Below are positions 1 to 64,000 of a stretch of 64,000 bases of DNA, one piece after another. Within the stretch, counting starts at the first letter, position 1, and the number at the start of each line of letters is the position of its first letter. The notes beneath the pieces were generated by a model. It had not been told where the DNA came from and made no database searches. It was given only the letters and a program-made list of their open reading frames with translations. The stretch is from Candidatus Chloroploca asiatica (GTDB lineage Bacteria > Chloroflexota > Chloroflexia > Chloroflexales > Chloroflexaceae), in contig NZ_LYXE01000024.1 of the NCBI RefSeq assembly GCF_002532075.1, positions 1-64,000 of the forward strand. The letters are read 5' to 3'. Made by a program: the position numbers and the translations under genes.

Positions 1-29
1 GCAAACGGCCAGCGAAGCTGGCCGTTTGC
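1..29 (+). terminator. 13-bp perfect hairpin with GAA triloop
   Basis: Arms 1-13 and 17-29 are perfect inverted repeats around the loop GAA, giving a GCGAAGC apex. No U-tract follows. It probably marks the 3' end of a gene left of the window. It is the first member of a hairpin family seen throughout the window. Confidence 0.6.
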
Positions 30-129
30 GCCAGCACATGCATGATTCTTGAGGTCCGCAGGTCGGCGCGCCCCCGCCCCCAAGCATCGTTGCCGGGTAT
101 GTTGGGTTTGGGGCGTAGCCCCAAACCCA

Positions 130-158
130 TTGATTCCGCATCATGGATGCGATATAAT
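130..158 (+). promoter_or_regulatory. Putative promoter P1 of the malE operon
   Basis: TTGATT at 130-135 and TATAAT at 153-158 are separated by 17 bases. The -10 box lies between the arms of a perfect 10-bp inverted repeat (140-149 and 161-170), so a dimeric regulator could cover it. A short hairpin, GGTTTGGGGC/GCCCCAAACC, lies just upstream around 107-127. Confidence 0.5.
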
Positions 159-187
159 ACCATCCATGATATGCAACAAAATCAGTC

Positions 188-216
188 TTGACGACCAGCT
201 TGCAACGTAGTATACT
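188..216 (+). promoter_or_regulatory. Putative promoter P2 of the malE operon
   Basis: TTGACG at 188-193 and TATACT at 211-216 have a 17-base spacer, close to the sigma-70 consensus. Transcription would start near 223, leaving a leader of about 90 bases before malE. A TTGCAA half-site lies in the spacer (200-205). Confidence 0.6.
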
Positions 217-230
217 CACAATGCGAAAAG

Positions 231-258
231 TTGCATATTAAATAGTTGCAAATGCAAC
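231..258 (+). promoter_or_regulatory. Putative LacI-type operator repeats
   Basis: TTGCAT (231-236) is followed by the palindrome GTTGCAAATGCAAC (245-258), just downstream of the expected P2 start. Further half-sites lie at 171-177 and 200-205. The pattern resembles MalR/LacI-family operators, and a sugar-transport operon is a natural target. No regulator gene is present in the window, so the partner is unknown. Confidence 0.45.
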
Positions 259-310
259 TAAACTTTCGTTGGCCGACGCTGGCCAGTTACCTTGCTAAGG
301 AGCAAAAAAC

Positions 311-1540
311 ATGAAGCGGTTCGTCTCGTTTGTTGCGCTAACAACTCTGTTGGCGCTTCTTCTGGTTGCCTGTGGCGGCCAGACTGCTACCCCTCCACCA
401 GCCCCGACCGAACCATCGGCCCCGACAACGCCTGAAGATCCCTCTGGCGTTACCGGCACAGTCACCCTCTGGCATGCCTATGGTACGGGCAGTGCCGAAG
501 AGGAAGCCGTCAATACCTTGGTTGCTAATGCACGGGCAGCGTATCCCGATGCAACAATTAACATGTTGCAGATCCCCTTCGATCAGATTTTCAACAAATT
601 CCAGAATGAAGTGACATCTGGTGCTGGCCCCGATATGTTCATTGCCCCCAATGACTCACTCGGCGACCAGATCCGGGCCGGCTTGCTTGCCGATCTGACC
701 GAGTATGTGCCGATGCTCGAGGCCGAGAATGTTTCGCCGACTGCGATTGAGGGTATGAGCCTCAATGGCCAGCTCTACGCGATTCCTGAGTCCTTCAAGG
801 CCGTGGCGCTCTACTACAATACTTCTAAGGTTGCGACGCCTCCGACGACAACCGACGAGTTGCTCGCACTGGTGCGCAATGGCAATACGCTGGTGCTCAA
901 CCAGAGTGCGTACCACAACTTTGGCTGGATGCAGGCCTTTGGCGCTGAGTTGATGGATGCCGATGGCCGTTGTGTCGCCGATACCACCGGTGGCGATACC
1001 TGGCTGGCCTTCCTGCAGGAACTCAAGGCTGAGCCGAATGTGACCTTCTCGACCGACGGCGGCCAGGCCGACTCGCTCTTCAAAGAGGGCCGTGCCGATA
1101 TGACCATCAATGGCCCGTGGGCTCTCGGTGACTATCGTACCGCTCTTGGTGATGACCTGGCGGTTGCGGCGATGCCTGGTTCCACGAATCCGGCTGGCCC
1201 GATGACTGGCGTTGATGGCTTTTATGTCAATATCAACAGCGCCAATATTTCCGGTGCTGTTGCCCTCGCGATGTTCCTGACCAGCGCCGAGTCGATGGAT
1301 GTCTATGTCAATCAGGCCGGTCACGTGCCCGCCCGTACCGACATCGCCATCGAGAGCCCGCTTGTTCAGGGCTTCGCCGATGCTGCCCAGACCGGTGTGC
1401 CCCGCCCGCAGGTTCCTGAACTCTCCAACTTCTGGACGCCCTTTGGTGATGCGATCACCAAGGTGCTTGATGGCGGCGCTGCTCCTGATGCCTCGATTAC
1501 CGAAGCATGTGCTACGATGAATGCGGCCAATAACAAGTAG
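311..1540 (+). CDS. malE: Maltose/maltodextrin-type ABC transporter substrate-binding lipoprotein
   Basis: A 409-residue family 1 solute-binding protein that captures oligosaccharide outside the cell for the two permeases encoded next. The N-terminus has a positively charged, hydrophobic signal ending in LLLVACGG, a lipobox whose Cys21 would be lipidated. A Pro/Thr-rich linker (about 25-45) precedes the binding domain, which begins VTLWHAYGTGSAE. Residues near 105-125 (AGPDMFIAPND) fit the MalE family. AGGAG at 298-302 supports the start at 311. The neighbouring amylase gene points to malto-oligosaccharides as ligand; that is inference. It is separated from the permeases by a hairpin, an arrangement that usually goes with higher binding-protein expression. 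Confidence 0.88.
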   Translation: MKRFVSFVALTTLLALLLVACGGQTATPPPAPTEPSAPTTPEDPSGVTGTVTLWHAYGTGSAEEEAVNTLVANARAAYPDATINMLQIPFDQIFNKFQNEVTSGAGPDMFIAPNDSLGDQIRAGLLADLTEYVPMLEAENVSPTAIEGMSLNGQLYAIPESFKAVALYYNTSKVATPPTTTDELLALVRNGNTLVLNQSAYHNFGWMQAFGAELMDADGRCVADTTGGDTWLAFLQELKAEPNVTFSTDGGQADSLFKEGRADMTINGPWALGDYRTALGDDLAVAAMPGSTNPAGPMTGVDGFYVNINSANISGAVALAMFLTSAESMDVYVNQAGHVPARTDIAIESPLVQGFADAAQTGVPRPQVPELSNFWTPFGDAITKVLDGGAAPDASITEACATMNAANNK

Positions 1541-1549
1541 GCTTGTTGC

Positions 1550-1588
1550 TCACGCTTGCGGTCAGGCTCTGCCTGGTCGCAAGCGTGA
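1550..1588 (+). terminator. Intercistronic hairpin between malE and malF
   Basis: An 18-bp stem with triloop TCT. The two arm differences are both G-U wobbles in the + strand RNA, so the element acts as RNA from this operon. With no U-tract it is more likely a partial terminator or a 3'-end stabiliser of malE mRNA than a full stop. Confidence 0.6.
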
Positions 1589-1714
1589 TCTTATGTCCTG
1601 GGCAAAGATGTTGGTTTGAAATTGATCGATGCTGGTGAGAGGGCTGCTGCCCTCTCTTGTTTTCCCTCAACGACTGTCACCTTCCTGTTGTGTTATCGAA
1701 ATGGAGGAAGCTGC

Positions 1715-2782
1715 ATGGCTGCGACGAACCCGGAGGTAGCCAGAGCTGGTACCGGGGCACCACGTTCTCCGTTGAGTGAGACCTGGCGTCAGTTGCGGGG
1801 GCCGCTGATTTATCTGCTCCCCGCTGCTCTCGTAATGCTCACGGTGACGTTCTATCCCCTCGTCTTTCAAGTCTGGATGTCTTTTACCGATTATGGTGTG
1901 ATCCGCGAAGAAGGGAAGCAGACCCTGAATCGTTTTGGTCCCGGTGGGTTGCCTCCGGCCAATTATCGCCCCCCTCAGGGTGTCGGGTTGCAGAATTATA
2001 CCGATATTCTGACCAACGAACCCTCATTCGTGGCCAAGCTTGGCGGTAACTTTGATTTCTGGCGTATCCTTGGGTTTAACCTCTGGTGGACATTCTCGAA
2101 TGTTGGCTTTCATGTGTCGCTCGGCATTTTGATTGCCGTGTTATTGAATGTCGAGGGCTTATGGGGGCGTAAAATCTACCGTGCTATTTTTATTCTCCCC
2201 ATGGTCTTGCCCAATATCGTCATTGCGACGGTCTGGCGCAATATGTTTGATGATCAGTATGGTGCCATCAACCAGTTGATCAGCATGATTGCCGGCAGTC
2301 CAATCCAAATTCGATGGTTTAATCAGATCGATCCTCCTATTCCCGGTATTCCGCTGCCGCTCAGTTACTATGCGATGCTGATCGCCAATATCTGGCTCGG
2401 CTGGCCCTTCATGTCGATTGTCGCTACGGGTGCCCTCCAGTCGATCCCCAAAGAGATGTATGAGGCCGCTTCGATTGATGGCGCAACTGGTCGCCAGCAG
2501 TTCTGGAGCATTACGCTGCCGCTGTTGCGACCCGCGATGGTGCCTGCGGCGATGGTTGGCATTGTGATGACCTTCAATCTCTTCCATATCATCTATTTTA
2601 TGAGTGGCGGTGGCCCGCTCGGGCGTACCGAGATTATGGTGACGCAGGCGTTCCGCCTCGTCAATGTCAATCAGCTCTACGGTGTTGCGGCGGCCTTCTC
2701 GGTGTTGATTGCCGCAGTCTTGATCCCGATCTTCTTAATTACGAACCGCATTACGCGGGCCACGGAGACCTACGATGGCTAG
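1715..2782 (+). CDS. malF: Maltodextrin-type ABC transporter permease, MalF-like
   Basis: A polytopic inner-membrane permease of 355 residues that pairs with the downstream MalG-like protein to form the sugar channel. An open frame extends upstream to 1616, but ATG 1715 is preferred because GGAGGAAG lies directly upstream and the next residues are normal for the family. Hydrophobic segments begin at LIYLLPAALVMLTVTFYPLVF. A moderately long extracytoplasmic loop follows, containing GVGLQNYTDILT. The EAA loop (YEAASIDGATGRQQFWSITLP) that contacts the ATPase is present near the C-terminus. The stop overlaps the malG start by 8 bases. No ATPase gene is nearby, so a shared MalK/MsmX-type subunit encoded elsewhere is expected. 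Confidence 0.88.
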   Translation: MAATNPEVARAGTGAPRSPLSETWRQLRGPLIYLLPAALVMLTVTFYPLVFQVWMSFTDYGVIREEGKQTLNRFGPGGLPPANYRPPQGVGLQNYTDILTNEPSFVAKLGGNFDFWRILGFNLWWTFSNVGFHVSLGILIAVLLNVEGLWGRKIYRAIFILPMVLPNIVIATVWRNMFDDQYGAINQLISMIAGSPIQIRWFNQIDPPIPGIPLPLSYYAMLIANIWLGWPFMSIVATGALQSIPKEMYEAASIDGATGRQQFWSITLPLLRPAMVPAAMVGIVMTFNLFHIIYFMSGGGPLGRTEIMVTQAFRLVNVNQLYGVAAAFSVLIAAVLIPIFLITNRITRATETYDG

Positions 2783-3893
2783 TGTTGCAACAACCCCTGC
2801 CCGCACCGGCAGTGCTGTGCGGCAAGGTAGTTCGAAGAGTGGGCGTCAATTGAAGTGGTGGCAGCAGGTGCTCTACCAGGCGCTCTGCCTCTTCATTGGG
2901 GCGACGGTGCTCTTTCCGGTGCTCTGGATTGTGAGTATGTCGCTCGATCCGCGCAATATCGCCCGTCCGACCGAGTTGAATTTGATCCCGCCTGGGGCTT
3001 CGCTTGATGCGTACCGTCAGGTACTTGATCGCCCAACTGGTAATCCCGTTAGCTTCGCTGAACTGGCGATGAATAGTTTTCGCCTCGCTGGTGGCGTGGC
3101 GCTCTTTGCGCTACTCATTGGTGTCAGCGCTGCCTATGCCTTCTCGCGCTTCAAGTTCCCTGGTCGCCAGTATGCCATGATTGCCGTGCTTGGCATTACG
3201 GTCTTGCCTACTGTCGCTACCATTGCGCCCCTCTTTGCGTTGCTCAATGGGATCAGGATTACCACAACCCTGCTTTCGCTTAGCCTGGGCATTGCCGGCC
3301 TGCTGGCCGCCGGGTTTGGTTTGTTGATCATTGTACCTGCCTGGCGTTCCGGCACAGCGGTTGGTAGTACCTATGTGCTTGGTGGTGTCGCGCTGCTCAT
3401 GGGGCTTATTTTGCTCGTGACCGCAGTGAGCCCCCCGGCCAATGATGTCTTTATCCTGCGCAATTCGCTGCTTGGTGTGGGTATTGCGATGATCTCGGGG
3501 GCCTTGCCCTTTGCGATCTGGAATCTCAAAGGCTACCTCGATACTATCCCCAAGGAGTTAGAAGAAGCCGCGATTATTGATGGGGCGAGTTCAAATCAGA
3601 TCTTCTTGCAGATCGTGTTGCCCTTGTCAACCCCCGCACTTGCTGTGACGGGCTTCCTCAGTTTCACTGCAGGCTGGACCGAGTTTTTCCTGTCGTGGCA
3701 GTTTTTGACCAATCCCCAGGATTTCACGCTCGCGATGGCGCTCTATAATATGACTGGTCAGTACGCTGGCTCAGTGCCCTGGTCGCGTTTCGCCGCTTTC
3801 TCGATCCTGGTCTCGTTGCCCGTGGCGATTGTCTATTTGCTGTTGCAGCGCTATATTGTTGGTGGTCTGACCCTTGGTGGGGTAAAGGGGTGA
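2775..3893 (+). CDS. malG: Maltodextrin-type ABC transporter permease, MalG-like, with extra helices
   Basis: Partner of the MalF-like permease, translationally coupled to it by an 8-base overlap. It has 372 residues, while MalG proteins are usually about 275-300. The family landmarks are intact: N-terminal helix with LFPVLWIVSMSLDP, the TVLPTVATIAPLFALLNGI segment, the EAA loop (LEEAAIIDGASSNQIF) and the C-terminal YIVGGLTLGGVKG. The extra length is an insert of roughly 70 residues between LLNGIRI and NSLLGVGIAM. It contains two additional strongly hydrophobic stretches around residues 160-185 and 195-220, giving an estimated eight helices rather than six. The reading frame is unbroken, so the insert looks functional. 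Confidence 0.87.
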   Translation: MASVATTPARTGSAVRQGSSKSGRQLKWWQQVLYQALCLFIGATVLFPVLWIVSMSLDPRNIARPTELNLIPPGASLDAYRQVLDRPTGNPVSFAELAMNSFRLAGGVALFALLIGVSAAYAFSRFKFPGRQYAMIAVLGITVLPTVATIAPLFALLNGIRITTTLLSLSLGIAGLLAAGFGLLIIVPAWRSGTAVGSTYVLGGVALLMGLILLVTAVSPPANDVFILRNSLLGVGIAMISGALPFAIWNLKGYLDTIPKELEEAAIIDGASSNQIFLQIVLPLSTPALAVTGFLSFTAGWTEFFLSWQFLTNPQDFTLAMALYNMTGQYAGSVPWSRFAAFSILVSLPVAIVYLLLQRYIVGGLTLGGVKG

Positions 3894-3900
3894 TTTTTGT

Positions 3901-3935
3901 ACACGCACTGCGGGCGGTACGCCCGCGGTGCGTGT
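3901..3935 (+). terminator. Hairpin after malG
   Basis: Arms of 15 bases (3901-3915, 3921-3935) around a 5-base loop. The single arm difference is a U-G wobble in + strand RNA. It sits 8 bases after the malG stop and likely ends or trims the transporter transcript. The following G-rich stretch to about 4000 holds no gene. Confidence 0.6.
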
Positions 3936-4020
3936 GTAACGGTGGGGGTATCTGGGCGGGGGCGGTTGGGTGCCTGTGGTGGGGTCTTGGTTTGTCGTTT
4001 TGAAAAGCAATGGGGCTTGA

Positions 4021-5925
4021 GTGGACGATGTCTCGGCTGACGTAATCTTTGGGATGATGACCTCCGATGCGCGCTGGTTGAATTATGTGCGTGCCGAACG
4101 CTCAGGTGTGAGCCATCGCCATCGTCTTGATCCGCCTGACCCTGAACCTGAATGCCCGGTCGCGATCCGCGTCTCGGTTGGCCCGGCGGTGTTTGCCGAC
4201 CGGGTTAGTTGTTACTATACGACCGGTGATGTGGAACCCCAGGGCTGCCGAGGGGTGCCTACTCCTGGTTCGTCGGTGGTGGAGGCCGTGCCACTTGGCA
4301 GTGTCTGGGATAGTCTCTTTTGGGGGTATGTCGAAGAATGGTCGGCCCTCCTGCCCCCCCAGGCTGCCGGAACGCTCGTCCGCTATCGGATTGAGGCCTG
4401 GTCACAGCGCCATGGCACCAGTTACTGGGCCAGTGAGATTGTTGGGACGGCCCCGCCCAGTGGCGATGATGCCGACGATGGTCAGCCCGGTTACCCCTAT
4501 GTGCGCTCGCTTGGCTATGATTTTGCCCTGACCTTTCTGCGCCGTCCGCGTACCTTTGCGTATGCCGTCGATCATCATCACACGCCGCTCTGGTTGCGTG
4601 ATGCCCTGATTTATCATATCTTTGTTGATCGCTTTCACCCTGGGGCTGGGCGTTCTTTTGCCCATGCCGATTCGCTGATGGGTTTCTATGGGGGTACCCT
4701 TGCCGGCATTATCGAGCAACTCGACTATGTTGCGGGGCTCGGGGTGAATGTGCTCTGGCTGTCACCCATTTTTCCTTCGCCTTCGCACCACGGCTATGAT
4801 GCCACGCGCTATGATGACATCGAGCCTCGCCTCGGTGATCTGACGACGTTTCGGTCGCTCGTTGAGGCCGCCCATCAACGCGGCATGCGGGTCTTACTCG
4901 ATTATACGGTCAATCATATCTCTAGGCAGCATCCGGTGTTTCAAGACGTTCTCCGTGATCCAGCCAGTCCGTACCGCGCCTGGTTTCGTTTTACACACTA
5001 CCCTGATCGGTATGCCTCATTCTTTGGGGTCAATGAATTGCCTCAAGTTGATTGCGACCATCCTGCTGCCCGCCAGAGCATGCTCGAAGCAGCATGTTTC
5101 TGGCTTGAACAGGGGGTCGATGGCTTTCGCCTTGATTATGCACCCGGCCCTTCGCACGCTTTCTGGGCGGCGTTTCGGCTTGCAACCAGGGCGGTACGTG
5201 CTGATGTGGTGGGCATTGGTGAGGCAATCGAACCTGCTGATATGCTGCAGACCTATCAGGGCCGTTTTGATGGATGTCTCGATTTTCTGTTGCTGCAGGC
5301 CTTGCGGCGCTTTTTTATCTTTGGTGAGTTGTCGGTGAGTCAGTTTGCCGCTTTTTTGCACCGCCATTTCCGTGCCTTCCCTGCTGATTTTGTCTTGCCC
5401 AGTTTTCTCGATAACCACGATATGAACCGGTTTCTCTGGTCGGTACGTGGTGATGTGCGCCGCCTGAAACTGGCCGCGCTGTGTCAGTATACTCTGCCCC
5501 CTCCTCCGGTGCTCTACTATGGCACCGAGGTTGGCCTGAGTCAGCATCGCGATGTGCGTTACTATGATGGCACCGGCCATCCCGAAGAGTCACGTTTGCC
5601 GATGCTCTGGGGTGACACGCAGAACCAGGATCTGTTACACTTCTATCAACGCCTTGGGGCGTTGCGACGGGCAACTGTCGCAGTTTGGCGTGGCCGGCGG
5701 CATAGTGTGGTGGTCGATGATCGCTCTGGGCACTACGTCTATTGCTGCCAGGCGCTTGATGATGAGCAGTGGCTGGTGGGGTTGAATAATAGTGCTGAGC
5801 GCGCTGTGCTTGCCTTGCCACCAGGGTCGTGGGAGCTGCGCCTGGTCACCGAGACGGCCGATTGGCAGGGTGAGCTCCTGGTGTTACCTCCCTACGGAGG
5901 GGTCATCTTGCAGCGTCGGTGCTAA
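4021..5925 (+). CDS. GH13 alpha-amylase family enzyme, neopullulanase/cyclomaltodextrinase-like
   Basis: A 634-residue glycoside hydrolase family 13 protein that should cleave alpha-glucosidic bonds of maltodextrins or pullulan. An N-terminal beta-rich domain of about 150 residues (CBM34/N-domain type) precedes the catalytic barrel. All four GH13 signature regions are visible: DYTVNH, GFRLDYA with nucleophile Asp372, GIGEAIE with acid/base Glu401, and FLDNHD with Asp467. A C-terminal beta domain ends the protein. There is no signal peptide, so it probably acts in the cytoplasm on sugar imported by the upstream transporter. The start at GTG 4021 is uncertain; an in-frame ATG at 4054 is an alternative. 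Confidence 0.87.
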   Translation: MDDVSADVIFGMMTSDARWLNYVRAERSGVSHRHRLDPPDPEPECPVAIRVSVGPAVFADRVSCYYTTGDVEPQGCRGVPTPGSSVVEAVPLGSVWDSLFWGYVEEWSALLPPQAAGTLVRYRIEAWSQRHGTSYWASEIVGTAPPSGDDADDGQPGYPYVRSLGYDFALTFLRRPRTFAYAVDHHHTPLWLRDALIYHIFVDRFHPGAGRSFAHADSLMGFYGGTLAGIIEQLDYVAGLGVNVLWLSPIFPSPSHHGYDATRYDDIEPRLGDLTTFRSLVEAAHQRGMRVLLDYTVNHISRQHPVFQDVLRDPASPYRAWFRFTHYPDRYASFFGVNELPQVDCDHPAARQSMLEAACFWLEQGVDGFRLDYAPGPSHAFWAAFRLATRAVRADVVGIGEAIEPADMLQTYQGRFDGCLDFLLLQALRRFFIFGELSVSQFAAFLHRHFRAFPADFVLPSFLDNHDMNRFLWSVRGDVRRLKLAALCQYTLPPPPVLYYGTEVGLSQHRDVRYYDGTGHPEESRLPMLWGDTQNQDLLHFYQRLGALRRATVAVWRGRRHSVVVDDRSGHYVYCCQALDDEQWLVGLNNSAERAVLALPPGSWELRLVTETADWQGELLVLPPYGGVILQRRC

Positions 5926-5975
5926 GCTCGCTTAACGCCGCGGTTGCAAGAGCGATGGGTGGGGGCAAGAAGCTC

Positions 5976-6028
5976 GCGTATGCTGGCGCAGACGGCCAGC
6001 GAAGTTGGCTGTTTGCGCTAGCATACGC
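5976..6028 (+). terminator. 25-bp hairpin with GAA triloop after the amylase gene
   Basis: Arms 5976-6000 and 6004-6028. All four arm differences are C-to-T changes that leave G-U pairs in + strand RNA but would be C-A mismatches on the other strand. It belongs to the GC-NNN-GC hairpin family and probably terminates the amylase transcript. Confidence 0.65.
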
Positions 6029-6036
6029 ATGGGTTT

Positions 6037-6087
6037 TTAGGGCGATAGCCCTAACGTTAATGCGCCCTGGGGCGTTCGCCCGAGGGC
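6037..6087 (+). repeat. Two small hairpins upstream of the beta-glucosidase gene
   Basis: TTAGGGC-GATA-GCCCTAA (6037-6054) is a perfect 7-bp stem. GCCCT...AGGGC with an inner GGCG-TTCG-CCC (6064-6087) follows. The second ends 15 bases before the GH1 start codon and could influence its translation. The first resembles the AGGGCTGAYGCCCT elements found near leuC and ilvC. Confidence 0.4.
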
Positions 6088-6101
6088 AATGAGGCAAAAC
6101 C

Positions 6102-7448
6102 ATGACACTTCATTTTCCACAAGGGTTTATCTGGGGTACCGCTACGTCTGCCTACCAGATCGAGGGGGCGGTCAAGGCCGATGGCCGTGGTGAGAGTATC
6201 TGGGATCGGTTCAGCCATACGCCGGGCAAAACCCGTGATGGACATACCGGCGATGTGGCTTGTGAGCACTATCATCGTTATGAAACTGACGTGGCCTTGA
6301 TGGCCGAACTTGGCCTGAACGCCTATCGTTTTAGTCTGGCTTGGCCGCGCATTCTGCCCGAGGGCCGTGGTAGGATCAATCAGCCTGGCCTCGATTTCTA
6401 TCGCCGTCTGGTCGATACGTTGTTGCGCCACGGGATTACGCCCTACGCGACGCTTTATCATTGGGATCTGCCGGTTACGCTTGATGATGCTGGAGGCTGG
6501 CCCGCCCGCGCAACCGCCGAGGCGTTTGCCGAGTATGCCGGGGTGGTCGCTGCCGCGCTTGGTGATCAGATCAAACACTGGATTACGATTAACGAGCCCT
6601 GGTGCGTGAGCATGCTCAGCCACCAGATTGGCGAACACGCCCCCGGGCGCAAGGATTGGCCGGCTGCACTCGTTGCTAGTCACCATACCTTGCTCGCCCA
6701 CGGCCTCGCTGTTCAGGCGATCCGGGCCGCCTCCTCAGATGCGCAGGTTGGCATTGCGCCCAATTTCACTGCCTCGGTGCCAGCCTCAGCTAGCCCCGCT
6801 GACCGGGCTGCGGCACGGGCTTTTGATGGCTACTTCAATCGCTGGTTTATTGATCCCCTCTACGGTTTTGGCTATCCCTCAGATATGGTGGCCCTCTATA
6901 CTGCTGCCGGTCTTTTGCCTGATGGCATGCCTTTTGTCCAGCCCGGCGATCTTGATCTGATCGCAACCCCTACCGATTTTCTTGCGGTCAATTATTACAC
7001 CCGTGAAGTGGTTGCCGCCGGCCCCAACCCGCTCCAGCCTGATATCGTGCGTCTTGATGTGCCACGTACCGAGATGGGCTGGGAGATCTATCCCGAGGGT
7101 TTGTATCAGTTGCTGATGCGCTTGCATACCCACTATGCTGTGCCACACCTGCTGATTAGTGAAAATGGGGTGAGTTATCTCGATCCCGTTACGCCTGATG
7201 GTGCTATCCACGATGAGCGCCGGATCGAGTATCTACGCCTCCACCTTGAAGCGTGCCATCGCGCTATTCAAGCTGGTGCCCCCGTTGAGGGCTATTTCCA
7301 GTGGTCCCTCCTCGATAATTTTGAGTGGGGTCATGGCTATCATCAGCGTTTTGGGGTTGTCCATGTTGACTACGAGACGCAGGAGCGGATCCGCAAGGAT
7401 AGCTTTGGTTGGTATCGCGATGTGATTGCGTGCAATGGACTTGAATAG
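6102..7448 (+). CDS. GH1 beta-glucosidase
   Basis: A 448-residue glycoside hydrolase family 1 enzyme of typical length, predicted to release terminal beta-linked glucose (or galactose) from short oligosaccharides in the cytoplasm. The N-terminal signature FIWGTATSAYQIEGA is present. The acid/base lies in TINEPWC (Glu165) and the nucleophile in LLISENGV (Glu354). The aglycone-site tail includes GYFQWSLLDNFEWGHGY. No signal peptide is visible. It follows the amylase gene on the same strand but is separated by strong hairpins, so it may have separate expression. Specificity beyond beta-glycosidase cannot be read from the sequence. Confidence 0.93.
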   Translation: MTLHFPQGFIWGTATSAYQIEGAVKADGRGESIWDRFSHTPGKTRDGHTGDVACEHYHRYETDVALMAELGLNAYRFSLAWPRILPEGRGRINQPGLDFYRRLVDTLLRHGITPYATLYHWDLPVTLDDAGGWPARATAEAFAEYAGVVAAALGDQIKHWITINEPWCVSMLSHQIGEHAPGRKDWPAALVASHHTLLAHGLAVQAIRAASSDAQVGIAPNFTASVPASASPADRAAARAFDGYFNRWFIDPLYGFGYPSDMVALYTAAGLLPDGMPFVQPGDLDLIATPTDFLAVNYYTREVVAAGPNPLQPDIVRLDVPRTEMGWEIYPEGLYQLLMRLHTHYAVPHLLISENGVSYLDPVTPDGAIHDERRIEYLRLHLEACHRAIQAGAPVEGYFQWSLLDNFEWGHGYHQRFGVVHVDYETQERIRKDSFGWYRDVIACNGLE

Positions 7449-7451
7449 ATG

Positions 7452-7498
7452 ATGCATTGAGCCCCCAACCTGTGTAGCAGGTTGGGGGCTCAATGCAT
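7452..7498. terminator. Perfect bidirectional 21-bp hairpin
   Basis: Arms 7452-7472 and 7478-7498 are perfectly complementary around the loop TGTAG. It lies between the convergent ends of the GH1 gene (7448) and the MutL-family gene (7519), where a terminator working on both strands is expected. Confidence 0.75.
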
Positions 7499-7518
7499 TG
7501 TATAGATGCCAGGCGCGC

Positions 7519-9429
7519 TTATGCTTCTTCAGCGCTGACGGGTGGCGCTTCTATGGTCGTCGTCGTTTCCGCTGCCGTCGTGATTGCTTCTGGCTTGCTT
7601 GGGAGGCCGCTGGTTGCGGTTGGCGGGCCGGGCTCAACATTCAGTGCTATCAGCCACGCGCTGATTTGTTCGCGTCGTGCCACCGGATCTTCCGCGAGCC
7701 GCAATGGACGCCCGCGCGCGTCAATGACGACTCCTAGCGCACTGCCTGCAATTTCGCCCCCGTCGGAGGCAATGGTTTCACCAGGTTCAAGGCGCCCGAT
7801 CCGTACACCCGCCGCAGGGCGGATCGTCAATTCGCCGTAGCGCCCCTGCGGCAAGGGGAGGCGGGCAAGCGTGCCGTGTTTGACCTCGATGCGTTCCGTT
7901 GCGCCCCCAACAATCTTCAGTTCCACCTCGGCAGCTACGGTGTCGCTTGGCCCTTCACCAAGGAGGGTGACTACGCGTGCCAGGGGGACATTGGACAGCA
8001 GATCATGATCAACCAACGTCAACGCTGCCTCAGGGTTCAATTCGGCGATCGCCCCTGCGGTCACCAGCAAGCCCAGTGTATCGAGATGAACATCGATAAT
8101 CGGCTGATCCGAGGTGCCCATTGGTTCCAGCGCATCCAGAATGGTCAACAGAGCGAGCCCTGGCTGGGGGGTATGGGCAAGAATCCCACCCCCGGCAATG
8201 ATCCAGTCTACGGCATCAAGACTGGTCTGCTCGCGTAGCCTGGCAAGTGCCGCACGCAGGGCCTCGCAGGCAACCGCATGGGCCAGGTAGACATCGTCGC
8301 GACTCGCGGGCAAGATATATGGCCGCAAGGTTCGGTTGAGCAGTTGTTCACTGACGTCGCTTGTCGCCATGGCAAAGGGGAGCCAGCGGGCAAGCGTTGC
8401 GACGCCCTGCGTTGCCATCAACTCAGGCAGGCCATAGACGGTTCCGATGGTTCCGAGCACCGTCGGAATAAAGCGCCCCGGTGAGGCATAAAAAGCCGCG
8501 GTTGCGGCAGCCCCGGTGTCGAGCGTCAGCACGCTGCGCCCGGTGCGTTCGGCGAGAAAGCGTGTTATCACGCCCTGCACCGCACAGACCGTACGCACAG
8601 GCACAGCGCTAAGACTCTGCAGACTCGTCAGCCCTGCGAGCGAAGGCAAGATCTTGTCTTCGTAGAGCCTGGCGAGTTCCTGCTGGGTCGGGGCAAGATC
8701 AGCCCGATCAAGGGTGGGGCAAAGATTTGCGACATGCACGACCTCGGCTCGTTCGTGCAAAATCGCGCTCACGGTCTCGCGGGCCGCGCTGTTGCCAGCA
8801 TAAATGACCGGCCGTGTGGTCACTTTGGGTTGATATTGCCCATTCACATCAACGCCACTCTTCATTGCGATCAGGCGCACAATATGAGCCAGGCGCGTCA
8901 CCGCTTCGACCGCCCCACCCTCTAGACCACCGGCAAGCACAATGACCTCAGGATCGATTTGAAGCAATTGATCGATCTGATCATCGATCCACGAACGTTG
9001 GGTTGGGGCCAGGCCAGCTTGCCCACTGCTCGCGTCCAGGGTAAGTATCTGAAGCACGTTGGTATAGGTTGCGTGGCTCGCATGCAACGCGTGGTGCGCC
9101 GAAACATCGCTAGCAATCGCGGTAATCACCATTCGCATTGCACCAGCTGCACTTGTCACCACAAGCAGATGGGACACGCCGTCGTAGGTACTCGTCTGTG
9201 GCATCAGCAACTGACTGTCTTGTACTAGTTGACGCCCGGTCATCTGGCCGATCTGCCTAGTTGCTTCGAGCAAGCCATAGAAGACATTGCCAAACGGTGG
9301 CTCGGCTGTTGTGTTGGTCTCGGCATGGCCGATCATGCGATAATCGCCTTCGACCTCATCAATCAGCGTCACACGCGTGATCAGGCTGCCGATCTCAGCA
9401 ATAAGCATTGCGTCCGTTATCTCTGCCAT
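7519..9429 (-). CDS. MutL-family (glutamate mutase L-like) actin-fold protein, not near a mutase
   Basis: A 636-residue protein matching the MutL family (PF13941 type), whose members have an ASKHA/actin-like ATPase fold. Family landmarks in order: N-terminal AEIGSLITRVTLID (phosphate-1-like), VVTSAAGAMRMV, EVIVLAGGLEGGAVEA, VIYAGNSAA, and a phosphate-2-like LDTGAAATAAF. In classical MutL the corresponding sites read DIGST and DVGGATTD; here the first Asp is Glu and the last Asp is lost, so ATP hydrolysis may be altered. A Pro/Thr/Ala-rich tail follows residue ~600. No glutamate mutase mutE/mutS genes are nearby. It is the last gene of the cluster encoding the Trp-Leu motif protein and membrane partners. 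I infer a structural or chaperone role. Confidence 0.75.
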   Translation of the reverse strand: MAEITDAMLIAEIGSLITRVTLIDEVEGDYRMIGHAETNTTAEPPFGNVFYGLLEATRQIGQMTGRQLVQDSQLLMPQTSTYDGVSHLLVVTSAAGAMRMVITAIASDVSAHHALHASHATYTNVLQILTLDASSGQAGLAPTQRSWIDDQIDQLLQIDPEVIVLAGGLEGGAVEAVTRLAHIVRLIAMKSGVDVNGQYQPKVTTRPVIYAGNSAARETVSAILHERAEVVHVANLCPTLDRADLAPTQQELARLYEDKILPSLAGLTSLQSLSAVPVRTVCAVQGVITRFLAERTGRSVLTLDTGAAATAAFYASPGRFIPTVLGTIGTVYGLPELMATQGVATLARWLPFAMATSDVSEQLLNRTLRPYILPASRDDVYLAHAVACEALRAALARLREQTSLDAVDWIIAGGGILAHTPQPGLALLTILDALEPMGTSDQPIIDVHLDTLGLLVTAGAIAELNPEAALTLVDHDLLSNVPLARVVTLLGEGPSDTVAAEVELKIVGGATERIEVKHGTLARLPLPQGRYGELTIRPAAGVRIGRLEPGETIASDGGEIAGSALGVVIDARGRPLRLAEDPVARREQISAWLIALNVEPGPPTATSGLPSKPEAITTAAETTTTIEAPPVSAEEA

Positions 9430-9520
9430 ACTCTCTCGCTTGTCGCCCCCGCGCAGATGTCTTCGCGCTCGGGATCACACAGGAAACCGCAACTCGTTTA
9501 CTCCGCTTCCTCTGACCGTT

Positions 9521-10183
9521 CTAGCCAAGGGGAGCACGGAGCCAGGTGACAATAAATTCTAGCCGTTCATTCAGGGCCGTGAGGTAGGTGAGCAACCCGC
9601 CTGCCAGAAAGAAACCAAACGCCACGATCAAGAACCAGCGCCCCAGTTGTGCGCTTCCTCTGACCAATTGGCCCGATCGTGTCGTGGGGGCAAGGGTAAA
9701 GTAAAAGTAGCTCAGGGTCACCACAACCCCGAGGACAAGCAAGATAGCCCCGAGCACTTGCCCTGGATCGCTCCCGGTTGGTCGAATGCTGTCGAGAACC
9801 TGTGGTACCAGCGTCCCGACGATGGCCCCACCGACCGCGAGCGCGGTTCCCACGCCGAAGAGGATCGCGAGCGGAATATTCGCCAGCCACGAGAGTTTCT
9901 GCCGTCCAAAGAGGCGAGGCAGTAAGAGTAAGGCAAGGAACCAGGGTACGAGGCGAAGCATCAGGCCTGATGGATTATTCAGCTCACTGAGGATCACGAG
10001 CGCGTTGGGGCGCAGGATCTGATGGTAGACCACCACAAACGCATAGCCCAGCGAAAGCCCTACAAACAGATACTGCACCATCCGAAAGGCCGGGTTATCG
10101 CCAAGCAGGCGACTAAAGACGAGCAACGTCAGGCTAACCGCAATCAAACCGCTGATCAACGTCACCACGGCGTCACCACTCAT
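9521..10183 (-). CDS. Conserved-looking polytopic membrane protein (cluster member)
   Basis: A 220-residue hydrophobic protein with about six predicted membrane helices, starting MSGDAVVTLISGLIAVSLTLLVFSR by composition. A helix runs from about residue 30 (YLFVGLSLGYAFVVVYHQIL) and a last one near residue 180. I do not recognise a named family. Its ATG overlaps the stop of the Trp-Leu motif gene by four bases (ATGA), indicating translational coupling. The MutL-family gene starts 91 bases downstream. A role as membrane anchor for that cluster is inference. Confidence 0.7.
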   Translation of the reverse strand: MSGDAVVTLISGLIAVSLTLLVFSRLLGDNPAFRMVQYLFVGLSLGYAFVVVYHQILRPNALVILSELNNPSGLMLRLVPWFLALLLLPRLFGRQKLSWLANIPLAILFGVGTALAVGGAIVGTLVPQVLDSIRPTGSDPGQVLGAILLVLGVVVTLSYFYFTLAPTTRSGQLVRGSAQLGRWFLIVAFGFFLAGGLLTYLTALNERLEFIVTWLRAPLG

Positions 10184-13100
10184 GAGTCGTCTCCCTTCGG
10201 TCGCCCGGGGCGTGTTCCCAACGAGATGAGGACCCCACCGGCCAGCAAGACTAGGAACACAACGACCGCAAAAGAGAGTTGCCCAGTTGTTGCTGCGATC
10301 GTCGCGCTATCGCTATCAGCATCGGTCGACAGCAAGGCCAGCGCACCCTGTTGCCCTGCCAGATGATAGACCTTGGGTAGGCGGAGATAGGGTTGCGCCA
10401 ACGGTTGTGCCTCGTTGGGCAGCAAGAAGGTTATCGGAACCGCGGGGGCAGCGCGGTGTACCTGCTCCATCCAGGCTTGTACATCTTGTGCTTCATCGGC
10501 CAGCACCAGGATCATCGCAAGATCATCCAGGGTGCTAATACGCGGAGTTCCATCAGGGTTATTCGCCACCAGACTCTGCGAAGCATCGTTGCCGTCAAAA
10601 TCTGACTGCAGTTGCCCTCGGAAATCTTGTGCCAGTTGCCGTAAGGCCAGATCACCTCCAGGGCGATAGCCAAGCAATACATAATCACGGCCCCCAAGTG
10701 GGATGCCATTTTCGTTATTGTAACCAGCCTCGCGCAGTGGCTCGATCAGATCAAACGAGAGCAGCGTTCCCTGTAGGTCAGTGCTGACCAGAATCAGTTT
10801 CGTGCGGTTTGCCATCAACCGCTGCATCACGGCCCCTTCGAGTGGTCGTAGTTCGGCGCTTCGTTGGGCTGCCCATTCATAGGCTACCAGCACCACATCC
10901 TCGTCACCGAGGCCGTCAAGCAGCATCCCAAGTTCGGCCACCTCTGGACTGATTGGCACCTCACTCTGCAGCGGTGTTGTTATACCGGGGAAGATGAGGG
11001 CCACAAGTAAGGCAACCACCAGGATGCTATACAAGATCCGCTCAACGCCAATGCGTTGCCAGCGCGTCAGAGGCAATGGCTCCGCAGGTGCCACAGGCTC
11101 AGGGTAGGGCGACGCAACAATGCTCGCAAGGAGCGCCATATCGGTGAGTTGCTGCTCGCTACGCTTGCGCACCGTGGTTGGCCTGTGCGTCCCTTGCTCT
11201 ATGATCGGTTCAACAATGTTGACCGAGTCACTATCACTATCAACAATCCCGAGTCGCTTTAGCCAGTCGAGTTGGGTTGCCGGTTCCGAGTCACTTGGTC
11301 GTACCAGCCGCTCTGACTCTGATGGGCGGAGCCAGCGAGGCAATTCGGCCCCCTCCAGGAAGGTGTCGTCATCGTTGCTTTCGCTCTCTGCTGTGCCGAG
11401 GTTTGCGAGTGGTTCTGCGATCTGCGGGCTTTCGGGGTCATTGCCAAGCCCACGTAACCATGGGGCCAGCTTCGCATCTTTATCTGAACTGAGACCAGCC
11501 TCGTCCTCTTCATCCTGAAGCCACGGTGGCACTTCACTCGATGACAGCGCACCTCCGCCAGCCGACGTCGTTGCGCCTGTCTCGTCGCGCAACCACGCTG
11601 GTGCATCATCAACGGGTGGTTTCCCAGGTGCTTCGTCTTTTGTCTGCAGCCACGCGGGGGCCGCACTATCAGCGGGTGCCTCGTCCACGTCTTCCAGCCA
11701 GGCGGGCATGCCGTCCGGTGGGGGCGCAGCGGGTTGGGCCTCGTGTTGCGCGGCGGGGGCAAAAGGCTCAGCGGGTTCGGCGTCCACGTCTTCCAACCAG
11801 GCGGGCATGCCACCGGGTGGGGGCGCAGCGGGTTGGGCCTCGTGTTGCGCGGCGGGGGCGAAAGGCTCAGCGGGTTCGGCGTCCACGTCTTCCAACCAGG
11901 CGGGCATGCCACCGGGTGGGGGCGCAGCGGGTTGGGCCTCGTGTTGCGCGGCGGGGGCGAAAGGCTCAGCGGGTTCGGCGTCCACGTCTTCCAACCAGGC
12001 GGGCATGCCGCCCGGCGGGGGCGGCGCGGGTTCGGCCTCTGCTTGCCAATCTGCCGGAGCTTTCTCATCAGAGTCATCATCGGCTGAAGCGGCTTCACGG
12101 AGCCAGGAAGGCATCTCAGCATCAGGCTCAGCCACTTCGCCACTCGCTTGCAGCGCTTCTTCCCTGAGGCTTGCTTCAACTGGAGCGATCGCCTCACGGA
12201 GCCAAGTCGGAATATCCGCATCCGTGGGCGACTTCACCTCGGCGGCTGGTGCATCTTCCCTGAGCCACGCTGGAATCTCCTCGGAAGCATCGTCTGATTC
12301 ACTGAGCCAGTCAGGTGTTGCTGCTGCGGGAGTGGCTGGCTCATCTTGCAGCCATGCGAGCACATCATCAGCCTGCGCTGCGTCTGCGCGGGTGGCTTCA
12401 GCCAGATCTTCACGCAGCCACTCAGGAACCTGATCGTCAGCCGATGGTGTTTCAGCCTTACTCAGCCATGCAGGGGTCTCGACCGGGGGAATATCTTCAT
12501 CACGCAGCCAGGCTTCAACATCTTCGGGAGGCTGGCTGGCCTCAGGTGGGCCTGAATCAGCCGATGCATCGGCGAGCCATGCCGCAGCTTCACCCAGTTG
12601 TTCACCCTCTGCGACCGAACCAGCTTCCCAATCGGTGTCTGATGGTTCATCTGCTGGTTTATGCGCCTCGCGGAGCCAGGTTGGCACATCAGAGACAGTC
12701 GCCTGGGCATCAGTATCTGGCTGATTCTCGCCGTCGGCCTCATCGGACTCAGCTCGGGCCTCGGCTTCACGGAGCCAGGTAGGCACATCAGCAGGATCGA
12801 GGGAAGATGCCGGGGGCGAACGCTCCAAATCTTGCAGCCACGCGGGCATAACCTCGGCATCAGCGTCAGGCTCGTCGTCGGGTGCCTGCTGATCGTCCCT
12901 GAGCCAGTCGGGGACAGCAAGATCGGTTGCACGATCATCCGCTGCCGGTGCTTTCGCCTCATCACCACGGAGCCAGGTCGGCACATCCACTTCTGTCGAA
13001 GACTCAACGGCTCCCTCGCCCGCCTCATCACCACGCAACCACGTTGGCACATCAAGGTCAGTTGCGCTCTCTTGTGCTGGCTCGGAAGTAAGCCAGTCGG

Positions 13101-14007
13101 GGAGGTCGCTGACTTCGGCCTGAGGTGGTGCAGGAGGCTCAGAGGGAACATCGTCCCGGAGCCAGTCAGGGACATCATCAGTCTCAGCCTGTTCAAAGAG
13201 TTCAGCCGAAGAATCGGGCAGGTATCCTGCATCAGCCTCTTGCAGCCACCCGGGCACCTCATCAACCGGTGTTGTTGGCGTAGAGGGACTCTCCTCGGCA
13301 ATATCGCGAAGCCAGGCTGGAATTTCAGCACTTGCCGCAAGATTAGCTGCCTCATCACCTGCCTTGCGTTCTGGACGAGGCCCCGGCTCAGGTGACTCAG
13401 GTTCAGGTGGGAGTAACCAGTCAGGCAGTGGCTTGCGCGGCGCACCGCGGGCTACAGGTTGCTCGGATGGAGGTGGGGGGGAAAACACATCAAGCGATGG
13501 TTCTTCAGCTCCGAAGCGAGTCGGTTCAAGTGACGGGTCACTAACTTCGGCCTCGATAGCCCGGGCGACTTCCTCTTCGGTCAGATCACGCAACCAATCA
13601 GGAATGCCCTCATTGGCGAGCGCATCTTCATCGGTTGGCGGTTCAGCGGTCGTCTCATCAGGTTCAGCGAGATCCTGGCCCATGCTTACGAGCCAGTCAG
13701 TTGCGCCTGAGGGCAGCTTCACGCCAGCTTTCTGGGCTTGCTCATCAAAAGGAGGCTCATCAGCGCTCAGGGTTGGTTGCCCGGCCTGAGGATCAGCGAA
13801 GTCAGACAGCCAAGCATCAGCTTCTGGCAGTGAGGTACGGGTTGTCTCATCCTCGGCCACCTCTGCCTTGAGCTCACGCAACCATGTTGGCATCTGGTCT
13901 GCTGTCGACTCTGTGGCAGGGGGAAGCGGGGGTGGAGGTAGCTCCACCTCAGCGGCGGGGTTCGCGGGAAGCGACACATTACGAAGCCATGGGGGCAAAT
14001 GTTCCAT
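10180..14007 (-). CDS. Giant Trp-Leu motif repeat protein with C-terminal membrane-anchored domain
   Basis: A 1275-residue acidic protein of no family I can name. The first ~950 residues are Ala/Glu/Asp/Pro-rich, probably disordered, and carry about 35 short motifs of the form P-x-W-L-[R/Q/E]-[D/E] (PTWLRE, PDWLRD, PAWLED) spaced about 20-35 residues apart. They include three near-identical 33-residue units plus a partial fourth. The C-terminal ~300 residues are ordered: a helix (ILYSILVVALLVALIFPG), a soluble domain with repeated VVLVAYEW/ILVSTDLQG-like strands, and a final helix near the end followed by a basic tail. Soluble domain between two helices suggests an extracytoplasmic placement with the motif region in the cytoplasm. 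The gene lies 1 base after one membrane-protein gene and overlaps the next. I infer a scaffold that displays many identical short binding motifs. Confidence 0.8.
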   Translation of the reverse strand: MEHLPPWLRNVSLPANPAAEVELPPPPLPPATESTADQMPTWLRELKAEVAEDETTRTSLPEADAWLSDFADPQAGQPTLSADEPPFDEQAQKAGVKLPSGATDWLVSMGQDLAEPDETTAEPPTDEDALANEGIPDWLRDLTEEEVARAIEAEVSDPSLEPTRFGAEEPSLDVFSPPPPSEQPVARGAPRKPLPDWLLPPEPESPEPGPRPERKAGDEAANLAASAEIPAWLRDIAEESPSTPTTPVDEVPGWLQEADAGYLPDSSAELFEQAETDDVPDWLRDDVPSEPPAPPQAEVSDLPDWLTSEPAQESATDLDVPTWLRGDEAGEGAVESSTEVDVPTWLRGDEAKAPAADDRATDLAVPDWLRDDQQAPDDEPDADAEVMPAWLQDLERSPPASSLDPADVPTWLREAEARAESDEADGENQPDTDAQATVSDVPTWLREAHKPADEPSDTDWEAGSVAEGEQLGEAAAWLADASADSGPPEASQPPEDVEAWLRDEDIPPVETPAWLSKAETPSADDQVPEWLREDLAEATRADAAQADDVLAWLQDEPATPAAATPDWLSESDDASEEIPAWLREDAPAAEVKSPTDADIPTWLREAIAPVEASLREEALQASGEVAEPDAEMPSWLREAASADDDSDEKAPADWQAEAEPAPPPPGGMPAWLEDVDAEPAEPFAPAAQHEAQPAAPPPGGMPAWLEDVDAEPAEPFAPAAQHEAQPAAPPPGGMPAWLEDVDAEPAEPFAPAAQHEAQPAAPPPDGMPAWLEDVDEAPADSAAPAWLQTKDEAPGKPPVDDAPAWLRDETGATTSAGGGALSSSEVPPWLQDEEDEAGLSSDKDAKLAPWLRGLGNDPESPQIAEPLANLGTAESESNDDDTFLEGAELPRWLRPSESERLVRPSDSEPATQLDWLKRLGIVDSDSDSVNIVEPIIEQGTHRPTTVRKRSEQQLTDMALLASIVASPYPEPVAPAEPLPLTRWQRIGVERILYSILVVALLVALIFPGITTPLQSEVPISPEVAELGMLLDGLGDEDVVLVAYEWAAQRSAELRPLEGAVMQRLMANRTKLILVSTDLQGTLLSFDLIEPLREAGYNNENGIPLGGRDYVLLGYRPGGDLALRQLAQDFRGQLQSDFDGNDASQSLVANNPDGTPRISTLDDLAMILVLADEAQDVQAWMEQVHRAAPAVPITFLLPNEAQPLAQPYLRLPKVYHLAGQQGALALLSTDADSDSATIAATTGQLSFAVVVFLVLLAGGVLISLGTRPGRPKGDDS
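11690..12030 (-). repeat. 99-bp tandem repeat inside the Trp-Leu motif gene
   Basis: The string GCGGGCATG recurs at 11702, 11801, 11900 and 11999, exactly 99 bases apart. The intervening DNA is nearly identical, while the other motif copies in the gene are diverged. The unit encodes 33 residues centred on MPAWLEDVDAEPAEP. The near-identity points to recent expansion and probable length variation between strains. Confidence 0.9.
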
Positions 14008-14008
14008 G

Positions 14009-14674
14009 TCAGCGATCGAGATACGGTGTATCGAAGCCGAGCAGCACGCGCACCCCGGCTACCAATGCACCAAGAGCGGCACCGATGACCAGGCCTCGGG
14101 CACCAGCCACGGCCACAACATCATTCAGCCATTGAAGGGTACCGCCAATCGTTGGCACTACTGCGAGCAAGGGCAGCTGGGCCAGCAGCACGAGGGCGGC
14201 CACCACAATCATCACGATAGCCTCGCCGCGTCGCTGTTGCACAGAACGCAGGGCGGCACTCAGGCTAAAAAAGGTAAGCAAAGCCAGGAGACTACTCGCA
14301 ACTGGCTCATAGACCACACGAAAGACCGTCCGAATAGGCACTTCAGCCAGATTTGCGGGAAGCACCAGGCCCCCGCGTCCTGGTAGGGGAAAGAAGATGC
14401 CGGCGACCAGCATCACAACCATCCCTACGAGCAGCACCAGGCTATAGCGCCAATCGTTCTGTTGCTGGCGTACTCGCCCCACGTGGTGCCCGGCCACACT
14501 CACGATCCCGAACAGCAGGGCAACTGCGGTCAGCACGGCTGCCCATCCAACGAGCAGCGTTGCCAGGGCTGCAAGTGCACCCTCACCCCCGGCAAAATCT
14601 ATGAGGACAATCGCCCCACAGACTCCGGCAAGCATGACAGCAAACAGGCGTTTCACATCGCGCAGCAATGACAT
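14009..14674 (-). CDS. Polytopic membrane protein (cluster member)
   Basis: A 221-residue protein with six or so hydrophobic segments, including AALATLLVGWAAVLTAVALLF, YSLVLLVGMVVMLVAGIFFP and LLALLTFFSLSAAL. No named family is recognised. It sits one base upstream of the Trp-Leu motif gene and 10 bases downstream of the DUF6754-like gene, all on the minus strand, so the four genes are almost certainly one transcript. It resembles the later 220-residue membrane protein in size and topology but not obviously in sequence. Confidence 0.7.
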   Translation of the reverse strand: MSLLRDVKRLFAVMLAGVCGAIVLIDFAGGEGALAALATLLVGWAAVLTAVALLFGIVSVAGHHVGRVRQQQNDWRYSLVLLVGMVVMLVAGIFFPLPGRGGLVLPANLAEVPIRTVFRVVYEPVASSLLALLTFFSLSAALRSVQQRRGEAIVMIVVAALVLLAQLPLLAVVPTIGGTLQWLNDVVAVAGARGLVIGAALGALVAGVRVLLGFDTPYLDR

Positions 14675-14684
14675 AGTATCTGCT

Positions 14685-15485
14685 TCAGGGTGATGGTAGC
14701 GGAGGCAAATTCAGCACAGGTTGGAGCAAGCTATAGAGCAACCCACCGATCAATACCAGGATGGTCACGGTACGCAGACCATCCTGGGTCAGCAGACGTG
14801 CCTGGGCGGGACCTTCGGTATCCAGATAGGCTTCAGCCGCAAAAATCTCTTCTCCAATCAATGTAGAAGGCGTTGTCAGCAGCATGAGTGGCAGAGCCGA
14901 CGCACTGGTTGTGCCAACCACCTGGGGCACATGGCGTTGTGCCCCCTCTTCACCGGCTAGCAAAAACTCTTGTTGAAAACCACCGACGAGCACACTGAGT
15001 TCAAGCGGCTCACGGGCATAGACAGTTGCGACACCGGTCGCATAGGCAAACTTGTCATTATGCGCGAGCAGTTGCACAGACGACGCGTCATAGGCGCGGG
15101 CTTGTCCGGCCATCTGATAAGCCTGGCGCACGCTGCCACGCAGGGCGCTATGGGCAATCACATCACCCGACGTCACCAGGATGGGAGCACCTTTGAGGGC
15201 GGCCTCACTACTAATACGCTGAACCACCAGCAAACCGGCGAGCAACTCGGTGGTACGTGCGCGACTACCATCGGCTGCCCCGAGCACACTTGCCCCTGGG
15301 GAAAGATGCACGGCCCGTCCCGTCTCGGCCCCACGCCCGAGGGCAGTTTGCACCGGATCAAGGGCTGGCAACGGGCGCAGCGGCGGGAGTCGGCCATTCA
15401 CTGCCCGTGCGTGATGGAGCCAGGTCATTGCCACGACCACCAGCAGGGCGACGAGCAACAAGATTGCTTCAGGGGCAAGGACCAT
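14685..15485 (-). CDS. DUF6754-like membrane protein
   Basis: A 266-residue protein resembling DUF6754 proteins of Chloroflexota, an assignment made from memory of the family. ATG 15485 is preferred over the longer frame to 15578, because the product then begins directly with the helix LAPEAILLLVALLVVVAMTW. A central soluble domain contains LVTSGDVIAHSALRGSVRQAYQ-type sequence and a stretch with GFQQEFLLAGEEGA. A C-terminal helix (TVTILVLIGGLLYSLLQPVL) lies near the end. Function unknown. It heads the tight four-gene run that continues with two membrane proteins and the Trp-Leu motif protein. The MutL-family gene follows after a 91-base gap. Confidence 0.65.
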   Translation of the reverse strand: MVLAPEAILLLVALLVVVAMTWLHHARAVNGRLPPLRPLPALDPVQTALGRGAETGRAVHLSPGASVLGAADGSRARTTELLAGLLVVQRISSEAALKGAPILVTSGDVIAHSALRGSVRQAYQMAGQARAYDASSVQLLAHNDKFAYATGVATVYAREPLELSVLVGGFQQEFLLAGEEGAQRHVPQVVGTTSASALPLMLLTTPSTLIGEEIFAAEAYLDTEGPAQARLLTQDGLRTVTILVLIGGLLYSLLQPVLNLPPLPSP

Positions 15486-15574
15486 GGGTCTACTCCAGCC
15501 AGACGTTCCCTGGCAATCCTTTACAATGCAAAAGGGTTTCGTCGCTATGAGTGTAACCCAGCGCAAAGCCTTTG

Positions 15575-15811
15575 TCAATCATCGCGCGCAAGCAGTTGGC
15601 GCAGTTCGCCCCATCCATCAGGTTCACCGAGCGCGGTTGCAACCGGCTCGATCCTTGTCCCGCGCACAAAAGGCATTCCAAACCGTACCAGGTTACTACT
15701 CAGCACATCAATCGGGCCAAACATCTCAAGGATCAGCAGGGTGGGTGTGCGCAAGCCGGCCCGCTCGAGCCGTGCGGCCAGGCTCACCAGTGATTCCTCA
15801 GGGCTTGACAT
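15575..15811 (-). CDS. Small hypothetical protein
   Basis: A 78-residue soluble protein with no recognised family. ATG 15811 is chosen, although the frame is open further upstream, because this start overlaps the end of the SRPBCC gene by 14 bases in a typical coupled arrangement. The sequence begins SSPEESLVSLAARLERAGLR, predicted helical, and continues with LLILEMFGPIDVLSSNLV. It lies 89 bases upstream of the DUF6754-like gene. Its genuine status rests on position and amino-acid composition only. Confidence 0.5.
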   Translation of the reverse strand: MSSPEESLVSLAARLERAGLRTPTLLILEMFGPIDVLSSNLVRFGMPFVRGTRIEPVATALGEPDGWGELRQLLARDD

Positions 15812-16256
15812 GGGGCGTTCCTTCAACCCGATGTTTGAGCGCCTCCAAAAACTCATCGGCGAGCCGCTCGAAGCGTCGGCGCTGCGTCGTATCGAGGAGA
15901 CTTGCAATCAACCCGTGCAAATCAATCGAGTCGACGCGTTCAATCCGAGACTGACCATTTTCAAGTGGCACAATGCGACAGCGGTTGAACCCAGTCAACG
16001 GCGGAAAGCTGATCTGAAACCGTGTTACCCGGATCAGCGGGGTAAATTCAACCACCTGCATATCTGCATGCACCACCCGTCCACTCAACCGAAAGCGATA
16101 GCCTGGCCCTGGCGTGGACCCTTCTGGTAGGTCGACGCGTACATTCTCAAACGAGGGCATCCAGGCAGGCCAGTGACCAAAATCATCAAGCACCGCAAAG
16201 ATCTGTTCGGGTGAGGCTGTGGTAATTGCCGAGGCTGCGATCTCATAACTGATCAT
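15798..16256 (-). CDS. SRPBCC/START-like family protein
   Basis: A 152-residue polyketide cyclase/dehydrase-like (SRPBCC) protein. The fold pattern is visible as SPEQIFAVLDDFGHWPAWMPSF at the N-terminus, a run of alternating beta strands in the middle, and a C-terminal amphipathic helix (RRRFERLADEFLEALKHRV). Such proteins bind hydrophobic ligands in a deep pocket; the ligand cannot be inferred. The gene overlaps the next small gene and follows the RemB-like gene by 13 bases, suggesting one transcript with them. Confidence 0.72.
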   Translation of the reverse strand: MISYEIAASAITTASPEQIFAVLDDFGHWPAWMPSFENVRVDLPEGSTPGPGYRFRLSGRVVHADMQVVEFTPLIRVTRFQISFPPLTGFNRCRIVPLENGQSRIERVDSIDLHGLIASLLDTTQRRRFERLADEFLEALKHRVEGTPHVKP

Positions 16257-16269
16257 AAGCAGACTAATC

Positions 16270-16506
16270 TTATCTCTTGACCGTTGAACTACGCCATGTG
16301 GCCCACCGCCGACGCAGTTGTTCAGCGGGCCAGCGTGCTGGCAGGTAGCCCCCGTGATGGGTCACGACGACGGCCATCACGCCCTGCGGCACTTGTCCAT
16401 ATGTCTGTCGAATCCGCCCATCAAGTGCAGGCTGATAGTGCAGCACTGCAACGATCTCGTGGAAGGGCAACACGAGTCCATTATACCCAAGCCAGAGGGT
16501 TTCCAC
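16270..16506 (-). CDS. RemB/DUF370-like small regulatory protein
   Basis: A 78-residue protein resembling the DUF370/RemB family. Parallels with Bacillus RemB are an N-terminal strand (LWLGYNGLVLPFHEIVAVL), a Val-Pro-x-Gly turn leading to MAVVVT, and a C-terminal segment ending AEQLRRRW, which parallels the LKKR tail. RemA/RemB proteins affect extracellular matrix genes, and RemA is a DNA-binding regulator. The start is GTG 16506; an in-frame stop lies four codons upstream, so no longer start exists. There is almost no leader, because a TATAAT box is only 14 bases upstream. It heads the run leading to the membrane/MutL cluster. Family assignment is by eye. Confidence 0.5.
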   Translation of the reverse strand: METLWLGYNGLVLPFHEIVAVLHYQPALDGRIRQTYGQVPQGVMAVVVTHHGGYLPARWPAEQLRRRWATWRSSTVKR

Positions 16507-16520
16507 CTTGTTGTATGCCT

Positions 16521-16526
16521 ATTATA
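16521..16526 (-). promoter_or_regulatory. -10 box upstream of the RemB-like gene
   Basis: A perfect TATAAT on the minus strand ends 14 bases before GTG 16506, so the message would have a leader of only a few bases. No good -35 hexamer is present. This would start the RemB-like to MutL-family run. Confidence 0.4.
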
Positions 16527-16554
16527 GAGCAATCGTAGCTTGTCCTTCATAGTA

Positions 16555-18159
16555 TCATACTTTACCGAGGATGCGTAGCACGAGGGCACGTTCATCGGCT
16601 CCAATACCCCCTGCCGCCCAGAGGGCTATGCCATAGATGACGGGGGCGCTCAGGGCGGCCACGAGGCTGCCCGGCCAGTCACCAATCAGTCGTTGCAGGC
16701 CTGCCATGCCGAGCCCCATGATAAGGCAGGCCAGCCCCGGTCGCCAGCTGAACCGTAGGACTTCGGGCGGGCATCCTTCGCTGGTGAGCAGGGGTTTGAA
16801 GATAAGATAGAGAACCACTTCAGAAAGAATGGTGATACCGGCGGCGGCATAGAGGGCCCAGGCCGGCTGGCCGAACCAGATGGTGGCAACAGGGATCGCG
16901 ACCATGTTGGCCCCCAGATTGAAGATGGCCCCAATGATAAAGGCACGGGTAATCGCTGCCTGGCGGTCGAGGGCAATCAGCGCGTATTGCAACAGTCCAT
17001 TTGCAAAGGAGAGCGGGAGAAACCAGGCGAGAATCGCGAGGGCGATCACTGCATATTGGTAGTCACCAAATTGTGAGCGGGTAAAGAAGCGTACGAGATC
17101 ATAGGCGAGCAGGGTGATCCCCATTGCCAAGGGAAAGGCCAGGATCAACAGCAGTTGCAGCGTGCGCCGCATCGCCGAGGCAAACCCGGTGCGATCATCA
17201 CCTGAACGCCGCGATAGCAGCGGAAAGACGGCGAAGGTGATCGCGGGCGGCAGGATCATGGCAATGCCCATGATGGTGTAGGTCAGGTTGTATTGCCCGA
17301 CTAGCGCTTCGGCTTGCCCGCCACTGAAGGCACGCACGATGAAAACGTCAAAACGAAAGAAAACGGCCCCTAGCAGGTTGTTAAGCATCAAGGGCAGCGC
17401 TGGCCCGAGCGTTGCCCACATAGCTTGGCGATTCCAGGTGAGTTCGGGGCGGAAGAAGTCACGCCGCTGGAGGACGAAAAAGCAACCTGCCGTGATGCTC
17501 GATACGATTACTGCACTCCACGCGAGCCCTAGAATGCCCAGACCAAGCACAATGACGGCAATGCGTCCCAGAAAGCTGAGCGCCGCTGTGATTAATTCCA
17601 TCAAGGCCGGAACTTCCATGCGTTCGTTCGCATGGTAGAGGGCGGTCACGGCCCCGGAATAGGCCCCCGGGACAAGGGTCAGCATTAAAACGAAAATGAC
17701 GGCTGTGCCTTCGCTCGAGAGCGGTTGCCCCAGCAAGGCAAAGCTGCCTACGACCATGATCCCGATGGGCAAGGCGATGAACCCGATCAACAAGAGCCGC
17801 AGGGCGAGCGTGACGCCAAAGAGGCGTCTGGCTGCCCCAGGATCGCGGGCAACTTCGCGGGTCAAGAGCACACCCAGGCCAAATTCGGTCAGAATGGCAA
17901 GGTATTGACTCACCAGCAGCGCGGCAAAGGTGTAGTCGCCAAAACGGGCCACATTCAAACTGCCCGCCAGGAGAAAGAGCACGATCATATCAAGTGCGCG
18001 TACCCCAAGGCGCAAGCCGAAGGTAACGGCACTATTCTTGAAGACCCGGCGAACCGCATTCTCGGGATCGTCACGATACCAGCGACGCCAGAGCATGACG
18101 GCTAGTCCAGCCAGCGCCAGAATGCTAAGCAGGGCAATAGTGAGCCAGAGCAAACTCAT
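16555..18159 (-). CDS. Polysaccharide/lipid-linked oligosaccharide flippase (Wzx/MOP family)
   Basis: A 534-residue polytopic protein of the MOP (MATE-like) exporter superfamily with around 14 helices, of the polysaccharide biosynthesis type. An N-terminal helix and short charged linker precede the core, which opens VRRVFKNSAVTFGLRLGVRALDMIVLFLLAG. The MOP-like pattern ARFGDYTFA...GLGVLLTREVARDP is present near residues 75-105. It probably moves lipid-linked glycan units across the membrane. The gene follows the ComEC-like gene by 6 bases, so both may be co-transcribed. No glycosyltransferases are nearby to identify the substrate. Confidence 0.82.
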   Translation of the reverse strand: MSLLWLTIALLSILALAGLAVMLWRRWYRDDPENAVRRVFKNSAVTFGLRLGVRALDMIVLFLLAGSLNVARFGDYTFAALLVSQYLAILTEFGLGVLLTREVARDPGAARRLFGVTLALRLLLIGFIALPIGIMVVGSFALLGQPLSSEGTAVIFVLMLTLVPGAYSGAVTALYHANERMEVPALMELITAALSFLGRIAVIVLGLGILGLAWSAVIVSSITAGCFFVLQRRDFFRPELTWNRQAMWATLGPALPLMLNNLLGAVFFRFDVFIVRAFSGGQAEALVGQYNLTYTIMGIAMILPPAITFAVFPLLSRRSGDDRTGFASAMRRTLQLLLILAFPLAMGITLLAYDLVRFFTRSQFGDYQYAVIALAILAWFLPLSFANGLLQYALIALDRQAAITRAFIIGAIFNLGANMVAIPVATIWFGQPAWALYAAAGITILSEVVLYLIFKPLLTSEGCPPEVLRFSWRPGLACLIMGLGMAGLQRLIGDWPGSLVAALSAPVIYGIALWAAGGIGADERALVLRILGKV

Positions 18160-18165
18160 AGTAGA

Positions 18166-18987
18166 TCAATCAGGGTGGAGCACAATGCGTGCCGTGCGGC
18201 CATCACTCATCCACTCGATGCGTCCGTCGGCCCGTGGGTGCTGTACCTGGGGGCTGAAGCGTCGGCGCTCGGCATAGCTCAACAAGACCGGGTGTTCGGT
18301 GCTATAGGCACTGCTAAAGGCGATTGCCCGTGGTCGTAGCTGCTGTACCGCACTAGTCTGCAATTCGCGTGCCCACGGATAGATCAAAAGATCAACGGGA
18401 TCTTTGGCGGCACGTAATGCGGCTTGATCGCCATCACGTCCGCCAGTATGAAAGAGCACGCGGGTCGCCCCATAGGTCACGAGCAGAACAACACCACCTT
18501 CTTGGCCTTCTTGCACGTCGATCACCACAAAGACAACGTCGTCAAGCGCAAAGCGCTGGCCTGGCCGCAACCTTGCCACCGGCGTTGCATGGGCACCAAG
18601 CAGCCTTTGCCACTCACCAGCATATCCCGTACGCCCAAGCCCTGGTGGGGCGAGGGCATAGCCAATGGCATAGTGGCTCAAGGCGGCAACCTGACCAGGC
18701 ACACGCTTGGGATCGGTTCCGGTCAGAATGACAGCCTGCAGATCGCGTTGCCAGAAGGGCATCAAGCGCCCCAGCAAGAGCAAGAGTTGATCGCCTTCGC
18801 TCCCGCCATCAATGAGGACAAAACGCCCTGCTGGGGTGCGAAGCAAGGCGGCGTCGCCGGTCACGTTCAGCAAGGAAAGGTGCAGATATCCGTCAGGGCG
18901 CTGCTGCCAGGCAATGGCGGCAAGCACACCGAGCAAACCGATGATCATCAAGGTAGCGTGAAGAATGGATCGTTGTGAAAGGTGCAT
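18166..18987 (-). CDS. ComEC-like metallo-beta-lactamase domain protein with degenerate metal site
   Basis: A 273-residue membrane-anchored protein. One N-terminal helix (LHATLMIIGLLGVLAAIAW) is followed by a domain resembling the C-terminal metallo-hydrolase part of ComEC/Rec2: LSLLNVTGDAALLRTPAG, FVLIDGGSEGD, then strands with VVLLVTYGATRVLFHTGG. In functional relatives a His-x-His/Asp-x-Asp-His motif follows the DGG segment; here it reads LTGTDPKRVPG, with no His cluster. Catalysis is therefore doubtful. The DNA-channel part of ComEC is absent. ATG 18987 is preferred to an upstream in-frame start at 19014. Confidence 0.65.
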   Translation of the reverse strand: MHLSQRSILHATLMIIGLLGVLAAIAWQQRPDGYLHLSLLNVTGDAALLRTPAGRFVLIDGGSEGDQLLLLLGRLMPFWQRDLQAVILTGTDPKRVPGQVAALSHYAIGYALAPPGLGRTGYAGEWQRLLGAHATPVARLRPGQRFALDDVVFVVIDVQEGQEGGVVLLVTYGATRVLFHTGGRDGDQAALRAAKDPVDLLIYPWARELQTSAVQQLRPRAIAFSSAYSTEHPVLLSYAERRRFSPQVQHPRADGRIEWMSDGRTARIVLHPD

Positions 18988-18992
18988 AACAA

Positions 18993-19043
18993 AGCTCACT
19001 GTGGGTTGTTGCAAGCGTTACTCGTTGTACCGCACAGTGAGCT
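18993..19043. terminator. 11-bp inverted repeat between ridA and the ComEC-like gene
   Basis: AGCTCACTGTG (18993-19003) and its complement (19033-19043) flank a 29-base spacer. It lies right after the ridA stop and just before the next start, so it may end the ridA message or be a regulatory palindrome. Confidence 0.35.
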
Positions 19044-19064
19044 AGAAAGATACGTGACCGAGGC

Positions 19065-19451
19065 CTAAATCGCGGCAATAAGTTCGATTTCGACCCGTGC
19101 ATCACGTGGGAGGCGGGCAACCTGAATCGTCGAACGAGCCGGTGGATTGAGCGGAAAGAACTCGGCATACGCTTCATTCATTGCCTGGAAGTCGTTCATG
19201 TCAGCCAGAAAAACGGTGACTTTGACCGTACGCTCAAGGCTTGTGCCGGCGGCATGCAGTATGGCTGACAGATTGTCAAAGATCTGCCGCGTCATTGCTC
19301 CAATAGTCCCCTCAACCATCTCTCCGGTGATAGGATTAATCGGCAATTGTCCTGAGATAAAAACCATGTTCCCTGCGATGATTCCCTGTGAATAGGGGCC
19401 GATCGCTTTTGGCGCATCAACTGTACTGACCACAATCCGTTGCAAATGCAT
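19065..19451 (-). CDS. ridA: RidA family reactive intermediate deaminase
   Basis: A 128-residue RidA/YjgF/UK114 protein that hydrolyses reactive enamine/imine intermediates made by PLP enzymes such as threonine dehydratase. Family motifs are KAIGPYSQGI near the N-terminus, FISGQLPINPITGEMV in the middle and the C-terminal signature PPARSTIQVARLPRDARVEIELIA, with the conserved Arg. The ribosome-binding site AAGGAGG lies a short distance upstream of ATG 19451. A TATAAT box lies about 32 bases upstream. Expression is probably independent of the large membrane-protein gene upstream. Confidence 0.94.
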   Translation of the reverse strand: MHLQRIVVSTVDAPKAIGPYSQGIIAGNMVFISGQLPINPITGEMVEGTIGAMTRQIFDNLSAILHAAGTSLERTVKVTVFLADMNDFQAMNEAYAEFFPLNPPARSTIQVARLPRDARVEIELIAAI

Positions 19452-19482
19452 TCCCTACCTCCTTGTACAAACGAACCTTCCC

Positions 19483-19488
19483 ATTATA
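19483..19488 (-). promoter_or_regulatory. -10 box of ridA
   Basis: A perfect TATAAT on the minus strand, in the 64-base gap after the upstream gene. No convincing -35 hexamer at 16-18 bases. The downstream AAGGAGG (about 19456-19462) is the strongest ribosome-binding site in this part of the window. Confidence 0.4.
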
Positions 19489-19515
19489 TAGCATGCGCAT
19501 CAACTGCTATGACTA

Positions 19516-21450
19516 TTACCGCATGATCACTAGATAGCCGACCATCATCAGTAATTGCCATAACACGGGCATCAACCCACCGAGGATAACCTCGGCTCCT
19601 CGCCAGGCATAAAGTTGCTCAAAGAGCACTGACGTCAAAAAATAGGACCAGACGATCGCGGCAAGCCATGCGAGCACAGCGACAAGCGGCAAGCCACTGC
19701 TCAGGGCGATAACGCCTACCAGCAAAGGTAAGATGCGGGGGAGTTGGGTAACAGGGTAGAGCACAAAGGCACGACTTCCCTCTTGGCCCCCTCCCGTTCG
19801 TTGATCGATCAGCATAGACACAAAACAGATCAGCGGCCATTCTAGCACCCCGGCCAGCCAGAACCCTGCCATTGCGCCGAGCAAAAACCAGTGAGGAGGG
19901 GCATCCTGCAAGAGACTATAGCTGAGGATCAGCACGACCGGCAGCAGGGCAACCATCAGCATTGGCTGAAGGCCACTCAGCAACGAGCGTCGATCAAGTT
20001 GCAGGGTAGCCGGATCATCACGTACCTCAAGCACCAGTTTTTCCAGAATGTTCTCACGTTGCAGCGCGAGCCAGAAGAGGAGCGAATGGGCCTCTTGTTG
20101 CAAGATAGGAGGGCGATCTAGCTCTTGAAGGCGTGTGATGCGACGCAAAGCGTGTTCCAGCAGGGGCTGAAAATAGATCATCGTGGATCGGATCACGATC
20201 CCCGGTGATCGCGTTCCGTCGTAGAGCAGACTCGTCAGCCGACTAGCCTGGGGTAGTCCTCGTGCTTGCAACAGGACAATCTGGCTCTCTTCAGACAACT
20301 CGGTCGCCTTCACCGCGCTCACGTCTGTCCAGGGAATGACACGCCAGCGTCGGCCCAGTGCAAGGCGGACGGCGAGACCTTCACTGCGTGACTCGACGGT
20401 TGGCACAAGACTACGCAGCCAGATCAGCAAGGGTAACCCCACGGCCAGGCGAAGATGAGCCGCCATCAGCAGCCATCCTGGTGTCGGCAGATCGGGAAAT
20501 TCGACCAGGCCGGTGAACGGAATCGCCTGGTTGGGATAGGCTGCAAAGAGTGCCGCATAGCGGGCGTTGTCCTGAAGCCACTGGAAGGGGATCACTTGAC
20601 GCACCTCGGGGATGGTGAGGGCAACAAAGCGAACCCAGGCATCGAGATAGGTGAAGAGCAAAGCCGCACTGAACAGAAGAATGACACCCCCGACGATGAT
20701 GCGCACCCGTTCCGCATATCCTGCAACGACTGGCCCGTTGGTGGTAGGAGGTGGTCTGGTATTCAGACCATGCTCATCGTGCCAGAAGGAACGAGGATGC
20801 AGCAACAACCGAAAAAAGGTCGAATGATCGTACTCGCGGGTCTGGATTACCTTTGCCCCCTCGATGGCGCGCGCTGTACGTTCACTTTGGCTCAGGATGG
20901 TCTTGAGCAGGGGGTCAAAACGATCAATGCCCGAAGCGATATAGAAACCACGTTGAGAGCCATAGCCATAGAGCGCACTATAGATGCGGTGCCATGGTGT
21001 TAAGCGCCGGTGAAACACTTCAACGAGGACGATAAACTTGGTTCCTTGGGCATAGGGTGTAACGCGGAGCACCCGCAGATCTTCCCATTTCAGGGGCAAC
21101 CATGTTCCGGCAAACTCCACCAGTATGCCAACACTGCTGGTGCGGATAGCCGGAAACGCATTGCGCACGAGCAAGGTGACAAAAAGAGCGATGGCACTAG
21201 CGAACAGTGGCGGCAGCAGCGTAGGAACAAAGGCGGTCATGCTGGTCGCTTGACCAGACCATGACCCAATGAACCCCAGCAGTGGCCATGATCGCAGCAT
21301 CTCGGGCGTGATCCCGTTCAAGATCCAGACACCTTGCAGGATTGTAAGCCCAAGCCAGCCGAGACTCATCACAATGAAACCGGCTGAGAACCAGCTAAGG
21401 GCTGATGTCGTCAGCCGACTATAACGATGATAACTTTCGACCACCTGCAT
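19516..21450 (-). CDS. Large hypothetical membrane protein with duplicated PH-like regions
   Basis: A 644-residue protein of unknown function. Two hydrophobic segments lie at the N-terminus (about 20-40 and 70-95), two in the middle (about 250-270 and 330-350) and several at the C-terminus (from about 490). After each early helix pair comes a soluble stretch with a strand pattern like TWLPLKWEDLRVLRV and, in the second half, RRWRVIPWTDVSAVKA. These resemble bacterial PH-like modules and suggest an internal duplication. The gene starts 23 bases after xseB ends, in the same direction, so it may share that transcript. No gene name can be given. Confidence 0.6.
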   Translation of the reverse strand: MQVVESYHRYSRLTTSALSWFSAGFIVMSLGWLGLTILQGVWILNGITPEMLRSWPLLGFIGSWSGQATSMTAFVPTLLPPLFASAIALFVTLLVRNAFPAIRTSSVGILVEFAGTWLPLKWEDLRVLRVTPYAQGTKFIVLVEVFHRRLTPWHRIYSALYGYGSQRGFYIASGIDRFDPLLKTILSQSERTARAIEGAKVIQTREYDHSTFFRLLLHPRSFWHDEHGLNTRPPPTTNGPVVAGYAERVRIIVGGVILLFSAALLFTYLDAWVRFVALTIPEVRQVIPFQWLQDNARYAALFAAYPNQAIPFTGLVEFPDLPTPGWLLMAAHLRLAVGLPLLIWLRSLVPTVESRSEGLAVRLALGRRWRVIPWTDVSAVKATELSEESQIVLLQARGLPQASRLTSLLYDGTRSPGIVIRSTMIYFQPLLEHALRRITRLQELDRPPILQQEAHSLLFWLALQRENILEKLVLEVRDDPATLQLDRRSLLSGLQPMLMVALLPVVLILSYSLLQDAPPHWFLLGAMAGFWLAGVLEWPLICFVSMLIDQRTGGGQEGSRAFVLYPVTQLPRILPLLVGVIALSSGLPLVAVLAWLAAIVWSYFLTSVLFEQLYAWRGAEVILGGLMPVLWQLLMMVGYLVIMR

Positions 21451-21473
21451 GTGCTTCTGCTCCGGATCTGGCC

Positions 21474-21701
21474 TTATGCCTCTAGGTCAAGATCGGGATA
21501 AACTTCGTTGCTACGGAGTTCCTGTACACGCATTTCGGCGTGATCAAGAAGTTTCTGGCACGCATCAGCGAGGCGTGTCCCCTGTTCATAGAGCATCAAG
21601 GCTTCGGCGAGCGGCAGATCGCCCTGTTCAAGACGATTCACGACCGCTTGTAGTTGCCCATAGAGCGCTTCGTACGTCTCGACATCAGATGGGTTGCTCA
21701 T
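21474..21701 (-). CDS. xseB: Exodeoxyribonuclease VII small subunit
   Basis: A 75-residue helical protein of the usual XseB length. The family core is TYEALYGQLQAVVNRLEQGDLPLAEALMLYEQG, followed by LADACQKLLDHAEMRV. Several XseB chains bind one XseA to form exonuclease VII, which degrades single-stranded DNA from both ends. Its ATG overlaps the xseA stop by four bases (ATGA) and is preceded by GAGGAG, so the two subunits are translationally coupled. Confidence 0.95.
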   Translation of the reverse strand: MSNPSDVETYEALYGQLQAVVNRLEQGDLPLAEALMLYEQGTRLADACQKLLDHAEMRVQELRSNEVYPDLDLEA

Positions 21702-22915
21702 TCGGACTCCTCTTCTTCTGCTAAGGGGACAGTGACTGCTGCGAGCGTGCCATCACGGAGGTCAATCTGCAGTGGAGTCCCAGACTGAACACCTGTGACC
21801 GAACCGAGCACGTGCCCTGTCGTTGCGTGGCGTACCACGGCATAGCCCCGTTGCAGGGTCGCCTGTGGACTCAGCGTGGCAAGGCGGGCCACCAGGCCTT
21901 GTAGGGCAAGTTGGCACATAGCGGTTGTCCGGTCAACGGCTCGGTCAAGGCGTCGTCCCAGGTCATCAACCTGTTGGCGATCACGGGCCAGGCGACGGAG
22001 GGGCGTATGGCGTTCAATCGTCGAACGTGCGTTTGCCAGGTCAGCCTGCGTGCGGTTGAGCAGGGCGTCAACACCCTGATCGAGGCGCATCCGGCTTTGC
22101 CATACCAGGGCCAAAAGATCGTCGTGTTCGGGAACCGCCAGTTCCGCGGCCACCGAGGGGGTGGGTGCCCGCAGGTCGGCCACATAATCAACCATCGTCG
22201 TATCGGTCTCGTGCCCAACCCCGGTGATCAGCGGCACCGGACTAGCAAAGACTGCGCGTGCAACCGCCTCATCATTAAAAGCCCAGAGATCCTCAAGCGA
22301 GCCACCGCCGCGCGCGAGGATGACGAGATCGACCCCGGCTGCATAGACAGTGGTGAGGGCGGCCACAATGCTTGCGGGGGCCCGTTCACCCTGGACAAGG
22401 CATGGTGCCACCAGCACCTCGCTGAGGGGGCAACGGCGAGCGAGGATGGTGAGCATATCCTGCAGCGCGGCCCCGCCGGGTGCGGTTACCAGCCCGATTC
22501 GTCGTGGCAACCTTGGCAAGGGTCGTTTACGTTCAACGGCAAAGAGCCCTTCAGCCTCGAGGCGGGCGCGCAAGGCTTCGAAGCGTGCATAGAGCAAGCC
22601 GACCCCGGCGGGCAGCAGGGTGTCGGTATAGAGTTGCAGTTCACCACGAGGCGCATAGAGCGAAAGATAGCCATGCGCCAACACAAGATCGCCCGTGCGG
22701 GGCAACTGACTCAAGCGCACGGCATTGCTTCGCCACATCACAGCGCGTACCAGGCCACCCTCGTCTTTGAGGCTAAAATAACAATGGCCTGAGGCTGCAT
22801 GGCGCTTGAATTCGGCGATCTCACCCTGCACCCAGAGATCACCCAGGAGCGGATGTGACTCTAACAACTCGCGGAGATAGGTCGTCACCGCCGAGACTGA
22901 AAGCGCCTGATGCAT
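21698..22915 (-). CDS. xseA: Exodeoxyribonuclease VII large subunit
   Basis: A 405-residue catalytic subunit of exonuclease VII. An N-terminal OB-fold (LLGDLWVQGEIAEFKRHASGHCYFSLKDE-type) is followed by the catalytic domain with RIGLVTAPGGAALQDML, LARGGGSLEDLWAFNDE and the GVGHETDTTMVDYVADLRAPTPS block, then a coiled-coil region. The frame opens at TTG 22927, but ATG 22915 is preferred because AGGGA lies six bases before it. It follows accB by 17 bases and overlaps xseB. Confidence 0.96.
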   Translation of the reverse strand: MHQALSVSAVTTYLRELLESHPLLGDLWVQGEIAEFKRHAASGHCYFSLKDEGGLVRAVMWRSNAVRLSQLPRTGDLVLAHGYLSLYAPRGELQLYTDTLLPAGVGLLYARFEALRARLEAEGLFAVERKRPLPRLPRRIGLVTAPGGAALQDMLTILARRCPLSEVLVAPCLVQGERAPASIVAALTTVYAAGVDLVILARGGGSLEDLWAFNDEAVARAVFASPVPLITGVGHETDTTMVDYVADLRAPTPSVAAELAVPEHDDLLALVWQSRMRLDQGVDALLNRTQADLANARSTIERHTPLRRLARDRQQVDDLGRRLDRAVDRTTAMCQLALQGLVARLATLSPQATLQRGYAVVRHATTGHVLGSVTGVQSGTPLQIDLRDGTLAAVTVPLAEEEESE

Positions 22916-22932
22916 GGTTCCCTGCAACGACG

Positions 22933-23457
22933 TTACAGTGGCTCGATGATCATCAGCGCCTGCCCATACTCGACAGGTTGCCCATTCTTGACCAGAATGC
23001 GGGCAACGCGTCCGGCAATATCGCTTTCGATCTCATTCATCATCTTCATCGCTTCAATGATCCCGATGGGATCGCCGGCCCGCAACTCATCGCCTTCCTG
23101 GACGAAGGGCGCGTCTTTGGGTGAAGGGGACGCATAGAACGTGCCGACCATCGGAGCCGTGATCGTGTGCCCGGCGGGCATTTCGGTGGGCGGCGGCTCT
23201 TCTGGCGTAAATGCCGATGGCATTGGCATCGTTGGGATCGGTCCAGGCATATATGACGGCTGAATCATTGGTGCCATTGTCATTGGTTGTGCTGTCGTAA
23301 TGACCGTGCCACGTTTGATATGCAGCTTGATTTCGCCACGTTCGATAAGAATCTCGGTGACGTCACTCTTGTCAATCATGCCCAATAATTCGCGTACGGC
23401 ACTCAACCCGTAGAGATCGGTTTCCGCTGTGGCGGTCTCGATTGGTACGTCACTCAT
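22933..23457 (-). CDS. accB: Biotin carboxyl carrier protein of acetyl-CoA carboxylase
   Basis: A 174-residue BCCP. It carries CO2 on biotin between the carboxylase and carboxyltransferase subunits of acetyl-CoA carboxylase. The N-terminal region (VRELLGMIDKSDVTEILIERGEIKLHIKRG) is the usual subunit-contact part. A Pro/Met-rich linker (about 75-105) follows, then the lipoyl-like domain with biotinylated Lys138 in EAMKMMNEIES. In a phototrophic Chloroflexota this enzyme could also feed the 3-hydroxypropionate cycle; that is inference. Biotin would be attached by BirA, encoded at 47995. Confidence 0.95.
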   Translation of the reverse strand: MSDVPIETATAETDLYGLSAVRELLGMIDKSDVTEILIERGEIKLHIKRGTVITTAQPMTMAPMIQPSYMPGPIPTMPMPSAFTPEEPPPTEMPAGHTITAPMVGTFYASPSPKDAPFVQEGDELRAGDPIGIIEAMKMMNEIESDIAGRVARILVKNGQPVEYGQALMIIEPL

Positions 23458-23494
23458 AACTTGCCTAGAGCCTCCATGTGATAGGATCTAGCCC

Positions 23495-23500
23495 ATTGTA
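23495..23500 (-). promoter_or_regulatory. Extended -10 upstream of accB
   Basis: TACAAT preceded by TGC (TGn extended -10 form) lies about 37 bases upstream of the accB ATG in the 66-base gap after the GHMP kinase gene. No good -35 is seen. Confidence 0.35.
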
Positions 23501-23523
23501 GCATAGATTCAGACCGGCACTTG

Positions 23524-24558
23524 CTACACATGCTCTTGCACTGTCCAGGCCTGTACCCCGTGGGTTACAAAAGAGAAGGGGCGCATCTGAACCCCCGCTT
23601 CTCTCAGCACGCGTTCGAGTTCGAGCCGACGGTCAAAGGGGCACGCAAAGACCATAAAGCCGCCCCCGCCAGCCCCGGTGATTTTGCCCCCCCAGGCACC
23701 ATGGCGTCGCGCCAGCGCATAGACCTCGTCAACGATGGGCGGGGCGATGTGGGGTGAAAAGGCTTTTTTGACTTCCCAGGCATCGTGCAGCAAGCGGCCA
23801 AAATCGGCAATGCGCAACTCGCGGAGCAGCCTGGTGGCTTCGTCGACAAACGCTTTGGTCTCGTCGTGGTAACGCAGCGTATCGCCACTGACGAGGCGTT
23901 GCACCTGGTCTTCCATCAAATGATGACGGAGGAGTTGACGATCACCGATATAGCCAATAATGAGGCAACTCTCGAGTTCGAGCAGGGCGGTCGGGTCAGT
24001 GACCACTGGTTCAACAATCACGCGACCTTTGCCAAAGTGGTACACACACATGCCACCAAAAACAGCCGCATACTGATCCTGGCGCCCCCCAGGGATGCCC
24101 AGGTCAACCCGTTCGATGCGATAGGCGAGTTCAGCGAGTTCATGGGCATCAAAGCTCTCGTTGGCAACATTGTAGAGCAGTTTGAGCATGCTCACAACGA
24201 GGGCCGACGAGGATCCCAGCCCACTGCCCGGCGGTGCATCGCTGAACATCGTAATCTTGTAGCCCGGTTGGGTTGCTTCGAGGGAGGGTTGCAAATGCGG
24301 CATTGCGTCGAGCACGGCCTGCGGCAGCGCCAGTTTCCCATCCCAGACGCGCCCACTTACCATACGACTCACTTCTTGCAGATCAAGTGAGCGGATGGTA
24401 AGGCCCGGTTGTATGCTGGGGTTAAGCATACAGCGCACATATAAGTTGATCGTACAATTCAACACCTTGCCACCATGCTCTTCAGCATACGGGCTTACGT
24501 CAGTTCCTCCGCCAAAAAAGCCTATCCGCATCGGGGCGCGGGCTTTGTAGATCTTCAT
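23524..24558 (-). CDS. GHMP-family sugar kinase (D-glycero-D-manno-heptose 7-phosphate kinase-like)
   Basis: A 344-residue GHMP superfamily kinase. The start MKIYKARAPMRIGFFGGGTD at ATG 24558 is preferred over 24597, because GAGGAG precedes it and the family N-terminus begins there. The ATP-binding motif PPGSGLGSSSALVVS and the C-terminal GKITGAGGGGFMV glycine loop are clear. The closest named relatives are HddA-type heptose kinases and fucokinase-like sugar kinases. The true substrate is unclear, since no other heptose genes are nearby. It starts 10 bases after the GH15 gene ends, so the two are probably co-expressed. Confidence 0.78.
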   Translation of the reverse strand: MKIYKARAPMRIGFFGGGTDVSPYAEEHGGKVLNCTINLYVRCMLNPSIQPGLTIRSLDLQEVSRMVSGRVWDGKLALPQAVLDAMPHLQPSLEATQPGYKITMFSDAPPGSGLGSSSALVVSMLKLLYNVANESFDAHELAELAYRIERVDLGIPGGRQDQYAAVFGGMCVYHFGKGRVIVEPVVTDPTALLELESCLIIGYIGDRQLLRHHLMEDQVQRLVSGDTLRYHDETKAFVDEATRLLRELRIADFGRLLHDAWEVKKAFSPHIAPPIVDEVYALARRHGAWGGKITGAGGGGFMVFACPFDRRLELERVLREAGVQMRPFSFVTHGVQAWTVQEHV

Positions 24559-24568
24559 ACACTCCTCA

Positions 24569-26398
24569 TTACCGTTCACCTCCGAGGGCGTGATCAAGGT
24601 TGACGGCGGCGCTGATCAGGGCCAGATGCGTAAACGCCTGAGGGAAATTGCCCAACGCTTCGCCACGGGCGCCCGTCTGTTCGGCGTAGAGGCCCACATG
24701 ATTGGCATATGTTAACATCCGTTCAAAGATCAGGCGCGCCTGTTCCTGCAAGGCTGGTTCGGTGACCGAAGCGCGGGTCAACGCTTCGACCAGCCAGAAG
24801 GTGCAAATGTTAAAGGCCCCCTCTTCGCCAGGCAGTCCGTCAACTCCATGCGCTGGATCGTAACGGTAAACGAGACTATTGGCAAGTAACCCCCCCTCGG
24901 CAGGTGAACGCATGATGGCTTTGAGCGTTGACCGCATGCGTGGATCATTGGCGGCGACAAAAAAGACCAGGGGCATCATGAGGTTCGAGGCATCCAGCGT
25001 GTCAGATCCATAAAATTGCATAAACGCTTGATGCTCGTCACTCCAGCCCTGTTCCATGATCTCCTCGAAGATCTGATCACGTACCCTAAGCCAGGTGTCG
25101 CGTTCAGCCGGGAACGAGCGTTTCTCGGCAATGCGCAGCCCCCGGTCAATGGCGACCCAGCACATCAGTTTGGAGTAGACAAAATGCTGAGGCTCGCCCC
25201 GCACCTCCCAGATACCTTCGTCTTTCCGGTGCCAGTTTGCACACACCCAGTTGATCATGCGCCGCAGTTCACACCAGAGGTCATATGAAATTGGTGCCCC
25301 ATGTTTGTTGAAGAGGTAGACTGCATCAAGCAATTCGCCGTAAATATCAAGTTGCAACTGGTTGTAAGCGCCGTTTCCAATGCGCACAGGGCGTGATTGA
25401 CGATAGCCTTCCAGATGGTCAAGCTCTTCTTCAACCAGTGTATGCCGGCCATCAATGCCATACATGATCTGCAGCGAGCCATCGGGTTCAAGTTCATGGC
25501 AGCGTGCTTCGACCCACTGCATGAATGCCTGAGCCTCCTCGGTAAATCCGATGCGCATCAAGGCATAAAGGGTAAAGGCGGCATCACGGATCCAGGTGTA
25601 GCGATAATCCCAGTTACGCACCCCACCGATCTCTTCGGGAAGACTGCAGGTTGCCGCGGCTACGATGGCTCCGGTTGGCGCAAAGGTAAGTAATTTAAGG
25701 GCTAAGGCCGAACGATATACAATTTCGCGCCAGCGCCCGGTATAGGTACACTGAGCCAACCAGCGGTGCCAGTAGTCTACCGTGGCCTCGAACTGGTGCT
25801 GGATATACGCGGCGGGCGGGCAAACAGGCGGTGTCTGTTGCAACTCTTCCAACACAAAATGGATCGTCTCTTGCTCGTTGAGGGTAAACTCGGCAATGGC
25901 TGCGTCGTTTTCCTCCCTCATCTGAATGGGTGCAGTAAGCACGAGACTCAATGCTGGTGTACGAAAAATGACCCCACAACCATCAAAGATCATGGTATGG
26001 GCATCGCGAGCATAGTTAAATGCGGGCGCACAGCGCATACGAAAGCGCATGGTGCCGCGTACCACACCCACCCGCCTGATGACCTGATGGACGTGCTCGC
26101 TTGACGCGGCGCGACCGACAGGCATAAAATCAACGACTTCCCCCACGCCCTCCGCACAATAAAAGCGGGTTACCAGTACATTGGTGTCGGGCCAGTAAAA
26201 CTGCTTGTGCCGTATCTCACTGGCAATTGGCTCGATCTGAAAGCGTCCGCCGCGAGCATCATCCAGGATGGCGGCGAAGACTGCCGGTGAGTCGAAATGG
26301 GGGAAGCAGAGCCAGTCGAGTGAACCATTCATCGCGATCAAGGCAACACTATGCATGTCTCCAATGACGCCGTAGTTTTCAATGGGTTGGTAAGGCAT
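24569..26398 (-). CDS. Glycoside hydrolase family 15 protein (glucoamylase or trehalase)
   Basis: A 609-residue GH15 enzyme with the two-part architecture of bacterial members. The N-terminal beta-sandwich domain opens [17 protein letters not shown] and [19 protein letters not shown]. The (alpha/alpha)6 catalytic domain has [24 protein letters not shown] and [19 protein letters not shown]. Members hydrolyse terminal alpha-1,4-glucans or trehalose; the sequence alone does not settle which. No signal peptide is seen, so a cytoplasmic role in glycogen, maltodextrin or trehalose breakdown is likely. It follows the CPBP protease gene by 33 bases. Confidence 0.88.
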
Positions 26399-26431
26399 AG
26401 CTTTGCTTTCTATGGTTGCTGTGGCTTGTCT

Positions 26432-27181
26432 TTATGTCCCCGCCAGTGCTGCATTGATCGCCAGGATCGCCAGGCCGTTTTGCATCATATGCAAGAGGAC
26501 ACTAGGCCAGATCGAGCCACTGCGTTCACGTAGATAGGCGAGCAATAGACCTAAGACAAATAGGGCTGGGAAGATGACTGGAATGACGTGGACAACGGTG
26601 AACGCAGCGGCGTTCAGCGCAATAGCCGTGATGAGAGACGTACGATAGCGCATCAATGGGTAGATCATTCCGCGAAAGAAGAGTTCTTCGGCGAAAGGAA
26701 CCAGCCCTGCGACAAGCAACAAGAGCATGACCAACTCTGCACTCGTCAGCGCTCGTCCGCCACTGATTGCTTCGATCTGAGGGTTTTCAAAATCCCCGAT
26801 CAAAAAAACGATAAGACTATTGATCAAAATAAGCAAAAAGAGTGCCGCAAGATAGAAGGGAATGACCAGCAGATAATCACGTCGGCTCGCCGAACGGACA
26901 CCGAGAGCTTCCCAGCCAGCGTGGCGTGCCGCAAAGAGGTAGACCCCTCCGATCAGGCTGAGATAAAAGCCCACCATGACGAGATAGAGGACGGGCGAAA
27001 CAATGCCAGTGCCGACCTCGAGGCCCAGTCCGCTGGTAAGGATCTGAACCATCAAACTCAAGACAATCAAAGCCCCGATGCTCATCATGGCAGCCAGGCC
27101 CACACTCCGCCAACCCCAGGCAGGCGGTGTAGGCGTGGGTTGCGGTGACTCCGGGGACGTGATCGATTCTTCCATGTACAT
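26432..27181 (-). CDS. CPBP family intramembrane glutamic endopeptidase
   Basis: A 249-residue membrane protein of the CPBP (Rce1/Abi-like) family. After a Pro-rich N-terminus there are about seven hydrophobic segments. The catalytic motifs are present: EELFFRG near residue 165, and the later His segments AFTVVHVIP and SVLLHMMQNG. Such proteases cleave within membranes, and some give bacteriocin self-immunity. No substrate is suggested by context. It has its own well-formed promoter and may head the run to GH15 and the GHMP kinase. Confidence 0.88.
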   Translation of the reverse strand: MYMEESITSPESPQPTPTPPAWGWRSVGLAAMMSIGALIVLSLMVQILTSGLGLEVGTGIVSPVLYLVMVGFYLSLIGGVYLFAARHAGWEALGVRSASRRDYLLVIPFYLAALFLLILINSLIVFLIGDFENPQIEAISGGRALTSAELVMLLLLVAGLVPFAEELFFRGMIYPLMRYRTSLITAIALNAAAFTVVHVIPVIFPALFVLGLLLAYLRERSGSIWPSVLLHMMQNGLAILAINAALAGT

Positions 27182-27210
27182 GGATGCTACTCCGTATAAG
27201 GTTTGATTCC

Positions 27211-27239
27211 CTTATAACATATTGCGTCCATGTTGGCAA
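27211..27239 (-). promoter_or_regulatory. Promoter of the CPBP gene
   Basis: On the minus strand TTGCCA (27234-27239) and TATAAG (27211-27216) are separated by exactly 17 bases, each matching the sigma-70 consensus in five of six positions. The predicted start is about 23 bases before the ATG. Confidence 0.6.
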
Positions 27240-27304
27240 TGGAGGTTTGCTGCGCAGCCAGGGCGATTGCATCATACGAAACCGGAGACAAAAAGACGCG
27301 CTAT

Positions 27305-27379
27305 CAGGGCACCCGCAAGGGGTGCCCCTCCAGGCCGGGGGCCGGACCCGGTGTAGGGGCACCCCTTGCGGGTGCCCTG
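27305..27379 (-). terminator. 25-bp perfect inverted repeat after the leu operon
   Basis: Arms 27305-27329 and 27355-27379 are perfectly complementary, with a 25-base GC-rich middle. It lies 37 bases past the leuD stop and before the CPBP promoter. It most likely ends the branched-chain operon transcript. Confidence 0.65.
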
Positions 27380-27416
27380 GCGGGGTGCATACACGGAAGA
27401 TGCAATCGCCATCAGG

Positions 27417-28025
27417 TCACAGGTGGGTATTCAGGGTGATCGGGCTCGCAGCTTCGTAAATGCGTACGGCCTCGTCCTGTTGCATCAGGAAGCCGAGTTG
27501 ATCGACTCCGTTGAGGAGGCAGTGACGGGCAAAGTTGTCGATGGGGAAGGCGACCGCTCGCCCTCCCGGCAAGATGACCTGCTGGGCCGCGAGGTCAATG
27601 GTCACCGAGGTTTCGGGGTCTTCTTCGATATGGCTCAAGAGTTCGTGGTAGGTCTCTTCATCAACGGTTACCGGTAACAGGCCAATTTTCAAGGCATTGC
27701 CACGAAAGATGTCGGCAAAATAGGGTGAGATAATCGCCTTGAAGCCGTAGCCCTCCAGCGCCCACGGTGCATGTTCGCGCGAACTGCCACAGCCAAAATT
27801 GCGCCCGGCGACAAGCACGGTTGCACCGGCTGCCTCGGGGCGATTCAGGGCAAAATCGGGGTTGGGCGTGCCATCTGGCAGGTACCGCCAGACTGTAAAG
27901 AGCCCTTCGGCCAGCCCGCTCTTGTCGGTTACTTTCAGATATTTGGCTGGAATGACCTGATCGGTATCGACATTATCAATCGGCAAGGCAACCGCCTTGC
28001 CAGCAAAGGTTGTGATCGGTTCCAT
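27417..28025 (-). CDS. leuD: 3-isopropylmalate dehydratase small subunit
   Basis: A 202-residue LeuD, which pairs with LeuC to isomerise 2-isopropylmalate to 3-isopropylmalate in leucine synthesis. The same complex often serves citramalate in isoleucine synthesis from pyruvate. ATG 28025 gives the family start ITTFAGKAVALPIDNVDTDQVIPAKYLK. The YFADIF and GCGSSREHAPWAL motifs are present. The much longer upstream frame crosses the repeat-rich gap and is not coding. It is the last gene of the operon. Confidence 0.95.
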   Translation of the reverse strand: MEPITTFAGKAVALPIDNVDTDQVIPAKYLKVTDKSGLAEGLFTVWRYLPDGTPNPDFALNRPEAAGATVLVAGRNFGCGSSREHAPWALEGYGFKAIISPYFADIFRGNALKIGLLPVTVDEETYHELLSHIEEDPETSVTIDLAAQQVILPGGRAVAFPIDNFARHCLLNGVDQLGFLMQQDEAVRIYEAASPITLNTHL

Positions 28026-28072
28026 GTGATGTAGTCTCGCTTTCTTTGCGCATGGGGCCTGTGGCTCCATGC

Positions 28073-28171
28073 GCATGAACGTTAGGGCTGACGCCCTACA
28101 AACCCGTGTGTATACGCGAGATGCTTGGGGGTTGCAGGCCCCATGGGCATGAACGTTAGGGCTGCCGCCCT
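28073..28171 (-). repeat. Two copies of a 25-base direct repeat
   Basis: GCATGAACGTTAGGGCTG followed by a hairpin-forming CGCCCT occurs at 28073-28097 and 28147-28171 with one difference. A related AGGGCTGATGCCCT element with similar flanks lies at 35275 in the same operon. This suggests a dispersed non-coding repeat. Confidence 0.55.
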
Positions 28172-28179
28172 TCCATCGG

Positions 28180-28240
28180 TTGGGATGCTGGTCATCTGCT
28201 GCCAGCGCAGTTGGCAACAGATGACCAGCATCCCAATGTT
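28180..28240 (-). terminator. Long hairpin between leuC and leuD
   Basis: TTGGGATGCTGGTCATCTG and its complement flank a short GC-rich middle containing a second small stem. It starts about 20 bases after leuC. Because leuD is the next gene in the same operon, this may be an intercistronic processing or attenuation element. Confidence 0.5.
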
Positions 28241-28259
28241 TGGGGGGCGGCAGGCCTTG

Positions 28260-29681
28260 TCACTGGTCAAGCAAGGTCCGCGGGTCGGTGACAACCCCGG
28301 TCAGGGCTGAAGCGACGGCGGTGAGCGGACTGGCGAGCATGGTACGTGCGCCTGGTCCTTGCCGCCCAACAAAGTTGCGGTTGCTCGTCGAGACGGCGTA
28401 TTTGCCTGGGGGCACCTGGTCGGCATTCATACCGAGACACGCCGAGCAGCCGGCTTCGCGCCATTCGGCCCCTGCCGCTTTGAAGATCGTGTCGAGGCCC
28501 TCTTCTTCAGCTTGGCGTTTGACCTGCTGGCTGCCTGGAACGACCATCACGCGGATCCCGTCGGCAACTTTGCGCCCGCGCAGATGGTGGGCGACCTGGC
28601 GCAAATCGTTGATGCGCGAGTTGGTACACGAGCCAATGAAGACCACATCAATCGGGTGGCCGAGCAGGGGCTTGCCAGGCTCAAGCTTCATATAATTCAA
28701 GGCCGCGTCGAGTTCCTGGCGGCTACCGGGATCGGGCATCTGTTCAGGGGTCGGCACCGGTGCATCAATTGGGATGCCCATCCCGGGGTTGGTGCCATAG
28801 GTGATCATCGGGGCAAGACTCGAGGCATCGAGGAACATCTCTTTGTCAAAGACGGCCTCGGGGTCACTGGGCAAGGTGCGCCAGCGGGCCACGGCTGCGT
28901 CGAAGTCAGCGCCTTTGGGCGCATACGGGCGCCCGGCGACATACTCAAAGGTTGTCTCGTCGGGGGCAACCATGCCGGCGCGTGCGCCGCCTTCGATGCT
29001 CATGTTGCAGATCGTCATTCGCTCTTCCATCGAAAGCGCGCGCATCGCTTCGCCCATATACTCAAAAACGTGCCCGGTGCCGCCGCCTACCCCATATTTG
29101 GCAATCAGCGCGAGAATAATATCCTTGGCCGTCACCCCGGGGTGCAACCGCCCCTCGATACGGACGGCACAGGTTTTGGGCCGCGACTGGAGCAGACACT
29201 GGCTGGCGAGCACATGGCCTACCTCTGACGTACCGATGCCAAACGCGAGCGCCCCAAAAGCGCCGTGGGTGCTAGTGTGGCTATCGCCACAGACAATCGT
29301 CATGCCAGGTTGGGTCAGACCCTGCTCGGGACCAATCACGTGGACAATGCCCTGGTTGGCGCTGCCTAGCTCGAAGAGCGGAATGTCAAAGTCGGCACAG
29401 TTTTTACGCAACTGGTCAAGCTGGGCAATCGCCTGGGGGTCAATCACCGGGATGATGCCCAGGGCATTGCGGGGCGTTGTTGGCGTACTGTGATCCATGG
29501 TTGCCAAAGTGCGATCAGGCCGACGCACGCGCAACCCGCGTTGGCGTAATTCGGTAAAGGCCTGGGGCGAGGTGACCTCGTGGATCAGGTGGAGATCAAT
29601 ATAGAGCACCGCTGGTGTGTCCGGTGTCTCAGGGCGAACAATATGGGCATCCCATACATTGTCAAAGAGGGTCTTTGGCAT
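28260..29681 (-). CDS. leuC: 3-isopropylmalate dehydratase large subunit
   Basis: A 473-residue aconitase-family large subunit with a 4Fe-4S cluster. ATG 29681 gives the normal start [15 protein letters not shown]. Typical blocks are [38 protein letters not shown] and the C-terminal [10 protein letters not shown] and NRNFVGRQG. Cluster cysteines lie in the last two cysteine-containing blocks. With LeuD it catalyses the second leucine step, and possibly citramalate isomerisation, since cimA is directly upstream. The gap to cimA is 52 bases with no hairpin. Confidence 0.96.
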
Positions 29682-29733
29682 TGATTTGCTTTCTAGGTTG
29701 TACCACTGCGTCAAAAACGGGTAGAGATGGAAC

Positions 29734-31326
29734 TTATGAAGACTTTCTGTTCTGGCGCTCGCGTGAGCGCAGCAGGGGCAATTCGAGACTGTCCCACAGA
29801 GCCTGATAACTTGCTTCAATGATATTATGCGAGGCCCCAATGGTGGACCAGCGTTCGTCGCCTCTGGCACTCTCGATCAGCACACGGGGCGTTGCGGCGG
29901 TGCCGCGATGCTCGTCAATAATGCGTACTTTGTAGTCAACCAGGCGCACCTCGGCAAGTTCGGGATAGTGGGGCAACAGCGCTTTGCGGATGGCGCCGTC
30001 GAGTGCATTGACTGGCCCATCGCCCTCGGCAGCGGTATGCATCACCTGATCGCCAATGCGCACCTTAACCGTCGCCTGCGAGGTGATCTGGTGGTTGCCC
30101 CGTTTTTCCACAATGACCGTAAAGTCGAGCAGGTCAAAGGGAGGCGCATAATCAACCGCGCTACGCCGGATCAGCATCTCGAAACTCCCTTCAGCGGCTT
30201 CAAACTGAAACCCGCGGTGTTCAAGTTCTTTGATGCGCTGCACCACATTGCCTTCGACGCCTTGCAGGGTCAGGCCCAGTTCCTCGGCGCGTACGCGGAT
30301 ATTGCCCCGACCCGCGAGTTCGCTCACCACCACTCGTTTGGTATTGCCGACCAGGGTGGGGTCAATGTGCTGATAGCTTGACTCAACCTTCTCGATGGCG
30401 GCGACGTGAATACCGCCCTTGTGGGCAAAGGCACTGCGACCCACGTAGGCTGCGTGCGGATCAGGATTGAGGTTGGCGATTGCGGCCACGCTGTGCGCAA
30501 CGTCGCTAAGTTTTTGCAGTTGCGCCCGGCTGACGCACGCATAGCCAAGCTTTAGTTGCAAATTCGCAATCACAGGGATCAGATCCATATTGCCGCAACG
30601 CTCACCATAGCCGTTGATCGTCCCTTGCACTTGACGAACCCCCTCTTGCACAGCGGCGAGCGCATTCGCGACGGCCAGGGCACCATCATTGTGTGTATGG
30701 ATCCCGAGGTCAGGTTCGGGCAAACCCTGGGCGCGGAAAGAGGTGCGAACCTCACGCGTGATCGCGGCAACCTCGTGCGGCAGCGCCCCGCCATTGGTAT
30801 CGCAGAGCACCAGGCAATTGGCTCCGGCGCGGGCAGCAGCGGCAAGCGTTGCCAACGTATAGTCGGGATCAAGCTTGTAGCCATCAAAAAAGTGTTCGGC
30901 ATCGTAGACAACTTCTTTGTCGCGCTGCTTGAAATAGGCGACCGTATCAGCAATCATCGCCAGATTCTCTTCACGGGTCGTCTCGAGCACCTGTTCCACG
31001 TGGAGGATCGAACTCTTGCCGACCAGCGTCACGACCGGTGTCTCGGCTGCAACGAGCGCCTGCACATTCGCATCATCTTCGCAGCGATTGCCCGCGTGCC
31101 GGGTCGCACCAAAAGCGGCCACACGTGCATGGGTTAGACCGAGGCTTTTCACCCGCCGAAAAAACTCGGCATCTTTTGGATTCGAGCCAGGCCAGCCCCC
31201 TTCAATATAATGAATGCCAAGATCATCAAGAATGCGGGCGATTTTGAGTTTGTCTTCGCATGAAAGGGACATGCCTTCGCGCTGCGTACCATCACGAAGC
31301 GTCGTATCATAAAGCATGATCTGCAT
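29734..31326 (-). CDS. cimA: (R)-citramalate synthase
   Basis: A 530-residue DRE-TIM metallolyase of the citramalate synthase type. It condenses pyruvate with acetyl-CoA, giving a threonine-independent route to 2-oxobutanoate and isoleucine. ATG 31326 follows GGAGG at an ideal distance; the longer frame to 31431 is not needed. Key features are [15 protein letters not shown] near the start, [12 protein letters not shown] (the synthase-specific form that differs from LeuA) and [18 protein letters not shown]. The C-terminal LeuA-type regulatory domain follows. The co-encoded leuA at 32262 is distinct in sequence. Confidence 0.93.
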
Positions 31327-31363
31327 GGCTTTGCCTCCAATCTTGGTTGGGCCAGGGGAGCGC

Positions 31364-32197
31364 TTACGCCTTCCAGCGTGGGTAACTACCGAACACCTTG
31401 AACATACCGGTTTTGGCACTAATGCGTTCAAGGGTTTGTTTCACGTGCGGATCTTCGCGATGCCCATTGACATCAACCAGAAAGATATACTGCCCAAGGA
31501 CAGCCTTGGACGGACGTGACTCGAGCTTGGTCATATTGATGTTTGCTTCGGCGAGCTCGAGCAGCGCACCGACCAATGTTCCGGCACGATCTTCCGTAAA
31601 GCCAAAGCAGAAACTCGTCTTATCGTCACCAGTTGGAGGCGCATCGGCGGTTGCCAGGACAATAAAGCGCGTGACATTGCCGAGGTTATCGGCAATATCG
31701 CGGGCAAGGATGTGCGTACCAGTCAACTCAGCGGCCCTCAGGGTACTAATGGCTGCGGCCTTGCGGTCATCGGCAACGGCCTCGGCGGGGGCCGCACTAT
31801 TCGAGAGCGATGCCACCGTCGCAACCCCAGGCAAACAGCGCTCGACAAAACGCCGACACTGCCCAAGACTCTGGGGATGGGCATAGAGCACCTCGATCGC
31901 GTTGAGACTCATCCCCGGACGCGCCACCAGATATTGGCGGATCGGAATGACGATCTCGCCAACGATCTGCAAACTTGTCTCATGGATCAACAGATCGAGG
32001 GTATACGTGACACTGCCTTCGAGCAGATTCTCGATAGGCAGCACCCCCACCAGGGCGGCCCCGGTCTCAATCGCGGTAACGACGGCGGGGATACTAGTCA
32101 GCGACAACAAGCCTAATTCAGGCCGGGTGGCTGCATACGCAAGCGCGGCTTCTTCTGAGAAGGTACCTGGTGGGCCAAGGTAAGCAATCAAATTCAT
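31364..32197 (-). CDS. pheA: Prephenate dehydratase
   Basis: A 277-residue monofunctional PheA that converts prephenate to phenylpyruvate. The catalytic part opens IAYLGPPGTFSEEAALAYA and contains a TRFIVLA motif (TRF is catalytic). A C-terminal ACT domain (KTSFCFGFTEDRAGTLVGALLEL and ESRPSK) provides phenylalanine feedback. Its presence in a branched-chain operon is unusual. The start codon lies only 18 bases after a strong hairpin, leaving no room for a private promoter, so it must be read from leuA. Confidence 0.95.
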   Translation of the reverse strand: MNLIAYLGPPGTFSEEAALAYAATRPELGLLSLTSIPAVVTAIETGAALVGVLPIENLLEGSVTYTLDLLIHETSLQIVGEIVIPIRQYLVARPGMSLNAIEVLYAHPQSLGQCRRFVERCLPGVATVASLSNSAAPAEAVADDRKAAAISTLRAAELTGTHILARDIADNLGNVTRFIVLATADAPPTGDDKTSFCFGFTEDRAGTLVGALLELAEANINMTKLESRPSKAVLGQYIFLVDVNGHREDPHVKQTLERISAKTGMFKVFGSYPRWKA

Positions 32198-32215
32198 AGG
32201 TTATTTCGCTTCTTC

Positions 32216-32252
32216 AGACCAATACGACTAGCGAAGCTAGCCGTATTGGTCT
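32216..32252 (-). terminator. GAA-triloop hairpin between leuA and pheA
   Basis: 17-bp stem (32216-32232, 32236-32252) with one arm difference that becomes a G-U pair only in minus strand RNA, the strand of leuA. It ends 18 bases before the pheA ATG, so it cannot fully terminate if pheA is to be expressed. A processing or stabilising hairpin is more likely. Confidence 0.6.
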
Positions 32253-32261
32253 GAAACAGCA

Positions 32262-33944
32262 TCATCCCCCAAAGAGATCGACCGGCAGCCCGCCATCAGA
32301 GTCGGTGCTATAGCCAGCGGCGTACGCGACAGCTTCGGCCTTGATGCGTTCTTGGCGTGCCGCGAGCATCTTATTGAGGGCGGCCATATACGCATAGGCC
32401 GCGGCCATGATGGTATCGGTATGCACCCCATAGCCACTAAAGATCTGCTGCGCAGCGCGGCGCCCGGTGAGACTGGCGGCGGTACTGGTACTGGCGGCCA
32501 TATTCAGCCCGGCATGGCCCTGTTCGCGGATGCGCACCGTCACTTCGGCGACGGCATCGAGCCCTTCAGTGATCGCGTTGATCGAGAATTCCATCAATTC
32601 ATTGGGGCGTTGAATAATGCGGTTGATCGCTTTGTAGATCGCATCAACGGGACCAGTGCCCTGGTCGCTATCAACGCGCACCTGACCATTGGGACCAATC
32701 AGGCGCACCGTGGCGGTCGGGATCATCCCGCTGCCCGAGCCATACTGCACATGGTCGAGCGTATAAATATCGGGCGTATGCTGCATCTCGCCGGCAATCA
32801 GCGCCTCGATATCACGGTCATCAACGCGCTTCTTACGGTCACAGAGATCCTTAAAGCGGGTGAAGACCTGTTGAAACTCTTCGGTGCTCAGCTTGTAGCC
32901 CATTGCCTCAACATGCTTCCGGAACGCATGGCGTCCCGAGTGCTTGCCAAGCACCAGTTCATTGCCATCGAGCCCAACCGTTTCGGCGCTCATAATCTCG
33001 TAGGTGAGCCGATTCTTGAGCACGCCATCCTGGTGGATACCCGACTCGTGGGCAAACGCATTTGCGCCAACGATCGCCTTATTGGGTGGCACAGGCACCC
33101 CGATAAAGCTTGAGACGAGACGCGAGGCGCGGGCGATCTCGTGGGTATTGATCTGGGTATGCACCTCATAAAATTGACCACGCGTATGGATCGCCATCAC
33201 GATCTCTTCGAGTGACGCATTGCCGGCCCGCTCGCCGATTCCATTGATCGTACACTCGACTTGGCGTGCACCGTTGCGCATCCCGGCCAGGGAATTGGCG
33301 ACAGCAACACCAAGGTCATCGTGGCAATGGGTCGAGAGGATGCAGTGCTCGATACCGGGCACGTTCTCGCGGAGATCACGGATCATCGCGCCATACTCAT
33401 CGGGCGTCAGATAGCCAACGGTGTCGGGAATATTCAGCGTTGTCGCCCCGGCTTCAACGGCGATTCTGACAGCCTCACGCAAAAAGGCCGGATCGCTTCG
33501 CCCGGCGTCCATTGGTGAGAACTCAACATCCTCACAGAGCGAGCGGGCATAGGTGACCATGTCGCGGATCACCTCAAGACACTCGGCGCGGGTCTTGCGG
33601 AATTGATGCTCGAGGTGAATGTCTGAGGTAGACATAAACGTGTGGATACGTTTCTTCACAGCGGGCTGGATGGCCGTCCAGGCTTTCTCGATATCGTTGC
33701 GATCAGCACGGGCGAGCGCCGCAATCACGGGGCCATCGTCCGTACCAACTTCACGGGCGATCTCGTGAACTGCCGCCCAGTCGCCTGGCGAAGCGGCGGG
33801 AAAGCCCGCTTCGATAATATCTACCTTCATCCGGGCAAGCTGGCGGGCAACTTCGAGCTTCTCCTCCAACGTCATCGTACAACCGGGGGCCTGCTCGCCA
33901 TCACGCAGCGTCGTATCGAAGATTCGTACGTGGCTGTCTCCCAT
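32262..33944 (-). CDS. leuA: 2-isopropylmalate synthase
   Basis: A 560-residue LeuA that condenses 2-oxoisovalerate with acetyl-CoA, the committed step to leucine. The N-terminus ([19 protein letters not shown]) and the [16 protein letters not shown] metal-binding block are diagnostic. The linker has [15 protein letters not shown]-terminal regulatory domain (residues ~400-560) would bind leucine. AGAGAGG precedes ATG 33944. The protein is slightly longer than the common ~510-residue form because of its C-terminal tail. Confidence 0.96.
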
Positions 33945-34016
33945 ATCACCTCTCTTTAGCTTGATCTATACTTATTGGTTTATTCGTCGTCTGTAACCGA
34001 AGTTTTCCGACCTTTC

Positions 34017-34092
34017 GCCCCCCTCCCAACCTCCCCCCGCTGGGGGGAGGCGTCCGGCTCCCTCCCCCAGCGGAGGAGGGCTGGGGAGGGGG
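34017..34092. repeat. GC-rich nested inverted repeat between ilvC and leuA
   Basis: A run of CCCTCCC and GGGGGAGG blocks forms several overlapping stems, such as CCTCCCCCCGC/GCTGGGGGGAGG and the block around GGAGGAGGGCTGGGGAGGG. The style is that of REP or small palindromic mobile repeats. No open frame is supported. Confidence 0.5.
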
Positions 34093-34105
34093 CAACAGAA
34101 ATTAA

Positions 34106-34162
34106 TCTGCTGGGACTAGACCGCGCAGGTCTGCCAGACCTGTGCGGTCTAGTCCCAGCAGA
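34106..34162 (-). terminator. 28-bp hairpin at the ilvC 3' end
   Basis: Arms of about 28 bases with one difference and a one-base centre lie directly after the ilvC stop (34166). Here the difference pairs as G-U on the plus strand, unlike the other hairpins, so its working orientation is unclear. Confidence 0.55.
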
Positions 34163-34165
34163 CCC

Positions 34166-35188
34166 TTACGCACCGCCGGTACCGGGTTTGACTTCACGTG
34201 GATTGACAAACGGCATCATGCGGCGTAATTCCAGCCCAATGCGCTCGATAGGATGTTCAATATCGGCCTGGCGGCGTGCATTGAAGCGCGGGCGGCCCTG
34301 AACATTCTCATCAATCCAATCTTCGGCAAAGGCCCCTGACTGGATATCGGCCAGGATTTGGCGCATCGACTGGCGTGTCTCGTCCGTAATCAGCCTCGGC
34401 CCGGCAGTATAGTCGCCCCACTCGGCGGTATCTGAGACCGAGTAGCGCATATAGTTGAGGCCACCCTGATAGAAGAGATCGACGATCAGCTTGAGTTCGT
34501 GCATACACTCGAAATAGGCTACCTCGGGCTGATAGCCTGCCTCGACCAGGGTTTCGAAGGCCATCTTGACGAGTGACGACACACCACCACAGAGCACGAC
34601 CTGTTCACCAAAGAGATCAGTCTCGGTCTCTTCGCCGAAGGTTGTCGTCAGCACACCGGCGCGGGTACAGCCGAGGCCTTTGGCATACGCGAGCGCATCG
34701 GCCATGGCTCCGCCGGTTGCATCTTGCTGCACCGCGACGAGTGCCGGAACGCCGCCGCCCTGCGTATAGACCTCGCGGACGCGGTGGCCGGGGGCTTTGG
34801 GGGCGACCATGCTCACATCAATGCCCGCCGGGGGGATAATCTGCCCAAACCGGACATTGAAACCGTGGGCAAACATCAGCGTCTTGCCTGGCTCCATATG
34901 TGGGGCAATATGATCACGATAGATGTCGGCCTGCCCGATATCAGGTGTGAGTATCATAATCATCTGGGCTTCGCGGGCGGCATCAGCCACACTCATCGGC
35001 TTGAGGCCGACCTCTTCCACCTTGCTCCAACTCTTTGACCCAGGATAGAGGCCAACCCGTACATCAAGCCCGCTATCGGTCAAATTACGGGCATGCGCGT
35101 GACCCTGGCTCCCGAAACCAATAATGGCAATCGGCTTGTTTTTCAGACGTTCGAGATCGGCCTGCTTGTCGTAAAAGAGCTCCGCCAT
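34166..35188 (-). CDS. ilvC: Ketol-acid reductoisomerase
   Basis: A 340-residue class I KARI that converts acetolactate or acetohydroxybutyrate to the dihydroxy acids using NAD(P)H and Mg. The Rossmann motif is [18 protein letters not shown]. Catalytic acidic residues occur in the usual positions within [13 protein letters not shown] and the C-terminal knotted domain ([17 protein letters not shown]). ATG 35188 is chosen because GGAG lies about 11 bases upstream; the frame also opens at GTG 35206. The C-terminal tail is slightly long. Confidence 0.96.
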
Positions 35189-35274
35189 GATACTGATCTT
35201 CTCCACATAAGAGGCAGACGAGGTCTGCCAGGCTTTGCGTACAGGGCACGTTCCCTGTCCGTCTCACATATTGC

Positions 35275-35311
35275 AGGGCTGATGCCCTGAAGACCCGTGT
35301 TGGTACGCGCA
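35275..35311 (-). repeat. Copy of the AGGGCTGAYGCCCT element
   Basis: AGGGCTGATGCCCT plus a flank with ACCCGTGT and TACGCG aligns, with a few changes, to 28084-28120 in the leuC-leuD gap of the same operon. It lies in the 237-base gap between ilvN and ilvC, which has no gene. Confidence 0.5.
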
Positions 35312-35380
35312 CTCCGTCCATCTTTTTCTGATGGATCGCCGTCTTTTGGTAAGGGCGCAGCGCGCTGTACCGCAACGAGA

Positions 35381-35416
35381 CAGCGGCGGTTGAAGGGATA
35401 ACTTCAACCGCCGCTG
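35381..35416 (-). terminator. 15-bp hairpin after ilvN
   Basis: CAGCGGCGGTTGAAG (35381-35395) pairs perfectly with 35402-35416 around a 6-base loop, 10 bases past the ilvN stop. ilvC continues in the same direction, so it is probably an intercistronic element. Confidence 0.6.
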
Positions 35417-35425
35417 ACTGACGAC

Positions 35426-35965
35426 TCAATTGAGGGTTGGCACCACCCCGCTGCCATTGGTATTCTCGACATACTCGCTGGCGTTATGCCCGCGTGCGCC
35501 GCGTACCATCGCGATGCGCCCGGTACGCATCATCTCTTTGATGCCATAGCCACGCACCACTTCGATAAAATTCTCGACCTTGCTCGGCGTACCGGTCATC
35601 TCAACAATCATCGTATTGGCCCCAACATCGACGATTTTGGCCTCGAAGACGCCAGAGATCGAAACGATCTCGTGGCGAACCGACGACGGGGCGTGCAATT
35701 TGAGCACCACCATCTCACGTTCAACGATGGGATCGTCAGTCACGTCACTAACCTTGATCACCTCGATCAAGCGATAGAGTTGTTTCACCACCTGCTCGAC
35801 GTGATCCGACTCGATAACCAGCGTGAGGCGGCTGATCTCGGGCTGTTCGCTATGACCGACGGCGAGACTCTCGATATTATAGCCGCGACGGCGGATCAAC
35901 CCGGCCACACGCGTGAGCACACCGGGACGATCCTGGACAAGCGCGACAATGGTATGTTTTTTCAT
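35426..35965 (-). CDS. ilvN: Acetolactate synthase small (regulatory) subunit
   Basis: A 179-residue regulatory subunit with an N-terminal ACT domain (HTIVALVQDRPGVLTRVAGLIRRRGYNIESL) that binds valine, followed by the second ACT-like part. It stimulates IlvB and confers feedback control. AGAGGG lies four bases before ATG 35965. The gene lies between ilvB and ilvC in the standard order. The symbol could equally be ilvH; the length fits either. Confidence 0.95.
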   Translation of the reverse strand: MKKHTIVALVQDRPGVLTRVAGLIRRRGYNIESLAVGHSEQPEISRLTLVIESDHVEQVVKQLYRLIEVIKVSDVTDDPIVEREMVVLKLHAPSSVRHEIVSISGVFEAKIVDVGANTMIVEMTGTPSKVENFIEVVRGYGIKEMMRTGRIAMVRGARGHNASEYVENTNGSGVVPTLN

Positions 35966-36050
35966 CGTGCCCTCTACCTTTATTTGTGGGCCTGTGGCCC
36001 GACGCTGTTGTGCTGGCGAACCAGGACGGGTGGGAGTAATGTCCCCACTT

Positions 36051-36097
36051 GCCCAGGGATGCGCACAAGGTCTCAGGCCTTGTGCGCATCCCTGGGC
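36051..36097 (-). terminator. 20-bp perfect hairpin between ilvB and ilvN
   Basis: Arms 36051-36070 and 36078-36097 around a 7-base loop, five bases after the ilvB stop. No U-tract follows. ilvN begins 86 bases on, so readthrough is expected, and a role in differential subunit expression is plausible. Confidence 0.6.
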
Positions 36098-36102
36098 GAT
36101 TA

Positions 36103-37848
36103 TTATGATGCCTGTGGGTCGACGGTGATCATCTCGCCGATGGAGGCATTTTGCGGCACCATCGGGAAGACATTGACTTCGCGTTCGACGCGGAAATCGA
36201 TCAAGACCGGGCCATCCGTCGCATAGGCTTCATCAATGGCCGCTTGCACCTGATCGCTATGCTCAACGGTGATGCCCTTCCAGTGATAGGCCTCGGCGAG
36301 TTTTGCGAAATCGGGGCCACTGAGGGGCGTCCCACTATAGCGCTTATTCTCGAAGAGCTCTTGCCACTGACGAACCATCCCAAGGTAGCCATTGTTAATG
36401 ATGGCTACCTTAATATTCTTGATCCCTTCCTGATGGATCGTCGCCATCTCTTGATTGGTCATCTGGAAGCCACCATCGCCACAGATCACCCAGATCGTCT
36501 CGTCGGGATGGGCAAGTGCGACGCCCAGCGAAGCGGGCACCGAGAAGCCCATGGTTGCGGCCCCGCCCGAGGTGATATGGGTCCGTGGCCCGGCGTTCCA
36601 ATCCAGCAACTGGGCGGCCCACATCTGATGCTGACCGACATCGGTCACCACGCGATAATTGCCGCGCAGGGCGAGCGTCTGATTGATTTTCTCGTAGACA
36701 TCATGCGGGGGCAGGGCCATATGGAGGGTATCGGCCCGATTGACATACTGCTGCTTGCCCTGATGTTTGTCTTGCATCTCGCGGATATGTTCCATCCAAT
36801 CCGAGGCCGCGCTATGCAGGTCAGCCAGTTCTTCGCGGGCGGGCATCTCTTCAAGCAGGGCGAGCAACGTTGCGCGGGCATCACCGACGATGGGCACGGT
36901 CACCTTGACATTCTTGCCAATTTCGGAGGGGTCGATATCAACGTGGATCACTTTGGCATTGGGCGCAAAGGTACTGGCCTTGCCGGTCACGCGGTCATCA
37001 AAACGTCCACCGATATTAAAGAGCACATCGCAGGTCTGGATCGCCCGATTGACATGCACCCACCCGTGCATCCCGGGCATGCCAATGCTGAGGGGATGTT
37101 CTTCAGGGAACGAGCCAATGCCGTGGAGCGTCGTAATCACCGGAATGCGCAACTTCTCGGCGAAGTGGCGCAGTTCATCGCCAGCGCCCGACATAATCAC
37201 GCCATTACCGGCAATAATCAAAGGTTTTTTGGCCTGACTGAGGAGTTTGAGGGCTTCACGGATCTGCTTGCGATTGGGCTGATAGGTAGGCTTGTAGCCG
37301 GGCAAATTGAGCTTGATATCCCAGTTGGGCACGACACTCTTTTGCATCGCATCTTTTGTAATATCAATCAAGACCGGGCCGGGGCGACCGGTGGTGGCAA
37401 TATGGATCGCCTCTTTGAAGACATACGCGAGCTCATTCGCATCCTTGACCAGATAATTGTGCTTGGTAATAGGCATCGTAATGCCAGTAATATCGGTCTC
37501 CTGGAAGGCATCCTTGCCCAGCACGTGGCTACCAACCTGCCCACAGATCGCCAGCAGGGGTGTGCTATCCATCATCGCATCGGCGATAGGCGTCACCAGA
37601 TTCGTCACCCCGGGGCCACTGGTCCCGATACAGACACCGATGCGCCCGGTCGAACGTGCATACCCCTCAGCGGCGTGGCCTGCGCCCTGCTCGTGCCGAC
37701 AGAGCACGTGGCGCAACCGATCACGATACTCCCACATCGCAAAATAGAATGGCATGATGGCCCCACCAGGGATGCCAAACATCACCTCGACCCCCTCGCG
37801 GATGAGTGCCTCACACATGATCTGGGCACCGGTCATTTGTTCGGACAT
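36103..37848 (-). CDS. ilvB: Acetolactate synthase large (catalytic) subunit
   Basis: A 581-residue ThDP-dependent acetohydroxyacid synthase, the first common enzyme of valine, leucine and isoleucine synthesis. N-terminal pyrimidine-binding part: FGIPGGAIMPFY and CRHEQGAGHAAEGYAR, with the catalytic Glu. C-terminal pyrophosphate part: GDGGFQMTNQEMATI and NNGYLGMVRQWQ, the ThDP-binding motif. AGGAGG stands before ATG 37848. It is the first structural gene of the operon, behind a leader peptide and an attenuator. Confidence 0.97.
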   Translation of the reverse strand: MSEQMTGAQIMCEALIREGVEVMFGIPGGAIMPFYFAMWEYRDRLRHVLCRHEQGAGHAAEGYARSTGRIGVCIGTSGPGVTNLVTPIADAMMDSTPLLAICGQVGSHVLGKDAFQETDITGITMPITKHNYLVKDANELAYVFKEAIHIATTGRPGPVLIDITKDAMQKSVVPNWDIKLNLPGYKPTYQPNRKQIREALKLLSQAKKPLIIAGNGVIMSGAGDELRHFAEKLRIPVITTLHGIGSFPEEHPLSIGMPGMHGWVHVNRAIQTCDVLFNIGGRFDDRVTGKASTFAPNAKVIHVDIDPSEIGKNVKVTVPIVGDARATLLALLEEMPAREELADLHSAASDWMEHIREMQDKHQGKQQYVNRADTLHMALPPHDVYEKINQTLALRGNYRVVTDVGQHQMWAAQLLDWNAGPRTHITSGGAATMGFSVPASLGVALAHPDETIWVICGDGGFQMTNQEMATIHQEGIKNIKVAIINNGYLGMVRQWQELFENKRYSGTPLSGPDFAKLAEAYHWKGITVEHSDQVQAAIDEAYATDGPVLIDFRVEREVNVFPMVPQNASIGEMITVDPQAS

Positions 37849-37920
37849 GAGCCGTTCCTCCTGACGTTGCGTCTATGTACGACCTGCTGCAAGGCAGTGC
37901 GACGATAGACTGGTGACATT

Positions 37921-37948
37921 AAAAAACCCCCTGGTCGCATCCAGGAGG
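37921..37948 (-). terminator. Rho-independent attenuator upstream of ilvB
   Basis: On the minus strand, an 8-bp stem CCTCCTGG/CCAGGGGG with loop ATGCGA is followed directly by TTTTTT. It lies 73 bases before ilvB, after the leader peptide. AACCTCCT, which overlaps the 5' arm, can instead pair with AGGGGGTT located just after the leader stop codon, forming an antiterminator. Confidence 0.85.
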
Positions 37949-37989
37949 TTCAGTCTCGCTCACTCTACCAGGCCCGCAGGCTCAACCCC

Positions 37990-38067
37990 CTAAACACGTT
38001 TGCTCCACCCAATAAGGAGGAGTACAAGACCGCTAATAAGGAGTACGAGCACTGATCTGGGAGCCAT
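37990..38067 (-). CDS. Branched-chain amino acid leader peptide (attenuation)
   Basis: A 25-residue open frame from ATG 38067 to TAG 37990, located between the operon promoter and the attenuator. Thirteen of the 25 residues are Leu, Val or Ile, concentrated in VLVLLISGLVLLLI (residues 6-19), followed by GWSKRV. That is the composition of ilv/leu leader peptides such as E. coli ilvL, without sequence homology. Ribosome stalling at these codons would expose AGGGGGTT just after the stop, which then pairs with the 5' arm of the terminator. When translation is fast, Leu codon sequence ACTCCT within the leader could pair with AGGGGGT instead. The ribosome-binding site is weak (AAGGA, rather distant). 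The peptide itself probably has no other role. Confidence 0.85.
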   Translation of the reverse strand: MAPRSVLVLLISGLVLLLIGWSKRV

Positions 38068-38112
38068 AAGGGTATTTTCAATCCTTAGATATTGTTCTAT
38101 CGAACGGGGTTA

Positions 38113-38142
38113 AGGATACCACAGGTATGGAGTTAATGTCAA
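38113..38142 (-). promoter_or_regulatory. Promoter of the ilv-leu operon
   Basis: A perfect TTGACA (38137-38142) and TATCCT (38113-38118) with an 18-base spacer on the minus strand. The start would be near 38106, about 40 bases before the leader peptide ATG. The galT terminator hairpin begins five bases upstream of the -35 box. Confidence 0.7.
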
Positions 38143-38146
38143 ACGT

Positions 38147-38193
38147 CATGCTTCGGCAAACTGCCAGCATTGCTGGCAGTTTGCCGAAGCATG
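38147..38193. terminator. Perfect palindromic hairpin after galT
   Basis: Arms of 23 bases (22 bp if read with an ATT triloop and GC closing pairs), four bases after the galT stop. It has no U-tract. It separates galT from the ilv operon promoter immediately downstream. Confidence 0.7.
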
Positions 38194-38196
38194 GGG

Positions 38197-39198
38197 TTAT
38201 GCTTGTGGTTCTTCGCGGAGGAAGGCGGCGCACTGTTCAGGGAGGGCGGGATTGATCCAGACGCCGCTGCCTAGTTCGAAGCCGGCACTGCGACTGAGGC
38301 GAGGGATGATGGCAATATACCAGTGAAAGTAGCCATTTTCTGGCTCTTTGGTTGGCGTTGTGCGAATGATCATGTTGTAGTCGGGATCATTCAGATGGCT
38401 ATAGAGGCGAAAGAGCACATCGCGGAGGAGTGGTGCCAAATGCATCATCTCTTCGTCGGAGGCGTTGAGAAAGCTCGCACGATGATGGCGGGGCAGGATC
38501 CAGATATGGAAGGGTGAAGACGAAGCATAGAGCACAAAGGCGACATAATGATCATTGATCGCAACAATCCGTTCGCCACTGATCAATTCATCATTGAGCA
38601 TCGTACAAAAGACGCACTGGCCGGTATCATCAAAGAAGCGACGGGCCTCTTCGATGCGGTGTCGGATATTGCCAGGTACAATGGGGAGGCCAATGATCTG
38701 GCTATGGGCATGAGGTAACGACGCCCCGGCTCGTTCACCGTGGTTTTTGAAAAAGACAATTTGCTCGATGCGCGTATCGCTGGCAATTTGCTGCCCCCGG
38801 CGGCGATACATCAGCAACACATCGCGCACTTCTTCGTCGGTCATCAAGGCGAGCGTTGCATTATGCAGACGGTGCTCAACCAGAACCTCGTGATAGCCAA
38901 TGCCCGTAATGCGGCGTTCCACGCCATTGAACACCCTGGCGAGCGAGCCGTCGTGGGCGAGGGCGGGGTACTTATTGCGTACAACACGCGTTGTCCACGG
39001 GCCATCCTCGGGGTCGCGACAGACCTCAAGATCCAGTTCTTCATTACCGACACAGAAAGGACATGCCGGGTCGTGTTCATGGCGCTCGTGGGTGCGGATG
39101 CGATTGCTTGCTTCGGCGTAGGCATTGGGACGGCGTGCCCGCTCGCTGGCAATAATGACCCATTCGCGGGTTGCAATGTTTTGCCGTAGCTCGGCCAT
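38197..39198 (-). CDS. galT: Galactose-1-phosphate uridylyltransferase
   Basis: A 333-residue HIT-superfamily nucleotidyltransferase that exchanges UMP between UDP-glucose and galactose-1-phosphate in the Leloir pathway. ATG 39198 gives MAELRQNIATREWVIIASERA, a family start; the longer frame is spurious. Zinc and substrate motifs include CPFCVGNE and SLPHAHSQIIGLP with the His-x-His active site. A C-terminal half with HWYIAIIPRLSRSAGFE follows. No galK or galE is in the window; the GHMP kinase at 23524 is not a close GalK match. Confidence 0.93.
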   Translation of the reverse strand: MAELRQNIATREWVIIASERARRPNAYAEASNRIRTHERHEHDPACPFCVGNEELDLEVCRDPEDGPWTTRVVRNKYPALAHDGSLARVFNGVERRITGIGYHEVLVEHRLHNATLALMTDEEVRDVLLMYRRRGQQIASDTRIEQIVFFKNHGERAGASLPHAHSQIIGLPIVPGNIRHRIEEARRFFDDTGQCVFCTMLNDELISGERIVAINDHYVAFVLYASSSPFHIWILPRHHRASFLNASDEEMMHLAPLLRDVLFRLYSHLNDPDYNMIIRTTPTKEPENGYFHWYIAIIPRLSRSAGFELGSGVWINPALPEQCAAFLREEPQA

Positions 39199-39294
39199 GG
39201 GCGTTACGATCCTATGCGCGGCCTCCGGTGGCCGTACGGTCTCTTCCCTTCCCGCACAGCATTGCACGGAGGGATGGGCATATCCACCGCCCCT

Positions 39295-39324
39295 ATTGTA
39301 GCCGTAAGCACCTGCTCTGCGCAA
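39295..39324 (-). promoter_or_regulatory. Putative galT promoter
   Basis: TTGCGC (39319-39324) and TACAAT (39295-39300) with an 18-base spacer on the minus strand, about 97 bases before the galT ATG. The -35 is weak. Confidence 0.35.
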
Positions 39325-39354
39325 GGGGCGTACCGATAGAGATACAGTGATTTA

Positions 39355-39363
39355 TGTTACAAT
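39355..39363 (+). promoter_or_regulatory. Extended -10 of the ABC transporter operon
   Basis: TGT immediately before TACAAT (39358-39363) gives an extended -10 in the divergent gap with galT. No good -35 is seen. The predicted start is about 33 bases before GTG 39403. Confidence 0.45.
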
Positions 39364-39402
39364 ACGAAAACTACATGGCTTTTGCCCCCCAAGAGGTGCG
39401 CT

Positions 39403-40956
39403 GTGACCCAGAATGGCCAGGATCGCCCGGTGGTACTGGAGGCGCGCGGGATTACCAAGCGTTTTCCTGGTGTGGTTGCGAATGATAATGTCTCGCTCAA
39501 GCTCTTGCAGGGTGAGGTGCTTGCGCTGCTTGGCGAAAATGGCGCGGGCAAATCTACCCTCATGAATATCCTCTATGGACTCTATGGCCAAGATGAGGGT
39601 GAGATTTTTGTCAATGGTGCCCCGTTACGCGTGAGTAGTCCTCACGAGTCGATTCAGCGTGGCATTGGTATGGTGCATCAGCACTTTCAGCTCGTGCCGG
39701 TGATGACGGTGACCGAGAATGTTATTCTTGGGAATGAGGTCATGCGCCGTGGTCTCCTTGATCGACGCCAGGCCGGGCAGCGCATTCGTGAAATTTCGCA
39801 ACAGTATGGCTTGCCCGTTGACCCCGAGGCGCTCATTGCTGATCTTGATGTTGGTGCCCAGCAGCGCGTCGAGATTATCAAGGCGCTCTATCGCAATGCC
39901 GATATTTTGATTCTCGATGAACCGACGGCGGTGCTGACCCCGCAAGAGGCTGATGATCTGGTGCGCGTGATGCGTACGCTGACGGCGCAAGGCAAGTCGC
40001 TGATCTTTATTACCCATAAATTGCGTGAAGTGCTTGAGGTTGCCGATCGCATTATGGTGTTGCGCGGTGGACGCGTTGTTGGTGAGACGACGCCCGCCGA
40101 GGCGACTGAGGCGAGTCTTGCTTCGTTGATGGTTGGGCGCACGGTGTTGTTGCGGGTTGACAAAGAAGTGGCACGTCCCGGTGCCCCGGTACTTGAGGTA
40201 CGGAACTTGCAGGTACGCGATGATCGTCAGTTGATGGCGGTCAATGATGTGAGCTTTGAAGTTCATGCTGGCGAGATCCTTGGCATTGCCGGGGTGCAGG
40301 GCAATGGGCAGACCGAGCTAGTGCAGGCCGTGAATGGGTTGCGTTCGGCTGTTGCCGGGTCGATTCGCATTGCCGGTCAGGATGTCACACTGGCAAGTTC
40401 GCGGACGGTCAGTGAACTTGGGGTGGCCCATATTCCCGAGGATCGGCAGCGTGATGGTATTATTGCCAGTTATCCTTTGACGGATAATGGGGTGCTCGAA
40501 TATTATTATCGTGAGCCTTTTGCCCGTGGCATTGTCCGCAATGAGCAGGAGGTGACCAAGCACGCGCAAGACCTGGTGACGCGCTTTGATGTACGTACCC
40601 CAGGGGTGCATGTTGCGGCGAGTTCGTTGAGTGGCGGTAATCAGCAGAAATTCATTGTGGCGCGCGAATTCTCGCATCCCCTGAAGCTCTTGATTGCGGC
40701 TCAGCCGACCCGTGGCATTGATGTTGGCTCAATTGAGTTTATTCACAATCAGATTGTGCATAAACGTGATGAGGGCGTGGCCGTGCTGGTAGTATCGGCT
40801 GAGCTTGATGAGATCCTGGCGCTCTCGGATCGCATCGCGGTGATGTATCACGGGCGGATTGTCGCGATTGTCAACAATGGTGACCTCTCCCGTGCGCAAC
40901 TGGGCCTTTTGATGGCCGGGGTGAGCCTCAAAGAGGCTATGGTCTTGCAACAGTAG
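39403..40956 (+). CDS. Nucleoside/simple-sugar ABC transporter ATP-binding protein (BmpA-system type)
   Basis: A 517-residue ATPase with two fused nucleotide-binding domains, as in RbsA and YufO-type importers. First half: ALLGENGAGKSTLMNIL Walker A, then VGAQQRVEIIKALYRNADILILDEPTA. Second half: GIAGVQGNGQTELVQAVNG (degenerate Walker A, usual for these proteins), LSGGNQQKFIVAREF and AAQPTRGIDVG. GTG 39403 is preferred over the TTG at 39382 because AGAGG sits just upstream. It powers the permease encoded next. Homologues mostly import nucleosides or purines. Confidence 0.88.
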   Translation: MTQNGQDRPVVLEARGITKRFPGVVANDNVSLKLLQGEVLALLGENGAGKSTLMNILYGLYGQDEGEIFVNGAPLRVSSPHESIQRGIGMVHQHFQLVPVMTVTENVILGNEVMRRGLLDRRQAGQRIREISQQYGLPVDPEALIADLDVGAQQRVEIIKALYRNADILILDEPTAVLTPQEADDLVRVMRTLTAQGKSLIFITHKLREVLEVADRIMVLRGGRVVGETTPAEATEASLASLMVGRTVLLRVDKEVARPGAPVLEVRNLQVRDDRQLMAVNDVSFEVHAGEILGIAGVQGNGQTELVQAVNGLRSAVAGSIRIAGQDVTLASSRTVSELGVAHIPEDRQRDGIIASYPLTDNGVLEYYYREPFARGIVRNEQEVTKHAQDLVTRFDVRTPGVHVAASSLSGGNQQKFIVAREFSHPLKLLIAAQPTRGIDVGSIEFIHNQIVHKRDEGVAVLVVSAELDEILALSDRIAVMYHGRIVAIVNNGDLSRAQLGLLMAGVSLKEAMVLQQ

Positions 40957-40976
40957 ATAGATGAGCGGAGTTTCGC

Positions 40977-42119
40977 ATGGCCGTCGAGGGACGTACTCCT
41001 GAACCTGCGCAACCGGCGGGTTTCCGCGCTTTCTGGGCACGCTATTCGCCGTTGTTCGTGCCAATTCTGGCTGTGATTACGGCCCTGATCGTCGGGGCCG
41101 TGATTATCGGTATAACCGGGGGCGATTGGCTCGCTGCGTATATCGGGCTCTGGCAAGGTGCGTTTGGTTCGCCACGGGCGTTGGCGAATACGGTGATCCG
41201 CAGTACTCCTTATATTATCTGTGGTCTCGCCGTGGCGCTCGCTTTCAAGTCGGGTCTCTTTAATATCGGGGCTGAAGGTCAACTCTATGCCGGGGCGATG
41301 TGCGCCGTGGTGATTGGCACCACGCTCAAGTTGCCGCCGATTTTGCACATTCCGATGGGCATTGTGGCGGGTGCTGTGGGTGGGGCTGCATGGGCGGCCA
41401 TTGCCGGTATTCTCAAGGCGCGGACGGGGGCGCACGAGGTGATCAATACGATCATGCTCAACTATATCGCGCTGCGGCTTACCGACTGGCTGATCCGGAG
41501 CCGTCAGCCGCTGTTACTTGGCGATCCGCTTGATACGAGTAGTTCGCGTACCCCGTTTATTGCCGAGTCGATGCGTCTGCCCAATATCCGCCTCGGTGAG
41601 ACGACGGCGTTGCACGCTGGCATTCTGATGGCGATCATCCTGGTCTTTTTGGTGGCCTGGTTTTTGAATCGCACCACGATTGGCTTTGAGTTGCGCACCT
41701 CGGGCACCAATCCGAATGCGGCGAAGTATGCCGGCATCAGTGTTCCCAAAACGATTGTCCTTGCCATGGTGCTGTCGGGCAGCCTGGCTGGTCTGGCGGG
41801 GGCCGGCGAGGTGATGGGTGTGCGCTATGCGGTGAGCACCGATTTTATTTCGGGCGTCGGCTTTGATGCGATTGCCGTGGCACTATTGGCGCGCTCGAAT
41901 CCGATTGGCATCCTCTTTTCTGGGTTGCTCTGGGGGGCTTTGCTCACCGGGGCACGGTTGATGCAGGTGCGCGCCGGGATTTCCATTGATGTGATTCGCA
42001 TTATTCAGGCGCTCATTATTATGTTTATCGCCGCTGACCAGATTGTGCGCTGGATGTACCGCATTCCTCAACGCAAACCTGGTGAAGAGGTGTTGATCAG
42101 CAAGGGTTGGGGCGGGTAG
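40977..42119 (+). CDS. Nucleoside-type ABC transporter permease (YufP-like)
   Basis: A 380-residue polytopic permease of the BmpA/branched-chain permease superfamily, starting 20 bases after the ATPase gene. Hydrophobic helices begin near SPLFVPILAVITALIVGAVI. The family signature GLFNIGAEGQLYAGAMCAVV is clear, as is GAHEVINTIMLNYIALRLTDWLI and the later GLAGAGEVMGVRY. Systems of this type normally have a second permease and a BMP lipoprotein. Neither gene is present; a hairpin follows directly. The missing parts must be elsewhere if the system works. Confidence 0.88.
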   Translation: MAVEGRTPEPAQPAGFRAFWARYSPLFVPILAVITALIVGAVIIGITGGDWLAAYIGLWQGAFGSPRALANTVIRSTPYIICGLAVALAFKSGLFNIGAEGQLYAGAMCAVVIGTTLKLPPILHIPMGIVAGAVGGAAWAAIAGILKARTGAHEVINTIMLNYIALRLTDWLIRSRQPLLLGDPLDTSSSRTPFIAESMRLPNIRLGETTALHAGILMAIILVFLVAWFLNRTTIGFELRTSGTNPNAAKYAGISVPKTIVLAMVLSGSLAGLAGAGEVMGVRYAVSTDFISGVGFDAIAVALLARSNPIGILFSGLLWGALLTGARLMQVRAGISIDVIRIIQALIIMFIAADQIVRWMYRIPQRKPGEEVLISKGWGG

Positions 42120-42135
42120 ATGATCTTCATGTACT

Positions 42136-42174
42136 CCTCTGCGTAGCAGCGGCTTGGCCGCTGCTACGCAGAGG
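42136..42174. terminator. 18-bp perfect hairpin after the ABC permease
   Basis: Arms 42136-42153 and 42157-42174 with triloop TTG and a GC-NNN-GC apex. It lies between the permease stop and the convergent small minus-strand gene. Confidence 0.7.
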
Positions 42175-42179
42175 TCTCT

Positions 42180-42490
42180 TCACGTTGTTTGCTCGAGCGC
42201 GTCAAGCAAGGTGATCATGTCGTCATAGGCGAATTCATAGGCCATTGCTTCGATTTGCTGGTCAACCGAAGCTTCGAAGGGCTTGATCTGGGTGGCGAGT
42301 GCATTGATCGCGCTCAGATCGCCGAGCATGATGGCGTCGCGGAGTTGATGCAAGAGTGCTGGTGGGATCATTTGCGTGGGGAACCAGGACGGCCGGACGG
42401 ATCAGATTATGGCGTCCGGTATACGCAAGCACAAAGACAACGGCTCCGAAGGCAACAAAGGCCACAAATGAGAAGCGGATATGATTGATT
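42180..42490 (-). pseudogene. Probable remnant of a sensor-kinase-like gene
   Basis: A 63-residue frame (42180-42371) reads IPPALLHQLRDAIMLGDLSAI...LLDALEQ. This strongly resembles the small helical C-terminal domain of hybrid histidine kinases in cyanobacteria and Chloroflexota. Immediately upstream, in a different minus-strand frame (about 42400-42490), lies a membrane-helix-like stretch, RFSFVAFVAFGAVVFVLAYT. Kinase and receiver domains are missing, and the two parts are out of frame. The likeliest reading is a deleted and frameshifted gene. A genuine 63-residue protein from 42371 cannot be excluded. Confidence 0.45.
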
Positions 42491-42525
42491 AGCGCTTTAG
42501 AAGTTATTATTGAAAGGCTTGTTCT

Positions 42526-44841
42526 ATGGCATATGCCCGCATGATGGGTGCTGAGGTCAAACGGAACGAAGATCCACGCTTGATACAGGGAGCTGGTACC
42601 TATGTTGGCGATCTCACGCTTCCTGGGATGCTCTATGTAGCGGTGGTACGGAGCCCCTATGCGCACGCGTCGGTGCTCGGCTTTGACCTTGCCGAGGCGC
42701 TGGCAATGCCGGGTGTGGTGACGATTGTAACGGGGAACGATCTGCTCGAGCAATGTGAGCCGTTGCCTCTGGCGACCTCGGGCGAAGGTGAGCATGGTGA
42801 TGTGAGTTATACCGGGAGGACGCGCTATACACTGGCCGTCGAGCGTGTGCGTTATGTTGGCGAGGCGGTCGCGGCCGTTGTCGCTGCGTCGTATGCCGAG
42901 GCGGTTGATGCCGCCTATGCGGTCGTGGTTGACTATGACCCCTTGCCGGTCGTGGCTGATCCATTGCGGGCGCTGGAGCCAGATGCGCCAGTGATTTTTA
43001 CTGGGTTGGCTGATAATCTTGATCATCGCCGTCGCCGTCAGCGCGGTGACGTTGTTACTGCTTTTGCCAATGCCCATCGCCTTGTTCGTCAGCGCATGGT
43101 CAATCAACGCCTGTGCGGCTTTCCGCTTGAGGGTCGGGCCGTCGTTGCGGTGCCGGATCACATGACGGGTGGGTTGACGGTCTATACCAGTACCCAGACA
43201 CCACATCAAATTCGGACGGAACTGGCCAAAGTCTTGCGCATGAGTGTTAGCCAACTGCGCGTGATTGCGCCAGATGTTGGGGGCGGCTTTGGGGTCAAGA
43301 TCGGGCTCTACCCGGAAGAGGTGTTGTGTGCCGCGTTGGCGCAGCGGCTCAAGACCCCGGTGCGCTGGGTGGAAGAGCGGATGGAGCACATGCAGGCGAC
43401 GACCCACGGGCGCGGCCAGGTGGCCGAGCTCGAGGCGGCGGTTGAAGCTGATGGGACGGTGACGGCGCTGCGCATGCAGATTATCGCTGACCTGGGGGCC
43501 TACCCGCTGGCCCCGGGTTTGCCCGATCTTACCACGGCGATGGGCGTGGGGGTGTACAAGATCCCGGCAGTGGATCTCGAAGCGATCTCGGTCTACACCA
43601 ACACCACCCCGGTTGCGGCCTACCGTGGGGCAGGGCGGCCCGAGGCGGCCTATTATATCGAGCGTTTGATGGACTGCATTGCCGTTGAACTTGGGCTTGA
43701 TCCGGTAGCGGTGCGTCGGCGAAACTTCATCCCGCCCGACGCTTTTCCTTACAAGACCCCGACGGGTTTGACCTACGATACCGGCGAATATGATCGGGCG
43801 CTCAGCAAAGCGTTAGAACTGGCGCGTTACGAGGAATTGCGGCGTGAACAGGTAGCCCGTCGCCAGGCGGATGATCCGGTTGCGCTTGGCATTGGTTTGG
43901 CCTGCTATGTCGAAATGTGTGGCTTTGGCCCCTACGAGAGTGCGCAGATTAAAGTGGAGCCGACCGGCTCGGTGACGGTGACAACCGGCATTTCGCCGCA
44001 CGGCCAGGGTACCGGGACGACCTTTGCGCAGATTGTGGCTGACCAGATCGGGGCTGATTTTGCGCAGATCGTCGTGCGTCACGGCGATACGGCGACAACC
44101 CCAATGGGCATTGGCACGATGGGTTCGCGCTCGCTGGCCGTTGGGGGCGGGGCCTTGATGCGTGCGGCGGAGGTCATTCGGACGAAAGCGATGCGCTTGG
44201 CCGCCTACATCCTCGAAGTGTCTCCCGAAGAGATTGAACTGGTCGAGGGGCGTTACCAAGAGCGAGGTGTCCCGAGCAATAGCTTGACCCTGGCCGACCT
44301 TGCCCGACGCGCGTACAGCAATAAGCTCCCGCCCGACCTTGATCCGGGCCTGGAGGCGACCGACTATTTTCGGCCACCCGAATTAATTTACCCCTTTGGG
44401 GCCCATGTGGCGGTGGTTGAAGTTGACCTGGCGACGGGCCACGTTCACCTGCGCAACTACTACTCGGTCGACGACTGTGGCCCGCGCATCAGCCCGATCA
44501 TTGTGGCCGGCCAGGTGCATGGCGGCTTGGCGCAGGGCATTGCCCAGGCGCTGCTGGAAGAGGTTGTCTATGACGCCAATGGACAATTGCTGACCGGTTC
44601 CCTGATGGACTATGCTCTTCCACGGGCCGACATCTTTCCTGCCTTTACGCTGGACAAAACCGAAACGCCGACGCCGCTCAACCCGCTGGGCGTCAAAGGC
44701 ATTGGCGAAGCCGCCACCATCGGCTCGACCCCGGCGATCACCAACGCCGTCATGGACGCCCTTGCGCACCTGGGCATTCGCCATCTTGATATGCCGCTGC
44801 GTTCCGAAAAGATCTGGCGTGCGTTGCGTGCGAGGGTGTAG
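42526..44841 (+). CDS. Xanthine dehydrogenase family molybdenum-binding subunit (form II CoxL-like)
   Basis: A 771-residue large subunit of a molybdenum hydroxylase. The active-site loop is AYRGAGRPEAAY (GAGR at 368-371). This is the form II/aldehyde oxidase type rather than the AYxCSFR loop of true CO dehydrogenase, so CO oxidation is unlikely. The catalytic Glu728 is in GVKGIGEAATIG. Motifs for the pterin cofactor include DVGGGFGVKIGLYPE near residue 250. The FAD and iron-sulfur subunits normally encoded beside it are absent. Its position after a nucleoside-type ABC transporter fits purine oxidation, but that is inference. The region upstream carries GAAAGG as ribosome-binding site. Confidence 0.88.
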   Translation: MAYARMMGAEVKRNEDPRLIQGAGTYVGDLTLPGMLYVAVVRSPYAHASVLGFDLAEALAMPGVVTIVTGNDLLEQCEPLPLATSGEGEHGDVSYTGRTRYTLAVERVRYVGEAVAAVVAASYAEAVDAAYAVVVDYDPLPVVADPLRALEPDAPVIFTGLADNLDHRRRRQRGDVVTAFANAHRLVRQRMVNQRLCGFPLEGRAVVAVPDHMTGGLTVYTSTQTPHQIRTELAKVLRMSVSQLRVIAPDVGGGFGVKIGLYPEEVLCAALAQRLKTPVRWVEERMEHMQATTHGRGQVAELEAAVEADGTVTALRMQIIADLGAYPLAPGLPDLTTAMGVGVYKIPAVDLEAISVYTNTTPVAAYRGAGRPEAAYYIERLMDCIAVELGLDPVAVRRRNFIPPDAFPYKTPTGLTYDTGEYDRALSKALELARYEELRREQVARRQADDPVALGIGLACYVEMCGFGPYESAQIKVEPTGSVTVTTGISPHGQGTGTTFAQIVADQIGADFAQIVVRHGDTATTPMGIGTMGSRSLAVGGGALMRAAEVIRTKAMRLAAYILEVSPEEIELVEGRYQERGVPSNSLTLADLARRAYSNKLPPDLDPGLEATDYFRPPELIYPFGAHVAVVEVDLATGHVHLRNYYSVDDCGPRISPIIVAGQVHGGLAQGIAQALLEEVVYDANGQLLTGSLMDYALPRADIFPAFTLDKTETPTPLNPLGVKGIGEAATIGSTPAITNAVMDALAHLGIRHLDMPLRSEKIWRALRARV

Positions 44842-44845
44842 GGTG

Positions 44846-44884
44846 CTCTTTCAGGATGCCAGCGAGGCTGGCATCCTGAAAGAG
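44846..44884 (+). terminator. 18-bp perfect hairpin after the molybdenum hydroxylase gene
   Basis: Arms 44846-44863 and 44867-44884 with triloop GAG and CCAGC-NNN-GCTGG core. It begins five bases after the stop at 44841. Confidence 0.7.
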
Positions 44885-44943
44885 GTTGTTGCAAAGGCCG
44901 CCTCCGGCGGTGGGGTATGGAGCGGTGAAGCCGCTCTAATGCC

Positions 44944-45591
44944 TCAGGGGTGGGTGATGCGAATATCAACGACCTGCTCGACGAGCGGCGTAATGAGCGC
45001 ACGCACCTGATCAGGGGTAAGGCCGTGAACCTTGAAAGTAACGGTACTATTGGCTGAGGTATCACCGGCGAAGGTACCGAGGGCAAGAATATTGCCGCCA
45101 GCGCTGGCAAGCGCCTGGGTAAGCTTGGCCAGTTGACCGGGCTCATCAACCATATGGACAGCACAGCGTACGCCTGCGTCGCGGGCCCCCATCAGTTCAA
45201 GCAAAATCTTGAACAGATCGGTCTCGGTGATCATTCCGACGACATCATTATTGCGCACCACCGGTAGGCCGCCGATACGCTGATCGGCCATGATGCGCGA
45301 CGCTTCTTCGATCGGCGTATCTTCGCTAACGGTCAGGACTTGGCGGTTCATATAGGACTCGACCGTCAATTTGCTCAACAGATAGTTGAGTTCCCACACG
45401 CTCAAGGTTGTTGCCTGTGAGGGCGATGCATTGAGCAGATCCTTCATCGAAACGATGCCAACCAAGCGTCCATGGTGAATCACCGGTGCGCGGCGGATGT
45501 GTTCGGTGCGCATCAAGTGCAGCGCATCGTGGATCGTGGTTTCAGGTGTTACACTAATGACCGGATGACTCATGCGTTCCCCGACGAACAT
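44944..45591 (-). CDS. CBS-pair and ACT domain protein
   Basis: A 215-residue soluble protein. Two CBS repeats (about residues 5-60 and 75-135; ERMSHPVISVTPETTIHDAL and MNRQVLTVSEDTPIEEASRI) form a pair that usually senses adenine nucleotides. The second ends near IGGLPVVRNNDVVGMITETDLF. A C-terminal ACT domain (VDEPGQLAKLTQALASAGGNILALGTF) suggests amino-acid sensing. ATG 45591 is preferred over 45648 because GAGGAGG lies directly upstream. No partner is evident. AcuB-like proteins share this architecture. Confidence 0.85.
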   Translation of the reverse strand: MFVGERMSHPVISVTPETTIHDALHLMRTEHIRRAPVIHHGRLVGIVSMKDLLNASPSQATTLSVWELNYLLSKLTVESYMNRQVLTVSEDTPIEEASRIMADQRIGGLPVVRNNDVVGMITETDLFKILLELMGARDAGVRCAVHMVDEPGQLAKLTQALASAGGNILALGTFAGDTSANSTVTFKVHGLTPDQVRALITPLVEQVVDIRITHP

Positions 45592-45691
45592 GGCTACCTC
45601 CTCGTACGCCATGCTGGCACCATTGGTCTCTTGTGCCGTTGCCAGCAATGGATTGATAACAACACTGTACTATAGCATAGATGCTTGATTT

Positions 45692-45736
45692 TGTTTGGTT
45701 CATTTTCGCGGCGAAGCCGCGAAAATGAACCAAACA
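45692..45736. repeat. Perfect 21-bp hairpin in a divergent promoter region
   Basis: Arms 45692-45712 and 45716-45736 with loop GAA and a GCGAAGC apex. Unlike the related hairpins, it lies upstream of two divergent genes (start codons 45591 and 45826), so it is not a terminator of either. Its job there is unknown. Confidence 0.6.
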
Positions 45737-45779
45737 GTAGGGTTGGGGCGCACTGGCAGCGGGGGTTGGGCGTATCCAG

Positions 45780-45785
45780 TATAAT
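45780..45785 (+). promoter_or_regulatory. -10 box of the thiolase operon
   Basis: A perfect TATAAT 41 bases before the thiolase ATG. No good -35 at normal spacing. GAGGAG lies just before the start codon. Confidence 0.45.
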
Positions 45786-45825
45786 GATCTCTTAACGTAG
45801 CTGTGGTGAAGGTTGAGGAGCGCAT

Positions 45826-47010
45826 ATGGACGATGTCGTCATTGTGGGTGCTGCGAGGACACCGATTGGGAAATTCAATGGTGCGTATGCAGGTATATCT
45901 GCGGTCGATCTTGGTGCTGCGGCGATTCGTGCTGCGGTGAGTCGGGCGGGCATTGACCCTGCGCTGGTAGACGAGTGCATTATGGGCAATGTGGTGAGTA
46001 CGGCGCTTGGTCAGGCCCCGGCTCGTCAGGCGGCGATCAAGGGTGGGTTGCCGCATACCGTTGGGGGCTTGACGATCAACAAAGTGTGTGGCAGTAGTCT
46101 GAAAGCGGTGATGCTTGCCGCCGCGATGATCCGTGCGGGTGACGCCGAGGTGATTGTGGCCGGTGGGATGGAGCATATGAGCGGGGCACCGTATGCGTTG
46201 CCCAGTGCGCGTCATGGCTATCGTCTGGGCAACGGTGAGTTGCTTGATGTGATGGTGCATGATGGTCTCTGGTGTGCGTTTGAGCATCAGCATATGGGGG
46301 TTGCGGCTGAATGGATTGCGCGGACGCAACGGGTGACGCGTACACAGCAGGATACGTTTGCGTTGCAGTCACACGAGCGAGCGGTTGCGGCGATCGATGC
46401 CGGTCGTTTTGCTGCCGAAATTGCCCCCGTGACGGTGCCAGGCCCCAAGGGGACGATGCTGACCATCGAGCATGACGAGAATCCACGGCGTGATACCAAT
46501 CTCGCGTCATTGGGCAAGTTGCGCCCGGCTTTTGCCGAACAGGGGAGTGTGACCGCCGGCAATGCGCCTGGCATTACCGATGGAGCGGCGGCCGTCGTGG
46601 TGATGGGGGCGACACGGGCGGCTCAGCTTGGCCTGACGCCATTGGCGCGTCTCGAGCAGATGGCGCAGGCGGCAGTGCCTCCACTCGAGGTCTTTACCGC
46701 ACCGCCTTTTGCGCTTGAGAAGGTGATGGCGCGGGCCGGACGGATCGTTGATGACTATGATCTCTTTGAAATCAACGAGGCGTTTGCCGCTCAGGTGATT
46801 GCGAATATTCGCGTGGCCGGTCTTGACCCCGACCGGGTGAATGTGAACGGTGGCGCGATTGCGCTTGGGCATCCGATCGGGGCCAGCGGGGCCCGTGTGC
46901 TCGTGACGTTGATCTATGCGTTGCGCGAGCGCGGTGGGCAACGGGGGATCGCTGCCCTCTGTTTGGGTGGCGGCGAGGCCGTGGCCCTCGGGATCGAGCG
47001 CGTGGCTTGA
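45826..47010 (+). CDS. Acetyl-CoA C-acyltransferase (thiolase)
   Basis: A 394-residue biosynthetic-type thiolase that condenses two acetyl-CoA to acetoacetyl-CoA or runs the reverse reaction. The catalytic triad is visible: Cys88 in NKVCGSSLK, His349 in [16 protein letters not shown] and Cys379 in LCLGGGEA. The NEAFAAQ loop lies near residue 318. Length is standard. It could supply polyhydroxybutyrate synthesis or take part in acyl-CoA breakdown; no neighbouring phaB/phaC is present to choose. It is followed on the same strand by the CDF transporter gene after 42 bases. Confidence 0.94.
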
Positions 47011-47052
47011 GGGTGAGCGTCTGGGCTGCGAGCAAGAAGTGATGGTGACCTA

Positions 47053-47985
47053 ATGAGAAGAGCACACGCACGGGCGTCACTGGTTCGGTATGCATGGCTG
47101 TCGATCAGCGCCTCGGTGATTGTGATTGGCTTGAAAACTGGGGCCTATCTGATCACGGGCTCGGTCGGCTTGCTCTCGGATGCGCTTGAGTCGGTGACGA
47201 ACCTTGTTGCTGCTGTGGTGGCGCTCGTTGTTCTGACGATTGCTGCCCGTCCGCCTGACGAAGAGCATGCGTATGGTCACGACAAGGCCGAATATTTTTC
47301 GAGTGGCGTTGAAGGCGGGTTGATTCTGCTGGCGGCGGTAACGATTATGTATACCGCCGTCCGTCGCTTGCTCGACCCACAGCCAATTGAAGGCGTCGGG
47401 CTTGGTCTGGCGATTGCGATCGTTGCGTCGCTGATCAATCTGGGGGTCGCTCGTATTCTGATGCAAGCCGGTAAGCAGTATAACTCGATTACCCTGGAGG
47501 CCGATGGGCACCATTTGATGACAGATGTCTGGACGTCAGTGGGTGTCGTTGTGGGGGTTGGTGCCGTGGCACTGACCGGTTGGCATCGTCTCGATCCAAT
47601 GATTGCGATCATCGTAGCCGCCAATATCATCTGGTCCGGGTTCAAATTACTGCAACGCTCGGCGCTGGGCTTGCTTGATACGGCGGTGCCTTTGTCAGAA
47701 CGCTCGCAGGTGATGGCGATCCTCGATGCCTATGCGGCGCGCGATGGCGTTCAGTTCCATGCATTGCGGACACGGCAGGCCGCTTCGCGCCGTTTTGTTT
47801 CGGTGCATGTGCTGGTGCCTGGCTGGTGGACTGTCATGCATGGGCATCGGTTGATTGAAGAGATCGAGCGTGATGTGTGTGAAGCCTTGCCCGGTACGAC
47901 CTTTTTTACCCACCTCGAACCACTTGATGATCCCCTCTCGTTTGCCGATCAGCAGCTTGATCGGGAAAACTTTATCCAGAAATAA
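47053..47985 (+). CDS. Cation diffusion facilitator family transporter
   Basis: A 310-residue CDF metal exporter with about six membrane helices and a cytoplasmic C-terminal domain. The first metal site is in [16 protein letters not shown] and the paired acidic/His site in [28 protein letters not shown] is the characteristic His-x3-Asp element after helix 2. Proteins of this type export zinc, manganese, iron or cobalt by proton antiport; the exact ion is not predictable. The BirA gene starts 10 bases downstream, so the two are probably co-transcribed. Confidence 0.92.
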
Positions 47986-47994
47986 GCATTTCAT

Positions 47995-48807
47995 ATGACA
48001 CCAGGTCTTGATGCCACGATCCTCGCCGATGCACTACGTTCGTTATCGTTGCCGCGTACGGTCTATACCTATGGCAGTATTGGCTCGACCATGGATCTAG
48101 CGCGACCGCTGCTGAAAACATTGCCGCCTGAGCAGTTCCCCATTCTACTGGTCGCAGATGAGCAACGCACCGGGCGTGGGCGGAAGGGACGCCCCTGGAT
48201 GGCTCCGCCGGGCTCCGCCTTGCTTTTATCGCTGGTGCTACAGCCGACCTGGTTGAAACCCTCCGAAGCCGTCTATCTGGTCTGGATGGCGGCGGTCGCG
48301 CTCTGTGAAGCAATCGAGACGGTTACACCGTTGCAACCGGTGTTGAAGTGGCCGAACGATCTGTTGCTGGCCACGCCGTCACCCGCAGGCCCCACCCTGT
48401 CTAAAGCAGCAGGCTTGTTGTTGGAAATCAACAGTACAGCCGAGTACCTGGCGTGGGCGATCATTGGCTGTGGGGTCAACCTGACATCGGCCCCGCCAGC
48501 CGACCAGACCAGGTATCCCGCGACGAGTCTGGCGGCTGCCGGAGCAGAGATTGATCGGATGGCGCTGTTGATCGCCCTGATGCAGCGGATTGATGGGTGG
48601 TATCAGCGGCTTGCTGCGGGCGAGCGTGACGTCCTCTTTAGGGCCTGGCGGTCGCGTCTGGTGACCCTGGGTCAGCAGGTTCGTATCGAGACCGCTGATG
48701 GACTGGTGAGCGGCCTGGCCGAGCAAGTTGAGCCTGATGGAACGCTGCTGGTGCGTCAGGCGAGCGGGGAACTTTATCCAGTAACGACGGGTGATGTGGG
48801 TTTATAG
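47995..48807 (+). CDS. birA: Biotin-[acetyl-CoA-carboxylase] ligase
   Basis: A 270-residue biotin protein ligase. Motifs: YTYGSIGSTMDLARP, DEQRTGRGRKGRPWMAPPGSALLLS (biotinyl-AMP binding GRGRKGR), KWPNDLLL and ending with the small C-terminal SH3-like domain (VSGLAEQVEPDGTLLVRQASG). No N-terminal helix-turn-helix is present, so it is a ligase only and not a repressor. Likely targets in the window are AccB (22933) and the fused carboxylase (62026). It probably shares the transcript of the CDF gene. Confidence 0.94.
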   Translation: MTPGLDATILADALRSLSLPRTVYTYGSIGSTMDLARPLLKTLPPEQFPILLVADEQRTGRGRKGRPWMAPPGSALLLSLVLQPTWLKPSEAVYLVWMAAVALCEAIETVTPLQPVLKWPNDLLLATPSPAGPTLSKAAGLLLEINSTAEYLAWAIIGCGVNLTSAPPADQTRYPATSLAAAGAEIDRMALLIALMQRIDGWYQRLAAGERDVLFRAWRSRLVTLGQQVRIETADGLVSGLAEQVEPDGTLLVRQASGELYPVTTGDVGL

Positions 48808-48820
48808 CCAATACCTTACG

Positions 48821-48850
48821 TTGCAATGTTGTCACTGGATGGCCTATAAT
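48821..48850 (+). promoter_or_regulatory. Promoter of the LCP-murJ operon
   Basis: TTGCAA (48821-48826) and TATAAT (48845-48850) with an 18-base spacer. The start would be about 43 bases before ATG 48901. Confidence 0.6.
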
Positions 48851-48900
48851 AGACAGGGTAGCAAAACAACGAATTGCCTTTATCCAGGAGATGCGTAGAT

Positions 48901-49992
48901 ATGCCGTTTTCGCGAAGGCGCCTTGTTTTTAGCGCCGCAGCCCTGAGTGGCCTGCTTGTGGTAGCTCTGTTGCTACGTCTCGGCTTTCAATGGCGTCAGG
49001 CAATTGCTGATATTGACTCCATGATCGTGACCTCTGGCCCTGTTGATGTGCAGGGAGGATCATCATTTCAATACAACGAATGGTCAACAGCGGATTTCCT
49101 TTCGAAACAATCAGCCCGGATGACGCATCGCGGTGGATCGTCACAGCCGGTCACCGTGCAACCAGCGCCTACGCTGGCCCAATCAACCCTCAATATTCTA
49201 TTGCTTGGGACTGATGCTCGTCCTGGTGATGTTGATCCAACCCGTACTGATGCGATTATTCTGGTGCGGATTGACCGGGACAATGGGCGGGTCAGTATGC
49301 TCTCGTTGCCCCGTGATCTCTGGGTGACGTATCCGACCGGTACCTCGGGACGCATCAATGCGGCCTATGCGGTGGGTGAGTTGCAACTCGGTGCAGGCGG
49401 TGGGGCGGCGGTCGCGAAAGCAACGGTTGGCCGTCTGCTCAATCTTGAAGTTGACAACTATGTCATGCTCAATTTTGACAGCTTTCGGAACTTGATTGAT
49501 TATATCGACGGCATTGAAGTTGATGTGCCTGAGGCGATCTTTGATCCCAAGTTTCCGACTGAGGACTATGGCATGGTCGAAGTGCGTTTCGACGCCGGGC
49601 AACAGTGGTTTGACGGCGAACGTGCGCTGACTTATGCGCGCACCCGCAATGTTGATAGTGATTTTGGCCGTAATCAACGCCAACAACTGGTGCTCATTGC
49701 CATTTTTGAACGTCTGAGCCAGCGCGGGATGCTCGATCGGATCATCGGAGTGGATAACTATACCCAGATGATGCGCGGTTATGTGCAGACCGATCTGAGT
49801 CGGCGGCAGATTCTGGCGCTGGCCAATTTTGCCGGCGAGATCAGCATTGAAGATTTGCATCGCTATGCGATTGATTCGCGCATGATCGTTGAACTGAAAG
49901 ATCCGGCAACATTTGCGGCTGAACCAGTCGCTTTGCGGCGGGTCGTGCGTGAGTTTACTGGTGAGGTTGTCTCAACGGCTGGTGGCAATTAG
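48901..49992 (+). CDS. LytR-CpsA-Psr (LCP) family protein
   Basis: A 363-residue membrane-anchored LCP protein, a family that attaches glycopolymers to peptidoglycan from undecaprenyl-linked precursors. One N-terminal helix (LVFSAAALSGLLVVALLLRL) is followed by a Ser/Gln-rich linker and the LCP domain. Key residues are in LLLGTDARPGDVDPTRTDAIILVRID (conserved Asp/Arg), LPRDLWVTYPTG and LTYARTRNVDSDFGRNQRQQ (Arg/Asp triad). ATG 48901, preceded by AGGAG, is preferred over an upstream TTG. It is coupled to murJ, linking it to wall synthesis. Confidence 0.93.
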   Translation: MPFSRRRLVFSAAALSGLLVVALLLRLGFQWRQAIADIDSMIVTSGPVDVQGGSSFQYNEWSTADFLSKQSARMTHRGGSSQPVTVQPAPTLAQSTLNILLLGTDARPGDVDPTRTDAIILVRIDRDNGRVSMLSLPRDLWVTYPTGTSGRINAAYAVGELQLGAGGGAAVAKATVGRLLNLEVDNYVMLNFDSFRNLIDYIDGIEVDVPEAIFDPKFPTEDYGMVEVRFDAGQQWFDGERALTYARTRNVDSDFGRNQRQQLVLIAIFERLSQRGMLDRIIGVDNYTQMMRGYVQTDLSRRQILALANFAGEISIEDLHRYAIDSRMIVELKDPATFAAEPVALRRVVREFTGEVVSTAGGN

Positions 49993-51554
49993 TGGCTGAT
50001 GCGCCCTCTGTGCGTGGTACCGAGCCGGGCGGAGCGCTACGTGGGGTGGCGATCGCAGCGGTGCTGATTGCCCTTGGCAATATCGCGAGCCGTCTGGTTG
50101 GCTTTCTGCGTGATAGTACGATTGCCTTCTATTTCGCCCGCGGGGTTGAGGTTGATGCCTTCCAGGTGGCCTGGACGGTGCCGAGCACGATCTACGATCT
50201 TTTGATTGCGGGGGCGGTGAGTGCCGCGCTGGTGCCCGTCTTTTCGTCGTATGCTGAAGGCGACCACGACGAGTTCTGGCGGGTGGTCTCGGGGGTCTTC
50301 ACGGTTGCCCTGGCTGCCTTGACGGCGCTGACGGCCCTGGCTGTTTGGCAGGCCCCGCTGGTGGTGGCCCTGCTGACGCGCCCCGACCAGGCCGAGTTGC
50401 GTGCGTTGGCGACGCCGCTGGTGCGCCTGTTGATGCCGGCTGTCCTGCTGATGGGCTTGTCGGGCCTGGCAACGGCGGTGCTCCATGCTCAGCAGCGGTT
50501 TCTTCTGCCTGCCTTTGTGATGGTGACGTTCAATGTAGGCATGGTCGCAGGCATTGTGTTGCTCCACGATCGCTTTGGTATCAACAGCCTGGCGTTTGGG
50601 GCGTTGCTTGGTGCTGTTGGGCAGGTGCTGTTGCAGATCCCAGGCTTGCGCGGTGCACGGTTACGCCTGGGCAGCGGATTGGATCATCCGGCGCTGCGCC
50701 GGATCTTGCGTCTCTATGCGCCGGTGGCCCTGGGGATCGGGTTTTCGGTGCTGGGCACCGTGATTGACCGCTGGCTCGCCTCGGGCTATGAAGCGGCGCT
50801 GGGCACGATGCGTTATGCAACGACGTTGATCCAGTTTCCGCTGGGCCTTGTTGCTTCGGCGGTGGCGCTGGCCGTCTTGCCGACGCTGGCGCGGCAGAGT
50901 GAGGCCCAGGATGAGGCGAGTTTTCAGACGACGCTGGCGATGGGGCTCAAGGTGGTGCTGTTGTTGATCTTGCCAGCGACGGCGGGCCTGTTGGTGCTTG
51001 CCGAGCCGCTGGTGGCCCTGACCTATGAACGGGGGCGCTTTTCGGCGGCTGACACGGCGGCGACGGCGATGGCGTTGCGTTTCTATCTGCCGGGTTTGCC
51101 GGCTGCGGCGCTTGATCAAGTCTTGATTTTTGCCTTCTATGCCCGCAAAAATACGTTGACCCCCAACCTGATCCAGGGTGCAGCTATTGGGGTCTATTTG
51201 CTGGTCGCCTTGCCCCTGATCTGGTTTACGCACCTGGGTTTTCTCGGGTTGGTCCTGGCCAACTCGGCGCAATGGATCGGGCATGCCGTGATTACGTGGG
51301 TCTTGCTGACGCGAACCGTACCGCTGCGTGGCCTGCGCCTTGGTGAGGCAGCACTGAAAGGCCTTGGGGCTAGTGGCCTGATGGCCGCAGTGGTCGTGGC
51401 CCTCGCGTTGCTCACCGCGAATCTCCCGCTTGTTGTCCAGATTCTGGTGGCAGGAACGGGCGGGGTGCTGTGCTATCTCGTGCTTTGCCTGACCTTCCGC
51501 ATCGAAGCGGCCGGTTTTTTCTTCCAGGCCCTCAGAACCCGCGTACAACGGTAG
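49992..51554 (+). CDS. murJ: Lipid II flippase MurJ
   Basis: A 520-residue MOP-family transporter with about 14 helices. It moves lipid II to the outer face of the membrane for peptidoglycan synthesis. Features of MurJ are the N-terminal GNIASRLVGFLRDSTIAFYF and EVDAFQVAWTVPSTIYDLLIAGAVSAALVPVF, and the conserved Arg-rich positions of helix 1-2. GTG 49992 overlaps the last base of the LCP stop codon. The function of wall assembly agrees with the adjacent LCP gene. Confidence 0.93.
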   Translation: MADAPSVRGTEPGGALRGVAIAAVLIALGNIASRLVGFLRDSTIAFYFARGVEVDAFQVAWTVPSTIYDLLIAGAVSAALVPVFSSYAEGDHDEFWRVVSGVFTVALAALTALTALAVWQAPLVVALLTRPDQAELRALATPLVRLLMPAVLLMGLSGLATAVLHAQQRFLLPAFVMVTFNVGMVAGIVLLHDRFGINSLAFGALLGAVGQVLLQIPGLRGARLRLGSGLDHPALRRILRLYAPVALGIGFSVLGTVIDRWLASGYEAALGTMRYATTLIQFPLGLVASAVALAVLPTLARQSEAQDEASFQTTLAMGLKVVLLLILPATAGLLVLAEPLVALTYERGRFSAADTAATAMALRFYLPGLPAAALDQVLIFAFYARKNTLTPNLIQGAAIGVYLLVALPLIWFTHLGFLGLVLANSAQWIGHAVITWVLLTRTVPLRGLRLGEAALKGLGASGLMAAVVVALALLTANLPLVVQILVAGTGGVLCYLVLCLTFRIEAAGFFFQALRTRVQR

Positions 51555-51581
51555 TAAAGCGCACAAACATGCGCTTTCTGC

Positions 51582-51610
51582 TTTTCAGATCGGCCTGAGT
51601 ATGGTATAAT
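51582..51610 (+). promoter_or_regulatory. Promoter of the membrane protein-gyrB unit
   Basis: TTTTCA (51582-51587) and TATAAT (51605-51610) with a 17-base spacer. The TTG start at 51634 has GAGGAGG just upstream, which decides that unusual start codon. Confidence 0.5.
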
Positions 51611-51633
51611 AGAATATCAATGAGGAGGCCGGA

Positions 51634-52548
51634 TTGAGCATTGCAACGCCTAAAAACCTGTCTCTGACTGACATCATCAGTGCAGGCTACCGTGCGCTTC
51701 ATCGCAGGCTTTGGGTAATGCTGATCCCGGCCCTGATGGGCGGGTACCTCTGGCTTGGGGCACCGATTGCGCTGACGCCGCTGGCGACAGGCGTGCAAAC
51801 TGATCTGGCGATGGTCGGAGAACTGATCGGGCAAGAGGGGGAAGGGGTGCGTCTCGCGCAGGCGGTACTGATGACCGATCTGCGTTTAGCGCTTGCCTGG
51901 CTCAATTTTGTCCCGATGCTTGCGCCAACGGAAGGGCCGGTTGTGCCACTTATGGGCCTAGAGCACCAGGTGAACTGGCCGCGCATGCTGCTGACGATTG
52001 GGGTGGTCAATCTGCTGGCGTTGGTATTTAGTAGCTATTTTTTGACCCTGTTGAGTGAATCTGTCAGTGGGGTGTATCTGCCGCTCGTTGGTTCGCTGCA
52101 GCGCGCCTTTGCTGTGGCGCTTGCGCTGGTGGGGTACTGGTTGGTATTGGCCGGGATTGGGTTGTTGCTAGCCCTGCCCTTTCTGGCCCTCTCGATCATT
52201 GTGATTGTGGCCTTGCCGGGGACAGCCCTGGCGATTCTGTTAGCCTGGTATATAGTGCTCTTCTGGGCGTATATCTATACCTGCTTTGCTCCTGAGGCGA
52301 TCCTGCTGAGTCGGGTCGGCCCGTTGCAGGCGATTGTCGCCAGCATCAATGTTGTCCGTCACAATCTGGCTGACACCCTGATTTTGCTCTTGCTCAACCT
52401 GTTGATTGTCAATGGTCTGGGGCTTGTCTGGCGGCAACTTGCCACGATGCCGGTCGGTTTGCCGGTGGCGCTGCTTGGCAGCGCGTATATTGGGAGTGGC
52501 CTGACGGCTGCTCGGATGGAGTTTTATCGTGCGCATCTTGCGCGCTAA
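51634..52548 (+). CDS. Hypothetical polytopic membrane protein
   Basis: A 304-residue protein with about six hydrophobic segments, including LWVMLIPALMGGYLWLGAPIAL, ALALVGYWLVLAGIGLLLALPFL and LILLLLNLLIVNGLGLVW. The sequence APEAILLSRVGPLQAIVASINVVRHN resembles a motif in DUF975/YciC-like membrane proteins, but the match is too weak to name. The start is TTG, supported by a strong GAGGAGG. It ends 21 bases before gyrB on the same strand, so the two are probably co-transcribed. Function unknown. Confidence 0.65.
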   Translation: MSIATPKNLSLTDIISAGYRALHRRLWVMLIPALMGGYLWLGAPIALTPLATGVQTDLAMVGELIGQEGEGVRLAQAVLMTDLRLALAWLNFVPMLAPTEGPVVPLMGLEHQVNWPRMLLTIGVVNLLALVFSSYFLTLLSESVSGVYLPLVGSLQRAFAVALALVGYWLVLAGIGLLLALPFLALSIIVIVALPGTALAILLAWYIVLFWAYIYTCFAPEAILLSRVGPLQAIVASINVVRHNLADTLILLLLNLLIVNGLGLVWRQLATMPVGLPVALLGSAYIGSGLTAARMEFYRAHLAR

Positions 52549-52569
52549 CATAGAGGAATAGAGCGTTGT

Positions 52570-54504
52570 ATGAATGACGAGCAGACTTCTTCCACTGAAC
52601 CTCAGGGGTATGATGCGAGCCAGATCACGGTGCTCGAGGGGCTTGATGCGGTGCGGAAACGCCCGGGGATGTATATTGGGCCAACCGACATTAATGGCTT
52701 GCACCATATGATCAAAGAAGTGGTGGACAATTCGGTTGACGAAGCACTTGCTGGTCACGCAGATCGCATTACGATCACGATCCATAAAGATTTATCGATT
52801 CAAGTGACTGATAATGGTCGCGGCATTCCCGTTGATATTCACCCCAAGCATAAGGTTTCGGCGTTGCAACTCGCCGCAACTGAGTTGCATGCCGGGGGCA
52901 AGTTTGGCGATGGGGGCTATAAAGTTTCGTCGGGCCTGCACGGGGTGGGTCTTTCGGTGGTGAATGCACTTTCTGAATGGATGCGCGCCGAAGTGCGTCG
53001 CCACGGCAAGCTCTGGGTGCAAGAGTATCGCACTGGGAAACCCCAGGGTGAGGTGAAAGCCGTGGGCCTGGCCGAGGGTACGGGCACATCGATCCATTTT
53101 ATGCCTGATGTGACCATCTTCAAAGAAGGTATTGAGTATAACTTTAAGGCGCTGTCGCAGCGTTTTCGTGAAATGGCCTATCTGACCAAGGGTCTGCATT
53201 TTGCCTTTACTGATGAACGTAGCGATCAAGAGGTGCATTTCTATTTTGAGGGTGGCATTGTCAGTTATGTGCGCCACTTGAACAAAGATCGAACCGTGTT
53301 GCATAAGCAGCCCTTCTATGCCGAAAATACGGTCAATGATGTGGCCGTCGAAGTGGCAATGCAGTATACCGACGCGTATGATAGTGACTCGGTGTATGCC
53401 TTTGCGAATAATATCAATAATACCGACGGCGGTGCCCATCTCTCGGGTTTTCGTACGGCCCTGACCCGTGTGATCAATACGTATGCCCGTGCCAAGAGCA
53501 TTCTGAAAGAGAATGAGTCGAATCTGACGGGTGAAGATGTGCGTGAGGGGCTGACCGCAGTGATTAGTGTCAAGTTGAAAGATCCCCTCTTTAGCTCGCA
53601 GACCAAAGAAAAACTGGTTAGCCCCGAAGCGGCAGGTGCGGTTGCGACGGTCCTTGGCGATCAACTGGCGGCCTGGCTTGATGAGAATCCTGGCGAGGCC
53701 CGGCGGGTTATTGAGAAGGTGTTGAGCGCAGCGCGGACGCGGCTGGCGGTTCAGAAAGTGAAAGAGACCTCACGCAAGAGTGCGATGGAGGGGTTCGCAC
53801 TGCCAGGCAAATTGGCCGATTGTTCTGATACCAATCCAGCGCGCAGCGAGCTCTATATTGTTGAGGGTGACAGCGCAGGTGGCACGGCCAAGCAGGGGCG
53901 TGACCGGCGCTTCCAGGCGATCCTGCCGCTTCGTGGCAAGATCCTCAATGTTGAGCGTAGCCGCCTCGACAAGATGCTCTCGAATACCGAGGTACGGGCC
54001 TTGATTACGGCGATTGGCACCCCCATCGGTGAACAGTTCAACGCGGATAAATTGCGGTATCATCGCATTCTGCTGATGACCGATGCCGATGTGGACGGCA
54101 GCCATATCCGCACGCTGTTGCTCACCTTTTTCTTTCGGCATATGCGCCAGTTGATTAGCAGTGGGCACCTCTATATTGCGCAGCCGCCGCTCTATCGCAT
54201 CAAACATGGCAAAGAGCAGGTCTATACCTATTCAGATAGCGAGCGCGATGCGTATTTAGCCAAGCTTCCCGAAGAGACGCGGCAGCGCGTTGGCATTCAG
54301 CGCTACAAAGGTCTCGGCGAAATGAATGCCGAGCAACTCTGGGAGACAACGATGAACCCCGAGAACCGGGTGATTCTCCAGGTAACCATCGAAGATGCCC
54401 AGCGCGCCGATGAGACGTTCACGATGCTCATGGGTGACCTGGTGCCCCCGCGGCGTAAATTTATCCAGACGCATGCCTCTGAGGTCGTAGATCTGGATGT
54501 GTAG
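52570..54504 (+). CDS. gyrB: DNA gyrase subunit B
   Basis: A 644-residue type IIA topoisomerase ATPase subunit, of the shorter class without the E. coli insert. The GHKL ATPase domain has VLEGLDAVRKRPGMYIG, VVDNSVDEALAGHAD and GLHGVGLSVVNALSEW. The TOPRIM domain has EGDSAGGTAKQGRDRRFQAILPLRGKILNVE-type sequence and DADVDGSHIRTLLL. The C-terminus has RYKGLGEMNAEQLWETTM. GyrB introduces negative supercoils with GyrA (not in the window). ParE is the only realistic alternative. AGAGG lies upstream of ATG 52570. Confidence 0.94.
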   Translation: MNDEQTSSTEPQGYDASQITVLEGLDAVRKRPGMYIGPTDINGLHHMIKEVVDNSVDEALAGHADRITITIHKDLSIQVTDNGRGIPVDIHPKHKVSALQLAATELHAGGKFGDGGYKVSSGLHGVGLSVVNALSEWMRAEVRRHGKLWVQEYRTGKPQGEVKAVGLAEGTGTSIHFMPDVTIFKEGIEYNFKALSQRFREMAYLTKGLHFAFTDERSDQEVHFYFEGGIVSYVRHLNKDRTVLHKQPFYAENTVNDVAVEVAMQYTDAYDSDSVYAFANNINNTDGGAHLSGFRTALTRVINTYARAKSILKENESNLTGEDVREGLTAVISVKLKDPLFSSQTKEKLVSPEAAGAVATVLGDQLAAWLDENPGEARRVIEKVLSAARTRLAVQKVKETSRKSAMEGFALPGKLADCSDTNPARSELYIVEGDSAGGTAKQGRDRRFQAILPLRGKILNVERSRLDKMLSNTEVRALITAIGTPIGEQFNADKLRYHRILLMTDADVDGSHIRTLLLTFFFRHMRQLISSGHLYIAQPPLYRIKHGKEQVYTYSDSERDAYLAKLPEETRQRVGIQRYKGLGEMNAEQLWETTMNPENRVILQVTIEDAQRADETFTMLMGDLVPPRRKFIQTHASEVVDLDV

Positions 54505-54518
54505 GCGGGGGAAGGTCG

Positions 54519-55481
54519 TTGGATATACCATTTCCTGGTAAACCCTTGCTCTTGGAGGCACCGCGTGGCGCTATGCTGCGCCAGCCGCTTGCAGGTGACA
54601 CCCCCGCCCATCTTGAAGCGGGGGTTATCGCCACGCTCCGCACGCTGACGCCTGTGCGCAAACTGGAACTGGCTCGAGCGATGAATCAGATGGCTGATCG
54701 CCTGGCGCTGGCCGGTATTCAGCAGCGGATGCCTGAGGTAACGATGCACGAGTGGGCCTATGCGCTGGCTCTCCAACGGCTCACGTTGGAACGACGGCCT
54801 TATGGTGCAGCCGTTCTTGAAGGAATTCCGCTTATGCCGACTCCTGTTGATCCGCTTGCGTTGGCGTTGCGTCTTGGCGCATTGCTTGATGCCCATGCCA
54901 TCCCCTATGTCATCGTTGGCTCAATGGCTGCTGTTGTCCACGGCGAGTACCGTACGACGCGCGATATCGACGTAGTGGTGAACCTGTCTGCTCAGAACGT
55001 GCGAGCGTTCGTCGAAGGGCTGCGTGAGGATTTTACCTTTCTCTTGAGCGACATTACCGACGCGCTCCTCCGTCTTCCTGAAGCACGGGCTGATGGGCAG
55101 CAGCGGGCAAGTTTTTGTGCCTATGATAAGATGACGGGCTTCCAGCTTGACGTGTACCTCTTTTCGGGGCGTCCGTTCGAGGTGGCCCAGTTTCAGCGGG
55201 CACAGGTGGTAAATATCGCCGGTGAGCCGGGTGGAGCGCTGCGTGTAGCGAGTGCTGAAGATACAGTGCTGGCCAAGCTAGAATGGTACAGCCTTGCCCC
55301 ATCTGATCGCCAGTGGCGCGATGTGCAGGCTATCCTGCGGGTACAGGATGATGCGCTCGATCAAGCTTATCTTCTTCAGTGGGCCGACGCACTTGGGTTC
55401 GCTGAGTTGCTAACCTGGGCGTTGCGAGGTCAGCAACCGCCCCTGGCTGGTGATGAGCCTCGCCAGCAGCGGTTATTTTAA
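54519..55481 (+). CDS. Nucleotidyltransferase-fold protein (AbiEii/MNT-like)
   Basis: A 320-residue protein whose C-terminal part is a polymerase-beta-type nucleotidyltransferase domain: VIVGSMAAVVHGEYRTTRDIDVVV, with the G-S pair and the Asp-x-Asp metal site, then a later LDVYLF strand with the third Asp. The first ~100 residues are a separate, mostly helical region without recognised family, rich in Leu/Ala. Relatives include AbiEii/AbiGii toxins and DUF6036-like proteins, but no AbiEi antitoxin gene is adjacent. The start is TTG 54519, with GGGGGAAGG before it, 14 bases after gyrB. Function cannot be named. Confidence 0.7.
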   Translation: MDIPFPGKPLLLEAPRGAMLRQPLAGDTPAHLEAGVIATLRTLTPVRKLELARAMNQMADRLALAGIQQRMPEVTMHEWAYALALQRLTLERRPYGAAVLEGIPLMPTPVDPLALALRLGALLDAHAIPYVIVGSMAAVVHGEYRTTRDIDVVVNLSAQNVRAFVEGLREDFTFLLSDITDALLRLPEARADGQQRASFCAYDKMTGFQLDVYLFSGRPFEVAQFQRAQVVNIAGEPGGALRVASAEDTVLAKLEWYSLAPSDRQWRDVQAILRVQDDALDQAYLLQWADALGFAELLTWALRGQQPPLAGDEPRQQRLF

Positions 55482-55497
55482 AGAAGCACTTTTTCGT

Positions 55498-55540
55498 GCG
55501 CGTGAAAAAAACCAGCTAGGCTGGTTTTTTTCACGCGCAA
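55498..55540 (+). terminator. Strong terminator after the nucleotidyltransferase gene
   Basis: 20-bp perfect stem (55498-55517, 55521-55540) with triloop TAG. The arms carry A-runs and T-runs, so both strands resemble a classic intrinsic terminator. The rest of the 267-base gap up to 55748 holds no supported gene. Confidence 0.8.
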
Positions 55541-55748
55541 ACATGACTCTCCGTACTTCTCGCCAGGTCTTTTGCCAAGATCGCACGGTTGCATCCCGTA
55601 TTCCTACGGATAGACGCGGCTTGCCGGTGTGCGTACACTGAAGATGTCTGAAGTACGCTCCCCCTTCATTTCCCTCCTCCCTGCCCAGAGTTCACTTCAT
55701 ACAATGCAACGGCACACTTCTTGGCTGTACATGGATTGGAGAAGGCTC

Positions 55749-56753
55749 ATGGGAAAAAGCAATTTGCTGCGACCTGAGGATTATGCCAGCACCGGTTCAG
55801 TTCAGCCTATTTGTGAGCAGGCAATCTATGCGCAGATGACAGCCAGTCTCGCGCAGTGTGCATCGCTGCAGGAAGCCTACGCAATCATCGCGGAGAGTGT
55901 GCAACGCCTTTTTCCTGGTGATGATGGCACCCTCTATATGCGTCAGACCATACCGGGGGCACTTGAGCCGGTGGCCCGGTGGAGCGCGTTTCCTGATGAT
56001 GGTACCTTGGTCTTGCCGACGACCCCATTCTCACTCTGTATGCCTTTGATTGTGCAGCAACAGGTTCACGGCATGCTGCATGTTCGGATCAACGTCCCCG
56101 TGTCGGCTCCCCTCTTGCTGGATCCCTTGCTTGAAACACGGCGGCGGCTCTGTGCGACCTTGGTCGAATATGCTGTGGAGGGTCTCGCACAGGTGCAGTG
56201 CCGGCTGTGTGCGCACGACGAGAGTATGCATGATCCCGTGACCGGCCTGGCCATGCCCCAGGCGTTGACCAGATTGCTGGGTATCAAACTCTTTGAGCCA
56301 TCGGCGTATCCGATTAGCCTGGTGCTGATCGGTGTGGATGGCTATCCCGTTGTTGACGAGGCTGATGCAGCCACGACGAGTGCGCTGGTAACCCAGGCGG
56401 TGAGTCGCTCGTTGACCGCTCGTGTCCATCCTGATGACCTCGTCTGCCATTATGGTGACGGGCTCTTTCTGCTGGTGATAAGTGGGGAAGACCGCACAGG
56501 TGTCACCGAACGGGTCGAGGCTATCCGGCGTGCTATCGCTTCGCGGATCCTCTGCCCGAGTGCCACGACAACGGTCAAGCTCACGGTTTCGGTTGGGATT
56601 GCCACCATTATTGCACCTGGGATACGGCTTGACGAAGCGCTCAGCGCGGCTGAACTGGCCCTTTACTGTGCGCGCCATGCCGGAGGCAATCAGGTAGTTG
56701 TTGGCGAAGAACTTGGTCACGAAGTTGATGCATATATGCGCATGATGCGGTAG
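55749..56753 (+). CDS. GAF domain and degenerate GGDEF domain protein
   Basis: A 334-residue soluble protein. The N-terminal GAF-type sensor runs from about residue 25 to 145 (LQEAYAIIAESVQRLFPGDDGTLYMRQ). The C-terminal GGDEF-fold domain starts near HDPVTGLAMPQALTRLL and contains VTVSVGIAT-like and AELALYCARHAGGNQVVV blocks. The signature GGDEF is replaced by GDGLF in CHYGDGLFLLVISG, so diguanylate cyclase activity is doubtful; it may bind GTP or c-di-GMP, or act as a partner. ATG 55749 is supported by GGAGAAGG. The GGDEF-fold assignment is firm; the activity is not. Confidence 0.85.
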   Translation: MGKSNLLRPEDYASTGSVQPICEQAIYAQMTASLAQCASLQEAYAIIAESVQRLFPGDDGTLYMRQTIPGALEPVARWSAFPDDGTLVLPTTPFSLCMPLIVQQQVHGMLHVRINVPVSAPLLLDPLLETRRRLCATLVEYAVEGLAQVQCRLCAHDESMHDPVTGLAMPQALTRLLGIKLFEPSAYPISLVLIGVDGYPVVDEADAATTSALVTQAVSRSLTARVHPDDLVCHYGDGLFLLVISGEDRTGVTERVEAIRRAIASRILCPSATTTVKLTVSVGIATIIAPGIRLDEALSAAELALYCARHAGGNQVVVGEELGHEVDAYMRMMR

Positions 56754-56782
56754 TATACGCACAGATCGTGAACATCCTAATC

Positions 56783-56833
56783 AGGGGCGAAACAGGGTTG
56801 GTCTTGCATTGAGACCTGCGTTGTTTCGCCCTT
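56783..56833 (+). terminator. Imperfect hairpin after the GAF-GGDEF gene
   Basis: AGGGGCGAAACA (56783-56794) pairs with TGTTTCGCCCTT (56822-56833) and an inner AGACC/GGTCT extends the stem. It lies in the 144-base gap before the caspase-like gene and probably ends the upstream message. Confidence 0.45.
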
Positions 56834-56897
56834 GCTGGTCATGCTCTGCTGGAAGGTAGTGGGGCTTTCACGATCGCTTTGCCAAAGGGGTAGTTTT

Positions 56898-59099
56898 ATG
56901 CATGCACGTTCAGTTCGCCATCTCTTCCTCGGCCTGGTGCTCATGCTTAGCCTGATCCTGGTGATCGGAGGGAATGGAGCACTAATTGTACGTTCGGCTC
57001 CACCTGGGTTTGTGACGTCGAATGGCTTTACGCTGCAGGTTCCGCAACGCTTGCCTATCTTTAGCCTGACAGGAATTCCCGTAGACCAAGATCGAACGAG
57101 TGAACTGGCCCAGCGCTTTGGCAACATCTATGCTCGTCAACCGGTTGCTGCTGAGATCTATCTGAGCAACCCCCGCTATACGGTTCCGAATACGCAAACG
57201 CTCTCGTTGTTGACGCAGTATGGGGCCACGGGCGGTTTTTATGCCTTTAATCTTGAAGAGGTAGGCCGCGAAACCCCGCTGGGCAAACTTGATCCTGGAC
57301 AACTCCAGGGGCGAGCCTGCCAGTTCCTGTTGAATGGCGGCTTTATGGCAGGTGATGGGCAATTGCTGATTGATCGGCAGATCCCGCAGAATGTCCAGAC
57401 GATTACCAATCCCCAGTTTTGTGACATTGATGAGAATACGCCGTTTGGCACGATCAAGACGATCCAGGCGGCCACGTTGCCCGTGAATGCGCTGCAACAG
57501 GATGTCCCGGTGATCGAGACGATCGGGGCGGTGATCGAAGTTCCGATGGGCATTCCTTATGCAATTGATCGTCAGTCGCCCCAGTTCTTGCCAATTGGTG
57601 GCCCCGGTGGTCATCTCTCCTTACTCTTTACCACAACTGATTTTGATGTGCAGGGCAATTGGCTTGATCCAGATAGCCCTGGTCTTGCCGCGGTGGCGAT
57701 GCCCTTCTTTGGGCGGCAACCGGCGATGCTTGACCGCACCTTCCCTATCCGTGATCCCCGCACGCTGCGCGATGAGGTTGAGCAACTGGTCAGGGCTACC
57801 TATCCCGGCGCGACCAATGTGACCATCCCCGATCCGGCCTTGGTCTATTTTGTGAGCGACGCGGCGGTTGAGCAGGAGATCATGGAGCCGGTGCTCGATT
57901 TTGGGGCGATCGAGGTGACGGTTGATGGGGAAACGATTGTTCTGCGGAATATTACCGTGCCTCTGATCGAAGGTGGCGAACAGGGCCTTGGTGCAACGGT
58001 GCAAATCACGGAACCAGCCAATGATAGCCGTTTCCGCCCTGGCACAGCAGTGACCTTCCGTGGTACGATTGCTGATGGCGCGGCCCCGTACACCTACCAG
58101 TGGTTCATTGATGACAATGAGCCACTGAGCGATCCCGCTGTACGTGAGGCCGCTGGCGAGGTGACGCTCTTGACCGACCAGTTGCCGGTGCAGGGACGTG
58201 ATGGCCTGCCGTCAGGTTCAACGGTCATGCTGAGGGTGACGGATAGTGTCGGTATCGTCCGTGAAGCAACGGTCTTTGTCGCCCCTGAGGTGATTCCTGC
58301 AGTCTATCTGCCGCTGGTTGTCCGCGGTGGCACAGCGGCCAGTTCGATCGCCCCTGCGGCCAACCTGGCCCAAGTCGGCTACACCTTCGGCATCGAGGCC
58401 AACTGGGATTACCCGCCTTATGGGCCGGGTGGCTCGGATCTGCCAGGGGTGATCCCTGATGTCAATGGGTTCCGCAATGGCATGACGAGTTATGGCTACA
58501 CTTCGCGCTTCTTCTGGAGCAATGGCAGCGCCTGGGAGCGTGACTGGCGTGATTGCAGCATTGGCAATGGGCTTGATTGCACATCAGGCGTTGATCGGGC
58601 GGCCTTTGTCTACTATGCCGGGCATGGTGGGGCCGGTGGCTTGGGGATGGCGTCGAACAAGGATAGCACCTGGTTTGACGGATCGAATGCGCGGTATCAG
58701 AACCTACGCTGGGTCGGGTTTGCCTCGTGCCAGACCTTGCGGGTACAGGGCTACAGTGCCGGCAACGAACCGATTCGTCGCTGGTTCAATGCTTTCCAGG
58801 GCGCGCATATGTTGCTTGGCTTCAACAGCAATATGCGTGATATTGCCTTTGGCGGGCGGTTTGTTGACAACATGCGCATGCCGCGTTTCTTTGGCATTGA
58901 CTTCCCGTGGGCGCAGCAAACGATTGCGCAAGCGTGGGTCAATACCGCTTTTCAGATGAATGCAGGCAAACCGGCCTATATTTATGCCCGTAGCGCAAGC
59001 GCCAATCCAATTAACGACAAACTGCCGCGTCCTGGGCAGCCGATGCCCCCACGCCCATTCCCGGTACAATCGTACCACTGGGTCTGGTGGAACTTTTAG
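56898..59099 (+). CDS. Exported caspase-like DUF6345 protein
   Basis: A 733-residue predicted exported protein. ATG 56898 (AAGGGG upstream) gives a signal peptide with LFLGLVLMLSLILVIGGNGA. A large N-terminal region (about 35-370) of unknown fold is followed by an immunoglobulin/PKD-like module (about 375-470; APYTYQWFIDDNEP). Residues ~495-733 resemble DUF6345, a domain seen in bacterial surface proteins. His576 in FVYYAGHGG and Cys611 in FASCQTL match the His/Cys dyad pattern of clan CD (caspase/gingipain) peptidases. Proteolysis itself is inferred. It is probably surface-exposed or secreted and encoded alone, followed by a hairpin. Confidence 0.72.
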   Translation: MHARSVRHLFLGLVLMLSLILVIGGNGALIVRSAPPGFVTSNGFTLQVPQRLPIFSLTGIPVDQDRTSELAQRFGNIYARQPVAAEIYLSNPRYTVPNTQTLSLLTQYGATGGFYAFNLEEVGRETPLGKLDPGQLQGRACQFLLNGGFMAGDGQLLIDRQIPQNVQTITNPQFCDIDENTPFGTIKTIQAATLPVNALQQDVPVIETIGAVIEVPMGIPYAIDRQSPQFLPIGGPGGHLSLLFTTTDFDVQGNWLDPDSPGLAAVAMPFFGRQPAMLDRTFPIRDPRTLRDEVEQLVRATYPGATNVTIPDPALVYFVSDAAVEQEIMEPVLDFGAIEVTVDGETIVLRNITVPLIEGGEQGLGATVQITEPANDSRFRPGTAVTFRGTIADGAAPYTYQWFIDDNEPLSDPAVREAAGEVTLLTDQLPVQGRDGLPSGSTVMLRVTDSVGIVREATVFVAPEVIPAVYLPLVVRGGTAASSIAPAANLAQVGYTFGIEANWDYPPYGPGGSDLPGVIPDVNGFRNGMTSYGYTSRFFWSNGSAWERDWRDCSIGNGLDCTSGVDRAAFVYYAGHGGAGGLGMASNKDSTWFDGSNARYQNLRWVGFASCQTLRVQGYSAGNEPIRRWFNAFQGAHMLLGFNSNMRDIAFGGRFVDNMRMPRFFGIDFPWAQQTIAQAWVNTAFQMNAGKPAYIYARSASANPINDKLPRPGQPMPPRPFPVQSYHWVWWNF

Positions 59100-59103
59100 A
59101 AAT

Positions 59104-59148
59104 ACGCAGAACGCCCCTGCCAGCAAAGCTGGCAGGGGCGTTCTGCGT
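59104..59148 (+). terminator. 21-bp perfect hairpin after the caspase-like gene
   Basis: Arms 59104-59124 and 59128-59148 with triloop AAA and a CCAGC-NNN-GCTGG core. It begins five bases after the stop. Confidence 0.75.
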
Positions 59149-59165
59149 CTTAGGGTTAGCTGCGG

Positions 59166-59213
59166 TATAATGAATTAACACACTCTTAACATCACATCAT
59201 CATTTGTTAATCT
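59166..59213 (+). promoter_or_regulatory. -10 box and TTAAC repeats upstream of the 656-residue gene
   Basis: TATAAT at 59166-59171 is followed by two direct TTAACA copies and an inverted GTTAA within about 40 bases. No -35 is clear. The repeats may be a regulator site. Confidence 0.35.
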
Positions 59214-59231
59214 AGCGCAGGTAACCTGAAG

Positions 59232-61202
59232 ATGCTTTCGTACCGTCTGGCCGATCTGAGTGGGCCATTTTTTGATCCTGAGAAACCGTTTCGCAACTGG
59301 TCGTCGTTCCCCTACGATCAGCTTGATCTGCCGACGGCCCCGTATGTTGACCTACATCAACTCGATCAGGGGGTCGCACGGGCGTGTGCGCAACTTGATG
59401 TCTTGCACGCACAGGGCTACAATGGGGTTGTGGTGGATAACCTGGCCCACCTGGTTGCGTTTGATGGCCCTGGTGAACCAGTGTATGCTGCTGATAGCCC
59501 GGTGCGACGGCGTGCGCTTGTCTATCGCCGCGCCTTTGCATCGCTTGCCGAACATGCAGCCGCCCTTGGCATGCACTTTTTTGTGACCACCGATATGCAG
59601 TGGAGCACGCCGGAGTTGCGGCAGGCGGTTGGTGTCCTCGACGCTGGCAATCCACGTCTCGTGGCGCTTAATCAGCGTGCGCTCGCCGAGCTTTTTGCGG
59701 CTCTCCCGCAGGTGAGCGGGCTTGTGGTGCGCGTGGGCGAAGCGGGCGGGGCGCACAATCAGGGTGATACCTATACTGGCCATATGATCTATACAACGTC
59801 GGCGGCTTTGCGTATGCTGATCGAGCAGTTGTTGCCCGTGTGTGAAGAGTCCGGCAAGCAGTTGATCATCCGTACCTGGAGTGTCGGTATTGGCGAACTG
59901 GGTGATCTGATCTGTTCGCCTGCCCGTTATGCTGCGACGTTTGGTGGCCTCACTTCCCCCAACCTGCTTGTTTCGATCAAGCATGGGCCAGCCGACTTTT
60001 TTCGTCTGCTGCCAGCCAACCCGACACTGGGCTTGCCAGGCCCACGCCAACTGATCGAATTCCAGAATCGCCGTGAGTATGAACTCTTTGGTCTGGTGCC
60101 GAGTTCAATTGTCACCTTGCACGGTATGGCGCTAGCGCGTGCGGCGCGTGATCCACAGTGTGCTGGCTTCTGGGCGTGGAATAGTACCGGCGGCTGGGGC
60201 GGCGGGCAGGCTTCGCTGGGACAGAGCGGCTGGAACCTCTGGACTGAATTGAATAGTGCGGTAACGGCGGCGCTTGCCGATCAAGCCGCATTTGCGAGCG
60301 AAACCTTTGTCCGTGACTGGCTCCATACTCGTCTTGGGTTGGTGTGTAGCCCTGCTTTTGTTGATGTCGCTGCGGATCTCTATCGCGACTCGGCTCAGTT
60401 TCTTGAACAGGGTTGGTATATGAGCCACTTGCCACAGGCGGTCAACCGGCTTGGCGGGGTCTATCTTTCGCCTTTGCTCTGGGTCTGGTGGATGCGTCCG
60501 ACGGCCTCACTCCCGATCTGGGCGTATTTAGCCGGCGCTGTGGCTTCGCCGCAGACGGTGCTCGAGGCGAGTGCGCGAGCGGTGGCGCGAGCAAGAAAGT
60601 ATGCGGAACGTTTGGCAGAACTTGCGACTGAGGCCGCAGAGGTTCAGTTTGTCGTTGACAGTGCCCGTTATCTCGCCGATGTGCTGGCGCTGGCCTATGC
60701 GATCCGCGCATGCATGTTTGCTTTGTTGCAGCAGGCTCAGGCGGTAGAGCCGCGTTTGCGTAGCGATCTGCGCAAGGAAGTTGCGCAACTGATGGAGCAG
60801 ATTGCTATGCACCAGGCAACCTGGCGGCAGCGACGTGATTTTCCAGCGTTGGAGCTTGAGGAAGTCGAGCGCTTTCTTGCCGAACTCCGTACGCATCCCC
60901 GGCGGTTAGAGCTGCAGGCCCGCTTTGCCCTGGCGGCCGTTGGTCTGATACGCCACGAACGCAAACGCGCACTTGCCGGCGCTGCGGGGCTCGTTGGGGC
61001 GACCGGTGTTGCCCTCGTTATGCTTGGGCATCGCCATGGTCGGCTTGGCCTCGCCAGCTTAGCGACAGGCTTGGCTTTGCTTGCGCCGTTGCGTCACCAG
61101 GCCTTTCAGGCATTGCTCCCCTGGTTCAGCGAGCGCTTCAACGTGTTACCGTCGATCTTCTTTGAAACTGGCCCGGCTCTGGGTGAGTGGGTCGAGGGAT
61201 AA
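59232..61202 (+). CDS. Putative TIM-barrel glycosidase-like protein with C-terminal membrane segments
   Basis: A 656-residue protein not assigned to a named family. Residues ~20-330 look like a (beta/alpha)8 barrel related in style to alpha-glucuronidase/GH67-type proteins: NGVVVDNLAHLVAFDG, FFVTTDMQW, GLVVRVGEAGGAHNQGD, LIIRTWSVG and FWAWNSTGGWGG. Residues ~450-590 are largely helical. Two hydrophobic stretches near the C-terminus (about residues 580-625) could anchor the protein. There is no signal peptide, so the barrel is probably cytoplasmic. The TATAAT at 59166 supports separate transcription. Function is a weak inference. Confidence 0.55.
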   Translation: MLSYRLADLSGPFFDPEKPFRNWSSFPYDQLDLPTAPYVDLHQLDQGVARACAQLDVLHAQGYNGVVVDNLAHLVAFDGPGEPVYAADSPVRRRALVYRRAFASLAEHAAALGMHFFVTTDMQWSTPELRQAVGVLDAGNPRLVALNQRALAELFAALPQVSGLVVRVGEAGGAHNQGDTYTGHMIYTTSAALRMLIEQLLPVCEESGKQLIIRTWSVGIGELGDLICSPARYAATFGGLTSPNLLVSIKHGPADFFRLLPANPTLGLPGPRQLIEFQNRREYELFGLVPSSIVTLHGMALARAARDPQCAGFWAWNSTGGWGGGQASLGQSGWNLWTELNSAVTAALADQAAFASETFVRDWLHTRLGLVCSPAFVDVAADLYRDSAQFLEQGWYMSHLPQAVNRLGGVYLSPLLWVWWMRPTASLPIWAYLAGAVASPQTVLEASARAVARARKYAERLAELATEAAEVQFVVDSARYLADVLALAYAIRACMFALLQQAQAVEPRLRSDLRKEVAQLMEQIAMHQATWRQRRDFPALELEEVERFLAELRTHPRRLELQARFALAAVGLIRHERKRALAGAAGLVGATGVALVMLGHRHGRLGLASLATGLALLAPLRHQAFQALLPWFSERFNVLPSIFFETGPALGEWVEG

Positions 61203-61208
61203 TCACGT

Positions 61209-61237
61209 ATGGCGAGGGCTGTCAGCCTTCGCCACAC
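61209..61237. terminator. Hairpin between convergent genes
   Basis: GGCGAGGGCT and AGCCTTCGCC form a stem of up to 14 bp with one wobble suited to each strand. It lies between the 656-residue gene and the convergent sigma-factor gene, consistent with two-way termination. Confidence 0.55.
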
Positions 61238-61252
61238 GCGATCAGCTTGCGT

Positions 61253-61819
61253 TCAGTCTTCTGTCGAAACATCTTCACCAAGGCTGGTGCGGATCAGGCG
61301 ACCCAGGCGTTCGTGGGCCCGGTGTTGCAATGATTTGACTGCGCCAATGCTACGCCCTAGCTGGTTGGCGGTCTCTTCGAGTGAGAGGCCGTAGCTATGG
61401 CGGAGTAAGATGACCTGGCGCTGGGCTTCGCTGAGGTGAACGAGCGCTTCTTGGAGCGCTGCTTCATGGATGCGATCGGCAAGTTTCGTTTCGGGTCCTT
61501 CACTGATCGCGCACCATTCGCTGAGTGGGGTTTGTTTGCGCCTTTTGTTACGCCGCAGGGTGTCAACGGTGCGGGCGTGCGCAATGCTGTAGAGCCATGA
61601 TCCGATTGACCATCCCCGGTCTTCGTAGCGTTCGATGCTCTCGAGCATGCGTAAAAAGACATCGGACTGGATGTCGCGGGCGACTTCGGCGTCACCAATG
61701 CGATAGTAAACATAGCGATAGATCCCGGGTGCAAAGCGTTCGTAAATGGTTGATAAGGCTTCGGGGTCGGCGGATCGCGCACGACGAACAAGATCCTCGG
61801 GGAGTGCTGTTGTGTTCAT
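61253..61819 (-). CDS. ECF-type RNA polymerase sigma factor
   Basis: A 188-residue sigma-70 family factor of the ECF type. Region 2 has YERFAPGIYRYVYYRIGDAEVARDIQSDVFLRML and the core-binding SWLYSIAHARTVDTLRR. Region 4 has LSEAQRQVILLRHSYGLSLEETANQLGRSIGAVKSLQHRAHERL, a standard helix-turn-helix. ATG 61819 is preferred over the longer frame to 61951 because GAGAGA precedes it. No anti-sigma gene follows, since the next gene is convergent. The regulon is unknown. Confidence 0.92.
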   Translation of the reverse strand: MNTTALPEDLVRRARSADPEALSTIYERFAPGIYRYVYYRIGDAEVARDIQSDVFLRMLESIERYEDRGWSIGSWLYSIAHARTVDTLRRNKRRKQTPLSEWCAISEGPETKLADRIHEAALQEALVHLSEAQRQVILLRHSYGLSLEETANQLGRSIGAVKSLQHRAHERLGRLIRTSLGEDVSTED

Positions 61820-62025
61820 GGTCGTCTCTCTCGCCATTTGTAAGGATGCAAGGCTTGCATTGATGCGTATCGGGGAGTACAAGTCTTGTCCGACCTGAAC
61901 TCCCGTATGCGAGATGCTGACGACGCTGGCAGCAGTGATCAATGGATGCACTGCTGAGTATAGCGAGGGGGGGGTTATGTTGGGGTTATGGATTTGTAAT
62001 GAGTTAGTTCTGCGCCATGGGCGCT

Positions 62026-64000
62026 TTACGCGCCGGTGGCGTCTTCTTCAGCCTCAAGCTCGATCAAGTTGACCCCACCAGTGACGCTTGCTCCTTGCGC
62101 AAAGGGGAGACGGCGCACGATCCCGCTGTAGGGGGCCACCACCGTGTGTTCCATTTTCATCGCTTCGAGGATCATCAGGGCCTGACCCTCGGCGACCTGT
62201 TCGCCTTCGCTGACGAGCAGTTTGATCAGCGTGCCGGGCATTGGTGCGGTGAGTCCGGCGGCATCGTGGCCACCCCCCGGTCGCGTAGCGCTATCGGCAC
62301 TGAGGGGCGCAGGTTGGGTGAGCCGGTAACTGTTGCCGCGCCAGCCGATCAAGAGGTTGCCACTGTGGTCGTGCGCAAATAAAAAGCGCTCGAATTTTTC
62401 TCCGAATTCGAGTACGCATTCGGTTGCGCCCTGGATCACGCGGCGTACCGGGTGGCTTGTTCCTTGGACGCTGATTGTCCAGTCATTTCCACGGTGCTGC
62501 GTATACGCAACCAGGGCGTGGTCGCCGCTCTGGAAGCGCACTGGCACACCGGCGTTGCCCATGCGCCAGTGCAGCGCAAAGGGATCGTGGCGAAGCGGCG
62601 TTGCCGAGGTGGGCTGAGAAGGATGCTGTGCAAGGATCGCTCCGGCCAGCACGACTTCCAACGGCGGCTCGGCAGGCTGTTCGATCTCCAGGGGATAATC
62701 GCTCAGAAAACCGGTATGGGTTGCGCCCGTCGCAAAAGCAGGATGGGCCGCAAGCGCACGAAGCAGGGCAAGATTGGTGGTCAGTCCGAGCACTACGGTT
62801 GACTCAAGGGCAGCCCGGAGGCGCTCGACGGCTGCGGTGCGGTCTTCGCCCGCGACGATCAGCTTGGCGATCATCGGGTCGTAATGCACGGTCACCTCAT
62901 CGCCGCTACTCAAGCCGGCGTCGACGCGGATGCCCGGGCCAGTTGGTGGCGCAAAAAGCGCCAGTTGTCCAATGGCGGGCAAATACGAGACCGGATCTTC
63001 GGCATAGAGGCGTACCTCGATCGCGTGGCCGCGCATCGCGATCTCGCTCTGGGTCAAGGTGAGCGGTTCGCCCCTGGCGATAGCAATCTGCCAGCGCACC
63101 AGATCGAGCCCGGTCACCAATTCAGTCACAGGGTGTTCAACCTGCAAGCGCGTATTCATCTCGAGAAAATAGAACTGACCCTCGGGATCAAGGACAAACT
63201 CGACGGTACCAGCATTGACATACCCGGCGGCCCGTGCGACGCGCACGGCTGCCTCGCCCATCGTTGCGCGCAGGGCAGGACTCAGGGCGGGTGACGGAGC
63301 CTCTTCGAGGATCTTCTGATGGCGGCGCTGGATCGAGCATTCGCGCTCGCCGAGGTGCAGCACCGTCCCATAGGCATCGGCGAGCACCTGGATCTCGACG
63401 TGGCGCGGGCGTACGATGAGGCGTTCGAGCAGCACGGCATCATCGCCAAAAGCCGCGCGGGACTCGCGGCGAGCGCCGGCGAGCGCGTCGGTGAAGCCGG
63501 CGAGATCAGTGACGACCCGCATGCCCTTGCCGCCGCCACCGGCACTCGCCTTGATCAGCAGCGGCGTGCCAATGCGTTTGGCCTCGGCCAGTAAGCGTTC
63601 ATCAGACTGATCCGGCCCATCGTAGCCTGGAACGACCGGCACACCGGCGGCCGTGGCGAGGTGACGGGCCCCAATCTTGCCACCCATGGCCTCGATCGCC
63701 TCGGGGGGCGGGCCAACAAAGATCAACCCCGCCTCGCGGCACATCCGGGCAAACGCCGCATTCTCGGCAAGAAAGCCATAGCCGGGATGGATCGCCTCGG
63801 CCCCGGTTGCCTGGGCCGCCGCAATGATCGCCTCGCCACGCAGATAGCTCTGGGTCGCGGCAGGTGGCCCAAGGCAGACGGCGGCATCGGCAAGGCGCAC
63901 ATGCATTGCGCTTGCATCAGCCTCTGAATAGACCGCCACCGGGCTAATGCCCAGTTCACGACAGGCCCGCAGAATGCGTACGGCAATTTCACCGCGGTTG
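62026..64000 (-). CDS. Acyl-CoA carboxylase alpha subunit (biotin carboxylase plus BCCP), partial
   Basis: The 5' end lies beyond the window; the last visible codons read NRGEIAVRILRACRELGIS, the conserved start of biotin carboxylases. The ATP-grasp domain has VPGYDGPDQSDERLLAEA and KASAGGGGKGMRVV. A biotin carboxylase C-domain, a linker and a BCCP domain with EAMKMEHTVVAP follow, as in the fused alpha subunits of propionyl-CoA or methylcrotonyl-CoA carboxylases. In phototrophic Chloroflexota a propionyl-CoA carboxylase belongs to the 3-hydroxypropionate bicycle; for this gene that is inference. BirA (47995) would biotinylate it. The beta subunit is not in the window. Confidence 0.92.
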   Translation of the reverse strand, partial: NRGEIAVRILRACRELGISPVAVYSEADASAMHVRLADAAVCLGPPAATQSYLRGEAIIAAAQATGAEAIHPGYGFLAENAAFARMCREAGLIFVGPPPEAIEAMGGKIGARHLATAAGVPVVPGYDGPDQSDERLLAEAKRIGTPLLIKASAGGGGKGMRVVTDLAGFTDALAGARRESRAAFGDDAVLLERLIVRPRHVEIQVLADAYGTVLHLGERECSIQRRHQKILEEAPSPALSPALRATMGEAAVRVARAAGYVNAGTVEFVLDPEGQFYFLEMNTRLQVEHPVTELVTGLDLVRWQIAIARGEPLTLTQSEIAMRGHAIEVRLYAEDPVSYLPAIGQLALFAPPTGPGIRVDAGLSSGDEVTVHYDPMIAKLIVAGEDRTAAVERLRAALESTVVLGLTTNLALLRALAAHPAFATGATHTGFLSDYPLEIEQPAEPPLEVVLAGAILAQHPSQPTSATPLRHDPFALHWRMGNAGVPVRFQSGDHALVAYTQHRGNDWTISVQGTSHPVRRVIQGATECVLEFGEKFERFLFAHDHSGNLLIGWRGNSYRLTQPAPLSADSATRPGGGHDAAGLTAPMPGTLIKLLVSEGEQVAEGQALMILEAMKMEHTVVAPYSGIVRRLPFAQGASVTGGVNLIELEAEEDATGA

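Follow-up and report, generated by a model that had tools for sequence, protein, structure and literature searches.

A recurrent gene set joining a MutL-family ATPase to four membrane proteins: a candidate membrane-associated system, with a Trp-Leu repeat tail in Chloroflexota

Seven protein families, here called S, MutL, BSH, DUF6754, TM1, Cdom and TM2, recur together in bacterial genomes. The best explanation, in which we place about even confidence, is that the genes specify a single conserved ATPase system associated with the membrane. It may be an ancient bacterial membrane machine with a MutL-type ASKHA ATPase, its seven families spread over several phyla, to which Chloroflexota added a multivalent tail of Trp-Leu (WL) motifs that would gather the ATPase in clusters or condensates on the membrane; for this fuller picture our confidence is likewise evenly balanced. 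A gene set kept across several phyla and absent from the literature searched suggests a process that has yet to be named: in one open-access library, no paper naming DUF6754 was found, and the operon was undescribed among the matches listed.

The window (the whole stretch of DNA analysed, 64,000 nucleotides) had been given a preliminary description, according to which five genes are packed on one strand. All five were found again on the minus strand, with the junctions as described. DUF6754 (14685..15578, although an ATG start near 15485 is more likely) is separated by 10 nucleotides from TM1 (14009..14674) and TM1 by 1 nucleotide from the WL gene (10180..14007, 1275 aa), which overlaps TM2 (9521..10183) by 4 nucleotides; a gap of 91 then precedes MutL (7519..9429). 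TM1 and TM2 are membrane proteins of about six helices, the first with a family consensus ending in DRPYL, the second with the motif LTLxVFSxLxGDNPxFR. Pfam supports the two family names given by eye: the MutL protein scores 214 bits against PF13941 (cut-off 27, profile positions 2-450 of 450), and the DUF6754 protein 119.3 bits against PF20539 (cut-off 27). Each has a single match in a profile search of the window's own genome, and these are the only two families of the system for which Pfam models exist. None of the 8 window proteins matched an anti-phage defence protein of PADLOC-DB 2.0.0 at E up to 0.01, and a scan for promoters and terminators stayed near shuffled expectation.

The genes listed upstream of these five, all on the minus strand, fared differently. 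The 78-residue gene (15575..15811), immediately upstream of DUF6754, is present, but it is the first gene of the cassette and a conserved member of the set, S, rather than a mere neighbour. S relatives (median length 96 aa, with a motif like GLxxPAxxFLExxxPLSFxGSQ) occur in 37 of 131 loci and 9 of 35 MutL groups; in 34 loci it is the same-strand gene at position -1, and in other phyla it lies upstream of MutL or of the membrane quartet (DUF6754, TM1, Cdom and TM2). The SRPBCC protein (15798..16256) is a real gene (PF10604), but as a neighbour and not as a conserved part: among 40 laid-out loci, relatives are listed in only three (L033, L034 and L070), all from the window's own family. The 78-aa ORF at 16270..16506 is likewise a neighbour and no conserved part, and its name "RemB-like" found no backing: neither Pfam nor NCBIfam gave a match for it at E up to 0.1, and PADLOC gave none. 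The idea of an uncharacterised linked system stood, but the proposed set was incomplete: S had been taken for a neighbour only, and BSH had been missed.

BSH, a barrel-sandwich/KOW protein, is encoded elsewhere in the window's own genome, unlinked from the block. It shows mostly weak matches to barrel-sandwich domains (RnfC_N, NqrA_N) and to KOW domains (Spt5, uL24); however, none of the other domains of those proteins was seen in BSH, nor was BSH seen with a redox or RNA-polymerase gene. PDB sequence searches with the six aligned families (MutL, BSH, DUF6754, TM1, Cdom and TM2) gave for BSH no more than short partial pieces, KOW and barrel-sandwich among them, and nothing for the other five.

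Linkage of DUF6754 and MutL across Chloroflexota, the check that had been proposed, was clear: in the phylum sample, MutL lies downstream of DUF6754 on the same strand, 2.8-7.3 kb away, in 55 of 67 DUF6754-bearing genomes, and for 10 of the 12 remaining ones MutL is on another contig. In a genome scan, DUF6754, TM1, WL/Cdom, TM2 and MutL were together in 44 of the best 80 loci, and BSH as well in 26 of those 44. Planctomycetes have the order S-MutL-BSH-DUF6754-TM1-Cdom-TM2, without WL repeats; of 16 regions fetched, 5 hold all seven genes in this order and 4 more hold six of the seven, and TM2 is found in 49 of the 199 genomes of that phylum. The modules are also separable. MutL-BSH adjacency occurs in families without the quartet, one Eisenbacteria genome has five quartet copies located away from MutL, and in five Armatimonadota loci MutL has neither BSH nor quartet within 15-22 kb; in the one such genome checked, S and a quartet are located elsewhere. 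A domain-level HMM search found no multi-component fusion: the two long TM1 ORFs, in L206 and L212, carry an insert with no DUF6754 match, and in L213 the long Cdom ORF showed none to TM1. That these are unrelated housekeeping genes clustered by accident would agree with the variable flanking genes and with the lack of a known function for the genes themselves, but the same families reappear across several phyla, in module orders that differ among them and with a tandem duplication of the quartet. We consider an accidental cluster very improbable.

MutL belongs by Pfam match and motifs to PF13941, which we take to be a family of actin/Hsp70-like fold. Its ATPase motifs are D/E-x-G-S-xx-T-K/R, VDxGAxxT and xGGxL...PG, the first phosphate motif having Glu instead of Asp in the window protein. 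Beyond the Pfam domain lies a C-terminal extension (7519..7998) with D570, R572, G573, R574 and P575 (in GLIIDARGRP) and W592. GlmL/MutL of glutamate mutase and Or-4 of ornithine degradation (NF040745, NF040744, PF13941) share the Pfam family and the ATPase motifs, but the window type has this extension, forms a separate clade, comes without mutase genes and occurs with BSH and the membrane quartet.

The family name and the similarity to GlmL would suit a role in maturing an amino-acid mutase, with the membrane genes there by chance. Similarity to the GlmL equivalog NF040745 amounts to 72.8 bits for the window protein and 231 bits for a planctomycete one, which is nearer to GlmL and grouped with it in the midpoint-rooted tree, but both scores fall below the cut-off of 475. 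Canonical GlmL forms its own clade (support 100/100), has no extension (absent in 6 of 6 rows) and adjoins mutase E in genomes G065 and G168, the latter holding both MutL types far apart. Glutamate mutase E (PF06368) has no match in the window's own genome and exceeds the cut-off in 5 of the 301 sample genomes, and no mutase gene was seen regularly beside this MutL type in relatives. The preliminary description had set mutase maturation aside, and we agree that it is scarcely credible here.

GlmL-type ATPases probably work as chaperones of enzyme complexes. MutL could act likewise, but on a membrane target. In the system that we favour, the membrane core would consist of DUF6754, TM1, Cdom and TM2, the Rossmann-like domain of DUF6754 lying inside the cell and that of Cdom outside. 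MutL, as an ASKHA (actin/Hsp70-fold) ATPase with a C-terminal extension of its own, would dock on this core by way of BSH and S, and its ATP cycle would change the state of the core. If so, MutL-family ATPases would gain a role outside the maintenance of B12 enzymes, and DUF6754 would get a defined set of partners.

The predicted topology of the quartet agrees with such a core. DUF6754 (PF20539), a family of unknown function, consists of a TM, a Rossmann-like domain and a second TM (AF2 pLDDT 89.5); the domain is predicted to be cytoplasmic in 21 of 21 rows. A planctomycete member scores 394 bits, and the Chloroflexota members read are without the long N-terminal region of several planctomycete ones. 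Planctomycete DUF6754 proteins have a region before the TM that looks FN3-like by eye. Cdom, the C-terminal part of the WL protein (10180..11067; AF2 pLDDT 85.1), has the same TM-domain-TM layout, but its domain is predicted outside in all 24 scored rows (one of 25 was skipped), as expected from the membrane association and cytoplasmic WL region proposed earlier. In fold, both domains resemble Rossmann domains such as those of the RCK, sirtuin-like and SDR kinds (VIA Z up to 10.1 for the DUF6754 domain and 8.7 for Cdom), Cdom differing from them in its predicted place outside the cell; its best RCK value, 8.1 to MthK, is level with SDR folds. Foldseek gave no match for either domain at E up to 0.001, and the fold libraries returned generic Rossmann matches only, a family missing from their lists not being thereby excluded. 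With hhalign, no relation was found between DUF6754 and Cdom or between TM1 and TM2.

The same proteins could instead form a machine for transport or envelope building, in which TM1 and TM2 make a channel or transporter, MutL supplies energy or gating and the outer domains bind substrate. Both proteins are multi-helix with conserved polar motifs, and Cdom and the FN3-like region of planctomycete DUF6754 might serve as such outer domains. However, Pfam gives nothing for TM1 at E up to 0.1, neither protein matches a transporter family or has a PDB relative by sequence, and the flanking genes named by Pfam (29 proteins) contain no common pathway or cargo gene. We regard transport as rather unlikely.

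The N-terminal 980 residues of the WL protein (11068..14007) are proline-rich and acidic (D+E 23%, K+R 5%) and are predicted to lie in the cytoplasm. The earlier count of 35 Trp-Leu motifs was exact, and 35 of the 37 Trp residues sit in WL pairs. PxWL occurs 28 times, whereas in 2000 shuffles it averaged 0.45 and never exceeded 4. A section of the repeats is a recent tandem duplication (11669-12039, 99 bp x 3.7, 94% matches). The repeat region had been described as a scaffold of the system. However, the operon is found without WL repeats in planctomycete and some other genomes, and the region is therefore better seen as an addition specific to Chloroflexota. Cdom stands free, as a protein of 269-298 aa without WL repeats, in L153, L161, L170 and L171, and we read it as the older part of the WL protein. 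The series from no WL motifs through few to as many as 62 PxW[LM] motifs in Chloroflexota tails would let one follow how a membrane complex that already works acquires a repeat scaffold.

In Chloroflexota, then, the Cdom protein would have gained a flexible, acidic cytoplasmic tail that may bind MutL or BSH many times and so concentrate them at the membrane. Gene context suggests the MutL-WL contact. Apart from the WL genes, 859 ORFs of 300 aa or more are predicted in loci L032-L171, and only 8 of them hold at least three PxW[LM] motifs. Five of these lie immediately upstream of MutL in L052-L056; that of L147 is also the next gene upstream of MutL, that of L122 is MutL itself, and that of L101, situated between TM1 and the WL frame, is thus a piece of a split WL gene. 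Among the loci examined, the clustered motif is confined to genes of this system, and WL motifs are also present in the tails of MutL in L036 and L037. Five loci that have no quartet genes show a separate WL-repeat protein immediately next to MutL, with a zinc-ribbon-like N-terminus, a basic-aromatic C-tail and no counted TM, an arrangement in keeping with recruitment by the tail. The strict PxWLR[DE] DNA pattern gave 9 hits in the window's own genome, 6 of them in the WL gene, against 11 for the backwards control, and being no commoner than the control it is uninformative on WL motifs elsewhere. EPYC1 and CsoS2 are multivalent scaffolds of short motifs. The WL tail resembles them in its many short Trp-containing motifs on a flexible acidic chain, but it differs in motif and in its membrane anchor, and the likeness concerns the putative mode of action only.

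An actin-like fold beside a membrane-anchored repeat protein also brings to mind a polymerising cytoskeleton, with MutL filaments anchored by the WL protein and serving, for instance, filamentous shape or gliding. Some MutL and WL proteins end in basic-aromatic C-tails reminiscent of the FtsA and MinD anchors, and long WL tails are found in relatives of Chloroflexus and Herpetosiphon, which we take to be filamentous. But hmmscan at E up to 0.1 reports only PF13941 for the cassette MutL, and not MreB/Mbl (PF06723); polymerisation is, to our knowledge, not known among GlmL relatives; planctomycete genomes hold the full operon without WL; and the window's own genome already has a strong MreB. Such a cytoskeleton is unlikely. 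Replacement of MreB as a general rule was dropped, MreB matches being present in 301 of 301 genomes. In several families, those of L052-L056 included, these matches are weak, by our reading at a DnaK-like level.

The five cassette genes of the window, all on the minus strand, were rechecked on the sequence, and the coordinates, strand and junctions of the preliminary description proved correct. Its by-eye names MutL and DUF6754 are borne out by Pfam matches (PF13941 and PF20539), each profile having a single match in the window's own genome. The closest relatives that bear a name are Candidatus Chloroploca sp. Khr17, at 93%, and Ca. Chloroploca mongolica, at 90%. Conserved DUF6754-MutL linkage, proposed there as a check, was found in a sample of 301 genomes, read as Chloroflexota: DUF6754 is present in 67, and 55 of these have a same-strand MutL 2779-7258 bases downstream. 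Among the remaining 12, MutL is on a different contig in 10, and 10 of the 12 unlinked DUF6754 genes are at most about 3 kb from a contig end, by coordinates (G214 and G081 left out). Two of the 67 genomes, G273 and G081, have no PF13941 match; this profile exceeds its cut-off in 124/301 genomes, a count that includes GlmL-type proteins (the canonical MutL of glutamate mutase). In 40 neighbourhoods, the order DUF6754, TM1, WL, TM2, MutL was seen in many families, in a layout where a simple gene picker took a different frame at places, so that some parts were missed.

Further parts accompany the five genes. BSH, a protein mostly of 290-420 residues whose barrel-sandwich and KOW matches are for the most part weak, follows MutL in many families, frequently overlapping it, and adjoins it even in families devoid of the membrane quartet (DUF6754, TM1, Cdom and TM2). 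It is present in 188/301 genomes (E up to 0.001); at the same threshold, the copy of the window's genome is distant from the cassette (G000:C9:95990-97102). In a Pfam scan of nine proteins, mostly BSH, one BSH slightly exceeded the RnfC_N cut-off. A small protein, S (15575-15811 in the window, directly 5' of the cassette), is found upstream in 37/131 loci and 9/35 MutL groups, at position -1 and on the same strand in 34 of the 37. Another family lies directly downstream of the cassette in five groups and 21 loci, L046, L051 and L067 included, and 11 of the 21 proteins carry LPxTG close to their C-terminal end. MreB is about 4-7 kb away from MutL or BSH in G069, G149, G202 and G028 (family f26). 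MreB matches are weak in some sample families, among them f13, f22, f38, f41 and f15; all of these except f13 have PF13941 matches.

A contig scan with the MutL alignment and the pattern G[LV][IV][IVF]DARGRP confirmed 558 relatives, of which the best 80 were kept. Among these 80, 44 loci hold DUF6754, TM1, WL/Cdom, TM2 and MutL, with BSH additionally in 26 of the 44; MutL is alone in 9 and with BSH alone in 4, and 6 of these 13 sit on contigs shorter than 9 kb. Outside Chloroflexota, all six families occur together in Scalindua (L161), Planctomycetota (L171), Latescibacterota (L170) and a Symbiobacterium-labelled MAG (L153), the four Cdom proteins having just 269-298 residues and zero PxW[LM]. 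Five Armatimonadota loci carry MutL but none of the other families in view; the genome of one, L131, carries S and a quartet outside this locus. TM2 was present in 10/10 genomes reached via chosen loci and in 49/199 genomes of the planctomycete phylum, where its matches served to pick 16 regions. Five of the 16 are complete, in the order S-MutL-BSH-DUF6754-TM1-Cdom-TM2 (L202, L203, L205, L208, L209), and four have six families (L210, L211, L213, L214); L201 and L204 show quartets with no MutL in the fetched view, BSH is farther upstream in L215, and L206, L207, L212 and L216 hold parts alone. Paired quartets lie close together in L201, L202 and L203, separated in L203 by an ABC ATPase gene. 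ExbD/TolR-like and TatD genes precede S in L205, and L208 has same- or like-sized genes there. The Eisenbacteria genome G302 (L165, L191-L195) has five TM2 copies, each within a quartet, none with MutL beside it within the stretches fetched. From these findings outside Chloroflexota, we read the WL region as an addition made by Chloroflexota to an older system.

In the window, the Trp-Leu protein does contain the 35 motifs ascribed to it: 35 WL pairs were counted, accounting for 35 of the 37 Trp in its 980-residue repeat region, and PxWL occurs 28 times, versus a shuffled mean of 0.45 (maximum 4). A tandem repeat inside the gene (11669-12039, 99-bp unit x 3.7, a copy number that may be uncertain in this draft assembly) shows apparent recent growth of the array. 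Across ORFs matching the WL/Cdom profile, PxW[LM] counts range from 0 to 62. A further 859 predicted ORFs (300 residues or more) include only 8 with at least three PxW[LM], all 8 assignable to the system by gene position. In L052-L056, where no quartet gene was found by profile and the genomes also lack a DUF6754 match, the protein encoded immediately upstream of MutL is zinc-ribbon-like in 5/5 cases, carrying 7-14 PxW[LM] as well as a basic-aromatic C-tail. The MutL C-terminal tails of the Herpetosiphonaceae-like L036 and L037 themselves bear WL motifs. The simplest reading is that the motif would be bound by MutL or BSH.

In a 28-row alignment, the ATPase motifs are for the most part conserved in Chloroflexota MutLs; in the window, L033 and L034, Glu replaces the first Asp of phosphate motif 1. 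These MutLs extend at the C-terminus into a region whose DARGRP motif is near-invariant and which 6/6 canonical GlmLs lack. Mutase E adjoins GlmL in G065 and G168 and exceeds its cut-off in 5/301 genomes; it has zero match in the window's own genome, in agreement with the earlier view that no glutamate mutase genes occur. A 50-row tree, several rows of which are long-branched or of unusual composition, separates by branches GlmL (6 rows, 100/100), Chloroflexota (29 rows, 100/99) and other phyla (15 rows, 94/92). Since GlmL joins the other phyla in the midpoint-rooted drawing (100/99), the tree does not establish system-type MutL as a single clade apart from GlmL.

In the window and planctomycete protein sets, MutL and DUF6754 alone matched Pfam models above cut-off. 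DUF6754 is not mentioned in the open-access library searched, most subscription journals and preprints being outside the search, and nothing among the open-access matches listed corresponds to the operon. The libraries used likewise hold no matching known system.

By the positive-inside rule, in Chloroflexota, the DUF6754 domain is predicted to be cytoplasmic in 21/21 rows and Cdom extracytoplasmic in 24/24 scored rows (L050 of 25 left out). AF2 models of both are Rossmann-like (pLDDT 89.5 and 85.1, respectively), with no close structural relative found in the structure libraries. A transport model and a filament model of the system both seem unlikely, the transport model slightly less so. With about even confidence, we propose instead a complex that would remodel the membrane quartet, driven by the ATPase, and in which the WL tail would serve as a multivalent recruiter. 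In several planctomycete DUF6754 proteins, for which a Pfam run listed DUF6754 as the sole match, a stretch resembling, by eye, a signal peptide together with an FN3-like domain was seen at the N-terminus, which fits an outside location of that end.
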